Shown here in pieces: positions 1 through 64,000 of a stretch of DNA of 64,000 nt. Positions within the stretch are counted from its first letter, which is position 1; each line of letters begins with the position of its first letter. The translations under genes and the position numbers were made by a program. The DNA comes from Chlorobiota bacterium (GTDB lineage: Bacteria; Bacteroidota; Ignavibacteria; Tepidaquicellales; OLB5). Below the pieces are notes generated by a model, which made no database searches, was not told the DNA's origin, and saw only the letters and a list, made by a program, of their open reading frames with translations. Location of the stretch: the NCBI GenBank assembly GCA_022616535.1, contig JAKEEM010000045.1:1-64000 (forward strand), in the 5' to 3' direction.

Positions 1-1
1 C

Positions 2-619
2 TCTAACACCACGGGCTACGAAAATTCAGCGTTCGGTATTCAAGCGCTCTACACCAACACCGAGGGCTACCTTAATTCAGCATTCGGGTATGTTTCGCTC
101 TTCTCTAACACCACAGGCAGCAATAACATCGGAATCGGATATAGTGCACAGGTGCCTTCCGGCACATCGGACAATCAGGTGCGTATCGGTAATACAGCTG
201 TCACTTACGCCGGTATACAGGTTGCATGGACTATCACAAGCGACAGACGATGGAAACAAAATATACTGCCTTCCAAACTGGGGCTTGGATTTATTTCAAG
301 GCTTAATCCTGTCTCATACACACGTATTAATGATGAAAGCCAGAAAACCGAATACGGCTTTATTGGCCAGGAGGTGGATTCGCTGCTAAAAGATTATAAA
401 GTTGATAACCCCGGAATGATAACAATCACTGATGAAGGAAACTACGAGCTTCGCTACAACGATTTGCTTGCCCCCATGGTGAAAGCAATCCAGGAGCTAA
501 ATGAAGAAAATCAAAATTTAAAAATCAAAAATCAAAATCTTGAGATGCGCTTGGCTAAACTTGAACAATTGATTTTAGAATTAAGTCAGGTTAAGGAAGT
601 AAAATCCGTGGAGAAATAA
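2..619 (+). CDS. Exported fibre-like protein with S74 chaperone C-terminus, 5'-truncated
   Basis: The reading frame is open from base 2, so the N-terminus lies outside the window; about 205 residues are visible. The first ~50 are tandem 17-residue repeats (TTGYENSAFG / TEGYLNSAFG), the head-repeat type seen in trimeric surface fibres. Then comes a peptidase S74 (chaperone of endosialidase) domain starting at TSDRRWKQNI, with the Ser-Asp-x-Arg context at which these domains cleave themselves, followed by the GFIGQEVD segment. The last ~40 residues form a Leu/Asn-rich coiled coil (NQNLKIKNQNLEMRLAKLE). By family knowledge the domain helps a homotrimer to fold and then cuts itself off. In this lineage such proteins are cell-surface proteins rather than phage tail spikes, and no phage genes lie nearby. 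Function beyond this is not known. Confidence 0.75.
   Translation, partial: SNTTGYENSAFGIQALYTNTEGYLNSAFGYVSLFSNTTGSNNIGIGYSAQVPSGTSDNQVRIGNTAVTYAGIQVAWTITSDRRWKQNILPSKLGLGFISRLNPVSYTRINDESQKTEYGFIGQEVDSLLKDYKVDNPGMITITDEGNYELRYNDLLAPMVKAIQELNEENQNLKIKNQNLEMRLAKLEQLILELSQVKEVKSVEK
8..109 (+). repeat. Two tandem 51-bp coding repeats
   Basis: Two head-to-tail 51-bp units (8-58 and 59-109) each encode 17 residues with the core NSAFG. A third, shorter and diverged copy (TTGSNNIGIG) follows. They are the fibre repeats of the truncated S74 protein and probably continue to the left of the window. Confidence 0.8.
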
Positions 620-689
620 CAGACCCCCACTGTCCGTCAGATGACGGACATCTCCCCCTTAGTAGGGGGGAGACTAAAAGGGGGTCTGT
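619..689. repeat. Composite palindrome forming a three-way junction
   Basis: A 10-bp outer stem (619-628 with 680-689) encloses two perfect 8-bp hairpins: tgtccgtc/gacggaca (631-638 with 643-650) and tctccccc/gggggaga (651-658 with 666-673). The element fills nearly the whole gap between two genes. It has no T tract, so it is not a normal terminator. It begins at the stop codon of the upstream gene and ends just before the AAGGAG of the downstream one. It resembles the other palindromic repeats of this window in style. Confidence 0.8.
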
Positions 690-701
690 AAGGAGAATAT
701 C

Positions 702-1466
702 TTGAAAATATTAATCATCATATCATTAATTCTTGCAGCTCTGATAACAAAATTGTTATACAGCCAGAGCAATATAACCTACGACGCTGGCACTAACATT
801 GAAATACAAACAGGAGCGGATGTTTGCGCGGATGCAATCATTATCAACGGAACATATTCAGGCACGGGGACAATTTGTCAGGGTGCGTTGCCCGTAAGCT
901 TATCATCCTTTATATCCTCGGTTGATAAAAATAATGTTAATCTAAGCTGGGTAACTGAATGGGAAATCAACAATTCAGGATTCAGAATTGAGAGAATGAA
1001 AACAATCGAAAACCAGTGGAAGGAAATCTGGTTTGTAGCGGGACACGGAACCACAAATGAACCGAAAAACTACACATTTGAGGATAAGAAACTTCAGACG
1101 GCAAATTACAAATACCGCCTGAAACAAATAGATTACAACGGCAACTATGAATATTTCACACTTGAAAATGATGTGGTTGTTGCAAAGCCAAATGAGTATA
1201 ATATAAGCCAGAATTATCCGAATCCGTCGAACCCAAAATCAAAAATTGATTTTGAACTTGCTGAAACAGGCAAAGTAAGAATAATCCTCTATAATATGCT
1301 TGGTCAGGAAGTCATTACTATAGTTAATGAATCACGGGAATCGGGTTATTACACTGTTGATTTCGATGGCTCAAACTTAGCCAGCGGGGTTTATTTTTAC
1401 CGCATTACAGCCGGGGGAAATTCCCAGAGCTTTACAAAAACACTAAAAATGATTTTAGTAAAATAA
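702..1466 (+). CDS. T9SS substrate with type A sorting domain
   Basis: A 254-residue exported protein. It has an N-terminal signal peptide (MKILIIISLILAALITKLLY), a short Cys-containing segment (CADAI...GTICQ), then the PVSLSSF...NVNLSW module that often precedes the sorting domain in this group, and a C-terminal T9SS domain (QNYPNPSNPKSKIDF ... GVYFYRI ... KMILVK). By family knowledge it crosses the outer membrane by T9SS and is released or anchored after removal of the C-terminal domain. The start is a TTG, chosen because AGGAG at 691-695 lies 6 bases upstream. The specific activity is unknown. Confidence 0.8.
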   Translation: MKILIIISLILAALITKLLYSQSNITYDAGTNIEIQTGADVCADAIIINGTYSGTGTICQGALPVSLSSFISSVDKNNVNLSWVTEWEINNSGFRIERMKTIENQWKEIWFVAGHGTTNEPKNYTFEDKKLQTANYKYRLKQIDYNGNYEYFTLENDVVVAKPNEYNISQNYPNPSNPKSKIDFELAETGKVRIILYNMLGQEVITIVNESRESGYYTVDFDGSNLASGVYFYRITAGGNSQSFTKTLKMILVK

Positions 1467-1481
1467 AAATACATTACAAAC

Positions 1482-2420
1482 ATGAAAAAATTAATTTTAA
1501 CATTCATTTTTTTATTTGCTTCTATCAACATTTGTGCGCAGATTGGAAATCCTTCAGGCGGAAAAAACCCGCATGACTCACTATTGTTCGACGGGTCACC
1601 TGAGGTTTCTATAAAAAAAGGAGGCGATAAGAACTGCGGGTGGAAAGTAAAGCATGTTTGGGGAACAGTAATAGGGACTAGAGACACTGCTATACGTAAT
1701 GAGCCTAATGAATGCGATGACATGAAAGAGGAGTTTGTAAGGGATGTTGTGAGCCAAGTAAGAAGCCCTTTGAAAGAGGGGGATGAAATTTACGATAATG
1801 ATAATCTCGAAATGAGGGGAGAGGCTTTTATCCAGTTAGAGATGGGCTATCCCAAAATCAATACCTCAGAGACTCGCTTACCCGAGAATTACCCGGGCTT
1901 CTTGATAATTACGGTGAAATGCAAAAATTTTAAAGTTCCTTCTTGTGGACCTGATACCCGGTGGGATTATAGAAACGGATCTGCTCCAGTTTGGTGGGAA
2001 ATGAAAACGTTGGAAAAAAAATATGGACCTAAGTTTTTGTTCAATGCAATTAAAAGCTATAGTATTCAAACCGACCAGTGTATAATTAAAAACAACGGAA
2101 CAATATATAGTTTGGAACAAACTGAAACCGACGATATCATTAAAGTTTATGAGGGTTCAGTTGAAATTACGCAAATCCAGGCGGATACGAGCAATTTAGG
2201 CGGACTAATGAAATTACAAGAGGATTATAAAAACGGAAAAATATCAACTGAAGAGATGGTAAAAAAAACAATTGAGCTGCAGGCTCAGATTAATGAACAA
2301 AACAAATACACATCAAAACCTCTTACTGTTGAGGCAGGTTATCAGCTTACTGTAAGCGGTGGAAAAATAGGTGAGGTAGTTCCAGTCTCTGCGGATGATG
2401 ATAAATGGTGGGATAAATAG
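1482..2420 (+). CDS. Exported FecR-like domain protein
   Basis: 312 residues. A clear signal peptide (MKKLILTFIFLFASINICAQ) is followed by features of a FecR fold: a G-x-V segment (HVWGTVIG), L-K-E-G-D-x-I near residue 98 and the late pair GTIYSLEQ / IIKVYEGSVEI. The end is an acidic/Trp tail (DDDKWWDK). FecR-like domains outside iron-dicitrate systems occur in many secreted or periplasmic proteins, so no sensory role is claimed: no sigma factor lies nearby. It lies 15 bp behind the T9SS substrate gene and may share its transcript. Four Cys residues in the first half could form disulfides. The start ATG has no clear Shine-Dalgarno sequence. Confidence 0.6.
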   Translation: MKKLILTFIFLFASINICAQIGNPSGGKNPHDSLLFDGSPEVSIKKGGDKNCGWKVKHVWGTVIGTRDTAIRNEPNECDDMKEEFVRDVVSQVRSPLKEGDEIYDNDNLEMRGEAFIQLEMGYPKINTSETRLPENYPGFLIITVKCKNFKVPSCGPDTRWDYRNGSAPVWWEMKTLEKKYGPKFLFNAIKSYSIQTDQCIIKNNGTIYSLEQTETDDIIKVYEGSVEITQIQADTSNLGGLMKLQEDYKNGKISTEEMVKKTIELQAQINEQNKYTSKPLTVEAGYQLTVSGGKIGEVVPVSADDDKWWDK

Positions 2421-2522
2421 GAAGAATAGAAACCTCTTGTTTTAAAATGGCGAAAAAGCTGGTTTTGGTTAAATAAATCAAAATTTCTCTCGAAATACCC
2501 TAAATCGTCCTTGCATTTTTCC

Positions 2523-2552
2523 TTGACTTATTTAAATTAATAACGTTATTTG
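2523..2552 (+). promoter_or_regulatory. Probable promoter for the PorV-like gene
   Basis: TTG at 2523-2525, a 19-base spacer, then GTTATTTG at 2545-2552, an imperfect match to the TAnnTTTG -7 box of Bacteroidota-type sigma-70 promoters. It lies about 75 bp before the start of the downstream barrel gene. Confidence 0.45.
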
Positions 2553-2625
2553 TATAAAAATACGAGGGAATTATAGCAAAACTTCTTCTGTTTAACTTTT
2601 TATCTTAATCAAATTGCTTAAAAAA

Positions 2626-3681
2626 ATGCAAAATTCAATCAACCCACCGCATTCATCAAGCGGAAGAAGTCTTTTAGCAGTTCTTTTAATCCTTTCATCC
2701 ATTAACATTTTTGCTCAGGGTTCAGGAAACAAATACGCAGGCGAGTTTCTCGCAATCGGCGTGGGCGGCAGACCCCTTGGTATGGGCGGCGCTTTTGTCT
2801 CACTTGTAAATGATGTAACAGCAGGATACTGGAACCCCGGGGCGCTTTCACTGCTCAACTACCCGCAGTTTTCACTGATGCATGACGAGCGTTTCGGAAA
2901 CCTTGTTAATTATGATTACGGCTCGGTTGCAATTCCCTGGGGCGTTAATTCATCGCTCGGCTTAAGCGTCATTAGGCTCGGAGTGGACGACGTGCCCAAT
3001 ACAAAAAATGCGTTAATCGATTTGAACAACAACGGGTATTTCGATAACGGCGACAGGTTGGACTACAGCAAGATAAGTTTTTTCAACGCTGCTGACTGGG
3101 CTTTTATAGCAACGTTTTCAAAGAAACAAAGTGATAAATTTTCATACGGAGTAAACCTCAAGGTAATTTCAAGAAGCATTGATGATGGCTCAGCGTGGGG
3201 AATTGGATTTGACGTTGGAGCAATTTACAGCATTACACCAAAGTTCAGAGTCGGTGCAAACCTGATGGACCTAACCACAACGCTTCTTGCGTGGAATACA
3301 GGCAGGAAAGAGCTGATTACACCAACTGCAAAAGTCGGAAGCTCGTATGATATTGAAATTTTTAAGACAAGCAGAATCACCCCAGCCGTGGATTTCGACG
3401 TAAGGTTCGAAAACAGACGCTTTGCGTCTCTTGTAAGCGCGGGCCCGGTGAGCTTCGATATGCACGCGGGACTTGAATACGGGTTTAAAGATTTGTTTGC
3501 CATAAGAGCAGGGTACAATGATGTTAAACAGCTTACATTCGGTGCAGGGGTAAAGCTGCCGAAATTAAATCTGGATTATTCATTTGCAAAGTTCGATGCC
3601 GACGACCAGCTTGGGAACACGCACAGGATTTCGGTTATGTTTACTCTTGAAGACGAAAAATTCCGGAGAAAAGGGCAATAA
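2626..3681 (+). CDS. PorV/PorQ-family outer membrane barrel
   Basis: 351 residues. An unusually polar N-terminus precedes a hydrophobic export segment (LLAVLLILSSINIFAQ). Mature sequence opens with the family signature EFLAIGVGGRPLGMGGAF and ND..AGYWNPGAL, followed by regular amphipathic beta strands. PorV-type proteins are outer-membrane shuttles that carry T9SS substrates to the attachment machinery; the window holds several substrates. A TTG four codons upstream (2614) is possible; I chose the ATG at 2626. A hairpin with a T run ends the unit. It could equally be one of the paralogues of unknown role that are common in this lineage. Confidence 0.7.
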   Translation: MQNSINPPHSSSGRSLLAVLLILSSINIFAQGSGNKYAGEFLAIGVGGRPLGMGGAFVSLVNDVTAGYWNPGALSLLNYPQFSLMHDERFGNLVNYDYGSVAIPWGVNSSLGLSVIRLGVDDVPNTKNALIDLNNNGYFDNGDRLDYSKISFFNAADWAFIATFSKKQSDKFSYGVNLKVISRSIDDGSAWGIGFDVGAIYSITPKFRVGANLMDLTTTLLAWNTGRKELITPTAKVGSSYDIEIFKTSRITPAVDFDVRFENRRFASLVSAGPVSFDMHAGLEYGFKDLFAIRAGYNDVKQLTFGAGVKLPKLNLDYSFAKFDADDQLGNTHRISVMFTLEDEKFRRKGQ

Positions 3682-3711
3682 TCATTTTTTTAAATAGAGT
3701 TTAATTTTTAG

Positions 3712-3742
3712 CGTCCCGTAAATTAAAAAGCGGGGCGTTTTT
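3712..3742 (+). terminator. Rho-independent terminator after the PorV-like gene
   Basis: Stem cgtcccg (3712-3718) pairs with cggggcg (3731-3737, one G-T wobble), followed by TTTTT. It ends only 8 bases before the ATG of the next gene, so that gene must start from its own promoter or from readthrough. Confidence 0.7.
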
Positions 3743-3749
3743 GTTTAGT

Positions 3750-4286
3750 ATGGAAATTAAACGATACCAAAAAATAATTTACACTATTGTTTTAGCCGTA
3801 TCGCTAATATGGTGCGGAGGAATTCTGGTTGCCCCGCTTTGGGCAGTTGAATCAGGTTTTAAGCAAAGCTTGTCCGATGGTTTTTATTCATTTTATTCCT
3901 CATCATGCCACCAGCTTGATGAGCGGTCATTCCACTTGAATGAATATAAATTCGGTGTCTGCTCAAGGTGCACGTCTATTTATTTCGGATTTTTGTTTGG
4001 TATAATATTGTATCCGTTTATCAGAAAGCTTAATAATATTGAGTTGCCTTCTTTGTTATATTTATTCATCGGAGTTGTTTTAATGGTTATCGATGTCGGT
4101 CTTGATATTGCAGGTGTTGTTAAGAATTCATTTATCACAAGGGAAATTAGCGGCTCAATATTGGGAGCTATACTTCCTTTTTACATAATTCCGGGTATAA
4201 TAAGGGTTTTTTATGAGTTTTTTACTCCACCGAACCTGCCTGCAGCAGGCGGGAGTAATACCAAAAAAGTAATTCCTAGAAAATAA
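3750..4286 (+). CDS. DUF2085 family membrane protein
   Basis: 178 residues with about four membrane segments and the DUF2085 hallmarks CHQLDERSFHL and VCSRCTSIYFGFLFG, a Cys/His set that may bind metal. Function is unknown. I prefer the ATG at 3750 over a TTG at 3741, because the latter overlaps the T run of the preceding terminator. The C-terminal tail is unusual: residues ~159-169 (TPPNLPAAGGS) are encoded by a palindromic repeat that also occurs between genes here. It overlaps no neighbour and abuts the next ATG directly, so the three small membrane genes probably form one transcript. Confidence 0.7.
   Translation: MEIKRYQKIIYTIVLAVSLIWCGGILVAPLWAVESGFKQSLSDGFYSFYSSSCHQLDERSFHLNEYKFGVCSRCTSIYFGFLFGIILYPFIRKLNNIELPSLLYLFIGVVLMVIDVGLDIAGVVKNSFITREISGSILGAILPFYIIPGIIRVFYEFFTPPNLPAAGGSNTKKVIPRK
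4224..4256. repeat. Palindromic repeat inside a coding region
   Basis: gcctgc-a-gcaggc (4238-4250) is flanked by actcc (4224-4228) and ggagt (4252-4256). The core is the same cctgcctgc-a-gcagg palindrome found at 27324-27346 and 28379-28397. It is read in frame near the C-terminus of the DUF2085 protein. Confidence 0.8.
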
Positions 4287-4796
4287 ATGAAACATCCGGG
4301 CCAGCTTACATCGGTTTTAATAGCTACAGCAATTATGGTATTTACTTCAATAATACCTGTGCTGAATTTTATAAACCTCGTTTGCTGTGCGGGAATAATT
4401 TTGGGCGGCGCAGCGGGGACGTTCTACTATGCAAAACAGCTTGAAAAGACCGGACAGGCTGTACAGAACAAAGACGGCTTAATGATTGGTCTGCTTTCGG
4501 GAATAATTTCTGCAATTTTATATGTAATACTTTCAACTCTTATATTAATGGTTTCAAAACAAAATCCGGTGGAGCTTTTATATAAAATCGTTGACGAATA
4601 CGGAATAGCAATACCTCCTGAATCCGAAAAGATGTTAAGAGATGTTTACGATGAATACGCAAGGCAGGGTTTCAGCTTTATGATGATTGGCATAGAGCTG
4701 TTTGTCAGAATCATAAGCCACACGATTTTCGGTCCCATCGGGGGACTCATCGCCGCATCGGTTTTCAATAAAAGAAAAAATGCTCTCAAGCAATAG
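4287..4796 (+). CDS. DUF4199-like membrane protein
   Basis: 169 residues. Two N-terminal membrane segments (to ~residue 45), a short soluble hairpin (TFYYAKQLEKTGQ), a third membrane segment and a longer soluble loop are followed by a final hydrophobic stretch near the C-terminus. The pattern and the FYYAKQ...V segment resemble DUF4199/DUF4199-like proteins, but the match is by eye. It starts immediately after the previous stop codon and overlaps the next gene by 17 bases, which points to translational coupling. Function unknown. Confidence 0.55.
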   Translation: MKHPGQLTSVLIATAIMVFTSIIPVLNFINLVCCAGIILGGAAGTFYYAKQLEKTGQAVQNKDGLMIGLLSGIISAILYVILSTLILMVSKQNPVELLYKIVDEYGIAIPPESEKMLRDVYDEYARQGFSFMMIGIELFVRIISHTIFGPIGGLIAASVFNKRKNALKQ

Positions 4797-5226
4797 GTTT
4801 TATTCTGTTGTCCAGGCTTCAACAAAGGAAAGCTGGAAAATTGCGTTAATTTCTCTTGCTATAATCGGTATCGGTTTAATGACTGTTTATTTTTCGCCAA
4901 CGGAATTCATTTTCGGTTTGCTGGGTATGGAGACAGTCAACGGCTGCCCGCTTTTTACATTAGCTGGTGTTCCCTGTCCCTTATGCGGGATGGGGCGGGT
5001 TATTTCAAGCATAAGTGATTTTCATTTTGCACGAACATTCTATTATAATCCGCTTGGATTAATTTTTCTTGTAATTTTTAATCTTTTACTGTTTATAATA
5101 CTGGTTTTAAGTTTGTTTATGAGAAAAATTGTTCTCACAAAAACTTCCGCAGGGCTGTGGTATATCCCGATGCTGTTTGTGATAATAATGTGGATTTTGA
5201 ATATACTATACGGGCATCACGGATAA
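4780..5226 (+). CDS. DUF2752 family membrane protein
   Basis: 148 residues, about three membrane helices. The motif CPLFTLAGVPCPLCGMGR is the Cys-rich signature of DUF2752 (consensus CPxCGxTR, here GMGR). Function is unknown; the CPLCG motif suggests a metal or thiol role. It begins inside the preceding gene (17-base overlap) and closes the three-gene membrane cluster. Confidence 0.75.
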   Translation: MLSSNRFYSVVQASTKESWKIALISLAIIGIGLMTVYFSPTEFIFGLLGMETVNGCPLFTLAGVPCPLCGMGRVISSISDFHFARTFYYNPLGLIFLVIFNLLLFIILVLSLFMRKIVLTKTSAGLWYIPMLFVIIMWILNILYGHHG

Positions 5227-5245
5227 ATTCTGCTTTAATTCTAAA

Positions 5246-5276
5246 TTGATAAGACCTTAAATTATTGCTATATTTG
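5246..5276 (+). promoter_or_regulatory. Promoter of the aldolase-gcvT run
   Basis: TTG at 5246-5248, exactly 20 bases, then TATATTTG at 5269-5276: a full match to the Bacteroidota -33/-7 promoter. Predicted transcription start is about 5282, some 28 bases before the ATG at 5310. Confidence 0.75.
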
Positions 5277-5309
5277 TAAATAAAACAGCTAAAATAAAGT
5301 AATTTATTA

Positions 5310-5957
5310 ATGAAAATCTTCATCGATACGGGTAATTTGAACGAGATAAAAGAAGCGGCAAGCTACGGAATCCTTGACGGGGTTACGACAAACCCCTCCC
5401 TTATGGCAAAAGAAGGACACAAAGATGCGCGCAAATGCTACGAGGAAATCTGTAAAATGGTGTCTGGACCCGTAAGTGCGGAGGTAATTTCAACCGATTA
5501 CGAGGGAATATTAAAAGAAGGCAGAGAACTTTCCAAAATTGCACCGAATATTTACGTTAAAGTCCCATTAATTATAGAAGGGCTTAAAGCCGTAAAGACT
5601 TTTGCGGAAGAGGGCATCAATACCAATGTTACACTGTGCTTTTCGCCCTCGCAGGCGGTTTTGGCTGCTAAGGCGGGAGCAACGATTGTTAGTCCCTTTA
5701 TAGGCAGGTTGGATGATATATCGCAGGAAGGCATGTATTTGATTGAGCAGATTATCCGGATTTACGGCAACTACGGCTATGAAACCGAGATACTTGTGGC
5801 AAGCATCCGCCACCCCCTGCATTTTGTCGAAGCGTGCATGCTTGGAGCCGATGTCTGCACAATGCCGTTTAAGGTTATGCAGCAGCTTGTAAAGCATCCT
5901 TTAACTGACATTGGACTTGAGAAATTCATAAGCGATTGGAAGAAGAACATTGGCTAA
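5310..5957 (+). CDS. fsa: Fructose-6-phosphate aldolase / small transaldolase
   Basis: 215 residues, the length of the TalC/FSA subfamily of transaldolases. Family features: [13 protein letters not shown] at the start, [13 protein letters not shown] (~25-37), the Schiff-base lysine in YVKVPL (~85), [11 protein letters not shown], and SPFIGRLDD. It acts in the cytosol, cleaving or transferring the dihydroxyacetone unit of sugar phosphates. Whether it works as aldolase or transaldolase cannot be told from sequence alone. It overlaps the next gene by 8 bases and follows a well-matched promoter. Confidence 0.9.
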
Positions 5958-7044
5958 ACGTACAGCATTTTACGATATGCATAAGTCACTCGGAGCCAAG
6001 ATAGTTGAGTTTGCCGGATTTGAAATGCCCGTCCAATACGAGGGCATCATTGCAGAACACTTGGCTGTGAGAAACTCAGTTGGCGTGTTTGATGTTTCCC
6101 ATATGGGCGAGTTCTTTGTTAAGGGAAAAGATGCGCTTGCATTCGTTCAAAAAGTTACTACAAATGACGCCTCAAAGCTGGTAAAAGGGAAGGTGCAGTA
6201 TTCTGCCGCCTGTTATGAAGACGGCGGAATTGTCGATGATTTGCTTGTTTACTGCTTTGGTGATTACTTTTTGCTTGTTGTAAACGGCGCAAACGTGCAA
6301 AAAGATTTTGAGTGGTTTTCAAAAAATAAAACAGGCTTTGATGTTTCACTTGAAGATAAGTCCGATGATTATTCACTCCTTGCAGTGCAGGGGAAAAATT
6401 CAATCACTGCTTTGCAAAAGCTGACTGGTACAAATCTTTCTGAAATGAAATATTATACCTTCACAGAAGGCAGGGTTGCGGGAATCGATGCAATAATTTC
6501 AAGAACGGGCTACACAGGGGAAAAAATCGGGTTTGAAATTTATGTCAGTTCCGATAAAACAATCTCAGAAAAACTCTGGAATTCAGTTTTTGATGCCGGG
6601 AAAGAATTTAATATAAAACCTATTGGCTTGGGAGCAAGAGACACCCTCAGGCTTGAAGCAGGCTACTGCCTGTACGGCAATGATATTGATAACACAACAA
6701 ACACAATAGAAGCGGGGCTGGAGTGGATTACAAAACCGGATAAAGGCGATTTTAACGGAAGGTCCAGAATCGTTTCGGAGCTTGAAAACGGGGTTAAGAG
6801 AAAGCTGGCCGGATTCATTGTCGATGGGCGCCTGGTTGCAAGGCACGGTTACGAAATTTATGCAAACGGTGCACAGTCCGGACACGTCACAAGCGGAAGC
6901 TTTTCTCCCTGCATGAATAAAAATATCGGTCTGGGCTATGTTCAAAAACAATATTCGGAGCCGGGAACAAAGATTGATATAAAAATCAGAAACGATTTTG
7001 TAAATGCTGAAATTGTAAAAATACCATTTGTAGGAAAGAATTAA
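5950..7044 (+). CDS. gcvT: Glycine cleavage T protein (aminomethyltransferase)
   Basis: 364 residues, normal length. N-terminal folate-binding GCV_T domain with [20 protein letters not shown] and DDLLVYCF, then [15 protein letters not shown] and [12 protein letters not shown], and a C-terminal barrel ([10 protein letters not shown]-like segment [20 protein letters not shown]). It transfers the aminomethyl carbon from the H protein to tetrahydrofolate. The start is a TTG overlapping the end of the aldolase gene, which implies coupling. The other glycine cleavage genes are not in the window. No glycine riboswitch was recognised. Confidence 0.93.
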
Positions 7045-7060
7045 AGAGAAATGTATATTA

Positions 7061-7885
7061 ATGGAAGTTTATAACCAAAATTTATTCGGAGATAAAACCA
7101 TCAAAGTCAGCTTGTATTTTGCCCACGATTACCTTGATTCAGAGCTTGACCTGAAGGATAAAAACGTTGTTGTTGTTGATGTTTTGCGCACGTCGACAAC
7201 AATGATTACGGGTCTGGCCAACGGGGCTAAAGAAATAATCCCCACCGACAGCATTGCTTCGGCCGGTATGATTGGAAGAAACTCAGGAAGCCAGGCGCTG
7301 CTTTGCGGCGAAAGAAACGCCAAAATGATTGAAGGATTCAACCTTGGAAATTCTATAAAAGAATACAGCGAAGAAAACGTTAAGGGCAAGATTTTGGTTT
7401 TCAACAGCACTAACGGAACACCATCGTTAATGAAAGCAAAGTTTTCAAGGAATTGCGTGGTTCTGGGATTTGTGAACATATCCCGCGTTGCCAAGTATTT
7501 TTTGGAGCTGAAGGAAGATTTTATCATTATGTGCGCAGGCAGGAACGGAGCATTTTCGCTTGAAGATACCGTTTGCGCAGGAATGCTGGTAAGCCTGATG
7601 CTGACACGGGGAGCACATAATAAAATTGTGCTGACAGATTCTTCACTCGGCGCTTCGAAGCTGTATTCATCCTATAAAAAGGATTTGTTAAAAATGCTTC
7701 AGGAATCCGAGCACGGGATATTTTTAACTTCAATCGGTTTTGAAGATGACCTTAATGAATGCGGAAAGGTTGATGTTTATAATTTGCTTCCCGTTCTTAA
7801 AAACGGAGTAATTAAATCTGTTGAGGCATTTGCAGCAGACCCAAAATTAACAATGAAAAAAATCACGCAAAAAAATGCGGGGTAA
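7061..7885 (+). CDS. comB: ComB-like 2-phosphosulfolactate phosphatase
   Basis: 274 residues. The ComB fold is shown by VVVDVLRTSTTMITGLANG (~35-53), the LLCGERNAKMIEGFNLGNS segment, LVFNSTNGT and CAGRNGAFSLEDTVCAG. Characterised ComB is an Mg-dependent phosphatase that makes sulfolactate in coenzyme M biosynthesis. In bacteria without that pathway homologues are common and their substrate is uncertain, so the exact reaction here is inference. It lies 16 bp behind gcvT and 48 bp before ftsK. Confidence 0.8.
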   Translation: MEVYNQNLFGDKTIKVSLYFAHDYLDSELDLKDKNVVVVDVLRTSTTMITGLANGAKEIIPTDSIASAGMIGRNSGSQALLCGERNAKMIEGFNLGNSIKEYSEENVKGKILVFNSTNGTPSLMKAKFSRNCVVLGFVNISRVAKYFLELKEDFIIMCAGRNGAFSLEDTVCAGMLVSLMLTRGAHNKIVLTDSSLGASKLYSSYKKDLLKMLQESEHGIFLTSIGFEDDLNECGKVDVYNLLPVLKNGVIKSVEAFAADPKLTMKKITQKNAG

Positions 7886-7933
7886 ATAAAACAAGTCACC
7901 AGTAAAAGCAAGCTTAAAACAAACTATTTTTAA

Positions 7934-10477
7934 ATGAAGGAAAGACAAAGCTCCAGGAGAAAAGATGACTCTTCGGGTTTTTCCTTAAGCGGAAAAAGCT
8001 CACGCAGAAAGTTTGAAGAGGGTTTGCCAATCTCAAATAAAAAACAGATTCTCGGCTTCTTTTTAATTCTCTTCAGCATACTTATTGCTATCAGCATCAC
8101 ATCTTATTCCCCGGGCGATGAATCACGCCTTGAAAGCATAAACATAAGTGAGATTTTCAAAAAGGAAAACCAGTCATCCAACTATAATACATCCAACTGG
8201 CTTGGCATAGCCGGAGTTATAATTTCCGGTTTTTTTGTTAAGGGCACCTTCGGATACTTTTCCTTAATCATGCCGCTTTTGCTTATACTCTTCGGGCTGA
8301 ATATGATGCGCAAAAAGAGCCTGTTTGAGCTTATGCAGTTCTCAGTTTACTCAATTTTGCTGATGATATTTTTAGCCTCCTTAAGCGGCGTATTCAGAGC
8401 CTCCCTTGGTACAGATAAAATTCCTTATTCATTTATTGGTACAAGCGGAGAATATTTTGCCGCTGTTTCTCTTGCACTGCTTGGCTTGCTAGGAAGCTAT
8501 ATTTTGCTTTTCGGCCTTGTAATCGTATTCGGATTTTTGCTCCTTGACAGGGATATTGCCAAAACAATTGCAAGAATTAAATTTTTGTTTGAATCGGTAA
8601 GGGATAAATACCGCGCTTCTGCACAGGAGATGAAGCAAAGGCGAGAAGAAGAAAAACTCAAAGAATCCAAGAGACTCGCCATTCAAAAAGAAAGAGAAAA
8701 AATTTTAAAAACAAAAATGGGGCTTTCTTCTGAGGGTTTCCCTGAGCCACTTATTAAAGACACAAAAATCAACAGACCAGTTGAAAATGAGCTTTTAAGC
8801 AATGAAGGTTTAAGCGGAGTTAAAACTTCAGAAAAACAGCCGAATATAAAAGTAATCCCTTTTGAGATTGAAAACGGTAATCCTGAAAAGGAACAGGCGG
8901 ACTACGTGCCTGATGAATCAAAAACAGTAAAGAAGCCAAAATTTATTGAAAAAATTTCTGATGATTCTGAAGATGAAGTTCTTTACATTCCGGAAACGCT
9001 TGATGATTATAAAATGCCGTCCCATGAACTGCTGGATGAGCCTTTGAAGGAAGAGCTTGAACTAATTTCCGATGATGAGCTTAAAGAAAACGGGCGGCTG
9101 CTTCAGGCAAAGCTTTTGAATTTCGGTGTTACTATTGAAAAAGTTGTTGCAACACCGGGACCTGTAGTTACGCTGTATGAGCTAGTTCCGGCCGAGGATG
9201 TTAAATTAAGCAGAATCGAAAGCCTGCAGGATGATATTGCCCTTGCTATGAAGGCAAAGGGAATCAGGATGATTATTCCGATGCCGGGCAAGGGAACCGT
9301 TGGTGTCGAAATCCCGAATCATAAGTCCGTTATTGTTAAAATTAAAAGTGTTATCGGCTCAAAAAAGTTTAACGATTCAAATCTCCATCTTCCGATTGCA
9401 TTAGGCAAGACAATTTCCGGTGATGTTTATGTTGATGACCTCACAAAAATGCCTCACCTGCTTGTAGCCGGCTCAACCGGTTCCGGAAAGAGCGTCGGAA
9501 TAAATACAATTATTGCAAGTCTGCTGTATAAGCTTCACCCGTCGGATTTAAAATTTCTTTTAATTGACCCGAAGAAAATCGAGCTTAACTTATACAGCAA
9601 GCTGAAAAACCACTATCTCGCTGTATCGAAGGATTACAGTGAAAATATTGTAACAACCCCGCAGAATTCCGTTCTTGCGCTTAAAAGCTTGGAGTTCGAA
9701 ATGGAAAAACGATATGAGCGTCTTGCAAATGCTACGGTAAGAAACATCGACGACTATAATAAAAAATTTGCCGAAGGAAAGCTCAGGGATGACGAAAATG
9801 TAAAGCATTCGAAAATGCCGTACATAGTTGTTATTATAGATGAGCTTGCAGATTTAATGATTACCGCTGCGCGTGAGGTCGAAGAGCCTATTGCAAGGCT
9901 TGCTCAGCTGGCAAGAGCTGTGGGCATCCATTTGGTTCTTGCTACGCAAAGACCTTCGGTTGATGTTATAACCGGTGTGATTAAAGCTAATTTTCCTGCA
10001 AGGATTGCTTATCTTGTCAACTCAAAAGTTGATTCGCGCACAATTATAGATATGAACGGCGCAGAGCAGCTGCTTGGCTTGGGTGATATGCTGTATCTGC
10101 CGCCCGGTGTAGGCAAGCCGGTTAGAATTCAAAGCCCGTTTATTTCATCCGAAGAAGTTGAAAAAGTTACGGATTACATATCCTCGCAAAAAGGTTTTTC
10201 AAGACCGTACGAAATGCCGTCGATAGCTCAAAGCAAGAGGAAATCTTATTCCGATAGCGACGAAAGGGATGAGCTTTTTGAAGATGCTGCAAGAATAATT
10301 GTCCGCTACCAGCAGGGTTCAGTTTCACTGCTTCAGAGGAAGCTTAAAATCGGCTACGCGCGTGCAGCTAGAATTGTCGATGAGCTTGAAATGGCTAATA
10401 TAGTCGGACCCTTTGACGGGAGCAAAGCGCGTGAGGTCTTGGTTGAATCCGAAGCCGAGCTGGAACAGCTTATATAA
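7934..10477 (+). CDS. ftsK: DNA translocase FtsK/SpoIIIE
   Basis: 847 residues. Four to five N-terminal membrane helices (to ~205), a charged Lys/Glu-rich linker (~205-350), then the alpha-beta motor with Walker A GSTGSGKSVGIN (~512) and Walker B VVIIDELADLM (~632), the ATQRPSVDVITG segment, and a C-terminal gamma winged helix (SLLQRKLKIGYARAARIVDELE). It pumps DNA at the division septum and activates dimer resolution. The linker is short compared with E. coli FtsK, as in many non-enterics. It closes the forward housekeeping run. Confidence 0.95.
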   Translation: MKERQSSRRKDDSSGFSLSGKSSRRKFEEGLPISNKKQILGFFLILFSILIAISITSYSPGDESRLESINISEIFKKENQSSNYNTSNWLGIAGVIISGFFVKGTFGYFSLIMPLLLILFGLNMMRKKSLFELMQFSVYSILLMIFLASLSGVFRASLGTDKIPYSFIGTSGEYFAAVSLALLGLLGSYILLFGLVIVFGFLLLDRDIAKTIARIKFLFESVRDKYRASAQEMKQRREEEKLKESKRLAIQKEREKILKTKMGLSSEGFPEPLIKDTKINRPVENELLSNEGLSGVKTSEKQPNIKVIPFEIENGNPEKEQADYVPDESKTVKKPKFIEKISDDSEDEVLYIPETLDDYKMPSHELLDEPLKEELELISDDELKENGRLLQAKLLNFGVTIEKVVATPGPVVTLYELVPAEDVKLSRIESLQDDIALAMKAKGIRMIIPMPGKGTVGVEIPNHKSVIVKIKSVIGSKKFNDSNLHLPIALGKTISGDVYVDDLTKMPHLLVAGSTGSGKSVGINTIIASLLYKLHPSDLKFLLIDPKKIELNLYSKLKNHYLAVSKDYSENIVTTPQNSVLALKSLEFEMEKRYERLANATVRNIDDYNKKFAEGKLRDDENVKHSKMPYIVVIIDELADLMITAAREVEEPIARLAQLARAVGIHLVLATQRPSVDVITGVIKANFPARIAYLVNSKVDSRTIIDMNGAEQLLGLGDMLYLPPGVGKPVRIQSPFISSEEVEKVTDYISSQKGFSRPYEMPSIAQSKRKSYSDSDERDELFEDAARIIVRYQQGSVSLLQRKLKIGYARAARIVDELEMANIVGPFDGSKAREVLVESEAELEQLI

Positions 10478-10528
10478 TATTTTTGCAACCAATTGGTGCC
10501 TTATGACATCTAATTGCTAAATCCATTA

Positions 10529-12964
10529 ATGAATTTTTGTTTAAAAATAGCTGCTTTACTGGTTTTTGTCTTTTCTTTTGCACTTAATTCACAGGAAACG
10601 GGCAAAATTACAGGCAGAATCACTGACTCCAAAACCTCGGCAGGACTCCGAGCAGAGCTAAGGTTATTTCTTTCTCCTGAAACATTTATAAGCGGTACGA
10701 AATGCGATTCAAGCGGTTCTTTCAGCTTTGAAAAATTGAATTCGGGTACTTATAAGCTCGAAGTGAGTCTGATAGAGTATTCAACTCTAACAGTAGATAA
10801 CATTAAATTAAATTACGGAGAAACCCTTTTAATGGATACCCTTAAATTGAAAAAGCAGAATATTTCTACCGGTGAAATACTTGTTGAAGATGAAAAAAGT
10901 CTTGTGGAGTTCAGCCAGGATAAAAAAATATTCAATGTCGATAAGTCAATGCTAAGCAAGGGCGGGACAGCAATCGATGTGCTGAAGAAGGTTCCTATGG
11001 TTGATGTTGACGTAAACGACAACGTGAGCTTACGAGGCAGCCAGAACGTGAAAATTTTGATTGACGATAAGCCCTCGCGTTATGCAAGCTTAAAGCAAAT
11101 TCCCGCCGATGCAATTGAAAGAGTTGAGCTTATAACAAATCCCCCGGCCAAATACGAGGCTGAAGGAGTAACCGGCATAATAAACATTGTAATGAAGAAA
11201 TCCGAGAAGCTCGGATTTACAGGCAGTGCAAATCTCGGCGGCAATTACTCCCAAAGGTTCAGCGGGTGGGGCGGCACGGACCTGAACTTCAAAAAAAACA
11301 AATTAACTATCTTCAGCGGGCTTTATTCGGGAACGTGGAATAACCCATATAAATTTAACAGTACAACTGAGTATTTCTCACCCATATCGTCACTGCTCAT
11401 GAGCGGCTCCGGCAGAAGCCACGGCAACTGGCTCTGGGGTCAGGGGGGTGTTGAATACGAGTTTTCACCGGGTAAAACAATTGGCTTTGAAGGCAGCATT
11501 GGCACCGGAAAATGGTTTAATAAGGACGACTCCCGAAGCGATAACCTTAATTCAACAGGCGGTATGACATCGTTTTTTACCCAGCTTAATGATAGAAACG
11601 GGCTGTGGGAAAATATTACAGGGAGTCTTTATTTTAATAATAAGCTTAATGAATTAGGAGAGGAGTTAAGCGGAGATTTAACCTTAACCAGAAACAGAAA
11701 TGAGAATAAGTTTTCGTTTATTAAGCATGACTACGATTCACTTTCGGTTCTTTCAAATCTGCCGTTAGACCAAAGAGATACAACGATGATTAAATCCTAT
11801 AATATCAACGCACAGCTTGATTATATTCATCCTTTCACAAAAGTAACTAAAATAGAAACCGGGTACAAGGGAACATTCCGGTTTAACGATAATAATTTTA
11901 CCTCTGATACTCTTGATTACATAATTAATAATTACGTGAACAATCAAAGCATAACGAATCATTTTAAGTTTGATGAATACATAAGCGCAGCTTATGCAAT
12001 GTTTTCAAGCTCGTTCGGGGGCTTCAGCTTCAAGCTTGGATTGAGGGCTGAGCAGACAAATACAAAAGGCCAGCTCTTAACAAACTCTCAAGACTTTACG
12101 CAGAATTATTTCGATATTTTTCCGACTGTAAATTTATCTCAGAAAATCGGCACCGCGCACCAGCTTCAGTTAAGCTACAGCCGAAGAATTACAAGACCAA
12201 ATATATGGCGGCTTAACCCGTTTGTTAACAAGCGAAATCCGAGATTTATCTTTGTCGGCAATCCCCAGCTTAAGCCGGAATTTACCGATTCTTACGAGCT
12301 GAGCTTTATGTTTTATTCAAGTGTAATTTCAATAACGCCTATTGGGTTTTTCAGGCAAAACCATGACGTAATTTCAAGCTACAGTTATTTAATAGACAGC
12401 AATGTTTCGGTTACCACATACAGAAACGCAACGGGCTCAAAAGCTTATGGCATGGATTTGCTGCTAAGCTCAAGAACGCTGAGCTGGCTTAACCTTAATG
12501 CAACTATTAGTCTGTATAACACTAAGTTTGATTCCGACCCGTTATTAACCGATTATGCGCAGGAAGAAGGTTTTTCGTGGAAAGCAAATATTCGCACCAC
12601 ATTTACACTGCCGGGCTTATTTAATATAGAGCTATACTACACATATACAGGGAAAAAAGTTAATGCTCAGGGATTTGAAGTGCCCTCTTCGAATTTTGAT
12701 ATGGCTATCAGCAAAACTCTGCTTAAAGATAAGCTTACCTTAAGCTTAAGAGGCGGTGATATTTTTAAAACCGTTCAGTGGGGGCAGGATGTGAGTGCCT
12801 CCGGCTATAAATCCTCATTCAGAAATGACTGGAGCTCACGCAATGTTTCCATAAGTATTTCTTACCGGTTCGGAAACACGGATGAGTATTTCCAAAAGAA
12901 GAAGAAAACCAAACAAAACACTAACGAAGGAACCGACCAGCAGGATAGTAACCAGGGAAGGTAG
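10529..12964 (+). CDS. TonB-dependent receptor-like outer membrane protein
   Basis: 811 residues from the ATG at 10529 (a TTG at 10514 is possible). A signal peptide is followed by a carboxypeptidase-regulatory-like domain (GKITGRITDSKTSAGL), a plug (IDVLKKVPMVDVDVNDNVSL, IERVELITNPPAKYEAEG) and a long barrel with alternating aromatic strands, ending SISISYRFG. This is the 'outer membrane beta-barrel family' variety related to TonB receptors. A TATATTTG-like -7 box (TATTTTTG, 10478-10485) precedes it without a good -33. Oddly, a Lys/Gln-rich soluble tail of ~27 residues follows the last strand. The substrate is unknown. Confidence 0.85.
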   Translation: MNFCLKIAALLVFVFSFALNSQETGKITGRITDSKTSAGLRAELRLFLSPETFISGTKCDSSGSFSFEKLNSGTYKLEVSLIEYSTLTVDNIKLNYGETLLMDTLKLKKQNISTGEILVEDEKSLVEFSQDKKIFNVDKSMLSKGGTAIDVLKKVPMVDVDVNDNVSLRGSQNVKILIDDKPSRYASLKQIPADAIERVELITNPPAKYEAEGVTGIINIVMKKSEKLGFTGSANLGGNYSQRFSGWGGTDLNFKKNKLTIFSGLYSGTWNNPYKFNSTTEYFSPISSLLMSGSGRSHGNWLWGQGGVEYEFSPGKTIGFEGSIGTGKWFNKDDSRSDNLNSTGGMTSFFTQLNDRNGLWENITGSLYFNNKLNELGEELSGDLTLTRNRNENKFSFIKHDYDSLSVLSNLPLDQRDTTMIKSYNINAQLDYIHPFTKVTKIETGYKGTFRFNDNNFTSDTLDYIINNYVNNQSITNHFKFDEYISAAYAMFSSSFGGFSFKLGLRAEQTNTKGQLLTNSQDFTQNYFDIFPTVNLSQKIGTAHQLQLSYSRRITRPNIWRLNPFVNKRNPRFIFVGNPQLKPEFTDSYELSFMFYSSVISITPIGFFRQNHDVISSYSYLIDSNVSVTTYRNATGSKAYGMDLLLSSRTLSWLNLNATISLYNTKFDSDPLLTDYAQEEGFSWKANIRTTFTLPGLFNIELYYTYTGKKVNAQGFEVPSSNFDMAISKTLLKDKLTLSLRGGDIFKTVQWGQDVSASGYKSSFRNDWSSRNVSISISYRFGNTDEYFQKKKKTKQNTNEGTDQQDSNQGR

Positions 12965-13041
12965 TGGGGGTATGGACAATTGTCTTGTATTTAGGGACAA
13001 AAGTCTATATATTTGTTAAGAATTATAATATCATACCTTGG

Positions 13042-13476
13042 ATGGAAAATCATTCTTTAAAAGAAAAAAAATCGGTAATTTCCAGATATAAAAACAGTTT
13101 TGAAAATCCGTATAAAATTGTTGAAACTGCAAAAAGAGGACTAAACGCCTCAGTTTTTTTTGATGTTTCGCTAATTACCGGCATTAGCAGGGGGAGTCTT
13201 GCTAAATTGCTGAATTCTTCTTTAAAAACCTTTGTGAGGTATAGAAGAAACCGAACGAAGCTAAATCCTTCCAGCAGCGAGTTTTTGTTAAAAATTCTTG
13301 CTTTATTTTACAAGGGTAAGGAAGTTTTTGGAAATACAGAACATTTCAAAAAATGGCTTGATAAACCGGCTTACGGATTAGGCGGGGTTAGACCAGTAGA
13401 ATTAATGAAAACGCATACCGGGGTTGATTTAATTTATGAAGAGTTAAAAAGAATTGAGTTTGGTGATTTGGCTTAA
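13042..13476 (+). CDS. Xre/ParS-type antitoxin with toxin-binding domain
   Basis: 144 residues from the ATG at 13042. The open frame extends to a GTG at 12964 that overlaps the upstream gene, but the internal ATG gives the usual family length. An N-terminal helical Xre-like part (FFDVSLITGISRGSLAKLL, ~50-68) is followed by the DUF2384/MbcA-ParS-Xre domain (ALFYKGKEVFG, FKKWLDKPAYGLGGVRPVEL). In known pairs this protein neutralises the RES toxin and represses its own operon. Stop and start codons of antitoxin and toxin overlap by one base. Confidence 0.85.
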   Translation: MENHSLKEKKSVISRYKNSFENPYKIVETAKRGLNASVFFDVSLITGISRGSLAKLLNSSLKTFVRYRRNRTKLNPSSSEFLLKILALFYKGKEVFGNTEHFKKWLDKPAYGLGGVRPVELMKTHTGVDLIYEELKRIEFGDLA

Positions 13477-13925
13477 TGGACGTATATAAAATTACGCTTG
13501 CAAAATGGTCTAAATCTTTGAAAACTTCGGGTAACCCTGCAAGGTGGAATTCAAAAAAGAAATATATGATTTATACATCAGGTTCTCGTGCATTAGCCTG
13601 CCTGGAAAATATTGTTCACAGAACAGGAGAAGGATTGAATGATGCATTTAAGATTATGACGATTCGTATTCCTGGGGGGATATTAATTGAAGAAATTAAA
13701 TCATCTAAGCTGCCTCCAAATTGGACCAATTATAAGAATTACATTCATTGTCAGTCGATTGGGGATAGCTGGCTTGATAAGGTATCTTCGGCAGTTTTAA
13801 AGGTCCCTTCGGCTATTATTATGAACGAATATAATTACCTAATAAACCCTGCCCATGCGGATTTTAAGAAGATAAAGCTGAGTAAAGTTGAGGATTTTAA
13901 GTTTGATACGCGATTGAAATCGTAA
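13476..13925 (+). CDS. RES-domain toxin
   Basis: 149 residues, a typical RES toxin. The three namesake residues can be placed: Arg23 in GNPARW, Glu44 in RALACLENIVH and Ser112 in KVPSAIIMNEYNYLINP. RES toxins are NAD+ phosphorylases or glycohydrolases that deplete NAD+ in the cytosol when free of antitoxin. All catalytic positions look intact, so the pair is probably functional. It sits between a receptor gene and lolA with no sign of a mobile element. Confidence 0.88.
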   Translation: MDVYKITLAKWSKSLKTSGNPARWNSKKKYMIYTSGSRALACLENIVHRTGEGLNDAFKIMTIRIPGGILIEEIKSSKLPPNWTNYKNYIHCQSIGDSWLDKVSSAVLKVPSAIIMNEYNYLINPAHADFKKIKLSKVEDFKFDTRLKS

Positions 13926-13978
13926 TTTGGAAATATGTTTGTCCGTTCTTTTCCACTGTTTATTACATTAAAGTTAAT

Positions 13979-14009
13979 TAATTTTGCATAATTTACGATT
14001 TTAGGAGAG
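13979..14009 (+). promoter_or_regulatory. -7 box and ribosome binding site of lolA
   Basis: TAATTTTG (13979-13986) matches TAnnTTTG; the -33 position about 20 bases upstream reads CTG rather than TTG. AGGAGAG at 14003-14009 sits 7 bases before the ATG and fixes the start. Confidence 0.55.
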
Positions 14010-14016
14010 ATTTAAA

Positions 14017-14649
14017 ATGAATAAGTTTCTATCAGCAATAATAATGGGTTTGTTTTCAGCCTCTGCTATCTTTGCTCAGGATGATATTACCGCTCAGGAA
14101 ATAATTCAGAACGTTCAAAATGCATATAAAGATATTTCCGATGCAAAGGCATCGTTTACACAGACCATAAAATTTAATAAATCCAAAGCACAGACTTCTT
14201 CCGGAACACTCTACATCAAAAAGGAAAACAAGTACAGGATTGAAACCGCATCACAAACCATAGTTACTGACGGCAGCACATCGTGGTCATACACCCCGGG
14301 CAAGAAGCAGGTTATAATAGATAATTATAAAGAAACCGGCAATACATTCTCTCCAAACAAATATCTTTTCCAGTATCCGGAAAATTTTTATTCGGATTTA
14401 GCAGGAACCGAAAAAATGGGGGGTTTTGATGTTTACGTACTTACTCTTAAGCCAAGAGAAAGCGGCTACGTTAAATCCGCAAAGCTCTGGGTGGGCAAGG
14501 ACGACTGGATGATAAAGAAAATTCATATCATCACCGAAGAATCCTCATTAACTTATTCTGTAAAAAATATTCAAACAAATACGGGTATAAGCAATTCAAA
14601 ATTTACATTTACTCCCCCTGAGGGCACTGAAGTAATTGATATGAGATAA
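14017..14649 (+). CDS. lolA: Outer membrane lipoprotein carrier LolA
   Basis: 210 residues. Signal peptide (MNKFLSAIIMGLFSASAIFAQ), then the LolA half-barrel with the usual opening (AQEIIQNVQNAYKDISDAKASFTQ cut here to family form), GTLYIKKENKYRIE, TDGSTSWSYTPGKKQV and a late LWVGKDDWMIKKIHI strand. It shuttles lipoproteins through the periplasm from LolCDE to the outer membrane. It starts from its own promoter and strong Shine-Dalgarno sequence, and is followed after 11 bp by a membrane protein that may share the transcript. Confidence 0.88.
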   Translation: MNKFLSAIIMGLFSASAIFAQDDITAQEIIQNVQNAYKDISDAKASFTQTIKFNKSKAQTSSGTLYIKKENKYRIETASQTIVTDGSTSWSYTPGKKQVIIDNYKETGNTFSPNKYLFQYPENFYSDLAGTEKMGGFDVYVLTLKPRESGYVKSAKLWVGKDDWMIKKIHIITEESSLTYSVKNIQTNTGISNSKFTFTPPEGTEVIDMR

Positions 14650-14660
14650 AAAAAGAAAGC

Positions 14661-15701
14661 TTGAGCCGCGGTAGAAAAATTAATATAATAATCAGCACGC
14701 TTCTTTTAGCTTTATTCTTATATCTGGCATTCAGAAACGTTAACACCAACGAGCTGTTAAATATTTTAAAAACTACTAATTACCTTTATGTTATTATTGG
14801 AATCTTTGTCGGTGTAGTCGCAGGTTCTGCAATCAGAGCATTAAGGTGGGGTGTGCTGCTTGAGCCGGTGAAAAAAGACATTAATTTTAACAACCTTTTT
14901 GCAACCACTGTAATCGGTTATATGTTAAATAACCTTTTGCCGCGTTCAGGAGAAATTGTAAGACCTTATCTGCTCGGCAGGCATGAAAACATTTCCCGCG
15001 CGTCTGCTTTTGCAACTGTTATTGTTGAAAGAATTATCGATACGATTATGTTTTTGCTTATGTTCGGAATTGCCCTTATCTATTTCAAGGAACGAATTAC
15101 CAATGCTATTCCGCAAATCGGCTCAGCTGTGCTCATACTTGTTGCTTTTATTTTCCTGCTCCTTGCGTGGATTTTATTTATGATGGCTAAACCGGAATTG
15201 AGCTTGAAAATAGTGAAGTTTTTCACAAAGTTTTTGCCGGATAAGCTTCATAAAAAAGTTGACAGTATTTTCATCTCGCTTTTAAGCGGATTTGACGTCT
15301 TAAAAAAACCGGCTCTGTTTTTCAGAATAGCATTGTACTCTGTTTTGCTTTGGTCGGCATATTTAATGAGCACTTATATACCGTTTTATTCATTCGATAT
15401 ACTGGTGGTAAACGAAGGGACAAGCCTGCTTCGCGGACTGTGGGATGCCAATTTGCTGCTTGTGCTTATTAACGTTGCTATGTTTATACCGGCTCCGGCA
15501 GCAACGGGACCGTATCATTACATATGCAAAGTTACGCTGGTCAATATGTTCTCAGTTTCAGAAAGCAAAGCGCTAGGTTACGGAACAGCAACTCACGCTG
15601 TTATGTTCATAATGTTTCTTGTGCTCGGATTGTACTTTTTTATAACGTCGCAGTATAAGTTTTCTGAAATCAAAGCTTCGCAGGAAGCTGTTAATTCATA
15701 A
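14661..15701 (+). CDS. Flippase-like membrane protein (LPG synthase TM region family)
   Basis: 346 residues, about eight membrane helices. Family signatures of the lysylphosphatidylglycerol synthase transmembrane region/UPF0104 group: ALRWGVLLEPVKK, the conserved GYMLNNLLPRSGEIVRPYLLG (quoted as MLNNLLPRSGEIVRPYLL, ~96-113) and FATVIVERIIDT. Members flip or transfer lipid-linked groups; the substrate is unknown here. The start is a TTG. The LPS-type neighbour lolA and the downstream ugd place it in an envelope context. Confidence 0.75.
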   Translation: MSRGRKINIIISTLLLALFLYLAFRNVNTNELLNILKTTNYLYVIIGIFVGVVAGSAIRALRWGVLLEPVKKDINFNNLFATTVIGYMLNNLLPRSGEIVRPYLLGRHENISRASAFATVIVERIIDTIMFLLMFGIALIYFKERITNAIPQIGSAVLILVAFIFLLLAWILFMMAKPELSLKIVKFFTKFLPDKLHKKVDSIFISLLSGFDVLKKPALFFRIALYSVLLWSAYLMSTYIPFYSFDILVVNEGTSLLRGLWDANLLLVLINVAMFIPAPAATGPYHYICKVTLVNMFSVSESKALGYGTATHAVMFIMFLVLGLYFFITSQYKFSEIKASQEAVNS

Positions 15702-15733
15702 TTCAAAATTAAAAATTCATAATTGCTTTTTAA

Positions 15734-17041
15734 ATGAAAATCGGAATAATCGGAACCGGATATGTGGGCTTAGTAACGGGGGTTTGCTTCGCTGAAGGAG
15801 GAAACAATGTTATTTGCATGGATGTTGATGAAAGGAAAATCGACCGCCTTAAAAAGGGCGACCCTGTTATTTACGAGCCGGGGCTAGAGGAGCTTTTAAA
15901 AAAGAACATTGAGGAATCGAGGGTAAGTTTTACTACAAGCTTGAAGGAAACAGTCCATTCAAGCGATGTTATTTTTTTATGCCTGCCCACTCCGCCCCTT
16001 GAAGACGGCTCAGTTAACCTGAAGCACGTGCTTGATGTTTCCTCAAAAATTGCTAAGTATATAAACGGATATAAAATTATTATAAGCAAAAGCACCGTGC
16101 CGGTTGGGACTTGCGATAGGATTAAGAAAATTATTTCCAAAAAGACTAGAAAAAAATTTGACGTCGTTTCAAATCCCGAATTTTTAAAGGAAGGGGCTGC
16201 GGTCAGTGATTTTATGTCTCCTGATAGAGTCGTTATCGGAACCCGCAGTAAAAAAGCCGCTGAAATTATGCGGGGACTCTACAGCAGCTTTATGCGCGTA
16301 TCGGAAAGAATTATTTTAATGGATGAACGCTCAAGCGAGCTTACCAAATATGCGGCAAACTCAATGCTTGCTCTCAGGATTTCATTTATGAATGAGCTTT
16401 CGCAGCTGAGTGAAAGGGTCCGGGCAGATATCGATATGATTCGCCATGGCATCGGCTCCGACATGCGCATTGGCTCAAGCTTTTTATTCCCCGGTGTCGG
16501 CTATGGCGGCAGCTGTTTCCCTAAAGACGTTAAGGGGCTTTTAAAAACCGCCCAGGAATATAAATACGATTTCAAAATTCTTAAGGCAATCGATGAAATT
16601 AACCGAAGACAGAAGCTATTGTTTGTTAGCAAAATTTTAAAACATTATAAAAACAATATCAGAGGAAAAACTTTTACAATCTGGGGCTTATCGTATAAAC
16701 CGAGAACCGATGATTTAAGGGAAGCGCCGTCACTGACAATTATCGAGTTACTGCTAAAAGCTGGAGCTAAAATCAACGCCTGCGACCCGGTTGCAAACGG
16801 TAACTTTAAATCGCTTTACGGAAGGCAATTCAAAGGCGTAAAGCTGTTTGAGGATAATTACAAAGCGCTTAAAAACTCGTACGGACTGATACTCGTAACC
16901 GAATGGAACGAATTCCGCAGCCTTGATATTGATAAAATGAAAAAGATTATGAAGGGTAAGGTAATCTTCGACGGGCGCAACATTTACGACCCTAAATTTA
17001 TAAAGTCGAACGGCTTTAAATATTACGGAATTGGGAAGTAG
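15734..17041 (+). CDS. ugd: UDP-glucose 6-dehydrogenase
   Basis: 435 residues, normal length. Rossmann GIIGTGYVGLVTGVCFAEGG (1-23), the STVPVGT segment (~120), NPEFLKEGAAVSDFM, and the catalytic Cys in GVGYGGSCFPKDVKG (~residue 260). The C-terminal UDP-binding domain has GLSYKPRTDDLREAPS. It oxidises UDP-glucose to UDP-glucuronate for envelope polysaccharides using two NAD+. The flanking flippase-like gene fits a surface glycan role, though no glycan cluster follows. Confidence 0.93.
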   Translation: MKIGIIGTGYVGLVTGVCFAEGGNNVICMDVDERKIDRLKKGDPVIYEPGLEELLKKNIEESRVSFTTSLKETVHSSDVIFLCLPTPPLEDGSVNLKHVLDVSSKIAKYINGYKIIISKSTVPVGTCDRIKKIISKKTRKKFDVVSNPEFLKEGAAVSDFMSPDRVVIGTRSKKAAEIMRGLYSSFMRVSERIILMDERSSELTKYAANSMLALRISFMNELSQLSERVRADIDMIRHGIGSDMRIGSSFLFPGVGYGGSCFPKDVKGLLKTAQEYKYDFKILKAIDEINRRQKLLFVSKILKHYKNNIRGKTFTIWGLSYKPRTDDLREAPSLTIIELLLKAGAKINACDPVANGNFKSLYGRQFKGVKLFEDNYKALKNSYGLILVTEWNEFRSLDIDKMKKIMKGKVIFDGRNIYDPKFIKSNGFKYYGIGK

Positions 17042-17087
17042 TTAAATAATGAAGGATGAAATTATTTAGTTTATTGTTATTAGGTTT

Positions 17088-18233
17088 ATGAGTGTTCGGT
17101 TATTCACTAAAGTATTTTTAACTCTTTTAATTTTTCAGCAAATATCATTCTCACAAACCCGAGATGAGCAGATATTAAAGGGCATCGATTACGTTTACCG
17201 TATTAAGTTCGATTCCGCAAATGCATTGTTCCAATCCTTTATTGACCAGAATCAAAAAGACCCGACAGGATATTTTTTTCAGGCGATGACCGAGTGGTGG
17301 AAAATTTATTTAAACAAAGAGGACCGCTCTAATGACGATAATTACTTAGTGAAAGTCGATAAGTGCATTAAAGTATGCGAAGAGCGGATTGATGAAAATG
17401 AAAACGATGACTGGGCAACGTTTCTGCTTGGGGGAGTAATCGGTTACCGCGGATTTATGAACGTAATGCGCGATAACTGGCTAAAGGCAATCGACGACGG
17501 GCGGGAAGGGCTTAACCTTGTTCAGAAAAGCTATGAAATGAACCCCTCGAATATAGATGCAACGCTTGGACTTGGTATTTATAATTATGCAGTAGACTAC
17601 GTTGTCCAGCGTTACCCGATTTTAAAGGCGGTGCTGTTTTTCTTCCCAAAGGGAAATAAAGAGCTCGGCTTAACCCAGCTTAAAAACTGCGCAGAAAACG
17701 GGAGGTTTTCAAAACCCGAGGCGAATGCTGTGCTTGCATTCATACATCTTTCTTATGAAAAAAATTATATCGAAGCCGAAAAGTATGCTTTAAAGCTAAA
17801 TGCTATGTACCTGGAAAATCCTGTGTTTGAAAGGTTCCTCGGCAGGTGCCACGTGGGACTCTACCGCTGGCAAATGGGCGATTCGCTTTACCGCAAAATG
17901 CTTGTTAAAGCCGATAGCAATATTACAGGGTATAATAATAATTACATAAGACGCGAGGCGAATTATTACCTTGGGCTCTGCCTCTCTCGTGTAAATAATT
18001 TTGATGAAGCACTTAAGTATTACGAGCAAACGATTAACATTTGCAGGCAAATGGAAAAACCGCAGGAGGAATCGCCTTACCACGTTTTTGCAGTCTTAGG
18101 CATTGGAATAATTCATGACCAGAGGTGGAACCGGAGCGAAGCGATTAAGTATTACGATATGGTTTTAAATATGCGCGATGTGGATAACTCCCGCGAAACC
18201 GCACAGAAGTTTAAAACAGAAGGATTTAAGTGA
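17088..18233 (+). CDS. Exported TPR-repeat protein
   Basis: 381 residues. Signal peptide ending ...QQISFSQ, then an all-helical protein with several TPR-like units (e.g. NSANALFQSFIDQNQKDPTG region, YFQ..; clear C-terminal TPRs REANYYLGLCLSRVNNFDEA and VFAVLGIGIIHDQRWNRSEA). Such proteins are periplasmic scaffolds; partner unknown. It ends exactly where the convergent LysM gene ends, with no spacer and no terminator hairpin, so transcripts from the two strands may overlap. Confidence 0.65.
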   Translation: MSVRLFTKVFLTLLIFQQISFSQTRDEQILKGIDYVYRIKFDSANALFQSFIDQNQKDPTGYFFQAMTEWWKIYLNKEDRSNDDNYLVKVDKCIKVCEERIDENENDDWATFLLGGVIGYRGFMNVMRDNWLKAIDDGREGLNLVQKSYEMNPSNIDATLGLGIYNYAVDYVVQRYPILKAVLFFFPKGNKELGLTQLKNCAENGRFSKPEANAVLAFIHLSYEKNYIEAEKYALKLNAMYLENPVFERFLGRCHVGLYRWQMGDSLYRKMLVKADSNITGYNNNYIRREANYYLGLCLSRVNNFDEALKYYEQTINICRQMEKPQEESPYHVFAVLGIGIIHDQRWNRSEAIKYYDMVLNMRDVDNSRETAQKFKTEGFK

Positions 18234-18449
18234 TTAAGGTATAACCAGTTCCTGCCCGGGCTGGATTTTGTTCGGGTCGCTCAGCTTGTCCCTGTTGGCA
18301 TTGAAGATATCCATATAGCGGTTTGCATCTCCGTAGTGTTCTTTGGCAATTTTGCTTAAAGTATCGCCACTTTTGACAGTGTATGTCTTTGTTCCCTTTG
18401 ATGCGCCTCCGGCTTCGTGAGAAGCGCCGCCTGCATTACCGTTTGACAT
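18234..18449 (-). CDS. Small LysM-domain protein
   Basis: 71 residues: a ~20-residue Gly/Ala/Ser-rich leader without a signal peptide, then one LysM domain ([20 protein letters not shown] ... [10 protein letters not shown]). It resembles the LysM part of YgaU-type proteins. LysM binds peptidoglycan GlcNAc chains, but without an export signal its location is unclear. It is the last gene of a seven-gene reverse operon. Confidence 0.8.
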
Positions 18450-18471
18450 TTTTGCCTCCTTGAATTATCCT

Positions 18472-19434
18472 TTATTGGAATATATAACCTACGTTTACTC
18501 TGTGAGTACTTCCGACTTTGCCGAGCGAGTTCAGCGAATAATCGAACATATATTTATCAGCGAATTTTATGCCCAGTCCCGTTGAAAACCCTGCAATACC
18601 GAGCGAGGTGCCGAGCTTCATATCCTGCCGTTTCTCATTGCTGTAACCGAGTCTGACCGCAACGTGTTCGCTGAATGTAAACTCCCCCCCGATTGAAAAT
18701 GACTTAATGTGCTGAATAAGCTTTTCCCTGCTTTCGTTAAGCTTGCTGAACGTTACGCTGATTCTTGCCGGTGTATGCTCAAGCTTTTTGGAGAAGCTTA
18801 ACCTTAAATCAAGAGGCAGTTTTTCCTTGGTATCGATATATGAATCAAGCTGCGCACCGAGATTGTTTACCCCCAGACTGATGCCGATTTGCTGTTCGGG
18901 AATTAAATACAGCAAGCCGAAATCAAGAGCAACAGCAGATGATTTATACTCTGCAATTCCTGAGTAAAGGTATTTTACAGTTACGCCGTAATTAACGACT
19001 TCATAAATGTAATTCGAATATCCTACCGATACCATTAAATCATTTGCACCGAAAGTTTCGCCGGTTGCTACGCCGTTTTCGTCGACTCTATCGAATGAAC
19101 CGTAGTCAAAGTATTTTACGCCTAGACCAAACCAGCCGATATCTTTATACTTCTGCGCGTAAGCAAGCGTTCCGAAATTTATATCCAGCAGGTATTTCCC
19201 GAAACCGCCGGAAACTTTGTTTTGAGTTATTGTGCTTAATGTTGCCGGATTGTAAAACATTGCGTTCGGGTCATCGGTATAGGTATCAAATGCTCCCGCA
19301 AGTGCTGAAGCCCTTGCACCCGGTTCAACTCTCAAGAAGTCAAAAGCCGGGATTTCTGTCTGGGCAAAAACTTTGAAATTTGATAGGAATAAAAGAGTTA
19401 TTAAAGGGACAAAAAAGCCGATTTTTCTAAGCAT
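18472..19434 (-). CDS. PorQ/PorV-family outer membrane barrel
   Basis: 320 residues. Signal peptide (to FKVFAQ), then FLRVEPGARASALAGAF and TDDPNAMFYNPATLS, the family opening, followed by beta strands with aromatic girdles up to RVNVGYIFQ. In T9SS, PorQ works with PorZ and PorU/PorV at the attachment complex; assignment to PorQ rather than another paralogue is tentative. It is co-directional with acylphosphatase upstream (35-bp gap) and LysM downstream. Confidence 0.7.
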   Translation of the reverse strand: MLRKIGFFVPLITLLFLSNFKVFAQTEIPAFDFLRVEPGARASALAGAFDTYTDDPNAMFYNPATLSTITQNKVSGGFGKYLLDINFGTLAYAQKYKDIGWFGLGVKYFDYGSFDRVDENGVATGETFGANDLMVSVGYSNYIYEVVNYGVTVKYLYSGIAEYKSSAVALDFGLLYLIPEQQIGISLGVNNLGAQLDSYIDTKEKLPLDLRLSFSKKLEHTPARISVTFSKLNESREKLIQHIKSFSIGGEFTFSEHVAVRLGYSNEKRQDMKLGTSLGIAGFSTGLGIKFADKYMFDYSLNSLGKVGSTHRVNVGYIFQ

Positions 19435-19469
19435 TTTAATGATTTTGGTTATGAGATGATTATAATTTG

Positions 19470-19754
19470 CTACAATATTTCAAATTTATCGTATTTGTTT
19501 TTAAAGTCAAGCCATTGAACTTTGCAAGTTTCTACCCTGGAATGCGATGGTCCTTCCTTTGCTTTTTTAACCAATTCTTCAAGAAATTCTTTCCTTCCCT
19601 CTGCGGAGATTTCCACGTCTCCGTTAAAAAGATTTCTCGCGAATCCTTTTAATCTGAGTTCACTTGCAATTCTTGCAATAAAATACCTGAATCCGACCCC
19701 CTGAACCCTGCCTGAGACAGTAATTTTAACCGATGATTGTTCAATATGGTTCAC
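19470..19754 (-). CDS. acyP: Acylphosphatase
   Basis: 94 residues, normal size. GRVQGVGFRYFIARIASEL (~15-33) carries the phosphate-binding loop and catalytic Arg; the catalytic Asn is in LKGFARNLFNGDVEI. It hydrolyses acyl phosphates in the cytosol. It is sandwiched in an envelope operon between an EamA transporter (10-bp gap) and a PorQ-like gene. Confidence 0.92.
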   Translation of the reverse strand: MNHIEQSSVKITVSGRVQGVGFRYFIARIASELRLKGFARNLFNGDVEISAEGRKEFLEELVKKAKEGPSHSRVETCKVQWLDFKNKYDKFEIL

Positions 19755-19764
19755 TTGGTATAGT

Positions 19765-20655
19765 TCACTTGTTTACTGCAGATTTTTTTAAAACGTAGTT
19801 TTTAATATATTCAAATGTTTCCGAAAATAATATTCCACCAATCATCAGCACTCCGCCAATGATTTGCAAATAGTTAAAATACTCGTTTATAAATATTACC
19901 GAAAACATTACCGCAGCCGGCTGTTCCCAGGTATATATAATCGATGCTCTTATGGGTGATGTCATCTTCTGGTATTTGTTCAGCAGAATTGTCGTTAAAA
20001 AGGTTGCTAAAATTCCCATATACAAAAATGAGAGTAAATCATTAGCAGTAAAATTAATTAATGAAAAATCTTCAAGTATAAATCCAAGTGCAAAAGAGAC
20101 CAAAGTCACAAACCAAAGCTGCAAAAAAATTAAAGTTTCTATATCATATTTATTTGTGTATACATCGACGTAGATAATGTAAAATGCCCATGCAAATGGA
20201 CAGATTAAAGTTATTAAGTCTCCAATGTTGATTCCGTTCAGATGCGGCTGGGTGAGAAGAAAAAGTCCGATTGTTACAATCAGTACTCCAATCCAGTTTT
20301 CAAACAGAACGGGTTTTTTGATGATAAGAAATTGTGCAAACGGAACGATTAAAATCGTTATTCCGGTTATCAGCGCAGAGTTTGATGCACTTGTATAAAT
20401 CATACCGATTGTCTGTGAGCCAAATCCAACCATCTGAAAAAAACCAAGCACTAAGCCGGCTTTTAAAATATTTGAATCCTTAAGCTGAAGCTTATTAAAA
20501 AAAATTACTGTAAATAAAACGGCTCCGAGTAAAAACCTGATTCCGATAAAATAAAAAGGAGGTATAGTTAACATTGAGACCTTAACTATCGGAAAAGTTC
20601 CTGCCCAGATGGTGGCAACAAAAAACAGCAGAAGCTCGGCTTTAAGTCTTGTCAA
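19765..20655 (-). CDS. EamA/DMT-superfamily transporter
   Basis: 296 residues with ten predicted membrane helices in two EamA repeats: repeat one opens LFFVATIWAGTFPIVKVSML, repeat two LITLICPFAWAFYIIYVDVY. DMT transporters move small metabolites or sugar conjugates across the inner membrane. Direct adjacency (5 bp) to the UbiA-type and GT-C genes raises the possibility that it handles a lipid-linked sugar or precursor, but this is inference. Confidence 0.8.
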   Translation of the reverse strand: MTRLKAELLLFFVATIWAGTFPIVKVSMLTIPPFYFIGIRFLLGAVLFTVIFFNKLQLKDSNILKAGLVLGFFQMVGFGSQTIGMIYTSASNSALITGITILIVPFAQFLIIKKPVLFENWIGVLIVTIGLFLLTQPHLNGINIGDLITLICPFAWAFYIIYVDVYTNKYDIETLIFLQLWFVTLVSFALGFILEDFSLINFTANDLLSFLYMGILATFLTTILLNKYQKMTSPIRASIIYTWEQPAAVMFSVIFINEYFNYLQIIGGVLMIGGILFSETFEYIKNYVLKKSAVNK

Positions 20656-20660
20656 ATACG

Positions 20661-21581
20661 CTAGGGCAAAAGTTTACTTATTAATTGGGGGATGAAGGGA
20701 ATACTTTCCCTGTATATGATAATTAGGGAGATTATAAACCATATTAAAACACATAAGATAATGGGAATATCTTTTGTAACAATTGTCGTTGGAGATTCAC
20801 CCATATTTTTCTGGTGCATAAGATACATATAGCGGAAAATTCCGTAAATGACAAAAGGAGTTGTGTAAATCAGCTTATCCGTTCCGAAAGTAGCGACAGT
20901 TCTTTCCGATACAGTGTATAAAGCGTATGATACAATTGTTCCTGCGGCAACAATTGTATTTATCTGGTCGGCAAACTCAACAGAATATTCCCGTAAGACC
21001 TTTCTCTGCTTTTCGATATTTTCAAGGTTAACGGTTTGCGAAAGCTCGCTTCTCCTTTTGGAAATAGCAAGAAACAATGAAATAAAAATCGTTGTAAGCA
21101 CCATCCAGCTTGAAATCGGAACCGCAATTGCTGCGGCACCGCCGAGAACCCTGAGCATAAATCCGAAAGAAATAAAAAATACATCAAGCAAGACAATAGA
21201 TTTTACGCGAAGGGAATAAACCAGGTTTGTTATTATATACAGAATAATTACAAAAGAAAATACTCTTCTTTGGAAAAAAAGAGCAGCTATAATTATTATA
21301 ATCAGTACTGCAAGAAAAATCAGCGCTTCTTTTATAGCGATTTCTCCCGAAGCAATAGGCCTGTATTTTTTCTTAGGGTGGACTCGGTCTGCTTCAACGT
21401 CGAGTATATCGTTAATTATGTAAACAGCACTTGATGCAAGCGAAAACAAAATAAACGCAGCTATGGAAGGAATAAGATATTCTAAATGGAATACATGTTT
21501 TGAAAAAAGCAACGGAGCAAAAACGAAAAAGTTCTTAATCCACTGCTTAGGCCTTATTAGCTTTACAAAATTTACAATCAT
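20661..21581 (-). CDS. UbiA-family polyprenyl-phosphate phosphoribosyltransferase
   Basis: 306 residues, about nine membrane helices. The Asp-rich site reads NDILDVEADRVHPKKKYRP (~58-76) followed by IASGEI. The HPxKxxRPIASG form is characteristic of decaprenyl-phosphate phosphoribosyltransferase (DPPR synthase) rather than menaquinone or heme prenyltransferases. That enzyme joins PRPP to a polyprenyl phosphate, the first step towards lipid-linked arabinofuranose or ribose. It starts directly after the stop of the GT-C gene, so the two are coupled. Confidence 0.82.
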   Translation of the reverse strand: MIVNFVKLIRPKQWIKNFFVFAPLLFSKHVFHLEYLIPSIAAFILFSLASSAVYIINDILDVEADRVHPKKKYRPIASGEIAIKEALIFLAVLIIIIIAALFFQRRVFSFVIILYIITNLVYSLRVKSIVLLDVFFISFGFMLRVLGGAAAIAVPISSWMVLTTIFISLFLAISKRRSELSQTVNLENIEKQRKVLREYSVEFADQINTIVAAGTIVSYALYTVSERTVATFGTDKLIYTTPFVIYGIFRYMYLMHQKNMGESPTTIVTKDIPIILCVLIWFIISLIIIYRESIPFIPQLISKLLP

Positions 21582-23120
21582 TTAATTTGAGCTGAGTTTA
21601 TCCCATTTAATTTTGTAAACAAACAATTCTATTCCACCGCAAATTGTATTTCTTTCAAGTCTTGCCGAGTAAACTTGCTCAAGTGCGTATGAATAATTTT
21701 CCATTATATATTCATACCAGTCAGGGTAAATAATTATATAGTTTACATCCTTAGATTTAAGCAATTTAAATAATGCTCTGGCTCCTTCTGCATAGCTTAA
21801 TTTTTGAAACTTAAATACTTCGGGCGTTACAAGTCCTGCTAAATCAACTGTGTATTTTTTTGTAATATGTGTAATTGCACCAATATCATTTGTGCCGAAT
21901 GCTTTTTCTTCAGGCAGGTTTGCATTGAGCCAGCTTCCGATTTTCACCTGCTGGTTATTGATATTTTCAACGTTCCATCCCAAGGCATTAGCAAATACAA
22001 CTGCGCTGTTTATTGAAAAAATCAGAACAAGCACAATTGAAATTTTTCGCAGCAAATTATGATTTCTGTGTTCTTTACTTTGTATATGTAAATGAATTTT
22101 ACGCAATATATAAATTGAAATAATGTTAATAAATGGAATAAGAGGAATTAAATATCTTCCGTGATGGCGCCAGTTTGGTGCAGCAATCGAGGACACTGCC
22201 GGAAGCAGAATAACCCACAGATTAATTAAAAGAAATTTTTTGTCAGCTCTCTTTGTCATAAGCGAATAAACAAAATAACCCATTGCAGAAAACCACAGCA
22301 AAACAATGAGCAAATTATCTTTTACAAATAACTTTCCTGTTTCAATAAGGTATTTAAAATCAGGTAAGTATTTAACAGAACCAACTTGTCCTTCATATGT
22401 GCTCGGAAGAAAACCTCCAGTATGAACATAGCTGAATACTGGGTATGGAATTATCAGGACTATGAAAATTAAAAATGACAGTAAAAAACTCTTTATATTT
22501 TGCTTTATGTTATTTTTGTAAAGGATTAACGAAACTAGATAATATATTCCTGCCAGAAGATACGTCTCCGGTCTAACGTTAGCGGCAATTCCCAAGAGCA
22601 ATCCGTTTGCAATGAATGACTTTTTGTTTTCAAGTTCTTTCAGGTGATTTTTAAAAATCAAGATACTCAGCCAGCAGAATAGAGTAATTTCCATTCCCGA
22701 AAGCGATGACCAAAGCAGCCTTCCGCAAAGCATTGTAATCAGCGTAATAAATAATGAATATAATGCTTCAAATCCGAGTTTTAAGCAAAGCTTGTATAAT
22801 TCAGTTAATACTAAAAGAAAAAATAAGGAGCTTGTAATTAATGCAAAGGGAAGTACAGCTGCCTGTGAGAATAAAAACGGTATGCTTAAAACTATAACCC
22901 AGAGCGGTGAGGTTGTTCCGGGTGTCGGCTCACCAATATTGTACTCAAAAAAATCCCCTTTTGAAAAATTTTCCGCAAAACGGAAGTGAATCCATGTATC
23001 ATCAAGCGGAACACCCAACCGGTGTCCTGCTATTTGATATTCTGCAATTAAATAAAAAATCTGTAAAAAAATATAAAGTAAAACAATCGTTAAAATGTGC
23101 TTATCGGCATTTTTAAACAT
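21582..23120 (-). CDS. GT-C family membrane glycosyltransferase
   Basis: 512 residues, about eleven membrane helices. The first periplasmic loop has LDDTWIHFRFAENFSKGDFF and GEPTPGTTSPLWV, which provides the acidic pair typical of GT-C enzymes that use polyprenyl-phosphate sugars. The C-terminal ~120 residues form a soluble periplasmic domain. It lies flush against the mutase gene on one side and the DPPR-synthase-like gene on the other. Role: probable transfer of a lipid-linked sugar to an envelope acceptor. Confidence 0.7.
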   Translation of the reverse strand: MFKNADKHILTIVLLYIFLQIFYLIAEYQIAGHRLGVPLDDTWIHFRFAENFSKGDFFEYNIGEPTPGTTSPLWVIVLSIPFLFSQAAVLPFALITSSLFFLLVLTELYKLCLKLGFEALYSLFITLITMLCGRLLWSSLSGMEITLFCWLSILIFKNHLKELENKKSFIANGLLLGIAANVRPETYLLAGIYYLVSLILYKNNIKQNIKSFLLSFLIFIVLIIPYPVFSYVHTGGFLPSTYEGQVGSVKYLPDFKYLIETGKLFVKDNLLIVLLWFSAMGYFVYSLMTKRADKKFLLINLWVILLPAVSSIAAPNWRHHGRYLIPLIPFINIISIYILRKIHLHIQSKEHRNHNLLRKISIVLVLIFSINSAVVFANALGWNVENINNQQVKIGSWLNANLPEEKAFGTNDIGAITHITKKYTVDLAGLVTPEVFKFQKLSYAEGARALFKLLKSKDVNYIIIYPDWYEYIMENYSYALEQVYSARLERNTICGGIELFVYKIKWDKLSSN

Positions 23121-24800
23121 TTAAAATACAACCTGTTCTTCATAAACTCCGAAGGGCTCTTTTAGTGCGTTGCACATTTCACCCAATGTAACATAGTTTC
23201 TTGAGCAGTCAAGTATTTTGGGCATTAAGTTTGTCCCGTCATTTGCAGCCTGGACAAGCGCGCTCAGGCATTCTTTTACCTTATCATTATTCCTCGATGT
23301 ACGCAGTTCCCTTAAGCGCGCAATTTGCATTCTTTCAACCTCTTTTGAAATTTTTAATATCGGAATTTCAAGTTTTTCTTCTTCCTCTTCGAATTCGTTT
23401 ACACCAACAATGATTTTTTCCTTTGCGTCAAGCTCCATTTGATACTTGTATGCCGCGTCTGCTATTTCTTTTTGGAAAAATCCTGCTTCAATCGCTGGTA
23501 TTACCCCTCCAAGTGCATCGATTTTTTCAAAATACTTTTCGGCCTGGTCTTCCATTTTCTTAGTCAATGCTTCAATGTAATAGCTTCCGCCGAGCGGGTC
23601 AATAGTATTGATGACTCCGTGTTCGTATGCGATTATTTGCTGAGTTCTTAAAGCAATCTTTACAGCCCTATCTGATGGAAGAGCAAGAGTTTCATCCATT
23701 GAATTTGTGTGAAGGCTTTGTGTTCCGCCGAGAACAGCAGCCAGACCTTCGATAGCCGTTCGGATAATATTATTTTCCGGCTGCTGTGCCGTTAACGAAC
23801 ATCCGGCAGTCTGTGTATGAAATCTTAATGTCCAAGACTTAGGATTTTTAGCTTTGTATTTATAACGCATTCTTTTTGCGTAAATTTTTCTTGCGGCGCG
23901 GAATTTTGCAATCTCTTCAAAGAAATCCAAATGCGAGTTAAAGAAAAATGATATACGGGGAGCAAATGAATCAACGTCCATTCCTCTTTCAATGCATGCT
24001 TCGATATATGCAAACCCGTCAGCCAGCGTAAAAGCCAGTTCCTGCGCGGCAGTTGAACCGGCTTCCCTAATGTGATAACCGCTTACCGATACAGGGTTAA
24101 ACTGCGGAACCATATCCCTGCAGTATTCAATCATATCAACAATAATTCTCATCGAAGGTTCTGGATTATAAATGAACTCCTTCTGTGCAATGTATTCTTT
24201 CAAAATATCGTTTTGCAAAGTTCCTCGAAGCCTGTTGAATGCAACGCCCTGCAATTCAGCTTCGGCAAGATAAAAAGCAAACACCATAGCGGCGGGTGAG
24301 TTAATTGTCATAGAAGTTGATACTTTATCAAGCGGAATGCCGCCAAATAAAATTTTCATATCCTCAAGTGAAGAAACTGCAACCCCGCATATTCCGACTT
24401 CGCCTTCGGAAAGCTCATCGTCTGAATCCCAGCCCATTAAGGTCGGCAAATCGAATGCGGTTGAAAGTCCCGTCTGCCCGTGTTCAAGAAGATATTTAAA
24501 GCGCTTATTTGTATCTTCGGGGGAGCCGAATCCCGCAAACTGGCGCATTGTCCACAGCTTTCCGCGGTAAAGATTCTGATGTATACCCCTCGTATAGGGA
24601 AACTCACCCGGGAAGCCGATTTCCTTATCATAGTCAATATCCTTTGTATCCTCAGGTGAATATACGAGCTCAATATTTTCTCCGCTTAAGGAAGTGAACT
24701 TCATGCCGTTAGTGGCCACTTTTTCGGCGGATTCAAGCCACTTTTTCTTGGATTTGCTCTTGTTCAGCAGTGGATTTGCTTTGCCGTTCTCTTTAGACAT
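23121..24800 (-). CDS. Acyl-CoA mutase large subunit (methylmalonyl-CoA mutase family)
   Basis: 559 residues, the size of large subunits that lack the B12 domain. [20 protein letters not shown] (~68-87), [46 protein letters not shown] and [18 protein letters not shown] cover the TIM-barrel active site. It needs a separate cobalamin-binding subunit, which is not in the window. Substrate (methylmalonyl-, isobutyryl- or 2-hydroxyisobutyryl-CoA) cannot be settled by eye. It heads the reverse envelope operon, an unusual place for it. Confidence 0.88.
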
Positions 24801-24829
24801 AATATTTGTTACAATTAGTTATTAGTCTG

Positions 24830-24837
24830 CAAAAATA
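24830..24837 (-). promoter_or_regulatory. -7 box upstream of the mutase operon
   Basis: On the reverse strand TATTTTTG matches TAnnTTTG and lies ~30 bases before the ATG. No TTG is found 20 bases upstream, so it is a partial promoter match. The rest of the divergent 172-bp gap is AT-rich without other recognised sites. Confidence 0.4.
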
Positions 24838-24957
24838 CAGATTTTTAATTAACTTATCTATATACTTAAAGCTTTCATAGTGCATAAATAAACTAATTTT
24901 CACAGTTTTTTGTTCAAATTATTGGCGTAGTGGCTTTATATATTATTAGTTTTTATT

Positions 24958-24965
24958 TAATTTTG
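24958..24965 (+). promoter_or_regulatory. -7 box directly before the moeB-like gene
   Basis: TAATTTTG matches TAnnTTTG and ends only 7 bases before the ATG at 24973, so a transcript from it would be leaderless or nearly so. The -33 element is not evident. Confidence 0.35.
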
Positions 24966-24972
24966 ACAGCTA

Positions 24973-26175
24973 ATGCAAAAATCTATTGAAGATATATTAG
25001 TTTCCGTAGAGCTTACACCAAAGGAAATTGAACGTTATTCAAGGCATCTTGTAATTCCAGAAGTCGGAATTGAAGGGCAGCAGAAGCTTAAATCAGCCAG
25101 AGTGCTAATGATTGGTGTTGGCGGGCTTGGCTCGCCAATGGGAATGTATCTTGCAGCTGCGGGAGTTGGAAAAATTGGTATCGTTGATTTTGATAAAGTA
25201 AGCTATTCAAACCTGCAAAGGCAGATTATTTATTCAACCGATGATGTTGGAAAATCAAAAGCATCACTTGTTAAGCAAAAGTTGAATTCCATTAACCCGA
25301 ATGTTGAAATTGAAATTTATGATACAAAACTTACAAAGGATAATGCGTTTGAAATCATAAAAGATTATGATGTAATTGCCGACGGCTCCGATAACTTCGC
25401 AACAAGATACCTTGTTAATGATGCATGCGTTTTACTTGGCAAGCCGTTTGCTTACGGCAGCATTTTGAGATTTGACGGCCAGGTTTCGTTTTTCAATCCA
25501 AAAACAGGACCGTGCTACAGGTGTCTATACCCTGAACCGCCAAATCAGGGTGAAGTTCCTTCATGCGAAGAAGGCGGTGTGCTCGGCGTGCTGCCGGGAA
25601 TAATCGGCTCAATACAGGCAAGCGAGGTTATAAAATATATTATCGGAAAAGGCGATTTATTAACAGGAAGACTGCTGATGCTTGATGCTTTGAAAATGAA
25701 ATTTAAAGAAATTAAATTCTCAAAGAATCCGGATTGTCCTGTTTGCGGTGAAAATCCTTTAATTACCGAATTAATAGATTACGAACAGTTTTGCAATAAC
25801 AATTCTTTTAGTAATAAAATCAAATCAGAAAACCAAATGACAAATAATTCCGAGTGGCAAATCACCGTTGAAGAACTTAAACAGAAAATGGATAGCGGGG
25901 AAAAGTTTTTTCTGCTTGATATAAGAGAACCGTTTGAAACACAGATATCATCAATCGGGGGGAATTTGATTCCCTTGAGCGAGCTTAGAGACAGATTAAA
26001 TGAGCTGCCTCAAAACAAAGATGAGGAGCTTATCATTTACTGCAGAACAGGCAACCGGAGCCATCATGCAATGGTTTACTTGCGAGATGAAGAAGGTTAC
26101 TCCAAAGCAAAGAATCTGCTCGGCGGAATTCACGCCTGGCACGACAGGATTGACCCCGAAGTTAAAAAGTATTAA
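24973..26175 (+). CDS. moeB: MoeB/ThiF-like adenylyltransferase with C-terminal rhodanese
   Basis: 400 residues. E1-like domain: ERYSRHLVIPEVGIEGQQKL (~19-38), MIGVGGLGSPMGMYLAAAG (ATP site), YSNLQRQI, the Cys pairs CYRC and CPVCGENP for zinc. Rhodanese domain at ~295-400 with the active Cys in IIYCRTGNRSHHA. It adenylates and sulfurates the C-terminus of a MoaD/ThiS-type carrier for molybdopterin, thiamine or tRNA thiolation. The two-domain form is of the MoeZ/MOCS3 kind. It precedes nadA by 3 bp; a sulfur or Fe-S link is plausible but inferred. Confidence 0.88.
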   Translation: MQKSIEDILVSVELTPKEIERYSRHLVIPEVGIEGQQKLKSARVLMIGVGGLGSPMGMYLAAAGVGKIGIVDFDKVSYSNLQRQIIYSTDDVGKSKASLVKQKLNSINPNVEIEIYDTKLTKDNAFEIIKDYDVIADGSDNFATRYLVNDACVLLGKPFAYGSILRFDGQVSFFNPKTGPCYRCLYPEPPNQGEVPSCEEGGVLGVLPGIIGSIQASEVIKYIIGKGDLLTGRLLMLDALKMKFKEIKFSKNPDCPVCGENPLITELIDYEQFCNNNSFSNKIKSENQMTNNSEWQITVEELKQKMDSGEKFFLLDIREPFETQISSIGGNLIPLSELRDRLNELPQNKDEELIIYCRTGNRSHHAMVYLRDEEGYSKAKNLLGGIHAWHDRIDPEVKKY

Positions 26176-26178
26176 CAA

Positions 26179-27153
26179 ATGGAAACTGGCATATTAACTG
26201 AACCTCAAACTAACTTTACACTGAATTTAGAAGCGCTGAATTTAGAAGAGGAAATCCTTGCGTTAAAGAAAAAGCTTAATGCAGTAATCCTTGCGCATTA
26301 TTACCAGGAATCCGAAATACAGGATTTGGCTGATTTTATCGGCGACTCTCTTGAGCTTTCCAAACGCGCCGCTTCAACCGATGCCGATATAATTGTTTTT
26401 GCAGGCGTTCATTTTATGGCTGAGACGGCTAAGATTTTAAATCCTTCCAAAAAAGTTTTAATACCTGATTTAAACGCGGGCTGCTCGCTTGCCGAAGGAT
26501 GTCCAGCGCCGGTGTTTAAAAAATTTAAAGAACTGCACCCGGACCATATTGTAATAAGCTATATAAACTGCTCAGCCGCTGTAAAGGCGTTAAGTAATAT
26601 TATCTGCACTTCGTCAAATGCGGTAAAGATTATTGAGCAGATTCCCAAAGAGCAGAAAATAATTTTTGCGCCTGATAAAAATCTCGGGCGGTATATAATG
26701 AAAAAAACCGGGCGTAGCATGCTGCTTTGGGACGGAAGCTGCATAGTGCATGAAACATTCAGCGACAGAAAGATTTTGCTATTGAAGGCGGAAAATCCAA
26801 ATGCTCTTTTAATTGCACACCCCGAATGCGAGGAAGCAATTTTAAACAGGGCTGATTTTATCGGCTCAACAAGCGCTTTGCTGAGGTTTACATATGAGTC
26901 GGATGCTAATGAGTTCATTATTGCAACCGAAGAAGGCATAATCCACCAGATGCTGAAGAAATCCCCGCATAAGAAATTCATTCCTGCCCCTCCGAATTCG
27001 AGCTGTGCGTGCAATGAGTGTCCTTATATGAAATTAAACACAATGGAGAAGCTTTACCTCTGCATGAAGGACCAAAAGCCGGAGATTATTCTTGACGAGG
27101 AAATTAGAATAAAAGCCCTGAAGCCAATCCAAAGAATGCTTGAGATGAGCTAA
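26179..27153 (+). CDS. nadA: Quinolinate synthase
   Basis: 324 residues. [44 protein letters not shown] and [14 protein letters not shown] give the first ligand Cys. [13 protein letters not shown] follows. A later Cys is in [10 protein letters not shown] and the last is in the [12 protein letters not shown] region. The enzyme condenses iminoaspartate with dihydroxyacetone phosphate to quinolinate using a [4Fe-4S] cluster, in NAD synthesis. nadB and nadC are not in the window. Transcription probably comes from the moeB side. Confidence 0.95.
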
Positions 27154-27157
27154 TACG

Positions 27158-27303
27158 GTTGCAGGTTGCAAGTTGCAGATTACAAATTAACGATATTTCT
27201 GAAATTTCCAAGCGTTGAATTTTGAAACATTTTCTGCTGCCTGATAGCTCAAACCAGAAATTCACGATATTTCTGAGAATCCCAACCGATGAATTTTGAG
27301 ACA
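27158..27303. repeat. Degenerate tandem and 40-bp direct repeats after nadA
   Basis: A run of imperfect gttgcag units (27158-27182) is followed by two 40-bp direct repeats, 27190-27229 and 27264-27303. Both begin acgatatttctga and end with a tgaattttgaRaca sequence. No open reading frame runs through them. They mark the left end of the gene-free tract. Confidence 0.75.
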
Positions 27304-27304
27304 A

Positions 27305-27417
27305 AATTGTCTGAACCATGATTAACCTGCCTGCAGCAGGCAGGTTGGATTTAGGGATTACCTTGATGGAAGCAAAAAATCATAGTAATCAATTAATCAG
27401 GTGAATCAAGCCTGCCC
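27305..27417. repeat. Interspersed repeat with perfect 23-bp palindrome
   Basis: The element runs from the tgtctgaaccatgatt segment to tcaggtgaatcaag. It contains aacctgcctgc-a-gcaggcaggtt (27324-27346), two 11-bp arms around one base. This kind of 'ctgaacc...gattaccttgat...gaatcaag' filler is one I recognise as recurring between genes in related genomes; that recognition is from memory and not checked here. Confidence 0.65.
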
Positions 27418-27445
27418 CCCTGCTGGCGGGGTTCAAAATTTTGTT

Positions 27446-27513
27446 CGACCCCAATGGGGTCGTTTTTTTTATTGTCCTTTTTCTATAAATATTCGACACC
27501 TACGGTGTCGTTT
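27446..27513. terminator. Two short hairpins with T runs
   Basis: cgacccc-aat-ggggtcg (27446-27462) is followed by eight Ts. cgacacc-tac-ggtgtcg (27494-27510) is followed by four Ts. Both have the terminator form for rightward transcription and could end the moeB-nadA transcript ~300 bp after nadA. Their near-identical cgac...gtcg design suggests members of a palindromic repeat family rather than a dedicated terminator. Confidence 0.55.
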
Positions 27514-27593
27514 TACTATTTACTTTTTACTATTTGTTATTTGATTTTTGTTATTTATTTGTCATTTGTAATTTGAAATTTGACATTGCTTTT

Positions 27594-27613
27594 AAAAAAA
27601 TACCACCATGGTG
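27594..27613 (-). terminator. Terminator of the candidate RNA
   Basis: Read on the reverse strand, the palindrome ccaccatggtgg is followed by tattttttt. The loop is tight (catg), so the stem is only four to five pairs, but the T tract is strong and sits exactly at the end of the GC-rich interval. Confidence 0.55.
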
Positions 27614-28108
27614 GATTTGAATTTCCGCCCGGAGACGGTTTTGAAAGTGGGTTTGTGACTCCTGCCTATGGCAGATCGTAGACCTGCCGCCTGCCTTGTG
27701 GGCTTACCTTGTGAGTTGGCAGCAAGTATATGACTGCTTTGACTCAACAGTACAAGCTTGAAAGCAAGCTCCCGATGTAAAATCGGGACAGGCCCCGACG
27801 TGAAGTCGGGACAGGCCGGCAGAAACACCGACACCGGTTCTTCCAAAAAGTCCTTGTTACGTATACAAGGGTGAAGCATCCGCCTGAGGCGGACAGTCTT
27901 ATACCATAGAGTCGTCGCTTAAGGAGCCCAGCTTTCTGCATAACCGGATAGCCCAATGAAATGCGGGTACTCCCTAAACCAAGCTTAGCCAGTTGACCAG
28001 GCGGGAATATTGGCTTGTGGCTTCAACTCCCCGGTGCCTGCAAAAGACTCTGATGATTTTGAGTCTTCCCTCCCCCGACAGCCCCGTTTGAGCCCGTAGA
28101 GAAACCAA
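27594..28108 (-). ncRNA. Candidate structured non-coding RNA, ~515 nt, unassigned class
   Basis: Three independent signs mark a reverse-strand RNA gene: a full-match promoter (28115-28145), a terminator-like hairpin plus seven Ts (27594-27613), and a visibly GC-richer interval between AT-rich flanks with no credible ORF. Stable local stems include aagactc/gagtctt (28044-28050 with 28061-28067), tccgcc/ggcgga (27879-27893), ccttgt/acaagg (27852-27870), two tandem hairpins cccgac/gtcggg (27794-27810) and cccgat/atcggg (27771-27787) that differ by base-pair-preserving changes, and agcttg/caagct (27755-27770). I looked for RNase P (GAGGAAAGTCC), tmRNA (tRNA-like ends, tag) and SRP (GGTCAGGTCCGG) signatures and found none. 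6S-like or an undescribed class remains possible. Confidence 0.6.
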
Positions 28109-28114
28109 GCGTTG

Positions 28115-28145
28115 CAAATTTACTACATAAAAATAGCGAATGCAA
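28115..28145 (-). promoter_or_regulatory. Promoter of the candidate RNA
   Basis: On the reverse strand TTG (28145-28143), exactly 20 bases, then TAAATTTG (28122-28115): a full match to the Bacteroidota promoter. The predicted start is around 28108, where the GC-rich interval begins. Confidence 0.7.
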
Positions 28146-28155
28146 GAGTAATCAC

Positions 28156-28495
28156 TGCATTAGGCATATATGGAACGAAAGTTGATAAGTTCATTAAATT
28201 CATTAAGTTACTATAGAAAAAGCAAAAAAATGAAAAAGCAAAAAATAAAACGCAATCAACAAAAATCCGAAAATTATTTTGATTGCGGAAAGGAAACGAT
28301 AAAAAAGTGTTAAGACCATGATATAGCTTAAAAAATTAAAATTTTACCACTTTACAAAATTTACGGACAAGTATCTCACCTGCCTGCAGCAGGCAGGCGG
28401 GTTTAAGACCACTTTTGAATACATATTGCACTGATTACGCAGATAAATTTTGCAATTACAGAATTTATAAACTTTCGATGCATTAGGCACATATG
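28156..28495. repeat. Direct repeats and a palindrome in the AT-rich spacer
   Basis: tgcattaggcatatatg (28156-28172) recurs as tgcattaggcacatatg (28479-28495), 16 of 17 identical, in the same orientation and followed in both cases by a short related stretch ending gttgat. Between them lie an inverted repeat cgcaatcaa/ttgattgcg (28251-28259 with 28279-28287) and the palindrome cctgcctgc-a-gcaggcagg (28379-28397). No gene is visible. Confidence 0.65.
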
Positions 28496-28607
28496 AGGTG
28501 AACTGAGTTGATTCTCAAAACTTTATTATAGATATTATTTTGAATTTATTGGCACTAAATAATTTAGAAAACGTTAAAAGTCAAAAAATATAAGAAATAC
28601 ATAAAAC

Positions 28608-28638
28608 TTGACAAAACACTTATTATTTTATATCTTTG
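28608..28638 (+). promoter_or_regulatory. Promoter for the small-protein/protease unit
   Basis: TTG within TTGACA (28608-28610), exactly 20 bases, then TATCTTTG (28631-28638). This is a full match. The predicted start near 28644 leaves a ~250-base AT-rich leader before the ATG at 28896, in which I see no ORF or recognised riboswitch. Confidence 0.7.
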
Positions 28639-28895
28639 CAGGTACTTTGAATCGGACATTAGTCTTTTTTTTCATCTTTCTAGAATCTTTCAAATAAATA
28701 AATCTATTTATTAAGATAGATTTAATAAAAAAATAATAATTATTATGAAGGATCTAAGAGGAATTTACTTCTATTTTTCACCTTATCTTTCATAATTTCA
28801 CTATAATTAATTGTTATGCTGTTATTAATATCTTATGATTATTATGATTTTAACGTACGACAAGTGTTTACGATAAATAATTAAAAAAAATATTT

Positions 28896-29111
28896 ATGGA
28901 AAAAGAAATAAAAATATCAGAAATTGAAGAGAAAATTGAAAATGCGATAAAAATTGCAAGAGCAAATGAAAATATTAATGAAATCTTCGAAACAATTAAA
29001 CCCCTTTGGATCCTGGTTGAAAGTAAAGATTTAACGAACTTAATTTATAATGATTCTAATTCAGGTAATATGGATAAGTATTTATCTTCGTTTAGCGGAT
29101 TACAGTTATAA
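28896..29111 (+). CDS. Small acidic helical protein, unknown
   Basis: 71 residues, not recognised. The first half is a highly charged amphipathic helix (MEKEIKISEIEEKIENAIKI), followed by a Leu/Trp-containing helix (FETIKPLWILVESKDLTNLI) and a polar tail ending SFSGLQL. There is no signal peptide or membrane segment. It stops 2 bases before the ATG of the protease gene and shares the upstream promoter, so it is probably co-translated with it. The unit is clearly more AT-rich than the neighbouring genes, which fits acquisition by transfer. Confidence 0.55.
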   Translation: MEKEIKISEIEEKIENAIKIARANENINEIFETIKPLWILVESKDLTNLIYNDSNSGNMDKYLSSFSGLQL

Positions 29112-29113
29112 TT

Positions 29114-30034
29114 ATGCCTATTTGGAGTGAAATTCTTAATGAGATAAAGAAAGTTACTGAAAGCGGTAGAAGTAATTCATCTGACGTAGTAAGAAGAAAA
29201 TACCTTGCGAAGTTAAATAAACATACTAAAAGGAACACAATATTATATGCATCCGCATTTACCCAAAACAAACCAGTCGATTCTGCGTTATTATCTATTG
29301 TAGATGAGGATATTCAAGGAATGATGGAGGTTGTTTCTGGCCTACCCAAAATCAATACTGATTTAATAATTCATAGTCCTGGAGGATCAGCTGAAGCATC
29401 TGAGTCAATAATAGAGTATCTTCATTCCCAATATCCTCATATTAGAGTTATTGTCCCACATTTAGCTTTATCTGCTGCTACTATGATATCATGTGGTGGG
29501 CACGAAATCGTCATGGGGAAACATTCCTTTTTAGGTCCTATCGATCCACAGATAATATTATACGGCCCAAATGGTTTCACAACTAATCCAGCTCAAGCAA
29601 TACTTGATCAATTTAACCTTGCAATTAAAGAAGTTATTAAAGCTGGTGGCCAAGGTTAGAGTGTAATGCTTCAACAATATTCTCCCTCATTAATTATCCA
29701 GTGTAATGATTTAATAGCAATGTCGAAAAATTTAGTTATCGATTGGATGCGCAGATGGATGTTTAATGGCAATCCAAACGCTAACGCATTATCTGATTCT
29801 ATCGCGAACTACCTATCTGATCATGCTCATTTCAAAAGTCATGGTCGTCACATTTCTAGAGACACCGCTAAATCACAAGGACTGATTATTCAAGATTTGG
29901 AAAGTGATCCCGTTTTACAAGATTTAGTGTTATCAATATTTCATGCAACCACCCATACTTTTACAGGCACTTTGGCAACAAAGATAATTGAGAATCACAA
30001 AGGCAAGGCTTTTATTAAGGTTACTAGGAAATAA
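29114..30034 (+). pseudogene. SDH/ClpP-like serine protease gene interrupted by one TAG
   Basis: A continuous frame of 307 codons with a single in-frame TAG at 29657-29659 (after residue 181). The first part has the SDH_sah (serine dehydrogenase proteinase) fold: LIIHSPGGSAEASESIIEYL and the nucleophile Ser120 in LALSAATMISCGGHEIVMG, then HSFLGPIDPQI. The second part continues the family at MLQQYSPSLI through ISRDTAKSQGL to the C-terminus. From memory, relatives have a Trp (A-W-x-P-M/I-L) where the TAG stands, so TGG to TAG is the likely change. Either a recent pseudogene, a readthrough site or a sequencing error; the downstream half shows no decay. Confidence 0.75.
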
Positions 30035-30237
30035 GTTTTCATTGTAGATTTAGTTTGAATTCCTTACCACGTGGTACTAAAACCGTTTGACTTAATGAAT
30101 TTGGGTTGTGAATGACCTTCGGGACAAAATTGAATGATATTTAACATATTAACCCAATTAGTTACCTTTCCAACTCCAATTTAACATTGAATTTTCTGCA
30201 TTATTAGGTTATTATTAAATATATTTTTTAATAAGCT

Positions 30238-32823
30238 ATGAAAAATAAAATTAACATACTATTTGCCGCTGTTATTCTTTCATTAACGGCTTTAATTTAT
30301 CTTGGTGTTAGCAGTTTTGAATCTGCTGGGATTAAAAAAGCAATAAAACTAAAAACAACATCGGGAGCTTTGGAGTCGCTTCAATTCCTAAGCCAGATTC
30401 GCGCATTCCCTGAAACCGATATTCCAATTGATAAATTCTTTGCTGCGTTCGAATACACAAAAAACAATATGCAGGAGCTGGACTTAGGGGACAACTCCCC
30501 AACGGAATGGACTTCATTAGGACCCAATAATATCGGCGGCAGAAGCTTATGCCTTGAATTCAGCCCCACAGATACCGGCACGTTATACATCGGTTCGGCA
30601 TCAGGCGGATTGTGGAAATCCACAACCGGCGGACTCGGCGCAAACGCATGGACTTACATTGAAACAGGATATCCGTCTTTAGCAGTCAGCTCAATATTAA
30701 TAGACTCACTTAATCCGAGTATTATGTATATCGGAACCGGTGAGAATTACGGTTACCAGTATTCTTACAACGGCCTTGACGTAAGGGTAACAAGAGGAAT
30801 GTACGGAATCGGAGTTCTGAAAACAACGAATGGCGGCGCTTCATGGTTTAAATCTCTTGACTGGTCATACAATAACCAGCGGGGAGTTTGGCGCGTTCTG
30901 TTTAATCCCAAAAACAGAAATGTTTTATACGCGGCAACAAGCGAAGGCGTCTGGAAAACTAATAATGCAGGCACAAATTGGTTCCAGGTTTTAAATTACC
31001 AGATGGCTATGGATATGGAAATAAATCCTGCAGATACAAGTGTGGTTTACGTTTCAATCGGCAACCTGACAAATAATGTTCCTAACGCAAATGTTGGCAT
31101 TTATAAAACAACAAACAGCGGAACAACATGGGTAAAGCTTACCGGCGGGCTGCCTTCAACTTGGACCGGTAAAACTACCATTGAATTATATAAAGGCAAC
31201 CCTGACTTTGTTTATGCAAGCATTGCAAATGATTTTTCTTACGTCGGTTATTATACCAGCACGAACGCCGGCTTAACCTGGACACTGAAAACAACAGGCA
31301 TTAACATTGGCGTTCAGGGATGGTATAACAATGGGCATCTTGTAAAGCCAAATGACCCCAATACAATTGTTGTCGGCACAATTGACCTTGTCAAATCAAC
31401 AATCGGGGGAACAAGTTTCACAACTAAATCAAATTGGAATGCGTGGATAGAAGGGGCAACTCCTCCGGGCGAGCCTGAGAGCCCTTCATCAAATTTTGCT
31501 CATGCAGACCATCACTTTTTTGCGGCAAATCCGCGCGACCCAAACAAGCTTTACTGCATAACTGACGGAGGACTGTACCGCTCAAACAACTTCGGCGAAA
31601 CATATTATTCCTGCAACGGCGGATACGTTACTACGCAGTTTTATGCAGGTTTTTCAAACTCGATGCAGGATTCGATATTTTGTATCGGCGGACTGCAGGA
31701 TAACCGTTCTGCTTTTTACCAGGGAACAACTGCATGGTATAAAACTTTTTTCGGCGATGGTATGTTCTGCGGAGTAAACTCGCAAAATGATAATATCTGC
31801 TACACTGAATATACCAATGGTTCAATCTACAGGTCAAATAACCGCGGTGTCAGCTGGAGTGGTATAAGCGGCGGGCTTTCAGGCAGCTTCGCTTTTGTAA
31901 CACCATTTATTGTATGCCGCTCGAACCCAAGTGTACTTTACATTGCCGGAACAAGTGTTTTTAAATCAGTGGTTGGCGGCGGTTCATGGTCAAATGTTGG
32001 TACGTTGAGTTACAAAGCACTTTCAATGGATGCATCTTCGACCAGTACGGATACTGTTTACATTGGAACTGCAGCACAGATTGGCGGCGGCCCGACAGCA
32101 AAAATATTCCGTTTAGCCGGAACAACGCTTACAGATATTACGGGCTCAATCCCTAACCGCTATGTAACGGATATTCACGTTGACCCGAACAATTCAAGAA
32201 TTGTTTATGCAACTCTTGGGGGATTTGGCTCCGGACACGTTTACAAGACTTCTGATGCGGGCGGAAGCTGGATTGATATATCGGGTAATCTCCCGGATGT
32301 TCCCCATCAATCGGTTTGCATAGACCCGCTTTATCCGCAGAATGTCTATGTTGGAAATGACCTTGGAGTTTATGTATCAACAACGGGAGGCACTACCTGG
32401 TTTGAATTCAGAACAGGAATGCCTCATGCTCTGGTTTTTGATTTAAAGGTTGTTTATCCCAACAGAAAGCTAAGAGCTGCAACACACGGAAGCGGAATCT
32501 ATCAAAGGGATTTAGTTCCGAATCCGGTTGGAATTAACCCTATCGGCAGTGAAGTGCCGAAGGAATTTAAGCTCTCGCAGAATTATCCGAACCCGTTTAA
32601 TCCTTCGACAAAAATCCGCTTTGCGGTTGCTAAGCAGTCAAACGTAAAGCTCACGGTTTACGATATCACAGGCAGGTTAATCACAACTCTTGTGAATGAA
32701 AATCTGAGAGCTGCAAACTATGAAATAAAGTTCGATGCAAGCGGAATTTCAAGCGGGGTTTATTTCTATAAGCTTGAAGCCTTAGGGTTTGTTGATACAA
32801 AGAAAATGGTTGTTGTGAAATAA
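30238..32823 (+). CDS. Large T9SS substrate with BNR/sortilin-like propeller
   Basis: 861 residues. An N-terminal hydrophobic export segment (~5-22) is followed by an Asn/Gly/Thr-rich propeller with repeated G-GLWKSTTGG, GVLKTTNGGASW, GVWKTNNAGTNW, GIYKTTNSGTTW and HVYKTSDAGGSW motifs, as in VPS10/sortilin and exo-glucanase-type BNR proteins. The C-terminal type A sorting domain runs from LSQNYPNPFNPSTKIRF to KKMVVVK. It is secreted and probably surface-attached. Binding or hydrolysis of polysaccharide is possible but not shown. It is followed after 5 bp by a DinB gene. Confidence 0.85.
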   Translation: MKNKINILFAAVILSLTALIYLGVSSFESAGIKKAIKLKTTSGALESLQFLSQIRAFPETDIPIDKFFAAFEYTKNNMQELDLGDNSPTEWTSLGPNNIGGRSLCLEFSPTDTGTLYIGSASGGLWKSTTGGLGANAWTYIETGYPSLAVSSILIDSLNPSIMYIGTGENYGYQYSYNGLDVRVTRGMYGIGVLKTTNGGASWFKSLDWSYNNQRGVWRVLFNPKNRNVLYAATSEGVWKTNNAGTNWFQVLNYQMAMDMEINPADTSVVYVSIGNLTNNVPNANVGIYKTTNSGTTWVKLTGGLPSTWTGKTTIELYKGNPDFVYASIANDFSYVGYYTSTNAGLTWTLKTTGINIGVQGWYNNGHLVKPNDPNTIVVGTIDLVKSTIGGTSFTTKSNWNAWIEGATPPGEPESPSSNFAHADHHFFAANPRDPNKLYCITDGGLYRSNNFGETYYSCNGGYVTTQFYAGFSNSMQDSIFCIGGLQDNRSAFYQGTTAWYKTFFGDGMFCGVNSQNDNICYTEYTNGSIYRSNNRGVSWSGISGGLSGSFAFVTPFIVCRSNPSVLYIAGTSVFKSVVGGGSWSNVGTLSYKALSMDASSTSTDTVYIGTAAQIGGGPTAKIFRLAGTTLTDITGSIPNRYVTDIHVDPNNSRIVYATLGGFGSGHVYKTSDAGGSWIDISGNLPDVPHQSVCIDPLYPQNVYVGNDLGVYVSTTGGTTWFEFRTGMPHALVFDLKVVYPNRKLRAATHGSGIYQRDLVPNPVGINPIGSEVPKEFKLSQNYPNPFNPSTKIRFAVAKQSNVKLTVYDITGRLITTLVNENLRAANYEIKFDASGISSGVYFYKLEALGFVDTKKMVVVK

Positions 32824-32828
32824 GTCTG

Positions 32829-33302
32829 ATGTTAAACAGGCTAAGAGAGCAATTATTGGGCTATATTGACCAGCCCCACACGCACGGGTCACTGATGGAT
32901 GCTGTTAAAGGGCTTCCGGAAAAGTATATAAATGAAAAACCTGAGGGGCTGCCGTATTCATTCTGGGGAATGCTTGAACATATACGCCTTTCGCAGTTCG
33001 ATATGATTGATTTTATGCAGAATCCTGCTTATAAGGAATTAGAGTGGCCCAAGGATTACTGGCCTGACGAGTCGGAGAAAGCCACTAGGAAAATGTGGGA
33101 CGAGGCGATTTCTATGTTTCAAAAAGATACCGAAACATTGAAGAAAATTATAAACGACCCTGAAGTAGATTTGTTCGCCAAGATTCCCCACGGAAGCGGA
33201 CAGACAATATTCAGGGAAGTGATGCAGATAATAGACCACAACAGCTACCACATCGGGCAATTAATTGTGATGCGGCGGATGATTGGCGAGTGGAAGGGCT
33301 GA
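32829..33302 (+). CDS. DinB-superfamily protein
   Basis: 157 residues, a four-helix bundle of the DinB/YfiT type. Metal ligands are likely the His in MLEHIRLSQFDMIDFM (~42) and the pair in DHNSYHIGQLIVMRRMIGEW (~138-142). DinB-like enzymes are metal-dependent thiol S-transferases or hydrolases; the substrate is unknown. It follows the T9SS substrate at 5 bp, probably by chance of operon packing. Confidence 0.8.
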   Translation: MLNRLREQLLGYIDQPHTHGSLMDAVKGLPEKYINEKPEGLPYSFWGMLEHIRLSQFDMIDFMQNPAYKELEWPKDYWPDESEKATRKMWDEAISMFQKDTETLKKIINDPEVDLFAKIPHGSGQTIFREVMQIIDHNSYHIGQLIVMRRMIGEWKG

Positions 33303-33412
33303 GTGTCGTCTGAATTGCCTGCCTTATATTTAAAAACTAATTAATACGACCTTAATTACATTGAGGAATTTGAGAGTAAGTGCTATCTTGCCTCTTTATT
33401 TCTCAGTAAATT

Positions 33413-34690
33413 ATGGAAAATACCCAAAAACCGGCTCACCCTGAGCGGAGCCGAAACAAGTGGCTTACACGTGATGTTTTCAACTGGTCAGTTTTTGATT
33501 TTGCAAATTCTACTTTTGCTACTATTGTCGTCGCATTTGTTTATGCGATTTACTTTAAGAAGGTCGTAGCATTAAACCAGCCGATTGGTGATTTTTACTG
33601 GGCATCTTCCATAAATATTTCGATGATTATAGTTGCGGTATTGGGTCCTGTGCTCGGCGCCGCAAGCGATTATTACGGCAATAAAAAGAAATACTTAATA
33701 TTCTTCACGTACCTCTGTGTTGGTGCTACAGCTTTGCTGTATTTTATTACCGAAGGAATGATTCTATGGGGCATGGTTCTATTCATTTTTGCAAATATCG
33801 GTTTTCAGGCGGGGCTTGGGTTTTATGACGCTTTTATAAAGGAGATAGCCCTATTTGAAAACTATAATAAAGTTTCGTCGCTGGGTTATGCAATAGGGTA
33901 TCTGGGTTCGCTCGCTTCGCTTGGCGCAGTGATTGTTCTGCAGGATGCACCAAGACTTACGTTTGTTGCATGCGCGGTTTTGTTTTTTCTGTTTTCGCTT
34001 CCGATGTTTTTGTTTGTAAAGGAAAGACCCTCACCCCCAGCCCCACTTCCGGAAGGAGAGGGAAATCTTAATATTAGTGCCGCAAAGAACTTCATATCTA
34101 TCGGCATAAACAGAACTCGTGATACCTTACGGCACATCAGCAAGTATAAAAATATCAGGACATTTCTTCTGTCCTACTTTCTTTATATTGACGGGGTAAA
34201 CACTATAATATTCTTTGCGGGCAATTATGCACAAACGACTCTGAATTTTGAAATCTCGGATTTAATTTTATTTTTTATTATTGTACAGATTACCGCTTTA
34301 ACAGGTTCTTTTCTGTTCGGATACATTGCCGATAAGAAAGGAACGAAAGGAACATTGTCATTTATAATTATAAGCTGGGCAGTGCTTACATTGCTTGTTT
34401 TTTTTGCAAATGATAAGGCGACTTTTTTAATAATCGGGGCATTTGCGGGCACGTTTTTGGGCTCATCCCAGGCGCTCTCAAGAAGCTTTATGGGCAGGCT
34501 AACCCCCGATGAAAAGAAAACGGAGTTCTTCGGGTTTTACAGTCTTTTTGAAAAGACATCGACTATACTCGGGCCTCTTACATTCGGGCTCGTTTCATGG
34601 CTTACTGGCAGCCAGAGATATGCCGTAATTTCGATTCTAATGTTTTTTATTGCAGGGTATTTATTGTTTAGAAGGGTAGAAAAGGCGTAG
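33413..34690 (+). CDS. MFS transporter (UMF1/Atg22-like) carrying repeat-encoded inserts
   Basis: 425 residues, twelve membrane helices. VFNWSVFDFANSTFATIVVA and the GPVLGAASDYYGNKKKYL loop (~78-95) are typical of the UMF1/Atg22-like group, which exports amino acids or similar solutes. Two segments are encoded by palindromic repeats: PAHPERSR near the N-terminus (~7-14) and RPSPPAPLPEGEG (~205-217) in the central loop between helices 6 and 7. A third palindrome supplies the stop codon. All lie where insertion would not break a helix, so the protein is probably active. Confidence 0.85.
   Translation: MENTQKPAHPERSRNKWLTRDVFNWSVFDFANSTFATIVVAFVYAIYFKKVVALNQPIGDFYWASSINISMIIVAVLGPVLGAASDYYGNKKKYLIFFTYLCVGATALLYFITEGMILWGMVLFIFANIGFQAGLGFYDAFIKEIALFENYNKVSSLGYAIGYLGSLASLGAVIVLQDAPRLTFVACAVLFFLFSLPMFLFVKERPSPPAPLPEGEGNLNISAAKNFISIGINRTRDTLRHISKYKNIRTFLLSYFLYIDGVNTIIFFAGNYAQTTLNFEISDLILFFIIVQITALTGSFLFGYIADKKGTKGTLSFIIISWAVLTLLVFFANDKATFLIIGAFAGTFLGSSQALSRSFMGRLTPDEKKTEFFGFYSLFEKTSTILGPLTFGLVSWLTGSQRYAVISILMFFIAGYLLFRRVEKA
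33432..33453. repeat. Palindromic repeat in the MFS N-terminus
   Basis: cggctc (33432-33437) pairs with gagccg (33448-33453) around accctgagcg. It is read in frame as PAHPERSR. The caccctgagcggagccga core is of a type I recognise as a common intergenic palindrome in environmental genomes. Confidence 0.7.
34028..34062. repeat. Repeat in the MFS central loop
   Basis: The ccctcaccccc ... cttccggaag ... gagaggg unit is translated as PSPPAPLPEGEG. It is the same family as the ccctcacccc ... cctctccctaggagagg element at 42230-42283, there between genes. Confidence 0.75.
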
Positions 34691-34735
34691 GGACAGAACA
34701 TCTTGTCCGCATTTGGCGGAGTGTTCTGTCCCTAC
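34687..34735. repeat. Palindrome that supplies the MFS stop codon
   Basis: gtagggacagaaca (34687-34700) pairs perfectly with tgttctgtccctac (34722-34735), 14 bp, with an inner stem tccgc/gcgga (34706-34720). The TAG of the transporter is bases 2-4 of the left arm. There is no T run, so terminator function is doubtful. Confidence 0.85.
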
Positions 34736-34755
34736 AGTAATTTAATTAGGAAAAC

Positions 34756-35607
34756 TTACTTCTTCGTTTTACCAAGGAAAATCGTAGCGCCGAGATAGAA
34801 CTCGATAACGCCGATGTTTCTGTCTTTTGAAATGTTAGCGTTTAAATCAGTAGCGGCTTTATCAAGTAAATTCATTTTATTTTCTTCCCTAAGGAAGTCA
34901 GATTTCTTGCCGATTAAGTTATACAGCTTATATTTACCCCCAAAAGTAATACCTGCGTACTTTCCGAACCTGATTGTAGCCCCAAGTCCGCCGCCAAATC
35001 CCAGTCTGACATCGCTTTTTATGTTAAAAGCGGTTTCTATACCCGGTGCGATATTAACATTGTCGCTTGTCTGCCTGTACACCCCGGTTACCACAGCCAT
35101 TAAAAACTCGACTCCAAAGAACGGATACCACATTCTTTTTTTCTTATCAACCATTGTAACAGCGTATTCAAACCCTGCGCCAAAATAGGGTATTCTCAGG
35201 AAAATTTCAGATTGCCCCGGAACAGGGTCAAGCATTGTCCCGCTTGTCGGAGGGTATCCGTTATTAATCCAGTTTGCTCTCATATACGCCGTATTATCAT
35301 CGCTGTTTTGCATTTGCGTATAGCCCAAAGTTACATATGGTCTGTACTGCCCCTGCGGACCCAGCCCGAACTTTAAATTAAACCCGCCGCCCCATCCGAC
35401 TTTTGTCCCATAGTTTTTAAAAGTCCAGAACTCGCCTATATCATTGCCTTTTGCTTCCTGAAGCGGAAGAGCATAACCGCCAACGATATCGATAGTAAAT
35501 AAAGGTGATTTCCAGTTCCGAGCTTTTGTTTTTACCTGCGCATCTATTGAATTAAAAGCAAAAAAGGATAGTAAAACAATTAATACAGAAAATTTTGAAA
35601 TTCTCAT
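34756..35607 (-). CDS. Outer membrane beta-barrel protein
   Basis: 283 residues from the ATG at 35607, chosen over an upstream in-frame ATG (35691) because GGGAGG lies 7 bases before it and a signal peptide starts there (MRISKFSVLIVLLSFFAF). The mature part alternates Gly/aromatic strands (GVEFLMAVVTGVY, YAGITFGGKYKLY) and ends with a C-terminal strand EFYLGATIFLGKTKK. It resembles OmpW/OmpX-type barrels of no fixed role. The next reverse gene upstream ends at a terminator, so it is transcribed alone. Confidence 0.65.
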   Translation of the reverse strand: MRISKFSVLIVLLSFFAFNSIDAQVKTKARNWKSPLFTIDIVGGYALPLQEAKGNDIGEFWTFKNYGTKVGWGGGFNLKFGLGPQGQYRPYVTLGYTQMQNSDDNTAYMRANWINNGYPPTSGTMLDPVPGQSEIFLRIPYFGAGFEYAVTMVDKKKRMWYPFFGVEFLMAVVTGVYRQTSDNVNIAPGIETAFNIKSDVRLGFGGGLGATIRFGKYAGITFGGKYKLYNLIGKKSDFLREENKMNLLDKAATDLNANISKDRNIGVIEFYLGATIFLGKTKK

Positions 35608-35719
35608 TGACTTTCCTCCCATATTGTTTTTGGTTTTTATAATCTTCCCGCTAATTGACACTAAATTACAAGATTTTTTAAAGAAAATCAAATTTTAATG
35701 TAGCCAAAAACAGGTAATT

Positions 35720-35753
35720 AAAATCCCGCATATAATTATTTATATGCGGGATT
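35720..35753 (-). terminator. Terminator of the beta-helix T9SS gene
   Basis: A perfect 13-bp stem aatcccgcatata / tatatgcgggatt (35722-35734 with 35741-35753) with a 6-base loop. It is followed on the reverse strand by TTT and an AT-rich run. Confidence 0.75.
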
Positions 35754-35781
35754 AATTTATAGAGAAAAATGAAGAAAATAA

Positions 35782-37440
35782 CTATTTTACCAGAACGAGC
35801 TTTTTAGTTGCGGTCCATGGTGCTGACGCATTCGATACTGTTAAGCGGTAGAAATAAACGCCGCTCGGAAGGTTGGAAGCGTTAAAGCTTATTTGATATT
35901 CGCCGGCTTTTACATTTTCCGAAACAAGTGTCTGGATTTCCCTGCCAAGAATATCGAATACTGCAAGCTTTACAAATCCGCTTTGAGAAACATCAAACCT
36001 AATATTTGTTGTTGGGTTGAACGGATTTGGATAGTTCTGGTGAAGATTATATGAGCCGGGCACAATATTGCTGATGGGCTCGATACCAATTGGAATAGTC
36101 TTATAATCGATGGTATCGGGCCTGAAGTTAGTCCACCCATTTGCCCAGGTTGAGTTCTGGTCAAATGCCCCCCTGTAAGTTGTTTGGGTAAAAAACGGGT
36201 CATTCATTCCCGGAAGAGTGAAGTTAGCTCCGCTCAATACAGGCGAGCCCGCACTGGGATAAAAGTTTGCCGGGGAGTAGCTTCCTGATGATATGTTACC
36301 ATAGGGATTGCTTAATTGCGCGCCTGCTGTATTTGCAATAATTGTGTTGCCCCCTGCAGTTGTATAAACTAAAGCGTTAAACCCACAGCCTGCATTAGTG
36401 GAAGAAGCAAGAGTATAGCACCCGGCAAAAACATTTGCTTTAACTCTGCAAGTATCATTCTGCATAGCGCATGTGGTGCCGCTTCCGTCATAATAAATAC
36501 CCTGGGGCCAGCCCATAACAACACTGTTCACTAAGCTTATTAATGAGTTTCTTCTTAAATGACCGCCTCTCGTAAAGAGAGGGTTAACTGCCGATGTATC
36601 GTATTGTTTCGGTCCCACAGAGGTAATGTTAGAAAATATGGGCTGAGTCCTAGGTGTATTATAGTTCGGTCCGTTGTTATTGTCCGATTCAAAGCATGTA
36701 GAACCGCTGATATCCGCAACTGATGGTTTTCTGATGGCTAAACCCCATTGGACTTTACCCCGGAATCCAAAATCTGTATCAAATTCATCGTCAACAGGGA
36801 TATAGGAAATTAAATATTTGCAGTTAACTGTTCCGCCGAACCATTCAAATGAGTCATCACCGTTCCAGCTGACCATTATATACTCTATTGTTGTCCCTGA
36901 GCCAACGCCGCCCATGGTAAGACCATTAATTTCGTTGTTCGCCGAAAGGGCAATCCCAGAATACTCAATCCTGCAATACCTCATTACACCAGAGTTATCG
37001 TTATCGTTGTTTCCGCCGTAATAAACTGAAGGAGCAATGCCTTCAATTGCAGCAGTATCAGAACCCGATGCGGTGTTTATTCTGGCTCTTCCTAAAAGTA
37101 TAATTCCTCCCCAGTCACCGGTTGCTCTATTTCCGACCGGCTGCGAGCTTGTAAATATAACGGGAGCTACCGCAGTCCCATTGGCATGAATCATACCCCC
37201 TCTTTCAACAACAATTGTAGCTTTGGATATTTTATCTCCAAAAAGCTGTGTTCCTGCCGGAATAACAAGGTTGCCTCCCTGTTTAACAAAAATTGTTCCC
37301 AGCATCAGGTATCTCTTTGTGTTTTGGAGAGTTACGGTTGTAGTAATATTTCCCTGTAATGTGTCATCCCAAGTAGTTGAATGAGCCGAGGAACCCATTA
37401 CAAAAACCGACACAATAGCCAATAAAATTTTTTTTAACAT
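35782..37440 (-). CDS. T9SS substrate with right-handed beta-helix
   Basis: 552 residues. Signal peptide (MLKKILLAIVSVFVMGSSAHS), then beta-helix rungs: GTIFVKQGGNLVIPAGTQLF, ERGGMIHANGTAVAPVIFTS, DWGGIILLGRARI, MRYCRIEYSGIAL and EYIMVSWNGDDSFEWFGG. This is the architecture of 'T9SS-sorted hypothetical beta-helix' proteins often encoded beside TonB receptors. The C-terminal sorting domain starts LHQNYPNPFNPTTNIRF and ends KKLVLVK. A Shine-Dalgarno AAAGGA precedes the ATG. The TonB receptor gene lies directly upstream on the same strand. Confidence 0.8.
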   Translation of the reverse strand: MLKKILLAIVSVFVMGSSAHSTTWDDTLQGNITTTVTLQNTKRYLMLGTIFVKQGGNLVIPAGTQLFGDKISKATIVVERGGMIHANGTAVAPVIFTSSQPVGNRATGDWGGIILLGRARINTASGSDTAAIEGIAPSVYYGGNNDNDNSGVMRYCRIEYSGIALSANNEINGLTMGGVGSGTTIEYIMVSWNGDDSFEWFGGTVNCKYLISYIPVDDEFDTDFGFRGKVQWGLAIRKPSVADISGSTCFESDNNNGPNYNTPRTQPIFSNITSVGPKQYDTSAVNPLFTRGGHLRRNSLISLVNSVVMGWPQGIYYDGSGTTCAMQNDTCRVKANVFAGCYTLASSTNAGCGFNALVYTTAGGNTIIANTAGAQLSNPYGNISSGSYSPANFYPSAGSPVLSGANFTLPGMNDPFFTQTTYRGAFDQNSTWANGWTNFRPDTIDYKTIPIGIEPISNIVPGSYNLHQNYPNPFNPTTNIRFDVSQSGFVKLAVFDILGREIQTLVSENVKAGEYQISFNASNLPSGVYFYRLTVSNASAPWTATKKLVLVK

Positions 37441-37553
37441 TTTTGGTCCTTTCTTGATTTTAAATAAGATTAGTAAACAAAGTTAAAACTCCAGTGTTAA
37501 TTGATTGATAAGGAATTGTTAAACTATTATGAATTAATTACGCTTATAAAAGC

Positions 37554-37580
37554 AAAATCCCGTCATTAGACGGGATTTTT
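37554..37580 (-). terminator. Terminator after the TonB receptor gene
   Basis: An 11-bp stem aaaatcccgtc / gacgggatttt around ATTA (37554-37579). T-rich sequence on both sides makes it usable from either strand, but the gene it serves ends at 37612 on the reverse strand. Confidence 0.75.
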
Positions 37581-37611
37581 AAAATAATATTTAACCAAAT
37601 CTTAATATTTA

Positions 37612-40386
37612 TTAATATTTAAATGAGAGACTTATAGAATAGCCTGTCCCTGCATTATATCTTTTATATATTTCTTCCTTACCTTCAATAACCTGGGTAA
37701 AGAGATAATCCTGGGCAATAATATCCTTTATGCTGAACTTTACTTCAAAATTTTTAAACAGGCGCTGAATCAAAGTTAAATCTACAACATCTCTCCCGTT
37801 TTCCTCAATATCCGAAATCCCTTCAAGACCAACCTCGGATATTCTTTTGCCAAAACGGTTATATGAGAGGTTCACGCTTGTCCCGATATCGTAGTTGTCA
37901 TAATATAAACCTGCGTTAATAGTGTAAGGCGATTGTCCCTGCAAGCGTCTTTCGAGACTGGTTACGGTTGAGCCGAGACCTGACAAATCAACTTTTGAAT
38001 TTATGAATGAAATATTTGTGTTAACCGAGAAATATTTTAAAAACTTATTAATAAAACCTAGATTCTTCCGGGCTTCAATTTCCACCCCATAATTATTAGC
38101 TCCGCTCTTTGCATTCATGTAAGATTTAATTCTGTTGTCGCCCCCAGAGTTAGGCAAGAAAACCTCCTCAATCGGTGAATCAAACTTTTTGTAGAATGCG
38201 CTAAGTGATATAATCTCGCCTGCATTCGGGAAAAATTCATATCTTAAGTCATAATTTCTGATTATGTTTCTTTCAAGCTCAGGATTGCCGATATTAAATA
38301 TAAGTTCCTGGAAATCGAAAAAGCTGAATGGGGCAATTTCCCTGAACTCAGGTCGTGAAATTGACTGGTAGTAACTTGCTCTTAAATTCATTTTATCGCT
38401 TAGGGCATAGGTTAAATTAACAGATGGCAGGATATCGTTTTTATTTACACTTCTGTTAACCGGGTTTCCGATTTGGTCAATCGAATTTAACTTGTTTAAA
38501 TTTGATTCCAGCCTTGCGCCTATTACAGTCCTGAGTTTCCCAAGCGGGATATCAAACATTAAATAACCTGCTGCAAGATTATCAATACCCGCATATGTAT
38601 CTGACGGTCTTGTTATCTCATCATAGAGGAACTTATTGGTGTCTATATTTTCAGGTAAAAATAGAGAGTCAATTGAGAGGAAAGTAAGCTGATAGCTGTT
38701 CGGGTCCGCAAGAATTGGAGCAAAAAGTCTCGCGGTAAAATCTCTTGTACTCCTGTTATAAAAAACACCGAATTTAGATTTTACCTCAATCTTTTTAACA
38801 GGCCTGAATGAAAGCTCAAAATTTGTTTCAAGGCTGCGGATTATATCTTTCAAAGTCGAAAAAAATCTGCCGCCCCCTGCTGAATTTGGAACAGTGCTTA
38901 TCGAAGCGAAGAAAGGCATATCGGTGCCTATTTCCCTTTGATATCTTATAGTTTTATAATCAGGCTCGTTCCTGTCTGATTCGGAATAGGAACCCTTCCA
39001 TGAAATTCTTAATTTACCGAGCCTGCTGATAAAATGCTCGCCTGAAAGCTGTGAAGAGAGCATATCTCTTTCAATAAATTTTGTAGAATAAAGCTTTCTA
39101 TCCTGAGTTTGGACTGTGTAAAATCCTTCCTGATACTCGGTTTCGTCTTCAGAGCTAAGGACATAAGTATTTTTAAAGCTGAATTTATTGTTTTCCCCTG
39201 CTCTGAAACTCAAGTTTAAAAGCCCGCCCCATAAAACCGAATACTCAGACTGTGTCCCTTTATACTTACTATCAATCTGGTTATCCGTTGTAAAAGTCTG
39301 TCTTTCGGTCTGCTTAGTGCTAAAACCATTATTATAAGTATAGGCACCAAAGAACCCGAAGTTACTTGTTTTGCCAATCGTTAAATTATTACCAATTGAA
39401 AGCTGAAACCCTCCGTTTACAGGGGCTGATTTTTCCTCCTGTGACCAGTTATTCACAAAAGCCCGGCTGAAGGTCTTTAACTGCTGCCGGCTGAAATTTG
39501 AAGAAATAACCGGAGCATTCGGTATAATGTTCGGAAGTTCTCTTGTACCGTCATCACGGCCGGAATTGAAAAACAATATCCTGGTTTCGCCCGCATTATA
39601 TGTCAAGAAATCCTCCCCCGTTGTTGAGCTGTTATATGAGCCGGAAGTGGAGAAGTTTAGTGAAAACTTGTCGGGGAATTCCTTAGTTGTAACTTGAACC
39701 AATCCTCCGGAAAAATTGCCGATCTGGTCGGGTGTATATGACTTTGATATAACAATATTTTCTAAAAGATTTGACGGAAATAAATCAAAAGAGAATGCCT
39801 TTTTGTCGGGGTCAGTGCTTGGGAGTATTACTCCGTTCAGAGTAGTTGAGCTGTATCTTTCGTTTGTTCCTCTTACGAATACAAATTTGTTATCAACAAT
39901 GGAGACTCCGACGACTCTTTTTAAAACATCCGAGCTTGTCGCATCGGCTGTTCTTTTAATCTGCTGGGAGCTTATTCCGTCCTGTATGTTTTCTGCTTTC
40001 TGCTGCTGCAGAAGCAGTGCTGCTTCATTATTCTGGATTCTTTCGGCTTCGATGAGCAGGGTGTCTGTCATTGTTCCTTCAGGCTTAAGTATTAAGCTGA
40101 CATTTACAACCTCTCCCTGCTTCACTTTCACATTTATGCTTTGCGGAACGTAGCCGATGTAAGAAGCTGTGACGGTATGTTCGCCCGTCTCAATATTTTC
40201 AAATGCAAAATTCCCGTCAAGGTCAGATGTTGTTCCCTTAGGCACTGATGCGATTCTTAAAACCGCATCGGGCAGGGGACTGCCGCTGGAGCCGTCGTAA
40301 ACCTTGCCAATTACTTTCCCTACCTGAGCATAAGAGCTGAATGTGAACAAAGCAAAAAACAGTATTAATAATTTAATCTTGTTCAT
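37612..40386 (-). CDS. TonB-dependent receptor with carboxypeptidase-regulatory domain
   Basis: 924 residues. Signal peptide (to SSYAQ), CarboxypepD_reg-like domain (VIGKVYDGSSGSPLPDAVL ... GEHTVTASYIGY), plug (SDVLKRVVGVSIVDNKFVFV, RGTNERYSSTTLNGVILPS) and a C-terminal barrel ending with the GYSISLSFKY strand. It imports a ligand across the outer membrane with TonB energy; the ligand is unknown. AAGGA lies before the ATG. The beta-helix secreted protein follows it downstream, a pairing that suggests the two act on the same substrate. Confidence 0.9.
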   Translation of the reverse strand: MNKIKLLILFFALFTFSSYAQVGKVIGKVYDGSSGSPLPDAVLRIASVPKGTTSDLDGNFAFENIETGEHTVTASYIGYVPQSINVKVKQGEVVNVSLILKPEGTMTDTLLIEAERIQNNEAALLLQQQKAENIQDGISSQQIKRTADATSSDVLKRVVGVSIVDNKFVFVRGTNERYSSTTLNGVILPSTDPDKKAFSFDLFPSNLLENIVISKSYTPDQIGNFSGGLVQVTTKEFPDKFSLNFSTSGSYNSSTTGEDFLTYNAGETRILFFNSGRDDGTRELPNIIPNAPVISSNFSRQQLKTFSRAFVNNWSQEEKSAPVNGGFQLSIGNNLTIGKTSNFGFFGAYTYNNGFSTKQTERQTFTTDNQIDSKYKGTQSEYSVLWGGLLNLSFRAGENNKFSFKNTYVLSSEDETEYQEGFYTVQTQDRKLYSTKFIERDMLSSQLSGEHFISRLGKLRISWKGSYSESDRNEPDYKTIRYQREIGTDMPFFASISTVPNSAGGGRFFSTLKDIIRSLETNFELSFRPVKKIEVKSKFGVFYNRSTRDFTARLFAPILADPNSYQLTFLSIDSLFLPENIDTNKFLYDEITRPSDTYAGIDNLAAGYLMFDIPLGKLRTVIGARLESNLNKLNSIDQIGNPVNRSVNKNDILPSVNLTYALSDKMNLRASYYQSISRPEFREIAPFSFFDFQELIFNIGNPELERNIIRNYDLRYEFFPNAGEIISLSAFYKKFDSPIEEVFLPNSGGDNRIKSYMNAKSGANNYGVEIEARKNLGFINKFLKYFSVNTNISFINSKVDLSGLGSTVTSLERRLQGQSPYTINAGLYYDNYDIGTSVNLSYNRFGKRISEVGLEGISDIEENGRDVVDLTLIQRLFKNFEVKFSIKDIIAQDYLFTQVIEGKEEIYKRYNAGTGYSISLSFKY

Positions 40387-40583
40387 TTTTTATATCCTTA
40401 AAATTTGATTTTTCTTCTGCGTGGTATACAAATTTTGTCAATTTATATTAACGGTATGTGAGGAGAGTATTCAGAAATCGTTAAGAGGATATACAAAATT
40501 TTTTTTATTTTAATGCAGTCTTAACCATTTCTTAACATTACAACGGTGATTTAACTTAATAAAGGGTTAGTATTTCTTAACAA

Positions 40584-40615
40584 AAAAGGCGAATGCTTTA
40601 ACATTCACCCTTTTA
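40584..40615 (-). terminator. Terminator after the thioredoxin-like gene
   Basis: gaatg/cattc and aaaagg/cctttt arms with one internal mismatch, around ctttaa. On the reverse strand it is followed by TTTTTT. Confidence 0.65.
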
Positions 40616-40635
40616 AAAACAAAACTTTTTAAAAT

Positions 40636-41148
40636 CTAAAGAATAGTGCTTAAATCCGTATCTTTGTATTTGCCGTCTTTAATAAACAACAGCATTTTCC
40701 TGAAATCCCCGGCTTTAAAATAACCGGGTAGGTTTTTCATAACTGTATTGCCGTATTTAAATTCAATTATATTACCTTCAGGTTCTAAAAAAACAGTGGT
40801 CGGGTAACCATATGCTTCGAAATACAATGCTAAATCCTGCTCGGTATATTTTTTATTCAGGTAAGTTATCTCGTTATAGCCTTCGGCATCAAGCTTAACC
40901 AGAATAAAGCTCCTTTTAATTAATTTTTTAATTTTCCTGCTGGAGTAAACCTCATCATCCATTTTTTTGCACCACCCGCACCAATCCGTATAAACATCAA
41001 CAACAATGCGTTTGTTTTGGGATTTGGCATTTGCAAGAGCTTCGTTAAAGCTTAATGACTGGGTGTAAGTAAGCCCTGTTATAAACAACAAGGCAGCTGC
41101 AAAAGGAAAGACTTGTCTAAAAATCCGGCTATTTCCTTTATTTGTCAT
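40636..41148 (-). CDS. Exported thioredoxin-fold protein
   Basis: 170 residues. An N-terminal export segment (~12-28) precedes a thioredoxin fold with the redox pair C57-G-W-C60 in YTDWCGWCKKMDDEVY, and the cis-Pro region YGYPTTVFLEPEG. It belongs with the periplasmic thioredoxin/DUF255-like reductases. A role in keeping exported thiols reduced is plausible, as two Cys-bearing secreted proteins are encoded 3 kb away. It follows the GT9 gene by 49 bp on the same strand. Confidence 0.8.
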   Translation of the reverse strand: MTNKGNSRIFRQVFPFAAALLFITGLTYTQSLSFNEALANAKSQNKRIVVDVYTDWCGWCKKMDDEVYSSRKIKKLIKRSFILVKLDAEGYNEITYLNKKYTEQDLALYFEAYGYPTTVFLEPEGNIIEFKYGNTVMKNLPGYFKAGDFRKMLLFIKDGKYKDTDLSTIL

Positions 41149-41197
41149 ATAAAAATATAACTCTTGGATAATTTCCCCAGTTCCTTTTCGGGATTCC

Positions 41198-42229
41198 TTA
41201 TTTTGACTTTGAATTTATAAAATCCATAGTTTTGCTGTAAACCTCATTGACAGATAAATCCCTCATACATTTATGTTCGTTGGGGCAATCCTGTAGTCTG
41301 GTTAAATTGCATCCTAAGCAGGGTAGGGACTCATTTTTGATTATAATGGAGTTCTGATTCTCAGGCCCCTGCAGATGGGAATTTGTCGGACCGAATATCG
41401 CAACGGTGTTGACGCCAAGGGTCCACGCAATATGCATGGGTCCCGTATCGTTCGAAATAAATACTAGGCATTTTTTTGCAAGTGAACCCATATATTTTAG
41501 ATTAACTTTCGGAATTAGCATTGCCCCATAGCCTAAAAAGTCTTTTATTTTCATTGAATCAAGCTTCTCCTGCTCATTTCCCCAAAATAGAAGTATTCTG
41601 AAATCCTTGCATAGCTTTTTTGCAAGCTCCATATATTTTTCTAAATACCATACTTTTGTCGGCCAGCTCCCGCAGGGGTTGATACCGATGACATTGCCGC
41701 TCGCCATTCCGTTTTCTGCAAAAAAACTCTCCGCAAACTCTAAATGAACATTATTTAAATAAAATCTCGGGACATTTGTAATTATTTTCAGATTCAAAGC
41801 CCTTAGGCTGTCAAGGTTAAATTCAATATTGTGCACTTCACCGCCTCTGGGCTTAACCTTAATGTTGTAAGCGATTCTTCTCCATGTAAAAGGGTAGCCG
41901 ACGCGGTATTTTGCCTCGCTGTTTAAAGTAATAATTGCCGTTCTTGGATTGCTGAATAAATCGATTATTAAGTCATATTTCTGGTCATGAATATTTTTCA
42001 GAAGGCAGTAAGAGCTGTCCCCTTTTTTTAAATCATAAGTCAGAACTCTGCTGAGAAAGGGATTATCGGTCAAAACGTCTTTGCAGAAGCTTTGGGTTAA
42101 ATAATTTATTTGGGCATAGGGGAAATTATGCCTGAGGTTTTCAATAACCGGTGTTGAAAGCAAAACATCGCCGATTGCCCCGGGTTTGATTACTAAAATT
42201 TTATTTACTTTTGTCTTATCGAATTTCAA
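41198..42229 (-). CDS. Glycosyltransferase family 9 (heptosyltransferase-like)
   Basis: 343 residues. The GT9 opening ILVIKPGAIGDVLLSTPVIE (~11-30), the second-domain motif GINPCGSWPTKVWY (~191), and the nucleotide-sugar site FISNDTGPMHIAWTLGV followed by AIFGPTNSH. Four Cys residues near the C-terminus (LPCLGC...CPNEHKC) are unusual ornament. It adds heptose or a similar sugar to the LPS core on the cytosolic side. The start is a TTG immediately behind a palindromic repeat, so there is no room for a normal ribosome binding site. Confidence 0.88.
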   Translation of the reverse strand: MKFDKTKVNKILVIKPGAIGDVLLSTPVIENLRHNFPYAQINYLTQSFCKDVLTDNPFLSRVLTYDLKKGDSSYCLLKNIHDQKYDLIIDLFSNPRTAIITLNSEAKYRVGYPFTWRRIAYNIKVKPRGGEVHNIEFNLDSLRALNLKIITNVPRFYLNNVHLEFAESFFAENGMASGNVIGINPCGSWPTKVWYLEKYMELAKKLCKDFRILLFWGNEQEKLDSMKIKDFLGYGAMLIPKVNLKYMGSLAKKCLVFISNDTGPMHIAWTLGVNTVAIFGPTNSHLQGPENQNSIIIKNESLPCLGCNLTRLQDCPNEHKCMRDLSVNEVYSKTMDFINSKSK

Positions 42230-42283
42230 CCCTCACCCCATGCACCCATAGGTGCGTTTTACCCCTCTCCCTAGGAGAGGAAG
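42230..42283. repeat. Palindromic repeat abutting a start codon
   Basis: Two hairpins: gcacc/ggtgc (42242-42255) and cctctcc-cta-ggagagg (42264-42280), preceded by ccctcacccc. It fills the 60-bp gap between the endonuclease and GT9 genes and touches the TTG start of the latter. Confidence 0.8.
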
Positions 42284-42289
42284 AAAGCA

Positions 42290-43054
42290 TTACACATGTT
42301 CCAAAATAATGAAATTATTTTCTTTTGGAATTCCGTTTGCACGTATTGAATAGAATTCTTTTCTTTCAAAGATGCATAAATCATACAATCTGCATTTGCC
42401 GCATAGGGGGTTATTTGCCCTGCAGATTTTTCTTCCGAACCTGATTAACAGGGTGTGAAAAAGAAACTTTTTCCCCCTAGGAATTAAATCTTTCACCTGC
42501 TTAAATGTTTTCTCGGGTGACTTCGAATCCGCCAGACCCAAACGGTTAGTCAATCTGTGTACGTGAGTGTCAACTGGGAAAACATCCCTGGCTAAGCCGA
42601 ATGCAAGCACGCAGGAAACAGTTTTCACGCCAACTCCGTTATACTGCAGAAGCTCTTTATATATTGAGTCGTCCGTCATTTTTTTTAAAAAATTCAGACT
42701 AAGCGAGCCGTATTTCGTATTAAGCTGCTTAAGCAGTTTTTTTATGCTTTTTGATTTCTGGTTTACAAGCCCGCATACCCTGATTGCAGCCCGAATCCTG
42801 CTAAGAGGTGCAATCATCACACTTTCCCAGTTTTTAAACCGGGTTTTAAGGTTTTGAAATGCAATATAGCTTGTTTTATCCGTTGTATTTTGAGACAGCA
42901 TTGTTGCAATAAGCACGTCAAGCGGGTCGCTTTTGCTCGGCTTAGATTTCAAGCCGGGAAACTCTTCTTCAAGAAGGGATATAATTTGATTAATCTTATC
43001 CTGCAAGCTGTTTATTTTCGGGGATTTTTCAGCAATATAAAAAAATATTACCAA
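42290..43054 (-). CDS. nth: Endonuclease III-like DNA glycosylase/lyase
   Basis: 254 residues. Helix-hairpin-helix with the catalytic lysine in LQYNGVGVKTVSCVLAF, catalytic Asp in FPVDTHVHRLTNRLG, and the Fe-S loop CRANNPLCGKCRLYDLC. It removes oxidised pyrimidines and cuts AP sites. It is ~40 residues longer than E. coli Nth, half of this in a C-terminal tail past the cluster. The start is a TTG; no better start was found. It may be transcribed with GT9 and thioredoxin. Confidence 0.88.
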   Translation of the reverse strand: MVIFFYIAEKSPKINSLQDKINQIISLLEEEFPGLKSKPSKSDPLDVLIATMLSQNTTDKTSYIAFQNLKTRFKNWESVMIAPLSRIRAAIRVCGLVNQKSKSIKKLLKQLNTKYGSLSLNFLKKMTDDSIYKELLQYNGVGVKTVSCVLAFGLARDVFPVDTHVHRLTNRLGLADSKSPEKTFKQVKDLIPRGKKFLFHTLLIRFGRKICRANNPLCGKCRLYDLCIFERKEFYSIRANGIPKENNFIILEHV

Positions 43055-43093
43055 TAGATACAGGGATAGAAAAATATGAACAATTATCGCTTC

Positions 43094-43122
43094 GTAGGGG
43101 CGACCCGGCGGGTCGCCCCTAC
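43094..43122. repeat. GC-rich perfect palindrome
   Basis: gtaggggcgaccc / gggtcgcccctac, 13-bp arms around ggc. It lies in the spacer between divergent directions (upstream of nth, downstream of the Omp28-like gene). It begins and ends with GTAGGG/CCCTAC like the elements at 34687 and 45282. Confidence 0.85.
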
Positions 43123-43153
43123 ATTAACAGATTGAAATCCTCTCAAAATATTT

Positions 43154-43229
43154 TGCAGGGGTGTTCAACTGAACACCCCTTTATTATTTAGCATTATTTA
43201 GGACGTTCTTTCGAACGTCCCTACATTGG
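43154..43229. repeat. Two-hairpin composite repeat, copy 1
   Basis: Hairpin A aggggtgttca/tgaacacccct (43157-43180) and hairpin B ggacgttc/gaacgtcc (43201-43220), joined by an AT-rich link and ending ccctacattg. The second copy is at 45031-45098. Confidence 0.85.
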
Positions 43230-43260
43230 TTTGTTTATGACTCAATCGCAAATCTAAAAT

Positions 43261-43291
43261 AAAAAAGGCCAGGCATTTACCTGACCTTTTT
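43261..43291 (-). terminator. Terminator after the Omp28-like gene
   Basis: aaaaggccagg / cctgacctttt (43263-43273 with 43280-43290, one wobble). On the reverse strand it is followed by TTTTTTATTTT. Confidence 0.75.
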
Positions 43292-43311
43292 AAAGAACTT
43301 GTTATGAAACC

Positions 43312-44382
43312 TTATTTTACTAAAGTCATCTTCTTTGTTTCAACAAAGCTGTTTGTTTTCAGAGTGTAGAAGTAAATTCCGCTTGACCAGCTTGATGCGT
43401 CAACTTCGGCTTTATATGTGCCGGCTTCAACAACGGCATCAAGATAGGTTGCAACTTCACGGCCCATCATGTCATAGAACTTTAAGCTTACATGTTCGCT
43501 CTTCGGAATTGTGAATACGATGTTTGTCGTCGGGTTAAACGGATTCGGATAGTTCTGCGACAAGCTGTATTCAGAGGGAACATTGTTCTGCTGGTGGATT
43601 CCGGTCGGGGTTGTTACACCTTCCATTCTTGTCTGTTGAACATAGTTGTCTGTGGAATAGCTTCCTCCGCCCCTGTAAACGAAAATGTTAACCTTGCAAT
43701 TTTCAGCGACATAATTAGAGGGTAAAGTGTAGTTCAGAGGAACAGTAACTGAAGTATTCTGTGTCCAGTTATCGGTTGTGTTTAACAGTGTTCCTGTTGC
43801 CCCATTAATTAAATCCCTGTTAACGTGCTTATGAACATAGTTCGAACCTCCCGGGCAGCTTCCGTTTCCGGCTTGGGGATATATTAAATTATCTTCTGTT
43901 AAAACAAACATAACATAATATGAACCTGTCAAATTCTCTAAAGCCGTCATAACAACACTGCCAGTAATAGTTCTTGTTCCGGAATTATAAGCCTTGTTGT
44001 TGACCACAATGCTTACCCCCGGCTGAATCGTAAGTGATTGTATTACAACATTGTTATTCCATGATTCGCGGAAAACAATCCCTGTTCTTCTGCCGATTAC
44101 ACCGCTTGGATATGAATTGAAACCAAAAAGACCTAGCATAGGTGCACTATGGACATACCACGGGTCATTTTGGGGTGTGTATCCGTGATAACCAATTACC
44201 ATAGTATTAGGATAGATTTGTAAAATATCGTTTATTATAGTATGCCCGCACGGACACCATACACACCAGGTTCCGGTGCAGTACTCTAATAAAGCATTAT
44301 ACCCCGTTTGAGCGTTTGAAGAAGACGGATTAAAACCAACAAGAGCAACGAGGGCAATTACAATAAGTAAATGCTTTTTCAT
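43312..44382 (-). CDS. Omp28-like T9SS substrate with thioredoxin-type Cys motif
   Basis: 356 residues from the ATG at 44382. This start is preferred to a TTG/ATG further upstream (44451), because GAGGGG precedes it and it begins a signal peptide (MKKHLLIVIALVALVGF). The domain opens ALLEYCTGTWCVWCPCGHTI, the Omp28 version of a thioredoxin-like active site with four Cys in twelve residues. The C-terminal sorting domain runs LSQNYPNPFNPTTNIVF to KKMTLVK. Secreted thiol-disulfide activity is plausible but unproven. The next gene upstream on the same strand encodes a Cys-rich secreted protein. Confidence 0.8.
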   Translation of the reverse strand: MKKHLLIVIALVALVGFNPSSSNAQTGYNALLEYCTGTWCVWCPCGHTIINDILQIYPNTMVIGYHGYTPQNDPWYVHSAPMLGLFGFNSYPSGVIGRRTGIVFRESWNNNVVIQSLTIQPGVSIVVNNKAYNSGTRTITGSVVMTALENLTGSYYVMFVLTEDNLIYPQAGNGSCPGGSNYVHKHVNRDLINGATGTLLNTTDNWTQNTSVTVPLNYTLPSNYVAENCKVNIFVYRGGGSYSTDNYVQQTRMEGVTTPTGIHQQNNVPSEYSLSQNYPNPFNPTTNIVFTIPKSEHVSLKFYDMMGREVATYLDAVVEAGTYKAEVDASSWSSGIYFYTLKTNSFVETKKMTLVK

Positions 44383-44469
44383 TTTGTTTCCCCTCTCTTT
44401 ATTTTGTAAAATTTTTAAAAAACTTAAATTGTCAAGAAAAAAATTAGCCACATCTAAAAAAAATAATAG

Positions 44470-44823
44470 TTACTCACTACACTGTATGGGAACACTTACA
44501 GGTGAGCCACTACAAATAACGTTAGCGACTGGCGAGCAGCTTGGTTTCCAGCTTGTAATAACACCAACTTTCATCGGGACATCTTCTGGCAAGGTACACA
44601 TATCACATTCACCTTTGCTATTGGTTTGACATAATCCGTAAAGTTCATTTGTAGACATATCGCGCGCCTCTATGTAATAGCCTTCAGGGTCAGATAAACC
44701 GAGAATTATAAAACTTATACAACAACTTCCAGTAACCGACTCTTTTTCTAGCGAAGTATTAAATCCATAAATTAATGGGATTATCATAATTAATCCAATG
44801 ATCCTAATGATTGTCCTTTTCAT
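44470..44823 (-). CDS. Small Cys-rich exported protein, unknown
   Basis: 117 residues. The signal-like N-terminus (MKRTIIRIIGLIMIIPLIYG) precedes a ~95-residue domain with eight Cys: 34, 35, 65, 73, 76, 96, 104 and 115. The segment SDPEGYYIEARDMSTNELYG resembles an Ig-like/carboxypeptidase-regulatory strand pair. I do not recognise a family. GGGGGAA lies before the ATG, and a good promoter lies upstream, so it is a real gene. The short spacer to the Omp28-like gene (87 bp) and the same strand suggest co-expression. Confidence 0.65.
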   Translation of the reverse strand: MKRTIIRIIGLIMIIPLIYGFNTSLEKESVTGSCCISFIILGLSDPEGYYIEARDMSTNELYGLCQTNSKGECDMCTLPEDVPMKVGVITSWKPSCSPVANVICSGSPVSVPIQCSE

Positions 44824-44876
44824 TTTGTTCCCCCTATTTTTAATAGTATTTGGAAAATTATAGACTTTGCTAACTT

Positions 44877-44907
44877 AAAAAGTAGCTAATTAAAATTAAA
44901 ATGTCAA
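44877..44907 (-). promoter_or_regulatory. Promoter of the Cys-rich/Omp28 unit
   Basis: On the reverse strand TTG (44907-44905), exactly 20 bases, then TACTTTTT (44884-44877), seven of eight positions of TAnnTTTG. The predicted start is ~50 bases before the ATG at 44823. Confidence 0.6.
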
Positions 44908-45030
44908 GTCTTAATTTAGGGTTAAATGGTAGCTAAAATAAGTATTTGTTTGAAAAATGCAAAAAAGGTGAAAAATTTATTATTTTGTGTTTATGGCCTG
45001 CCAAGTCGCCCTACCAACAGCGGCAGTACC

Positions 45031-45098
45031 TGCAGGGGTGTTCAATTGAACACCCGATTTATTTATTTTGGACGTTTGTTCGAACGTCCCTACATTGT
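45031..45098. repeat. Two-hairpin composite repeat, copy 2
   Basis: The same order as copy 1 at 43154: tgcaggggtgttcaattgaacaccc hairpin shown here only by its arms (ggggtgttca / tgaacaccc, 45035-45055), AT-rich link, then gttcgaacgtccctacattg at 45078-45097. It ends 8 bp before the stop codon of the reverse T9SS gene. The remaining 280-bp spacer holds only the Cys-rich gene promoter. Confidence 0.85.
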
Positions 45099-45105
45099 TT
45101 CCTTT

Positions 45106-46353
45106 TTATTTTACCAATACCATTTTTCTTGTAAGGGAATGATTGCCTGCTTCAAGCCTGTAAAAATACACTCCGCTCGGGTAAGCAGAGCCGTCCCAGC
45201 TAAGCTCATAAGTTCCGGGAGCAAGACGCTGGTTTACAGGCTGGTCAATTTCTCTGCCGTTTACATCATAAATTTTCAAATGTACGGGACGCATATATGC
45301 GTCCCCTACCTGAGAAATTTGAAAGCGAATCTTTGTAACCGGGTTAAAAGGGTTAGGATAATTCTGCGAAAGCGAAAACTCATTTGGTACTTCGTTAGAA
45401 ACCTTCTTAATTCCAATCGGAAAACCAGGACCGCCGCCGTTTGTGGTTTTTAAAATCGTTCCGAATCCGCCCACTGCCCAGCCGGTATTTTCATTCACCA
45501 TATGTAAAGAGTACAAAATTTGGTTTGTCCCGCTTGTTACAGTCGAATCCCACCTTTCACCCTGATTTGTTGTTCTGTATAAAATCCCCCCGTCGCCGCA
45601 CATATAACCAGTTGTGGAGTTAATAAATTTCATTGTATATATTGTGTGGCCAAGCGTCAGATAGATATCAGGTGACCAGCTTATACCCGCATTCGTTGTC
45701 TTAATAAATATGCCGCAGCATCCTGTAATCCAGCCGGTATTATCATTTATAAATTCAGGCGCCCATAACGGATTTACGAAACCCAATGTACCGGCAAGCC
45801 AGCTTGCACCTGCATTAGTTGAGCGGAAAATGCTTGAGCTTGTGCCTACAACCATGTAATTGTTTTCATTTATAAAAGTGCAGCCGTAGAAATCAAGCGT
45901 ATCTAAATTAGCTATAACACTGAACCAGCTTTCACCGGAATCTGTTGTTTTTAAAATTGTTCTTTTGGAGCCGACAATTAACCCGGTGCCTGAGTTAAGG
46001 AATTCGATTCTCATCAGATTATTTTGGATTCCCGAGTTAACGGCATTCCACACTGCCCCTGAATTTATTGTCTTATAAATTTTGCCGCTGTCGCTGCACA
46101 GAAAACCGGTATTTGCGTCAACAAAATATAAACTGTTATGTCGTCCTGGTACTTGACTAATTTGCCAGTTAGCCCCACCGTTAGTTGTTTTTAAAACCTG
46201 GTAAAACCCGCAGGCAAAGCCTGTGTTTTCGTTAACAAAATAAACCGACTTCAAAGCATAGTTAGTGCCTGAGACTTGAGGTGTCCACTGTGCATGAGTC
46301 AAACTGCACAGCAAAAAGCTTAATAAAATTGTTTTTGTGAAGCTCTTCATCAC
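45106..46353 (-). CDS. T9SS substrate with Ycf48-like propeller, sorting domain carrying an insert
   Basis: 415 residues. Signal peptide (MMKSFTKTILLSFLLCSLTHA), then six to seven Ycf48/BNR repeats (WTPQVSGTNYALKSVYF, VLKTTNGGANWQISQV, IYKTINSGAVWNAV, ILKTTDSGESWFSV, IFRSTNAGASWLAG, LYRTTNQGERWDST). The sorting domain begins LSQNYPNPFNPVTKIRF and ends RKMVLVK. Between strands of that domain the residues VGDAYMRPV are encoded by a perfect palindrome; the four other sorting domains here lack them. Secreted or surface-bound; ligand unknown. Confidence 0.85.
   Translation of the reverse strand: MMKSFTKTILLSFLLCSLTHAQWTPQVSGTNYALKSVYFVNENTGFACGFYQVLKTTNGGANWQISQVPGRHNSLYFVDANTGFLCSDSGKIYKTINSGAVWNAVNSGIQNNLMRIEFLNSGTGLIVGSKRTILKTTDSGESWFSVIANLDTLDFYGCTFINENNYMVVGTSSSIFRSTNAGASWLAGTLGFVNPLWAPEFINDNTGWITGCCGIFIKTTNAGISWSPDIYLTLGHTIYTMKFINSTTGYMCGDGGILYRTTNQGERWDSTVTSGTNQILYSLHMVNENTGWAVGGFGTILKTTNGGGPGFPIGIKKVSNEVPNEFSLSQNYPNPFNPVTKIRFQISQVGDAYMRPVHLKIYDVNGREIDQPVNQRLAPGTYELSWDGSAYPSGVYFYRLEAGNHSLTRKMVLVK
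45282..45309. repeat. Palindrome inside a T9SS sorting domain
   Basis: gggacgcata/tatgcgtccc (45286-45305) is a perfect 20-bp palindrome, extended by gta and tac with one unpaired position. Read on the reverse strand in frame it encodes VGDAYMRPV. Confidence 0.85.
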
Positions 46354-46480
46354 AGTAATTTAATACAATTTTACTAAAATTGGAATGGAAAACATACTTT
46401 AAAATAACTAATTTGTTTGTATCTCTATAATTTTCAGTAATTAAGGAGTAATTAACTTTTTTCACTATATTATAAATGCG

Positions 46481-46511
46481 TTGATTTTCCATAAATATCC
46501 TTTTAAAATTG
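46481..46511 (+). promoter_or_regulatory. Probable promoter of the CARDB-like gene
   Basis: TTG (46481-46483), exactly 20 bases, then TAAAATTG (46504-46511), one mismatch to TAnnTTTG. The ATG follows 25 bases later. Confidence 0.55.
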
Positions 46512-46536
46512 AATTAAATTTACATTTTTTTAATAA

Positions 46537-46929
46537 ATGAATATGAAAAAATCTAAAAGACCTAATCTTAAAACTATTAAAACAATTGAAGGTAAAAAGC
46601 ACGATATTGTCAGAGTATCAGATTTTTCTGTTACTCCCCCTGAAATAAAACGCAAGCAGACGGTTACTATTAGAATGACAATTAAAAATGTGTCGGATAA
46701 AGCTTTGAAGGGTGTGCCGTGGCAGATTGTAAAAAACAAAAAAATTCTTGATTCCGGTGTGAGATACAACCTTGCATCGGGAGACAGCTTTAAAGTTTTA
46801 ACTACATGGACTGCAACAGCCGGCTCGCATTTTTTTTACGGAGACGCAGACCCAAAAAATACTTTGCGCGAGCCAAAAATAAAGCAGTATAACAATCTAC
46901 CGCAGGGATTTGACGTTAAGGTGAGATAA
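46537..46929 (+). CDS. CARDB-like Ig-fold protein
   Basis: 130 residues without a signal peptide. After a basic N-terminus (MNMKKSKRPNLKTIK), the segment VRVSDFSVTPPEIKRKQTVT ... IRMTIKNVSDKALKGVPWQI ... TTWTATAGSHFFYGDADP follows the CARDB (cell-adhesion-related, bacterial) fold of seven strands. CARDB domains are usually in exported proteins; a cytosolic single-domain form is unusual and the role is unknown. It lies ahead of the VOC gene by 41 bp. Confidence 0.55.
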   Translation: MNMKKSKRPNLKTIKTIEGKKHDIVRVSDFSVTPPEIKRKQTVTIRMTIKNVSDKALKGVPWQIVKNKKILDSGVRYNLASGDSFKVLTTWTATAGSHFFYGDADPKNTLREPKIKQYNNLPQGFDVKVR

Positions 46930-46970
46930 TTATTTTCTTCCCTGATAATTTTCACTTACATATTTAATTT

Positions 46971-47654
46971 ATGCAAATTCTTGAAATCCGTCTGCTCACA
47001 AATTCACTGAAAAAACAAATTGAATTTTATTCGAATGTTCTCGGTTTAAACACTTCATATTTAAACGACGGAGCAGGTGCAATAGATATTGGTTCATCTA
47101 AGCTGATTTTTGATGAGGTTACTTCAATAAATAATCCTTATTACCACTTTGCAGTTAATATTCCTGAAAATCAAATAAACGAGGCGATTGGATGGCTTAA
47201 AGCGAAAGCGGACTTGATTGAATATGAAAACTCACCGCTTGTAAATTTTCCGAACTGGAATGCTCACTCGGTTTATTTTTACGATGCCGGAGGCAATATA
47301 GTTGAGCTGATTGCAAGACACAGCTTAGATAATAAAACGGACAGCGAATTTTCCTCTGCAAGCTTTTTAAACATTAGCGAAATTGGCATGCCTGCCGAAA
47401 ATGTTAAAAACTTTTGCGGTGAGATTAACCAAAAACTGAATGAAAACCTGTGGTGGGGGAATACCGAAACATTTGCTGCAGTTGGAGATGAAAACGGATT
47501 ATTTATTGTTGTTTCCGGGCAAAGAAACTGGTTTCCGACAAATAAACCGAGTAAAATTTTCCCGCTGGCTGTAACCATTGAAAATAATTCAATAAAATCA
47601 CTGGAATATTCACCGTACAAAATAGCAACGAAAAGTTCTGAACTTAAAATTTAA
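46971..47654 (+). CDS. VOC-superfamily (glyoxalase/bleomycin resistance-like) protein
   Basis: 227 residues. First VOC module: ILEIRLLTNSLKKQIEFYSN, VLGLNTSYLND and HSVYFYDAGGNIVELIAR, whose last Glu is a usual metal ligand. A second, less conserved module follows from LNISEIGMPAENVKNF to the C-terminus. Such proteins are metal-dependent isomerases, dioxygenases or binding proteins; the substrate is unknown. It may be in one transcript with the aldo-keto reductase 9 bp downstream. Confidence 0.78.
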   Translation: MQILEIRLLTNSLKKQIEFYSNVLGLNTSYLNDGAGAIDIGSSKLIFDEVTSINNPYYHFAVNIPENQINEAIGWLKAKADLIEYENSPLVNFPNWNAHSVYFYDAGGNIVELIARHSLDNKTDSEFSSASFLNISEIGMPAENVKNFCGEINQKLNENLWWGNTETFAAVGDENGLFIVVSGQRNWFPTNKPSKIFPLAVTIENNSIKSLEYSPYKIATKSSELKI

Positions 47655-47663
47655 AATGTTCTA

Positions 47664-49190
47664 ATGCTCAAATCAAAAGCAGCGGCTTCGGATACTTTAA
47701 GCTTCTCAAAACGCTATCCTGAGCTAATGCACAAGCTTCTTGGTAAAACCGGACTCACCGTTTCAGCGTGCGGTTTCGGGTCGTACAGGGTCGATTACAG
47801 AGTGAAAGAACACTTTGATGCATTGGAATATGCGATTGAAAGCGGAATCAACCTCATCGATACGTCGGCGAACTATTCCGACGGCGGCAGCGAAATTCTG
47901 GTTGGAAACGTGCTTTTGGATTTGATTAACCAGGGGGAAATAAAAAGGGAAGAAATAGTTGTAATGACAAAGGGCGGCTATCTGCAGGGTAAAAACCTTG
48001 AATTAGCCAAAAAAATGAAAGAGGAAGGCAAAGGATATAATGAGATAGTCGAGTATACGGAAAATCTGTGGCACTCAATACACCCGGATTTTTTGAAGGA
48101 CCAAATAACACTTTCCCTTGAGAAAATGAAGCTTGAATCTGCGGACGTGTATCTTCTTCATAATCCGGAATACTTTCTTGACTCCCCCACGGCAAAGGAA
48201 CTTGAGCAGGAGGAATTGAGGCATGAATATTACAGCAGAATAAAAAAAGCATTTGAATATCTCGAAAGCGAAGTCACCAGCGGAAGAATTTCATGCTACG
48301 GGATTTCCTCAAATGCGTTTGTAAAACCGTCCGATGACCAGGTTTTTACCTCGCTTGATAAATGCCTGGGGATTGCAAATGAAATTTCGACCGATAATCA
48401 TTTTTATGTTATTCAGTTTCCACTGAATGCGCTTGAACGCGGAGCAATAGTACACAAAAACCAGACAGGGGATACTAAGAGCTTGATTGAATTTGCCGGA
48501 AAGCATGGATTGGGTATACTGATAAACAGACCACTCAATGCTCTTAACGAAAAAGGATTGAACAGACTGGCTGATTTTGAAGTGAGCGATGAATTTACAA
48601 AGCTTGAGGAGGCTCAAATAATTGCAGAAATTAACCTGCTTGACTCAATGGAGGAGGATTTTTTAAAGGATTACATCGACGTTCTGAATTTATCGGATTC
48701 AAACAGGCAGGCGGTCAATTATTTCCTAAAAGCCGGGCAGCTATTGAAGGAAAACTGGAAAAACTTCGGAAGCGCGGAAAGCTTTAACGATGTTAAAAAG
48801 CAGTTTTTAATACCAAGGGTAAATTATGCGCTGACTGCGCTGGTTACTTCCCCAAACCTAACCGATGAAATGAAAACACGGCTGGACAAAATTGCTGTGC
48901 AAATAAACAAGCTGATTAAGATTATGGACAGCATTTACGGGCTTATGGCAAATGTCCGCTCAAGGGAGCTTCACCTCAGACTCAACACACTTGTTGAACA
49001 AAGCGAAGCAGACAAGTTTATACCTCTTACGCTATCACAAAAAGCTGTTCTTATGCTGAACTCTATTGATGAGGTGAGCTGCACTTTAGTTGGAATGCGC
49101 CAAAAAAAATATGTTGATGATGTAAGCGGCAGCCTTAAAGCGGAGAAAATTTCGAATGTTCTTGAAAAATGGAAAAAGTTTGAACCTTAA
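47664..49190 (+). CDS. Aldo/keto reductase family protein, long form
   Basis: 508 residues, clearly longer than standard AKRs (~320). The (alpha/beta)8 part has LGKTGLTVSACGFGSYRV, the catalytic-region LIDTSANYSDGGSEILVG (Asp and Tyr), VVMTKGGYL (Lys) and VYLLHNPEYFLDSP. The C-terminal ~180 residues form a helical extension (from the EMKTRLDKIAVQINKLIKIM helix) with CTLVGMRQKKYVDDV near the end. The NAD(P)H-dependent reaction is unknown. It ends at a tandem repeat shared with the convergent lipoprotein gene. Confidence 0.82.
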   Translation: MLKSKAAASDTLSFSKRYPELMHKLLGKTGLTVSACGFGSYRVDYRVKEHFDALEYAIESGINLIDTSANYSDGGSEILVGNVLLDLINQGEIKREEIVVMTKGGYLQGKNLELAKKMKEEGKGYNEIVEYTENLWHSIHPDFLKDQITLSLEKMKLESADVYLLHNPEYFLDSPTAKELEQEELRHEYYSRIKKAFEYLESEVTSGRISCYGISSNAFVKPSDDQVFTSLDKCLGIANEISTDNHFYVIQFPLNALERGAIVHKNQTGDTKSLIEFAGKHGLGILINRPLNALNEKGLNRLADFEVSDEFTKLEEAQIIAEINLLDSMEEDFLKDYIDVLNLSDSNRQAVNYFLKAGQLLKENWKNFGSAESFNDVKKQFLIPRVNYALTALVTSPNLTDEMKTRLDKIAVQINKLIKIMDSIYGLMANVRSRELHLRLNTLVEQSEADKFIPLTLSQKAVLMLNSIDEVSCTLVGMRQKKYVDDVSGSLKAEKISNVLEKWKKFEP

Positions 49191-49243
49191 TTAGAAACTT
49201 GACTTAATTTAGAAGCTTGACTTAATTTAGAAGCTTGATTTGC
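49191..49243. repeat. Three 18-bp tandem repeats between convergent genes
   Basis: ttagaaacttgacttaat (49191-49208), ttagaagcttgacttaat (49209-49226) and a partial third copy (49227-49243). The third copy and part of the second encode the last residues (KLLN) and stop of the reverse lipoprotein gene. A change in copy number would alter that C-terminus. Confidence 0.85.
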
Positions 49244-49749
49244 AAGGGGCTCTCAAGGATAATTTGAGCTCTGCCTTTGAACATCGAAACTCTGCCTGTA
49301 ACCTCTACATCCTTTAGCTTATATTTATCGATTTCTGGGAAATCGCTGAATTTTCTGGCAAAAATTACGGCTGTAAACGGATTATTGGGAAATTTCTCAA
49401 CAAAATTTAAGTATGCAACTTTTTCGGACTTGTAAACATCGGCAACAAAACCCCTTACAGTTACGGTTCTTCCGTTATAATTTTCCGCCTCAAGGGGAGA
49501 AACAACTGCAACGGGCTTTTCATACTCAAACGGATGTCTTTCCTTATATTTACTATCGTAATTGTTAGCCGAGGAAGTATCCTTTTTAACGAAAGATGTA
49601 TCCTTTGGCAGCTCTTGTTTTACTTCATCGGATTTTTTTTGTTCTGTAGGAACCGTTTTATCATCAACGAATTCCTGTTCCTTATCATCTTTTCCGCATG
49701 ATATGAAAAGAATGAGCAATACTGCAGAAAAAATAAAATAGGATTTCAT
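49222..49749 (-). CDS. OB-fold lipoprotein
   Basis: 175 residues. Lipobox signal ([12 protein letters not shown], lipid Cys ~19), a low-complexity Lys/Asp/Glu/Ser linker to ~residue 75, then an OB-like domain: [40 protein letters not shown] and [20 protein letters not shown]. This is the tRNA_anti-like fold found in periplasmic lipoproteins of this lineage. The role is unknown. Its ATG overlaps the end of ppdK by four bases. Confidence 0.75.
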
Positions 49750-52532
49750 TTTCTTCTTTTTTTTGCTTTAGTCTTAGTCTTAGTCTTTCTCTTTCTTTTA
49801 TCCGGCTTTTGAGAAGGGGAGAGTATAGCTGCCTGAGCAGCAGCAAGTCTTGCAATCGGCAGTCTGAACGGAGAACAGCTCACATAGTTAAGTCCTGCAC
49901 TGTTGCAGAAGCTGATTGTCTGGGGGTCGCCTCCATGCTCGCCGCAGATTCCGATTTTAAGGTTCGGCTTAACCTTTCTGCCTTTTTCAACGGCAATTTT
50001 TACAAGCTCAGAAACCCCGCTATCAATAGTAACAAACGGGTCATTGGATAAAATTTCATGGTTAACATAATACGGAAGAAACTTGCCCGAATCATCTCTG
50101 GAGAGCCCGAAAGTCATTTGAGTTAAATCATTTGTTCCGAACGAAAAGAAATCGGAAGTCCGGGCAATTTCATCAGCAGTTATGGCAGCTCGCGGAATTT
50201 CAATCATGGTTCCAATGGAGTAGGGAAAGCTCACGCCGGTTTCTTCACTAACCTGCCGTGCGGCATCTCGAACCACCTTTGCCTGATTTTCAAGCTCTTT
50301 ATAACTTCCGATAAGGGGTATCATAACTTCCGGATGAACATCGATTCCCTGTTTTTTCACCTCTACGGCTGCGGCAAATATTGCTTTTGCCTGCATCCGT
50401 GTAATTTCCGGATACACAATACCAAGCCTGCATCCTCTGTGTCCCATCATTGGGTTAAACTCATGCAGGCTTTCGACCTTAACTCTTACATCCTCAAAAA
50501 GTTTTCCTGATTTTTCCGCAAGCTCTCTTTGTTCTTTTTCAGTATGAGGCAAAAATTCGTGCAGCGGCGGGTCAAGCGTTCTAATAGTAACGGGCATTCC
50601 GTTCATTTCCTTAAATATTCCGGTAAAATCATCCTTCTGATAAGGGAAAAGCTTCTCCAGCGCCCGCTCTCTTTCCTCAAGTGTATCAGCAAGAATCATT
50701 TCTCTTACAGCATCTATTCTCTCGCCGCCAAAGAACATGTGTTCAGTCCTGCAAAGCCCGATACCTTCGGCTCCGAAAGCTATTGCATTTCTGCACTGGT
50801 CGGGCTGGTCTGCATTGGTTCTGATTCTAAGCTTTCTGTGCTTATCGGCCCATTTCATAAGCTGGCTGTAAATACCATACAAAGGAGAACTCTCAGGGCT
50901 CAGCGATTTTTCTATTAGAACCTGCAGAATTTCAGATTCCCTTATATGGATTCTTCCTTCGATAACTTCGCCGGTTGTTCCGTCTATTGAAATCCAGTCG
51001 CCTTCTCTTAATGTCTTTGTTCCGTTTTGAGTCTCGACACTCATTTCACGCTTTGAGTAATCAATTTCCAGCGCGCTGCATCCTGCGACACAAACCCTGC
51101 CCATCTGCCTTGCAACAAGCGCAGCGTGCGAAGTCATCCCCCCGCGTGATGTTAAAATTCCTTCTGCTGCGTTCATGCCGCGTATGTCTTCGGGTGAAGT
51201 TTCGATTCTGACGAGAATTGACTGCTCGCCTTTTTTAGAGGAATCGACAACATCGGAAGCATTAAAGTAAATCCTGCCGGCGGCTGCGCCGGGGCCTGCG
51301 TTTAAACCCTTTGCAAGGAGTTTCCCCTGGCTTACTGCAAGTTCTTTTTCATTTAAATCAAATACCGGTCTAAGGAGCTGGTTAAGCTGGTCGGGCTCAA
51401 CCCTTGTTAACGCTTCCTTTTCGGAAATCAGCTTTTCCTTTACCATTTCAACAGCGATCCTAACCGCTGCGGGTCCGGTTCTTTTTCCAACCCTGCACTG
51501 CAAAATATACAGCTTGCCTTCCTGAATAGTAAACTCTATATCCATCACGTCCTTGTAATGCTTTTCAAGGCTCTTTCTTACTTTTTCAAGCTGTTTGTAA
51601 ATCTCAGGGTTTTGCTCATTAAGCTTTGATATCGGAAGCGGTGTTCTGATTCCGGCGACAACATCTTCGCCCTGGGCATTCATAAGATACTCGCCGTAAA
51701 ACACGTTCTCACCTGATGCCGGGTCGCGGGTAAATGCAACTCCCGTGCCGGATGTTTCGCCCATATTTCCGAATACCATTGATTGAACATTAACGGCAGT
51801 TCCCCAGGACTCGGGAATATTGTTGAGCTTTCTGTAAACAATTGCCCTTTCATTCATCCATGAATTGAAAACTGCATCTATTGCTCCGTTTAACTGTTCA
51901 ACAGGGTCATTGGGGAAATCATTACCGAGGCGGCTTTTTATTTCAGCTTTAAACTGGTAAGCAAGCTCTTTTAAATCATCAGAAGTGAACTCGGTATCGT
52001 GCTCGATTTGCTTTAATTTCTTTTTATCTTCAATTATAACTTCAAACGGGTCCCGCTCGTCTTTTGATGCAGGTTTCAATCCCATAACAACATCACCGTA
52101 CATTTGAATGAAGCGCCTGTAGGAATCGTAAACAAATCTCGGGTTACCGGTTTTTTCAATTAAACCCTGAACCGTATCATCATTTAATCCGAGATTAAGT
52201 ATGGTATCCATCATCCCCGGCATAGATGCTCTTGCACCGGAGCGGACCGATACCAGAAGGGGATTTTTTTTGTCCCCAAACTTAGCGCCTATTTCTTTTT
52301 CAATTCTTGAAAGAGATTTTTTGATTTGGGGTTTTAATTCCTTTGGGTATTTTTTGTCATTCTTATAGTAATGAGTGCAGACTTCGGTTGTAATTGTAAA
52401 GCCGGGGGGAACGGGGAGTTTTAAATTAACCATCTCGGCTAAGTTAGCACCTTTGCCTCCGAGCAGCGGTTTCATCGAAGCTTTCCCATCTGCTCTGCGT
52501 CCTCCAAAATAATAAACCAGTTTTTTGGACAT
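49746..52532 (-). CDS. ppdK: Pyruvate, phosphate dikinase
   Basis: 928 residues. N-terminal ATP-grasp ([40 protein letters not shown]), the swivelling phospho-His domain ([20 protein letters not shown], His ~467) and the pyruvate barrel ([23 protein letters not shown], Cys in [12 protein letters not shown] ~862). It interconverts PEP and pyruvate with ATP/AMP and PPi/Pi. The family ends near AAAQAAIL; here ~25 Lys/Arg/Thr-rich residues follow, encoded by a gtctta hexanucleotide microsatellite. With a membrane pyrophosphatase in the window, PPi use is a plausible theme. Confidence 0.95.
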
Positions 52533-52597
52533 TATCTTAAGATTTAAAATTTAATTACAGCGTATTAAAATTATGTGAATAAGGATTATTGCCTAAT

Positions 52598-52622
52598 AAG
52601 TCCGCCTGCTGAAGGCAGACTT
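52598..52622. repeat. Short palindromic repeat
   Basis: aagtc/gactt (52598-52602 with 52618-52622) with inner gcct/aggc. It lies directly after the stop of the EIIA gene. It is related to the cctgc..gcagg family. Confidence 0.65.
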
Positions 52623-52625
52623 AGC

Positions 52626-53096
52626 TCATATATCGAAATAATTTTTCTCCTCTTCCTTAAAGAAATTAAGAACTTCTTCGCTTGATTTTGCCTCAAGAAG
52701 CTTGTCCCTGAATTCGTCCTTGTTCATTAGTCTTGAAATCCGGCTCAACAGCTTAATGTGGGTGTTTAGGAGGTTTTCTTTTCCGACCAGCAGAAAAATA
52801 AACCTGACAGGTTCACCGTCAATTGAGTCGAAATCAATAGGCTCCTTTGTAATGGCAAAAGCTGCAACAATATCGCTGATTGCGTCAGTCTTGCTGTGAG
52901 GGATGGCAAATCCTTTGCCAACGCCTGTTGAAACAAGCTTTTCACGCTCAAAAATTGTTTGTGAAACCTTATCTAAATCAAGAATCTTTTTGGAATTTGC
53001 AGCAAGGTTTATGATTTTCTTTATTGAGTCATCTTTATCCGCAACACCCATATTCACTGCAATAACATCGGTGCTTAAAATATCCGAAATTTTCAT
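52626..53096 (-). CDS. PTS EIIA (PtsN-type) domain protein
   Basis: 156 residues, a single EIIA-fructose/Ntr domain. The phospho-acceptor His is in GVGKGFAIPHSKTDAISD (~67). EREKLVSTGVG and FIFLLVGKENLLNTHIKLLS match the family. No EIIB/C permease lies nearby, so a regulatory PtsN-type role is more likely than sugar uptake. It lies 93 bp upstream of ppdK on the same strand, which hints at a shared PEP/pyruvate context. Confidence 0.85.
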   Translation of the reverse strand: MKISDILSTDVIAVNMGVADKDDSIKKIINLAANSKKILDLDKVSQTIFEREKLVSTGVGKGFAIPHSKTDAISDIVAAFAITKEPIDFDSIDGEPVRFIFLLVGKENLLNTHIKLLSRISRLMNKDEFRDKLLEAKSSEEVLNFFKEEEKNYFDI

Positions 53097-53107
53097 GAAT
53101 TTATGAA

Positions 53108-53152
53108 CAAGTAATAATTACAAGTAATAATTATAAGCTGCGTACAAATTTA
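53108..53152 (-). promoter_or_regulatory. Leader repeat and -7 box upstream of the EIIA gene
   Basis: On the reverse strand TAAATTTG (53152-53145) fits the -7 box; 20 bases upstream reads TTT rather than TTG. Between it and the start lies a perfect 13-bp tandem duplication caagtaataatta (53108-53133). Confidence 0.45.
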
Positions 53153-53237
53153 GTGAATTTAGAGTTAAGATAAAATTTAGAAGAGCGGAACTGCCTAAAA
53201 TTAAGCTTGAAACTTTTAAATTTAAATGACAGAATTG

Positions 53238-54086
53238 CTATAAAGATATATTTTTATTGGCTTTTTTAAGTCGATTTAATGTTGATTTTACAGCCCTCTT
53301 TACCACGGGATTTTTATCTTTAGAAAGAATTCTTAAATATTTTAAAGCTTTACGGGGATATTTAGCTCCAAAACTATTATTAAATGTCATTGCAATGTTC
53401 CACCTTACGTGAGGGTCATTAATTTTTATCCATTTGTCAAGATGCTTAAACAATTCTTCTGGGTGCGAGTTGCCAAAGTATGAGCCAAGTACGAACGGGC
53501 CAAGATTCTTTTTTACATAAGGGGAAGAATCATACATTAGAATTTCAAGCAGCTTAAATGCTTTTTGCGCGCTTTTTGAATTTCCTTCATCTCTTAGTCC
53601 AAGCGAGCCGATGACAACAGCGCGCCTGACATTAGGCGAGCTGAACTTAGACCATTTTTTTAGAACATTGTAAAAATCTTCGTTATAAAAAAGTACGTTT
53701 GCAAAAGCTCCTCCTGCGGATTCTCGAACTTCCCAGTTAGGGTGGTCGGAAATTTTAAGAAGCACATCTCTTACCTTCTCTTTATTATAGCAGTATCCTC
53801 TCCAAATTAAAGAGACCCCGATTTGTTTTGAAACATCTTCTTCCATCCTGCAAAATTTAAACCCTGTGCTGAAAAAAGCCTTCTCCAACCTCGCGGCAGA
53901 TTGATTTTTATTCTTTAAATTAGAGATGATTTCTTTTAAAACAAAACGTTTGTCTTTTGTCTTAGCCGTTTCTGCGTGTGGAGTTTTAACGGATTCAAGT
54001 ATAGATATTACAGATTTATAATTACCATCTCTAACGGCCTTGCTAATTTTCCGTTTTTGGTTTTCCCTTAGTAAAGAATCAGGCAT
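53238..54086 (-). CDS. HEAT-repeat protein, DNA alkylation repair-like
   Basis: 282 residues, all helical. HEAT-like units are visible at HPNWEVRESAGGAFANVLF, SPNVRRAVVIGSLGLRDEG, SPYVKKNLGPFVLG, DPHVRWNIAMTFNNSFGAKY and NPVVKRAVKSTLNRLKK. The pattern of W/R plus spacing resembles AlkD-type DNA glycosylase-like scaffolds, but catalytic residues were not verified. The protein is strongly basic, which suits nucleic-acid binding. It closes the adenosine-deaminase-led operon. Confidence 0.65.
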   Translation of the reverse strand: MPDSLLRENQKRKISKAVRDGNYKSVISILESVKTPHAETAKTKDKRFVLKEIISNLKNKNQSAARLEKAFFSTGFKFCRMEEDVSKQIGVSLIWRGYCYNKEKVRDVLLKISDHPNWEVRESAGGAFANVLFYNEDFYNVLKKWSKFSSPNVRRAVVIGSLGLRDEGNSKSAQKAFKLLEILMYDSSPYVKKNLGPFVLGSYFGNSHPEELFKHLDKWIKINDPHVRWNIAMTFNNSFGAKYPRKALKYLRILSKDKNPVVKRAVKSTLNRLKKANKNISL

Positions 54087-54101
54087 ATAAGATAAAGCTA
54101 T

Positions 54102-54884
54102 TCATTTCTTTTTTGCTTCATCGTATTGCTTCATAACATAACCTTTGAGGAAACCTGATTCAGGCGCCGACTCAAGCCCTTTATCAATCCAGTTTTTAGC
54201 CTCGTCAAGCTTGTCTTTTTTAACATAGCATAATGCAATCATTCCCGCTGCCTGGTCTTTTCCCCAGTTTGGATATGTTTCATCTTTCGGCTCGTAGGTC
54301 TTAAATGACTCCCATGATTTTTCAAACAAAGGCATTGCCTTATCAACTCCGCCGCCGAAGTTTTCGGGAGTGTAATAAGTTATCGTTGCATCAACGAGAA
54401 AGTATCTCGGATTTTCTGGCTCAAGCTTTTTTGCAATATCGGTTGCTTCGGTGCCTTTTGCAATAATATCATTCATTTTATTCGGTTCATACTGCCAGCG
54501 GTTGCTGTTTGCGGACATTTTTAAGATATACGCTTCTGCAAAATCATCCTTCAAATCGGTTGACCTATTCAGCAAATCAATACAGGATTCATTATATTTT
54601 TTTATATTTTCGCTATCCGGCTTTTCGCCCATATAGCTCCACGCAATCATTAAATCACAGTAAGCCATATAGTAATTTATGAGCCATTCGTTTTTCTTAA
54701 GCTGAAGAATTCTCTCAAAATCACCCCTAATCTTTAAAAGTGCGGCTCGGTCGCTTATGTCCTGAACAGCATCAAGCTTCTTTGCAGCTTTTTTCATTGC
54801 ATCGGAGTAATCATCGGAGTATGACTTATTTGAATTTATAAGCGCTATTAGAAAAAATAAGACTGTTAAAGTTAATTTTTTCAT
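54102..54884 (-). CDS. Exported TPR-repeat protein
   Basis: 260 residues from the ATG at 54884. This start is chosen because AAGGAG lies ~9 bases before it and a signal peptide follows (MKKLTLTVLFFLIALINSNK); the longer frame would overlap the upstream receptor gene. The body is helical with TPR-like segments (FAEAYILKMSANSNRWQYEP, AGMIALCYVKKDKLDEAKNW). The GGGVDKAMPLFEKSWESF segment resembles TPR proteins found next to TonB receptors in Bacteroidota. A periplasmic partner of that receptor is the likely role, by context. Confidence 0.65.
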   Translation of the reverse strand: MKKLTLTVLFFLIALINSNKSYSDDYSDAMKKAAKKLDAVQDISDRAALLKIRGDFERILQLKKNEWLINYYMAYCDLMIAWSYMGEKPDSENIKKYNESCIDLLNRSTDLKDDFAEAYILKMSANSNRWQYEPNKMNDIIAKGTEATDIAKKLEPENPRYFLVDATITYYTPENFGGGVDKAMPLFEKSWESFKTYEPKDETYPNWGKDQAAGMIALCYVKKDKLDEAKNWIDKGLESAPESGFLKGYVMKQYDEAKKK

Positions 54885-54906
54885 TTTGTTGTTCTCCTTA
54901 ATTATT

Positions 54907-57129
54907 TTATAATTGTAATCCAAATCCAAGATAAAACTGTCTTTTGTTGGTTGTTACTATTTCCTTCCGAAGAGAATAATCAAAATTATACGTATAGTCA
55001 TATAAATTTTTCTGATTCAGAAGATTGTTTATTTGAAATACCACAATTGCAAATCTTCCGAAGAGCGAGAAAAAGTACTGAAAATTAATATCCATTCTTT
55101 GATAAGTAGGGAAGCGTCCGCTTTTAGTTTCGGAATAAATCGGCTCATATACATTATGCGCGGTATCATAATTGCTTCCGCTGACTGGAGTATACGGCTT
55201 GCCTGTCGATATTCTGTATGTAAGACCGGTTGTAATGTTATCTGTAATATTATAGCTGCCGACGAATGTGAGGTTATGAGTTATATCGTAATTGGCCGAA
55301 ACCTCCGACTGTGCATCATATTGCCTTCGTTTTGAATCCGTATAAGCATATGAAATCCAAGTTGAATATTTGTTTGTAATTCGTGATTTTATAAAAACGT
55401 CAATCCCTTTTGCCTGCCCTTTTCCGCCGGTGGAGTATATAAAACTATTTGCATCTTTTATAACCAAGTTCTTATAATCCTTGTAATATGCTTCAACTCT
55501 GAATAGAAAAAGTCCTTCGCTTTTGTTGAACTCATACCCTAAGATATAATGAATTGCCTGTTCAGGTTTTAAATTAAAATCCATAGATTGGGCATAATAC
55601 TCAAGTCTTGGAAACTGGTGATACAAACCAACCGCTCCTCTTAGAATATTATTCTCTGCAAATTTCCAGCCGAGCGACAGGCGGGGGTCAATTGCAGTTT
55701 TCTTTGAGAGCGTGTGATAATCAGCCCTGAGCCCTGCAATGGCGAAAAAAGTCTTAAAAGGTTTAAGCTGAGTTTCAACATAAGTGCCTATCCTGCCTGT
55801 ATGGCTGTTTGAATTAATATCGATATTTGGAGCATCGAGTCTTAAATTATAGTTGTAAAGCGGGACTCTCCCTGCGAATTTATCTTCATTGTACTCATAC
55901 TCGCTTCCGAAATTCAAATCAATTTTCTTTGAAAGCTGGTGCGTTAAATCAAGCCTTAATTTCCCGTAAAGCTTCTTTACATCATTATTTAAAATGCCGT
56001 ATGAGATGTTATCTTTGTGATTACTAAATGAAAGTCCCGCGCTTAAATAAGTTTTCGAACCGATCCCCGTTGAATATTTTAAATTGGAAAATATTGTACT
56101 TGCTTTGGAATTAAAGTAACCGTCATACGAAGGACTCGTGTTTCTGATTCCGATTCTGTCTTCGCTGTAATCAAAAATCGCTTTTAAATTGCTTTTATCA
56201 TTCGGCTTAAATGAAATGGTTCCGCCTACACCTCTTGCAAGTGGAATGGGGTTATAGCTGTCAATCAGATACCCGTTCAGCCTGAAATAAGGGTCAAGGA
56301 TTGTTTGCCCGATATCAACGGTTGCTCCGAATTTTTTATCGTTTGAGAGAAAAACACCCGAAAGTCCCACATTGGCAAGCCCGAGCCACAGGAATGCACC
56401 TGTTCCCTGTGGCATTTCGTATGATTTAAGGTCCAATACTGCCGAAAGTACGTTGCCGTATTTAGCTGAAAATCCCCCGCTTGAGAAGTTAATGCCTTTC
56501 AATCCCCAGGGATTTATTGTAGTGTATGACGAAGTATTAAAATCGTCATCAAAAATAAAAGGATGATGTAACGATGCCTGGTCTAAAATTGTCAGCACCT
56601 CGTTTTCATCGCCGCCTCGCACTGTAATGCGGCTCCCTTCATCGACCTGGTTTGAGCCGGGAAATGTAGTAATAGCCCTGTATAAATCACCGTCAGAGCC
56701 GGGGATACGGACTATTTCAAGTGGCGTTATCGTAACTTGTGACTGCTGTCCTGAAGTATAAGAACTCGCCGTAACCAAAATCTCTTCGGTTTCAACTTCG
56801 GCTTTGCGCAGCTGGACATTCATTTCTATATTTCTGCCCTGTTCAATCACAACGGTTTTTCTTCTGTCGTTGTATTCAATATATGTAAATAGTAGTGACT
56901 GCTGACCTGTTTTAGAAGTTTCGAACTCGTAGTAACCGATTGAATCCGCAGTAGCGCCGTCGATTGTTCCTTCGATTACAACATTTGCCCCGTTAAGCGG
57001 TTTATTGTCCTCGCCGGTGACTTTACCGTAAATTTTTACATCCTGTGCAAAGCCCTGAGTCCCGCCTTGCTGGACGAAAGGGCTTATTAATAATGCAAAT
57101 AAAGTTAAAAATATTATTTTTTCCATCAT
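54907..57129 (-). CDS. TonB-dependent receptor
   Basis: 740 residues. Signal peptide, carboxypeptidase-regulatory-like domain (KIYGKVTGEDNKPLNGANVV), plug (EILVTASSYTSGQQSQVT, PGSDGDLYRAITTFPGSNQV, RITVRGGDENEVLTILDQAS) and barrel to KRQFYLGFGLQL. It imports an unknown ligand. It is tightly linked to a 2TM protein upstream (11 bp) and a TPR protein downstream, and the cluster also has a winged-helix regulator. Confidence 0.88.
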   Translation of the reverse strand: MMEKIIFLTLFALLISPFVQQGGTQGFAQDVKIYGKVTGEDNKPLNGANVVIEGTIDGATADSIGYYEFETSKTGQQSLLFTYIEYNDRRKTVVIEQGRNIEMNVQLRKAEVETEEILVTASSYTSGQQSQVTITPLEIVRIPGSDGDLYRAITTFPGSNQVDEGSRITVRGGDENEVLTILDQASLHHPFIFDDDFNTSSYTTINPWGLKGINFSSGGFSAKYGNVLSAVLDLKSYEMPQGTGAFLWLGLANVGLSGVFLSNDKKFGATVDIGQTILDPYFRLNGYLIDSYNPIPLARGVGGTISFKPNDKSNLKAIFDYSEDRIGIRNTSPSYDGYFNSKASTIFSNLKYSTGIGSKTYLSAGLSFSNHKDNISYGILNNDVKKLYGKLRLDLTHQLSKKIDLNFGSEYEYNEDKFAGRVPLYNYNLRLDAPNIDINSNSHTGRIGTYVETQLKPFKTFFAIAGLRADYHTLSKKTAIDPRLSLGWKFAENNILRGAVGLYHQFPRLEYYAQSMDFNLKPEQAIHYILGYEFNKSEGLFLFRVEAYYKDYKNLVIKDANSFIYSTGGKGQAKGIDVFIKSRITNKYSTWISYAYTDSKRRQYDAQSEVSANYDITHNLTFVGSYNITDNITTGLTYRISTGKPYTPVSGSNYDTAHNVYEPIYSETKSGRFPTYQRMDINFQYFFSLFGRFAIVVFQINNLLNQKNLYDYTYNFDYSLRKEIVTTNKRQFYLGFGLQL

Positions 57130-57140
57130 TATAATCTTGC

Positions 57141-57437
57141 TTAATTATTTCCGATTAATTTTTTATATTCTTTTTCGGTTAAGTTATCTTTAAAACCGGT
57201 GTATGCTCCTATATAATTAAAAGTTATTCCGATTCCCCAGCCGAAAGTAACAAACAAAGGCCAAATGAATCCTAAATGACCTTTCATAATACCAGTAATA
57301 ATCCACACTCCCCAAAGAAAAGCATTTACTATAATATATGTTAATAGATGTTTTTTAAATTCAGCCCTTCTTTTAGCAATTTTCCAGAGTTTTTCGTCCC
57401 TCGGCTGATTTTGTACCCCGAAATTAGATTTTTCCAT
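57141..57437 (-). CDS. 2TM-domain protein
   Basis: 98 residues. WKIAKRRAEFKKHLLTYIIV leads into the first membrane helix; the second is GFIWPLFVTFGWGIGITFNY. This is the 2TM domain, found alone or fused to LytTR and histidine kinase parts in Bacteroidota; standalone function unknown. AGGAGA precedes the ATG. Confidence 0.8.
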   Translation of the reverse strand: MEKSNFGVQNQPRDEKLWKIAKRRAEFKKHLLTYIIVNAFLWGVWIITGIMKGHLGFIWPLFVTFGWGIGITFNYIGAYTGFKDNLTEKEYKKLIGNN

Positions 57438-57507
57438 TTTTAATTCTCCTAAATTATGATTTTAAGTTTTTAATTTGCTTATTAATACCAGATATTTTTA
57501 ATACCTG

Positions 57508-57807
57508 CTATTTTGGTTTTATAATGCTTTCGAGCTTTTTTATATAATCTTCAAAAGCTTTCCTTCCTGTTTCGGTAATCCTGTAACGCGAAATGGGTTT
57601 TCTTTCAACAAACTCTTTTGTCACTGAAATATAATTGCTTTCTTCAAGTTTTCTTAAATGAACACTCAGGTTTCCGTCAGTCGCATTTATCTTTTCTCGG
57701 ATAAACGTAAATTCCGCTTCCTCAACACTTATCAGAACTGCCATAATTGCAGTCCTTATTCGCGAGTGTATCACATCATTTATTTCGTGATAATTAAAAT
57801 CAGGCAT
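57508..57807 (-). CDS. Winged-helix transcriptional regulator
   Basis: 99 residues. INDVIHSRIRTAIMAVLISV (helix 1), EFTFIREKINATDGNLSVHL with the recognition helix, and a wing EFVERKPISRYRITETGRKA. It is of the HTH_34/ArsR-like small dimeric type without an effector domain. Co-transcription with two small membrane proteins and a TonB receptor suggests control of this operon or of envelope genes. Confidence 0.82.
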   Translation of the reverse strand: MPDFNYHEINDVIHSRIRTAIMAVLISVEEAEFTFIREKINATDGNLSVHLRKLEESNYISVTKEFVERKPISRYRITETGRKAFEDYIKKLESIIKPK

Positions 57808-57833
57808 TTTTCGGTTTTACTCAATACTTATGT

Positions 57834-58436
57834 TTACTCAATCTCAAGATTAGCTGATTTCCATTTCTTGTAAAGAATCATACCAGGAATAGTTTGAAAG
57901 AAAATTAACATCAGTGCAAAAATTAACAATGTATGAATGCTTGGGAACACAAAAGTAATGATTGCACCTGCCCACCAGCCCAAAGTGAGCCATTGAAGCC
58001 ATTTAACCTGCTGGATTGCCCCGCTTGCAAAATATGATACCCCAAGAATTACAGAAATTATCGGACAGATGAAAATAGGGTTGTATGCCTTTGTCAACGG
58101 ACCAATGAATCCAATCATAGACATTGCAATTCCCGATGCAATCCAAAGAGCACTCAGTATTTTACCGGCAAATGTGTGAACCCTTCTTTTGCGTATGTTA
58201 CTTCTTTCAATAAACGAATCTATTAGGAACCCCGAAACAATTGTAATGAGCCACATTAGTCCGATAAATTTTCCGCTCTGGTGAGTAAGCAGCATATAAT
58301 AATTAACTAAAAGCGCTGCAGTTATCAAAATCCCCCAAAATATATAATGCTTGCCGCTATCGACGACCACTCTTCGGCTGTCGATCATCATTTGCTTTAT
58401 GAGCGAAAGTTCCTGTTCTGCCTGTTTTGTTTCCAT
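57834..58436 (-). CDS. Five-to-six-helix membrane protein, unknown
   Basis: 200 residues. A cytosolic N-terminus (METKQAEQELSLIKQMMIDS) precedes three pairs of membrane helices (FWGILITAALLVNYYMLLTH, GLMWLITIVSGFLIDSF; ILSALWIASGIAMSMIGFIG, FICPIISVILGVSYFASGAI; LTLGWWAGAIITFVF, LLIFALMLIFFQTIPGMILY). Not assigned to a family. It overlaps none but is 5 bp from the end of the deaminase gene and 26 bp before the regulator, so it is part of their transcript. Confidence 0.65.
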   Translation of the reverse strand: METKQAEQELSLIKQMMIDSRRVVVDSGKHYIFWGILITAALLVNYYMLLTHQSGKFIGLMWLITIVSGFLIDSFIERSNIRKRRVHTFAGKILSALWIASGIAMSMIGFIGPLTKAYNPIFICPIISVILGVSYFASGAIQQVKWLQWLTLGWWAGAIITFVFPSIHTLLIFALMLIFFQTIPGMILYKKWKSANLEIE

Positions 58437-58441
58437 ATTTT

Positions 58442-59482
58442 TTATTGATTTGAATTATTTGTTTTGTATTCCTTTAAATAGTATTCCTTTAGCAGATTTC
58501 TCAACTTTTCTTTTTTGCTTTCGCTGCACCAGGCGGAATCTGTCGCATTTAGCATTAATTTTTTTACATCGCTTAGGTCAAATCCCAGCTTTTCGATAAA
58601 AAGAGCATACTCCTCAGCCAAACTGTTATTAAACATCATCGGGTCGTCAGTATTCAGAAAAACTTTCAGCCCTCTTTTGTAATAATCTTTTACCGGATGC
58701 TCTTCAATCGATTTTACAACCCCTGTTTTAACATTTGATATTGGGCACATTTCAATTGGAATCTTTTTTTCGGCAAGATATTCGATAAGATTTTCATCTT
58801 CGTATGCGCGGGTTCCATGCCCGATTCTTTCTGTATTAAGCTCATTAATTACGCCCCATATACTTTCGCTACCGGCAGCTTCGCCTGCGTGAGCCGATGT
58901 TCTGAAGTTTAAATCTCGTGCACGGGAGTAAACTTTTTTGAATGCCTCGGGCGGAAAATGCTGCTCTGAGCCGCCGATTCCGATTCCGACAACTTTCATG
59001 TGTTTTACTTCATTCAATTCACTTAGAGTAACCATGCCGTTTTCGGGACCAAAATCCCTTACCAAATCCGCAATGAGATTAATTTCAATCTCTTTCTCAA
59101 ACAGCTTGATACCGTTGAAAACAGCTTCTGAAATTTTTTGGGAGTTAAGATTTTTTGATTTATGATCCGCCGGACTATAGAATATTTCCGCGTATTTAAT
59201 GTTCTGTCTGATTAAATCCTTTGCCACTTCTCCCGCAATAAAGGTAAAATCTTCATACTCTCTTATAAATTTATTTTTCCATATCCAGATTTTAATAAAG
59301 TGAGGGAAGTCAACATAATTGAACTTGGCCTTAAGCTCTTTTAAACTTATAACTTCGCTGGTTCCGCTGTATTTTTCTGCGAGATTCCACATTGCCTCAA
59401 GCGGAATAGCGCCTTCAAGGTGAAGGTGAAGCTCAACTTTAGGCATCGCTTCTAAAAATGATATTGTGTTCTTTCCTGGCAA
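58442..59482 (-). CDS. add: Adenosine deaminase
   Basis: 346 residues. Zinc ligands in MPKVELHLHLEGAIP (HxH), SAHAGEAAG (His) and NTDDPMMFN (Asp pair); catalytic Glu in the AHAGE motif and RIGHGTRAYE. It converts adenosine to inosine in the cytosol. The frame starts with a TTG at 59482; the ATG at 59446 just before PKVELHLHL is a possible shorter start. It heads a seven-gene reverse operon under a full-match promoter. Confidence 0.92.
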   Translation of the reverse strand: MPGKNTISFLEAMPKVELHLHLEGAIPLEAMWNLAEKYSGTSEVISLKELKAKFNYVDFPHFIKIWIWKNKFIREYEDFTFIAGEVAKDLIRQNIKYAEIFYSPADHKSKNLNSQKISEAVFNGIKLFEKEIEINLIADLVRDFGPENGMVTLSELNEVKHMKVVGIGIGGSEQHFPPEAFKKVYSRARDLNFRTSAHAGEAAGSESIWGVINELNTERIGHGTRAYEDENLIEYLAEKKIPIEMCPISNVKTGVVKSIEEHPVKDYYKRGLKVFLNTDDPMMFNNSLAEEYALFIEKLGFDLSDVKKLMLNATDSAWCSESKKEKLRNLLKEYYLKEYKTNNSNQ

Positions 59483-59558
59483 TTTTGAATTTATAGCTTA
59501 AAAAAGTTAAAAAAAGACAAATTTTAAATATTTATACTTTATTTTTTAAAGTGCTTTA

Positions 59559-59589
59559 CAAATATAAAGCTGTGATTGGGATTTGTCAA
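59559..59589 (-). promoter_or_regulatory. Promoter of the adenosine deaminase operon
   Basis: On the reverse strand TTG within TTGACA (59589-59587), exactly 20 bases, then TATATTTG (59566-59559). This is a full match; the predicted start is ~70 bases before the gene. Confidence 0.75.
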
Positions 59590-59664
59590 GCAAAAGATTT
59601 AAATTTTTTTATAAACTTATGGAATAACAGATACAGAAGGTAACTAATAAATGCATCATAAATA

Positions 59665-59694
59665 AAAAAGCGCATCAGATGGATGCCCTTTTAA
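59665..59694 (-). terminator. Terminator of the rplY-pth-hppA operon
   Basis: aaaagcgcatc / gatgcccttt arms (one mismatch) around agatg. On the reverse strand it is followed by TTTTTT. It lies 23 bp after the hppA stop. Confidence 0.65.
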
Positions 59695-59716
59695 AATTTA
59701 TTTTAAATGTTAAGAT

Positions 59717-62116
59717 TCAAGCTTTTGCAGTGATTCTCATTTTGTAAAATGAACGCCATACAAAGTAAAGTGCAACTAAGAAAAATACTCCGCCTACATA
59801 TGGAGCTGTTGCACGGAACGATTCTGAAATTGCTATCTCCATTGCAAGAAGTCCGAACAAAGTTGTGAACTTGATGATGGGATTCAGTGCAACAGATGAA
59901 GTATCCTTGAACGGGTCGCCGACTGTATCGCCAATAACAGTTGCCGCGTGGAGTTCGGTACCTTTTTCTTTTAAGTCAACTTCGACAACTTTCTTTGCAT
60001 TATCCCACGAACCTCCTGCATTAGCCATAAACACCGCCTGAAACAATCCGAATACCGCTATTGAAATCAGGAAGCTGATAAAAAACGAAACCGGTTCGGA
60101 AGTTGCAGCTCTTGGAGCAGAAAAAAATGCAAAAGCCAGTGCAAAAGAAAATATCGCAATGAAGATATTGAACATTCCTGTTTGTGCATACTTTGTGCAA
60201 ATCTGCACAACCTCTTTTGATTTTTCTGTAGATGCGCTCATACTTGCGTTTTCATCTAGATTTATGTTCTTTTTAATATATTCAACAGCCCTGTATGCAC
60301 CAGTTGTAACTGCCTGAGTTGATGCTCCCGTAAACCAATACACTACAGCTCCGCCGCAAATAAACCCGAGTATCGTATATGGATTAAGTATGCTTAATAT
60401 TGCTTCGGGCTGAATTCCCAAAGTATTTTTTATTACAAGTATCAGTGAAAATATCATTGTGGTTGCTCCAACAACCGCTGTTCCGATTAACACCGGCTTT
60501 GCGGTTGCTTTAAAAGTATTTCCGGCACCGTCGTTTGATTCAAGGTAATGTTTTGCCTTTTCGAAGTCTGGCCTGAACCCGAAGTCCTTTTCAATTTCCG
60601 AGGAAACACCCTCGCGCGATTCAATAAGTGAAAGCTCATAAATCGACTGCGCATTATCGGTTACCGGTCCGTAGCTGTCTACAGCAATTGTTACGGGACC
60701 CATACCGAGCATTCCGAAGGCAACAAGCCCGAATGCAAAAATTGACGCATAAGCAGGAATCATATCATGCGGAATCGATAATGACGCAAGATAGGCAATC
60801 AGCATAAGCACAAAGAAAACCATACCCTGCCAGAATGCCGAAAAATTACCTGCCACCAAACCAGAAAGAATGGTAAGCGATGCGCCTCCTTCCCTGGATG
60901 CAGTTACAACCTCATTAACATGCTTTGATTTAGGGCTTGTGAATATTTTAGTAAACTCCGGAATCAGAGCCGCTCCCAAAGTTCCGCAGCTGATAATAAT
61001 TGATAATGTCAGCCACAGATTGTTCGGCAGATGCCCGATTAAAATTTTGCTGATGACAAAAGTAACAATCATTGAAACAATCGAGGTAATCCAAACAAGC
61101 GAAGTTAAAGGATGTTCGAAATCGAATTCCTCTTTATTGCCGTATTTTGCCTTTGCCCATATGCCGTTTATATAAAATGAACCGATTGAAGTAATAATCA
61201 TCAGAATCCTCATCACGAAAATCCATGTAAGCAGCTCAGTCTGAAACAGTACACTTGGAACAGCAAGTACAATAAAGCTGATTAATGCAACGCCTGTAAC
61301 GCCGTAAGTTTCAAATCCGTCTGCGGTTGGTCCGACTGAGTCTCCCGCATTATCGCCAGTGCAGTCAGCAATAACACCCGGGTTGCGCGGGTCGTCTTCC
61401 TTAATCTTAAAGACAATTTTCATTAAGTCGCTTCCAATATCAGCAATCTTAGTAAAAATACCGCCGGCAATTCTAAGTGCCGATGCTCCAAGTGACTCGC
61501 CTATTGCAAATCCGATAAAGCTTGCACCTGCATACTCCCTCGGCACATAAAGCAGAATTATCAGCATCATTATAAGCTCAACGCATATAAGCATAACCCC
61601 GATGCTCATACCTGCATCGAGAGGTATTTTCAAAAGCTTAATCGGCTTTCTTTCAAGTGCAGCAAAAGCCATACGGCTGTTTGCAAGGGTATTCATTCTG
61701 ATACCGAACTGTGCAACGCTGTAAGAGCCTAAAATGCCAATGACTGTCCACATCAAAATTAACGCTACTCCGCCAATCCCTGCATGCTGCAGGAAACCGA
61801 AATAAAAAGATATACATGCAGCTATAAATAAAAATAATATTATTAAAAACTTTCCCTGCTGTTTTAAATATGTCCTGCAGGTTGCATAGATTATTGCCGC
61901 AACATCAAGCATTGACTGATGTGCCCTTAATTTTTTTACCTTCAAAAACTGGAGTATGCCGAACAAAACCCCCAGAGTGCAAACTAGTATTCCTATTACC
62001 AGCATGCTGTTCTGGTCTTGGCTAAGCTCAGGTATTTTCAAATCAGCTTCGCTTGCAAGGGCAGTTGCGGAGCCAAACAAAGAAAACACTGTGCTTAATA
62101 TTATATTTCTTTTCAT
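59717..62116 (-). CDS. hppA: Membrane-bound ion-pumping pyrophosphatase, divergent type
   Basis: 799 residues with an N-terminal signal-like helix (MKRNIILSTVFSLFGSATAL) and about sixteen membrane helices. Conserved PPi-site motifs: EDDPRNPG, GDNAGDSVGPTADGFE, GDTVGDPFKDTSSVALNPII. In canonical enzymes the first motif reads DVGADLVGKVE; here it is DIGSDLMKIVFKIKE, one residue shorter and lacking the KxE. GNTFKATAK places a Lys at the position that separates K+-independent from K+-dependent enzymes. It pumps H+ or Na+ with PPi energy. It resembles the divergent subfamily known from Chlorobi. Confidence 0.88.
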   Translation of the reverse strand: MKRNIILSTVFSLFGSATALASEADLKIPELSQDQNSMLVIGILVCTLGVLFGILQFLKVKKLRAHQSMLDVAAIIYATCRTYLKQQGKFLIILFLFIAACISFYFGFLQHAGIGGVALILMWTVIGILGSYSVAQFGIRMNTLANSRMAFAALERKPIKLLKIPLDAGMSIGVMLICVELIMMLIILLYVPREYAGASFIGFAIGESLGASALRIAGGIFTKIADIGSDLMKIVFKIKEDDPRNPGVIADCTGDNAGDSVGPTADGFETYGVTGVALISFIVLAVPSVLFQTELLTWIFVMRILMIITSIGSFYINGIWAKAKYGNKEEFDFEHPLTSLVWITSIVSMIVTFVISKILIGHLPNNLWLTLSIIISCGTLGAALIPEFTKIFTSPKSKHVNEVVTASREGGASLTILSGLVAGNFSAFWQGMVFFVLMLIAYLASLSIPHDMIPAYASIFAFGLVAFGMLGMGPVTIAVDSYGPVTDNAQSIYELSLIESREGVSSEIEKDFGFRPDFEKAKHYLESNDGAGNTFKATAKPVLIGTAVVGATTMIFSLILVIKNTLGIQPEAILSILNPYTILGFICGGAVVYWFTGASTQAVTTGAYRAVEYIKKNINLDENASMSASTEKSKEVVQICTKYAQTGMFNIFIAIFSFALAFAFFSAPRAATSEPVSFFISFLISIAVFGLFQAVFMANAGGSWDNAKKVVEVDLKEKGTELHAATVIGDTVGDPFKDTSSVALNPIIKFTTLFGLLAMEIAISESFRATAPYVGGVFFLVALYFVWRSFYKMRITAKA

Positions 62117-62134
62117 ATATTGATTTATTTTAAA

Positions 62135-62746
62135 TTATTTCTCTGAAAAAACGTTCTTGTTGTATTTATTCATTGCCGCCTCAATGCCTTCGGTGATAAA
62201 GCAAAACAAGGCATTCTTCGATTCGTTAATTACTTTGTCCAATTGCTTAAACTCATTATCCGTGAAGCTTGATAGAACGTAATCCATCAAATCGTATCCT
62301 TCCAGTGTCTTAAATTTTTCAAGCTCCGATTCGTTTTTAATTCCAATTCTCAGGCGGGGAATTTCCTCCGTCTGCATTTCATATATTAATGATTTGATTC
62401 CGTTCTGCCCGCCGTCGCTTCCCGAAGGCCTTAATCTTATCACTCCAAAATCCAAATTAACGTCATCGTAAATTATAAGGAGATTTTCAAGCTTAACTTC
62501 GTTTTTTCCGTAAAAATCCTTTACAGCTATTCCGCTTTCGTTCATATACGTTAACGGTTTCATAAGGACAATTTGTTTTTCATTATAGACGCATTTAGAG
62601 TAAAGGTAGTTATTTTCAAACTCGAAACTTTTGATTTTAAAGAACTCCGCCAGCTTATCAATGACAATAAATCCTATGTTATGACGTGTGTTATGGTATC
62701 TTGAGCCGGGATTGCCGAGACCAACTATGCAGTAGTCTATTTTCAA
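62135..62746 (-). CDS. pth: Peptidyl-tRNA hydrolase
   Basis: 203 residues. CIVGLGNPGSRYHNTRHNIG (catalytic His and Asn), LMKPLTYMNESGIAV, IIYDDVNLDFGVIRLRPSGS (catalytic Asp) and GGQNGIKSLI. It releases tRNA from dropped peptidyl-tRNA. Its place between rplY (29 bp) and hppA (18 bp) is the common rplY-pth order with an added pyrophosphatase. Confidence 0.95.
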   Translation of the reverse strand: MKIDYCIVGLGNPGSRYHNTRHNIGFIVIDKLAEFFKIKSFEFENNYLYSKCVYNEKQIVLMKPLTYMNESGIAVKDFYGKNEVKLENLLIIYDDVNLDFGVIRLRPSGSDGGQNGIKSLIYEMQTEEIPRLRIGIKNESELEKFKTLEGYDLMDYVLSSFTDNEFKQLDKVINESKNALFCFITEGIEAAMNKYNKNVFSEK

Positions 62747-62775
62747 TTATTTCTTTACAAGGAAAGAATGAACGA

Positions 62776-63468
62776 TTATTTCTTTTCCTTCTTTTCTTCC
62801 TTTTGTTCTTCTTCTTCAGGTTCTTCTTCCTTCTTGCCTTTAGCTATTACTTCAGGTTCAACGGGTTCTGCTGCGGCACCTTCTTCGCCTTCGGCAGGCA
62901 GTGCTGCAACCTCTTCAGCAGCAGGCGGAACAACCGATACAATTGTTGAATCAGGGCTGTTCAAAATCACAAAATTCTTCGTTTCAATCTGGTTTACCCT
63001 AATGCCGTCTCCAATCATTAAGCTTTCGATGTTAACCTCTATGCGGGCAGGAATATCTCCGGGCAGACATTCAATTTCCAGCTCATGCAGTGAATGCTGA
63101 ACTACTCCGCCCTCTTTCACTCCCGCCGGAGTTCCGACAAGCTGAACAGGAACTTCAACCTTGATTTTTTCATCTTCCGAAATTCCAAGCAGGTCAAAAT
63201 GAATGGGCTTATCGCTTACAGGGTCAAACTGAATATCTTTTAAAATGCATTTATACGGTTTATCAGCGCCCTCGATTTTAAGATTTATTACCCTTACCTC
63301 GGAAGTATACACAAAAGGATTGAGAACCGTATCTTTAACATAAATAGGAACTGACGGTGTATTTTTATAATAGAAAACGCCAGGGATACTGCCATTTATT
63401 CTCATTTGTTTGGTAGCAGAATTTGATAAATCCTCGCGTTTTTTTACGACTAAATTACTCGATGCCAT
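62776..63468 (-). CDS. rplY: 50S ribosomal protein L25 (general stress Ctc form)
   Basis: 230 residues. L25 domain (KREDLSNSATKQMRINGSIP, ILKDIQFDPVSDKPIHFDLL) followed by the TL5/Ctc beta domain (QLVGTPAGVKEGGVVQHSLH, LEIECLPGDIPARIEVNIES). A low-complexity acidic/lysine tail of ~40 residues (KEEEPEEEEQKEEKKEKK) ends it. It binds 5S rRNA. It is the first gene of the operon with pth and hppA. Confidence 0.93.
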   Translation of the reverse strand: MASSNLVVKKREDLSNSATKQMRINGSIPGVFYYKNTPSVPIYVKDTVLNPFVYTSEVRVINLKIEGADKPYKCILKDIQFDPVSDKPIHFDLLGISEDEKIKVEVPVQLVGTPAGVKEGGVVQHSLHELEIECLPGDIPARIEVNIESLMIGDGIRVNQIETKNFVILNSPDSTIVSVVPPAAEEVAALPAEGEEGAAAEPVEPEVIAKGKKEEEPEEEEQKEEKKEKK

Positions 63469-63515
63469 TGCATAACCTCATTATTAATTTATTACTTATG
63501 GAAAGTTAAGAACTA

Positions 63516-63546
63516 CAAAAATAGCAAAAAATGAGGATTTAGTCAA
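63516..63546 (-). promoter_or_regulatory. Promoter of the rplY-pth-hppA operon
   Basis: On the reverse strand TTG within TTGACT (63546-63544), exactly 20 bases, then TATTTTTG (63523-63516). This is a full match; the predicted start is ~40 bases before the ATG. Confidence 0.75.
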
Positions 63547-63603
63547 TTGAAAAGGATAATAAACCTAATCCCAAATATTTCCTTTTGAGTTCCTAAATCT
63601 ATA

Positions 63604-64000
63604 TTATTTAATACCTTTTACAGCGATTGCTCTTGCAATTAGATTAATACTGCCGTCTTTATCCATTGGAAGCGAGCCATAGATTTTTTGCCTCAGAAGT
63701 TCACGTTTTTGCTCTGAAAGTGACGTGCAGTAGCCCGGTGCCGGTCCTACTCCGGAAAGAAACGGATTCCAGTAATCCTCAAAATTTTTAAACACCGTCG
63801 GTACATCAATAAAAGTAGTTTCAACACCGGAAAAACCTGCTGCGGTAAATAAGCCGCTTAACGAATTTGGATTACAGATTTTAAAGCGAACACCCTCATC
63901 CATTTCACGCGCATCCTCAAATAACGAACCGGCAGTATCCCAAAAATAACGCATCATTTCCATTCTCCTGAGTAATCCCAAACATATGCTCCAATAACGG
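63604..64000 (-). pseudogene. SAM-dependent methyltransferase C-terminus with an apparent frameshift
   Basis: The reverse frame from 63981 to 63604 reads RRMEMMRYFWDTAGSLFED, EMDEGVRFKICNPNSLSGLF, FEDYWNPFLSGVGPAPGYCT and ends SINLIARAIAVKGIK, a known class I methyltransferase C-terminus. Upstream in this frame the residues make no sense, while the next frame gives GAYVWDYSG (63992-63966), the segment that should directly precede RMEMMRYFWD in the family. A one-base deletion near 63963-63969 would explain this. The N-terminal part lies beyond the window edge. Pseudogene or sequencing error; the rest is not decayed. Confidence 0.65.

Follow-up and report, generated by a model that had tools for sequence, protein, structure and literature searches.

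The window, by which we mean the whole 64,000-nt stretch of DNA that was analyzed, contains a gene-free tract of 1.74 kb (27154 to 28895), as an initial annotation had claimed, flanked by a nadA-like ORF that ends at 27153 (the gene name is read from sequence only) and a small ORF that starts at 28896. Within this tract, the minus strand from 28145 to 27594 comprises a promoter, a GC-richer block, and a hairpin/T-run terminator. The promoter described in the initial annotation proved to be exact, with TTG at 28145 to 28143, N20, and TAAATTTG at 28122 to 28115, and the terminator was recovered at 27614 to 27594 as CCACCATGGTGG followed by a T run. The GC-richer reverse-strand block was likewise confirmed, at ~515 nt, and it folds stably, in an RNA-like manner: the minus-strand fold (527 nt) reaches −198.1 kcal/mol, compared with −168.6 kcal/mol (SD, 5.9) for dinucleotide shuffles (z = −4.96), and the plus strand gives z = −3.08 in the same comparison. 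The features of this copy are listed here; the other copies mentioned lie elsewhere in the same genome and are described below.

28476 to 28498, minus strand: distal second operator-like palindrome (IR1), partly conserved; a divergent TTGACA lies opposite in some other copies
28301 to 28316, minus strand: upstream box GTCTTAACACTTTTT, conserved in most copies
28152 to 28175, minus strand: operator-like palindrome, degenerate in the window copy; consensus TTCACCTCATATATGCCTAATGAGGTGAA
28115 to 28145, minus strand: promoter TTG-N20-TAAATTTG; spacing identical in every readable copy
27594 to 28110, minus strand: predicted RNA of ~515 nt, with the promoter and terminator used to infer where it starts and ends, respectively
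27983 to 28110, minus strand: 5' domain closed by P1 (GCUUGG, 28110 to 28105, with CUAAGC, 27988 to 27983); subtype A, found elsewhere only in the C41 copy
27919 to 27977, minus strand: P7/P8 hairpin (UUAGGGAG with CUCCUUAA); double changes at 5 of 8 pairs
27899 to 27913, minus strand: 5' strand of the long-range helix P9 (GACUC-U-AUGGUAUAA), adjoining conserved GCGACGAC
27894 to 27898, minus strand: 5' strand of the pseudoknot helix P10, GACUG; 100% paired, C-G replaced by U-A in C72
27880 to 27892, minus strand: P11, optional palindromic hairpin CCGCCTCAGGCGG; missing from several copies
27852 to 27870, minus strand: P12 hairpin CCUUGU-AUACGUA-ACAAGG; double changes at 4 of 6 pairs
27771 to 27810, minus strand: tandem hairpin pair, an insert only in the window copy
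27741 to 27755, minus strand: 3' strand of P9 (UUGUACUGU-U-GAGUC)
27732 to 27736, minus strand: 3' strand of the P10 pseudoknot, CAGUC
27687 to 27722, minus strand: P15 (CUGCC/GGCGG) with conserved loop AACUCACAAGGUAAGCCCACAAGG
27639 to 27661, minus strand: conserved stretch GAGUCACAAACCCACUUUCAAAA, apparently unpaired
27625 to 27638, minus strand: P16 hairpin, CCGUC-UCCG-GGCGG in the window copy; some copies have a UUCG loop, and in still other copies the hairpin is swapped or absent
27594 to 27614, minus strand: P17 terminator hairpin CCACCAUGGUGG plus U run

Dispersed paralogues in the host genome

The initial annotation took the locus to be an orphan, which holds for the databases searched but not for the genome: the host assembly (2.89 Mb, 77 contigs) contains at least 16 dispersed copies, most of them at contig ends, with 16 distinct upstream and 15 distinct downstream flanks. 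Blastn against this assembly returned matches on nine other contigs, and covariance models of the middle module (R1) and the 3' module (R2) gave 14 and 15 good matches, respectively; a 16th R2 match (C10) was weak and, once its sequence had been read, was dismissed as false. A search with the upstream region added further 5' ends, mostly at contig ends. The 16 upstream flanks are those of C70 (the window), C41, C24, C72, C21, C62, C47, C29, C20, C67, C66, C17, C30, C55, C33, and C13. The RNA of the C48 copy is complete and that copy begins inside the promoter; it may belong to one of the upstream flanks just listed. Because the assembly breaks within the conserved part, the exact number of loci is uncertain. 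The repeated unit as a whole has no clear-cut boundaries.

The RNAs range from 370 to 520 nt in length and fall into two subtypes, A (C70 and C41) and B (all others whose 5' domain is readable); the core is common to both, and the 5' domain sets them apart. The readable copies retain the promoter and terminator, and no shared neighbor gene was evident among the nearest ORFs, which were read without a domain search. Two tandem hairpins at 27771 to 27810 (CCCGACTTCACGTCGGG and CCCGATTTTACATCGGG) had drawn attention in the initial annotation for differing by changes that keep every pair. The pair-keeping change is real, but the insert that carries it was seen in no other copy and is missing even from the closest paralogue, the C41 copy.

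Some copies are shortened or decayed. The C24-end copy (L050) is without the terminator region, and C51 (L027) retains only the last ~80 nt at the 3' end. The C72 copy (L029:1505-1885) is a short version of ~370 nt, from which P8 and other parts are gone; it keeps the pseudoknot via a compensatory change and is possibly a natural minimal form.

A further reading is that the conserved unit encodes small peptides rather than a functional RNA. Short open frames do exist (in subtype B, for example, one beginning ATGAGCCGTTCCGCC), but they shift or stop between copies, and no ORF is held in frame throughout the copies compared. We give this reading almost no credence.

A fixed promoter and an operator-like palindrome

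The promoter TTG-N20-TAnnTTTG is present in every copy with both boxes readable; the sequences of C62 and C55 stop short of the −7 box, and C33 shows the spacing when its second TTG is taken as the start. Upstream of it lies a palindrome, CCTCATNNNTGCCTAATGAGG, whose gap to the TTG is either 9 bp or 19 to 20 bp, distances one helical turn apart (the gap reads 9 for C24, C72, and C67 in the upstream-flank alignment). In the window copy the palindrome is degenerate. Allowing up to three mismatches, the operator motif has 31 matches genome-wide, compared with 2 for a reversed control pattern, and most of the motif matches are accounted for by these RNA genes and a second repeat family. Because the palindrome sits at a fixed helical phase, a regulator shared by the copies is likely; the helical-phase argument is indirect, and regulation itself is inferred.

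Among subtype B copies, pairwise identity climbs from 39% in the outer flank and 57 to 62% upstream to 93% over the palindrome and 98% where the RNA starts. This gradient would fit purifying selection, gene conversion, or both, which have not been separated.

The second repeat family is also dispersed and noncoding, with members in C19, C42, C45, C47, C72, C64, C11, and C52 (L082:1560-1960 and L083 to L090). They carry the same palindrome or a variant of it, with TTGACA 19 to 20 bp downstream wherever this distance was measured (four copies); next come, in several copies, GGGCGACCCGGCGGGTCGC and AACTTTACATAATATCGGATTTGAGACACGG. These repeats could represent another family of co-regulated RNAs or, alternatively, a mobile unit. 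Some copies of the RNA locus have a second palindrome ~200 to 300 bp upstream, reversed and accompanied by a divergent TTGACA-like site (window 28476 to 28498, L029:1220-1240, L068, and L073), an arrangement that suggests a putative divergent transcript.

A covarying core with an apparent pseudoknot

RNAalifold returned almost nothing from the MAFFT alignment of the middle module, and the helices were therefore named by hand and then counted. In the covariation set, a MAFFT alignment of ten copies with a named structure of 42 pairs, 91.8% of cells are paired. Changes on both sides of a pair occur at 15 of the 42 pairs, compared with 8.0 (SD, 1.7) in shuffles, none of 500 of which reached 15, while slid registers gave only 1 to 4 such pairs. 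Covariation beyond both shuffled and slid controls is what we required of a structured RNA, and it was obtained, so that the covariation test proposed in the initial annotation had a favorable outcome. The structure was chosen after looking at the same sequences. All copies come from one genome, so that the ten rows behind the covariation are paralogues, and the conservation may be shaped by gene conversion among them.

Whole helices have been replaced between copies: P7 occurs as UCAGGGAG/CUUCCUGA, UUAGGGAG/CUCCUUAA, and CUUAAGAG/CUCUUAAG, and P12 as CUCACG/CGUGAG, CCUUGU/ACAAGG, and CCUCUG/CAGGGG. The sequence of the P7/P8 helix is swapped with its pairing intact in the C28 copy and nearly intact in a C9 copy. 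P9 pairs AAAGUAUAA with UUAUGCUUU; GACUG follows directly after, and its partner CAGUC lies downstream of the second P9 strand, giving the apparent topology of an H-type pseudoknot. P10 is 100% paired, with one double change (GAUUG/CAAUC in C72), and in the P9 extension (GACUC/GAGUC) the innermost two pairs form in only 2 to 3 of the 10 rows. In many copies, P14 is a hairpin with a GCAA loop closed by G-C, G-U, or A-U, and P16 has a UUCG loop with C-G or U-A as the outer pair; because the strands were hand-selected, the counts for P14, P16, and further helices are illustrative. Relative to shuffles, the RNA strand folded better than the antisense strand in six further copies, two of them (C28 and C9s) only weakly.

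Other palindromes are found at P8, P11, P13, P15, and P16 in other copies. A 19-nt palindrome, CCTGCCTGCTGCAGGCAGG, is dispersed genome-wide, with window instances at 28379 to 28397 and 27326 to 27344, and palindromes related to it lie inside peripheral loops of several RNA copies.

That such palindromes are dispersed in and around the copies, and that expression data are lacking, would suit a reading of the locus as an untranscribed graveyard of intergenic palindromes. However, covariation, exact promoter geometry, and an RNA start conserved at 98% are unexpected for neutral debris, and we regard this reading as highly improbable.

Database and genome searches

Rfam 15 gave no match at gathering for the locus or the window, and nothing credible at the locus when all families were run with permissive filters at an E value of ≤10; nine paralogue loci matched no family. 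RNase P RNA (RF00010) had no covariance-model match at the locus; tmRNA, SRP RNA, 6S RNA, ROOL, GOLLD, and OLE had none at the locus or in the other copies tested, and neither did the core of a group I intron or domain V of a group II intron. The Rfam check proposed in the initial annotation thus ended without a family, and its statement that signatures of RNase P, tmRNA, and SRP are absent was upheld to an E value of ≤10. A canonical RNase P RNA occurs once in the genome, at a different place (C54:8691-9060, 194 bits), and for this reason the locus is not a diverged RNase P.

Similar size and complexity are what would speak for a known large RNA in strongly diverged form (RNase P, tmRNA, SRP, 6S, ROOL, GOLLD, OLE, or a group I or II intron), the other possibility raised in the initial annotation. 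This reading is already largely refuted by the lack of any Rfam match, under permissive filters, in the window and other copies and by the RNase P RNA found once, elsewhere; in addition, housekeeping RNAs would not be expected to occur as 16 copies whose domains diverge. We leave it only a very slight chance.

The search for homologues that had been suggested yielded paralogues in the RNA's own genome and none that were convincing in the relatives searched. Blastn in 58 relatives found no convincing homologue, and the R1 covariance model found nothing in 43 genomes of the same order or, with stricter filters, in 395 of the same phylum; R1 and R2 with laxer filters found nothing in 38 relatives. 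Across ~85,000 species genomes, exact motif 1 had no matches and exact motif 2 had six, none fitting the RNA models convincingly (best E value, 0.065). Among viral contigs, three exact motifs had no match and a fourth had one with a poor model fit (E value, 0.24), and blastn against phages and plasmids returned none. The scans of species genomes, viral contigs, phages, and plasmids possibly do not include the source genome or its near kin, and relatives that have diverged can escape an exact motif. No matching RNA was found in the literature.

Discussion

We are confident that these loci form a real family of structured RNA genes, and it is very probable that the window locus is a genuine gene specifying a large, folded noncoding RNA, with its expression being inferred. 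The suggestion in the initial annotation of a new class of large bacterial RNA is supported by covariation among the paralogues, the kept promoter and terminator, the absence of a conserved ORF, and the lack of an Rfam match. With no relative in the genomes searched, it looks like a new, lineage-specific RNA family, as yet unnamed, that has multiplied within a single lineage of bacteria. With less assurance, we favor the view that the family consists of at least 16 co-activated genes whose products act in trans, as RNA or RNP; here transcription, the regulator, and trans action are all inferred.

In the mechanism we propose, a dimeric transcription factor would bind the palindrome and switch the copies on together. 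The RNAs would then act in trans, either in an RNA-protein particle or by pairing via the conserved single-stranded segments AACUCACAAGGUAAGCCCACAAGG and GAGUCACAAUCCCACUUUCAAA. Having many loci would provide a high dose and a fast response, and the peripheral loops would be free to take up palindromic repeats.

The main rival is that the unit is a noncoding repeat that is selfish or mobile. It would be a non-autonomous element composed of promoter, structured RNA, and terminator and lacking a host function; its spread would depend on a transposase or reverse transcriptase in trans, and its RNA could be the transposition intermediate. The presence of at least 16 dispersed intergenic copies that are absent from all relatives searched, a palindrome common to the second repeat family, and truncated or decayed copies (C51, with its 3' end only, and the C24-end copy without a terminator) all agree with this. 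Yet the unit is accompanied by no protein gene and shows no evident terminal repeats, and the RNA and operator are conserved while the rest is highly divergent, which points to selection or conversion and not to recent jumps. We consider such a repeat somewhat unlikely. Returning to a family of co-activated RNA genes, we can put forward a broader version only tentatively: that a new class of large pseudoknotted RNA, expanded within one lineage to at least 16 co-regulated genes and having an operator in common with the second repeat family, makes up an RNA regulon or RNP system that spans the genome, is possibly a family of selfish RNA genes, and has no known counterpart.

There are few bacterial RNAs that are both large and complex and whose function is unknown. 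At least 16 diverging copies in one genome amount to a natural mutational experiment, in which the covarying core and the free loops are already defined, and the common operator offers a handle on the timing of RNA production. The family is apparently absent elsewhere, which prompts one to ask how a structured RNA of this size comes into being within a single lineage and spreads there.

Comparison with known RNA families and repeats

At the level of sequence, the copies have the features of a paralogous sRNA family, namely their own promoter and terminator and a common palindrome, with transcription and regulation inferred; several homologous RNA genes per genome, as in families of the FopS or LhrC kind, are also present. 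FopS of Bacteroides thetaiotaomicron comprises 14 paralogous, mostly intergenic sRNAs in one genome, with Bacteroidota-type promoters and a possible further regulator; these are base-pairing sRNAs with a seed and are conserved across Bacteroidaceae (PMC11697453). The RNAs described here resemble them in paralogue count, promoter type, and mostly intergenic location but differ in their length of 370 to 520 nt, their pseudoknotted core, and the lack of relatives found. LhrC and other sibling sRNAs are multicopy and under a common regulator, an organization thought to give redundancy and dose (PMC4132741, PMC4211561). The likeness lies in multicopy RNAs under a common regulator, inferred in our case; the sibling sRNAs have fewer copies than the at least 16 found here. 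They are also much smaller and simpler than these RNAs.

ROOL, GOLLD, and OLE are several hundred nucleotides long and have a complex conserved fold, no conserved ORF, and a function that is unknown or partly known (PMC12286853). They are similar in size and complexity to the RNAs described here, which have no Rfam match to any of them. To our knowledge, none of the three occurs as a 16-copy dispersed family with a common operator. Finally, noncoding repeats of the REP/MITE type likewise have dispersed intergenic copies, but in each readable copy of the present family a full promoter precedes a covarying RNA and, provided that the 3' end is intact, a terminator follows it.
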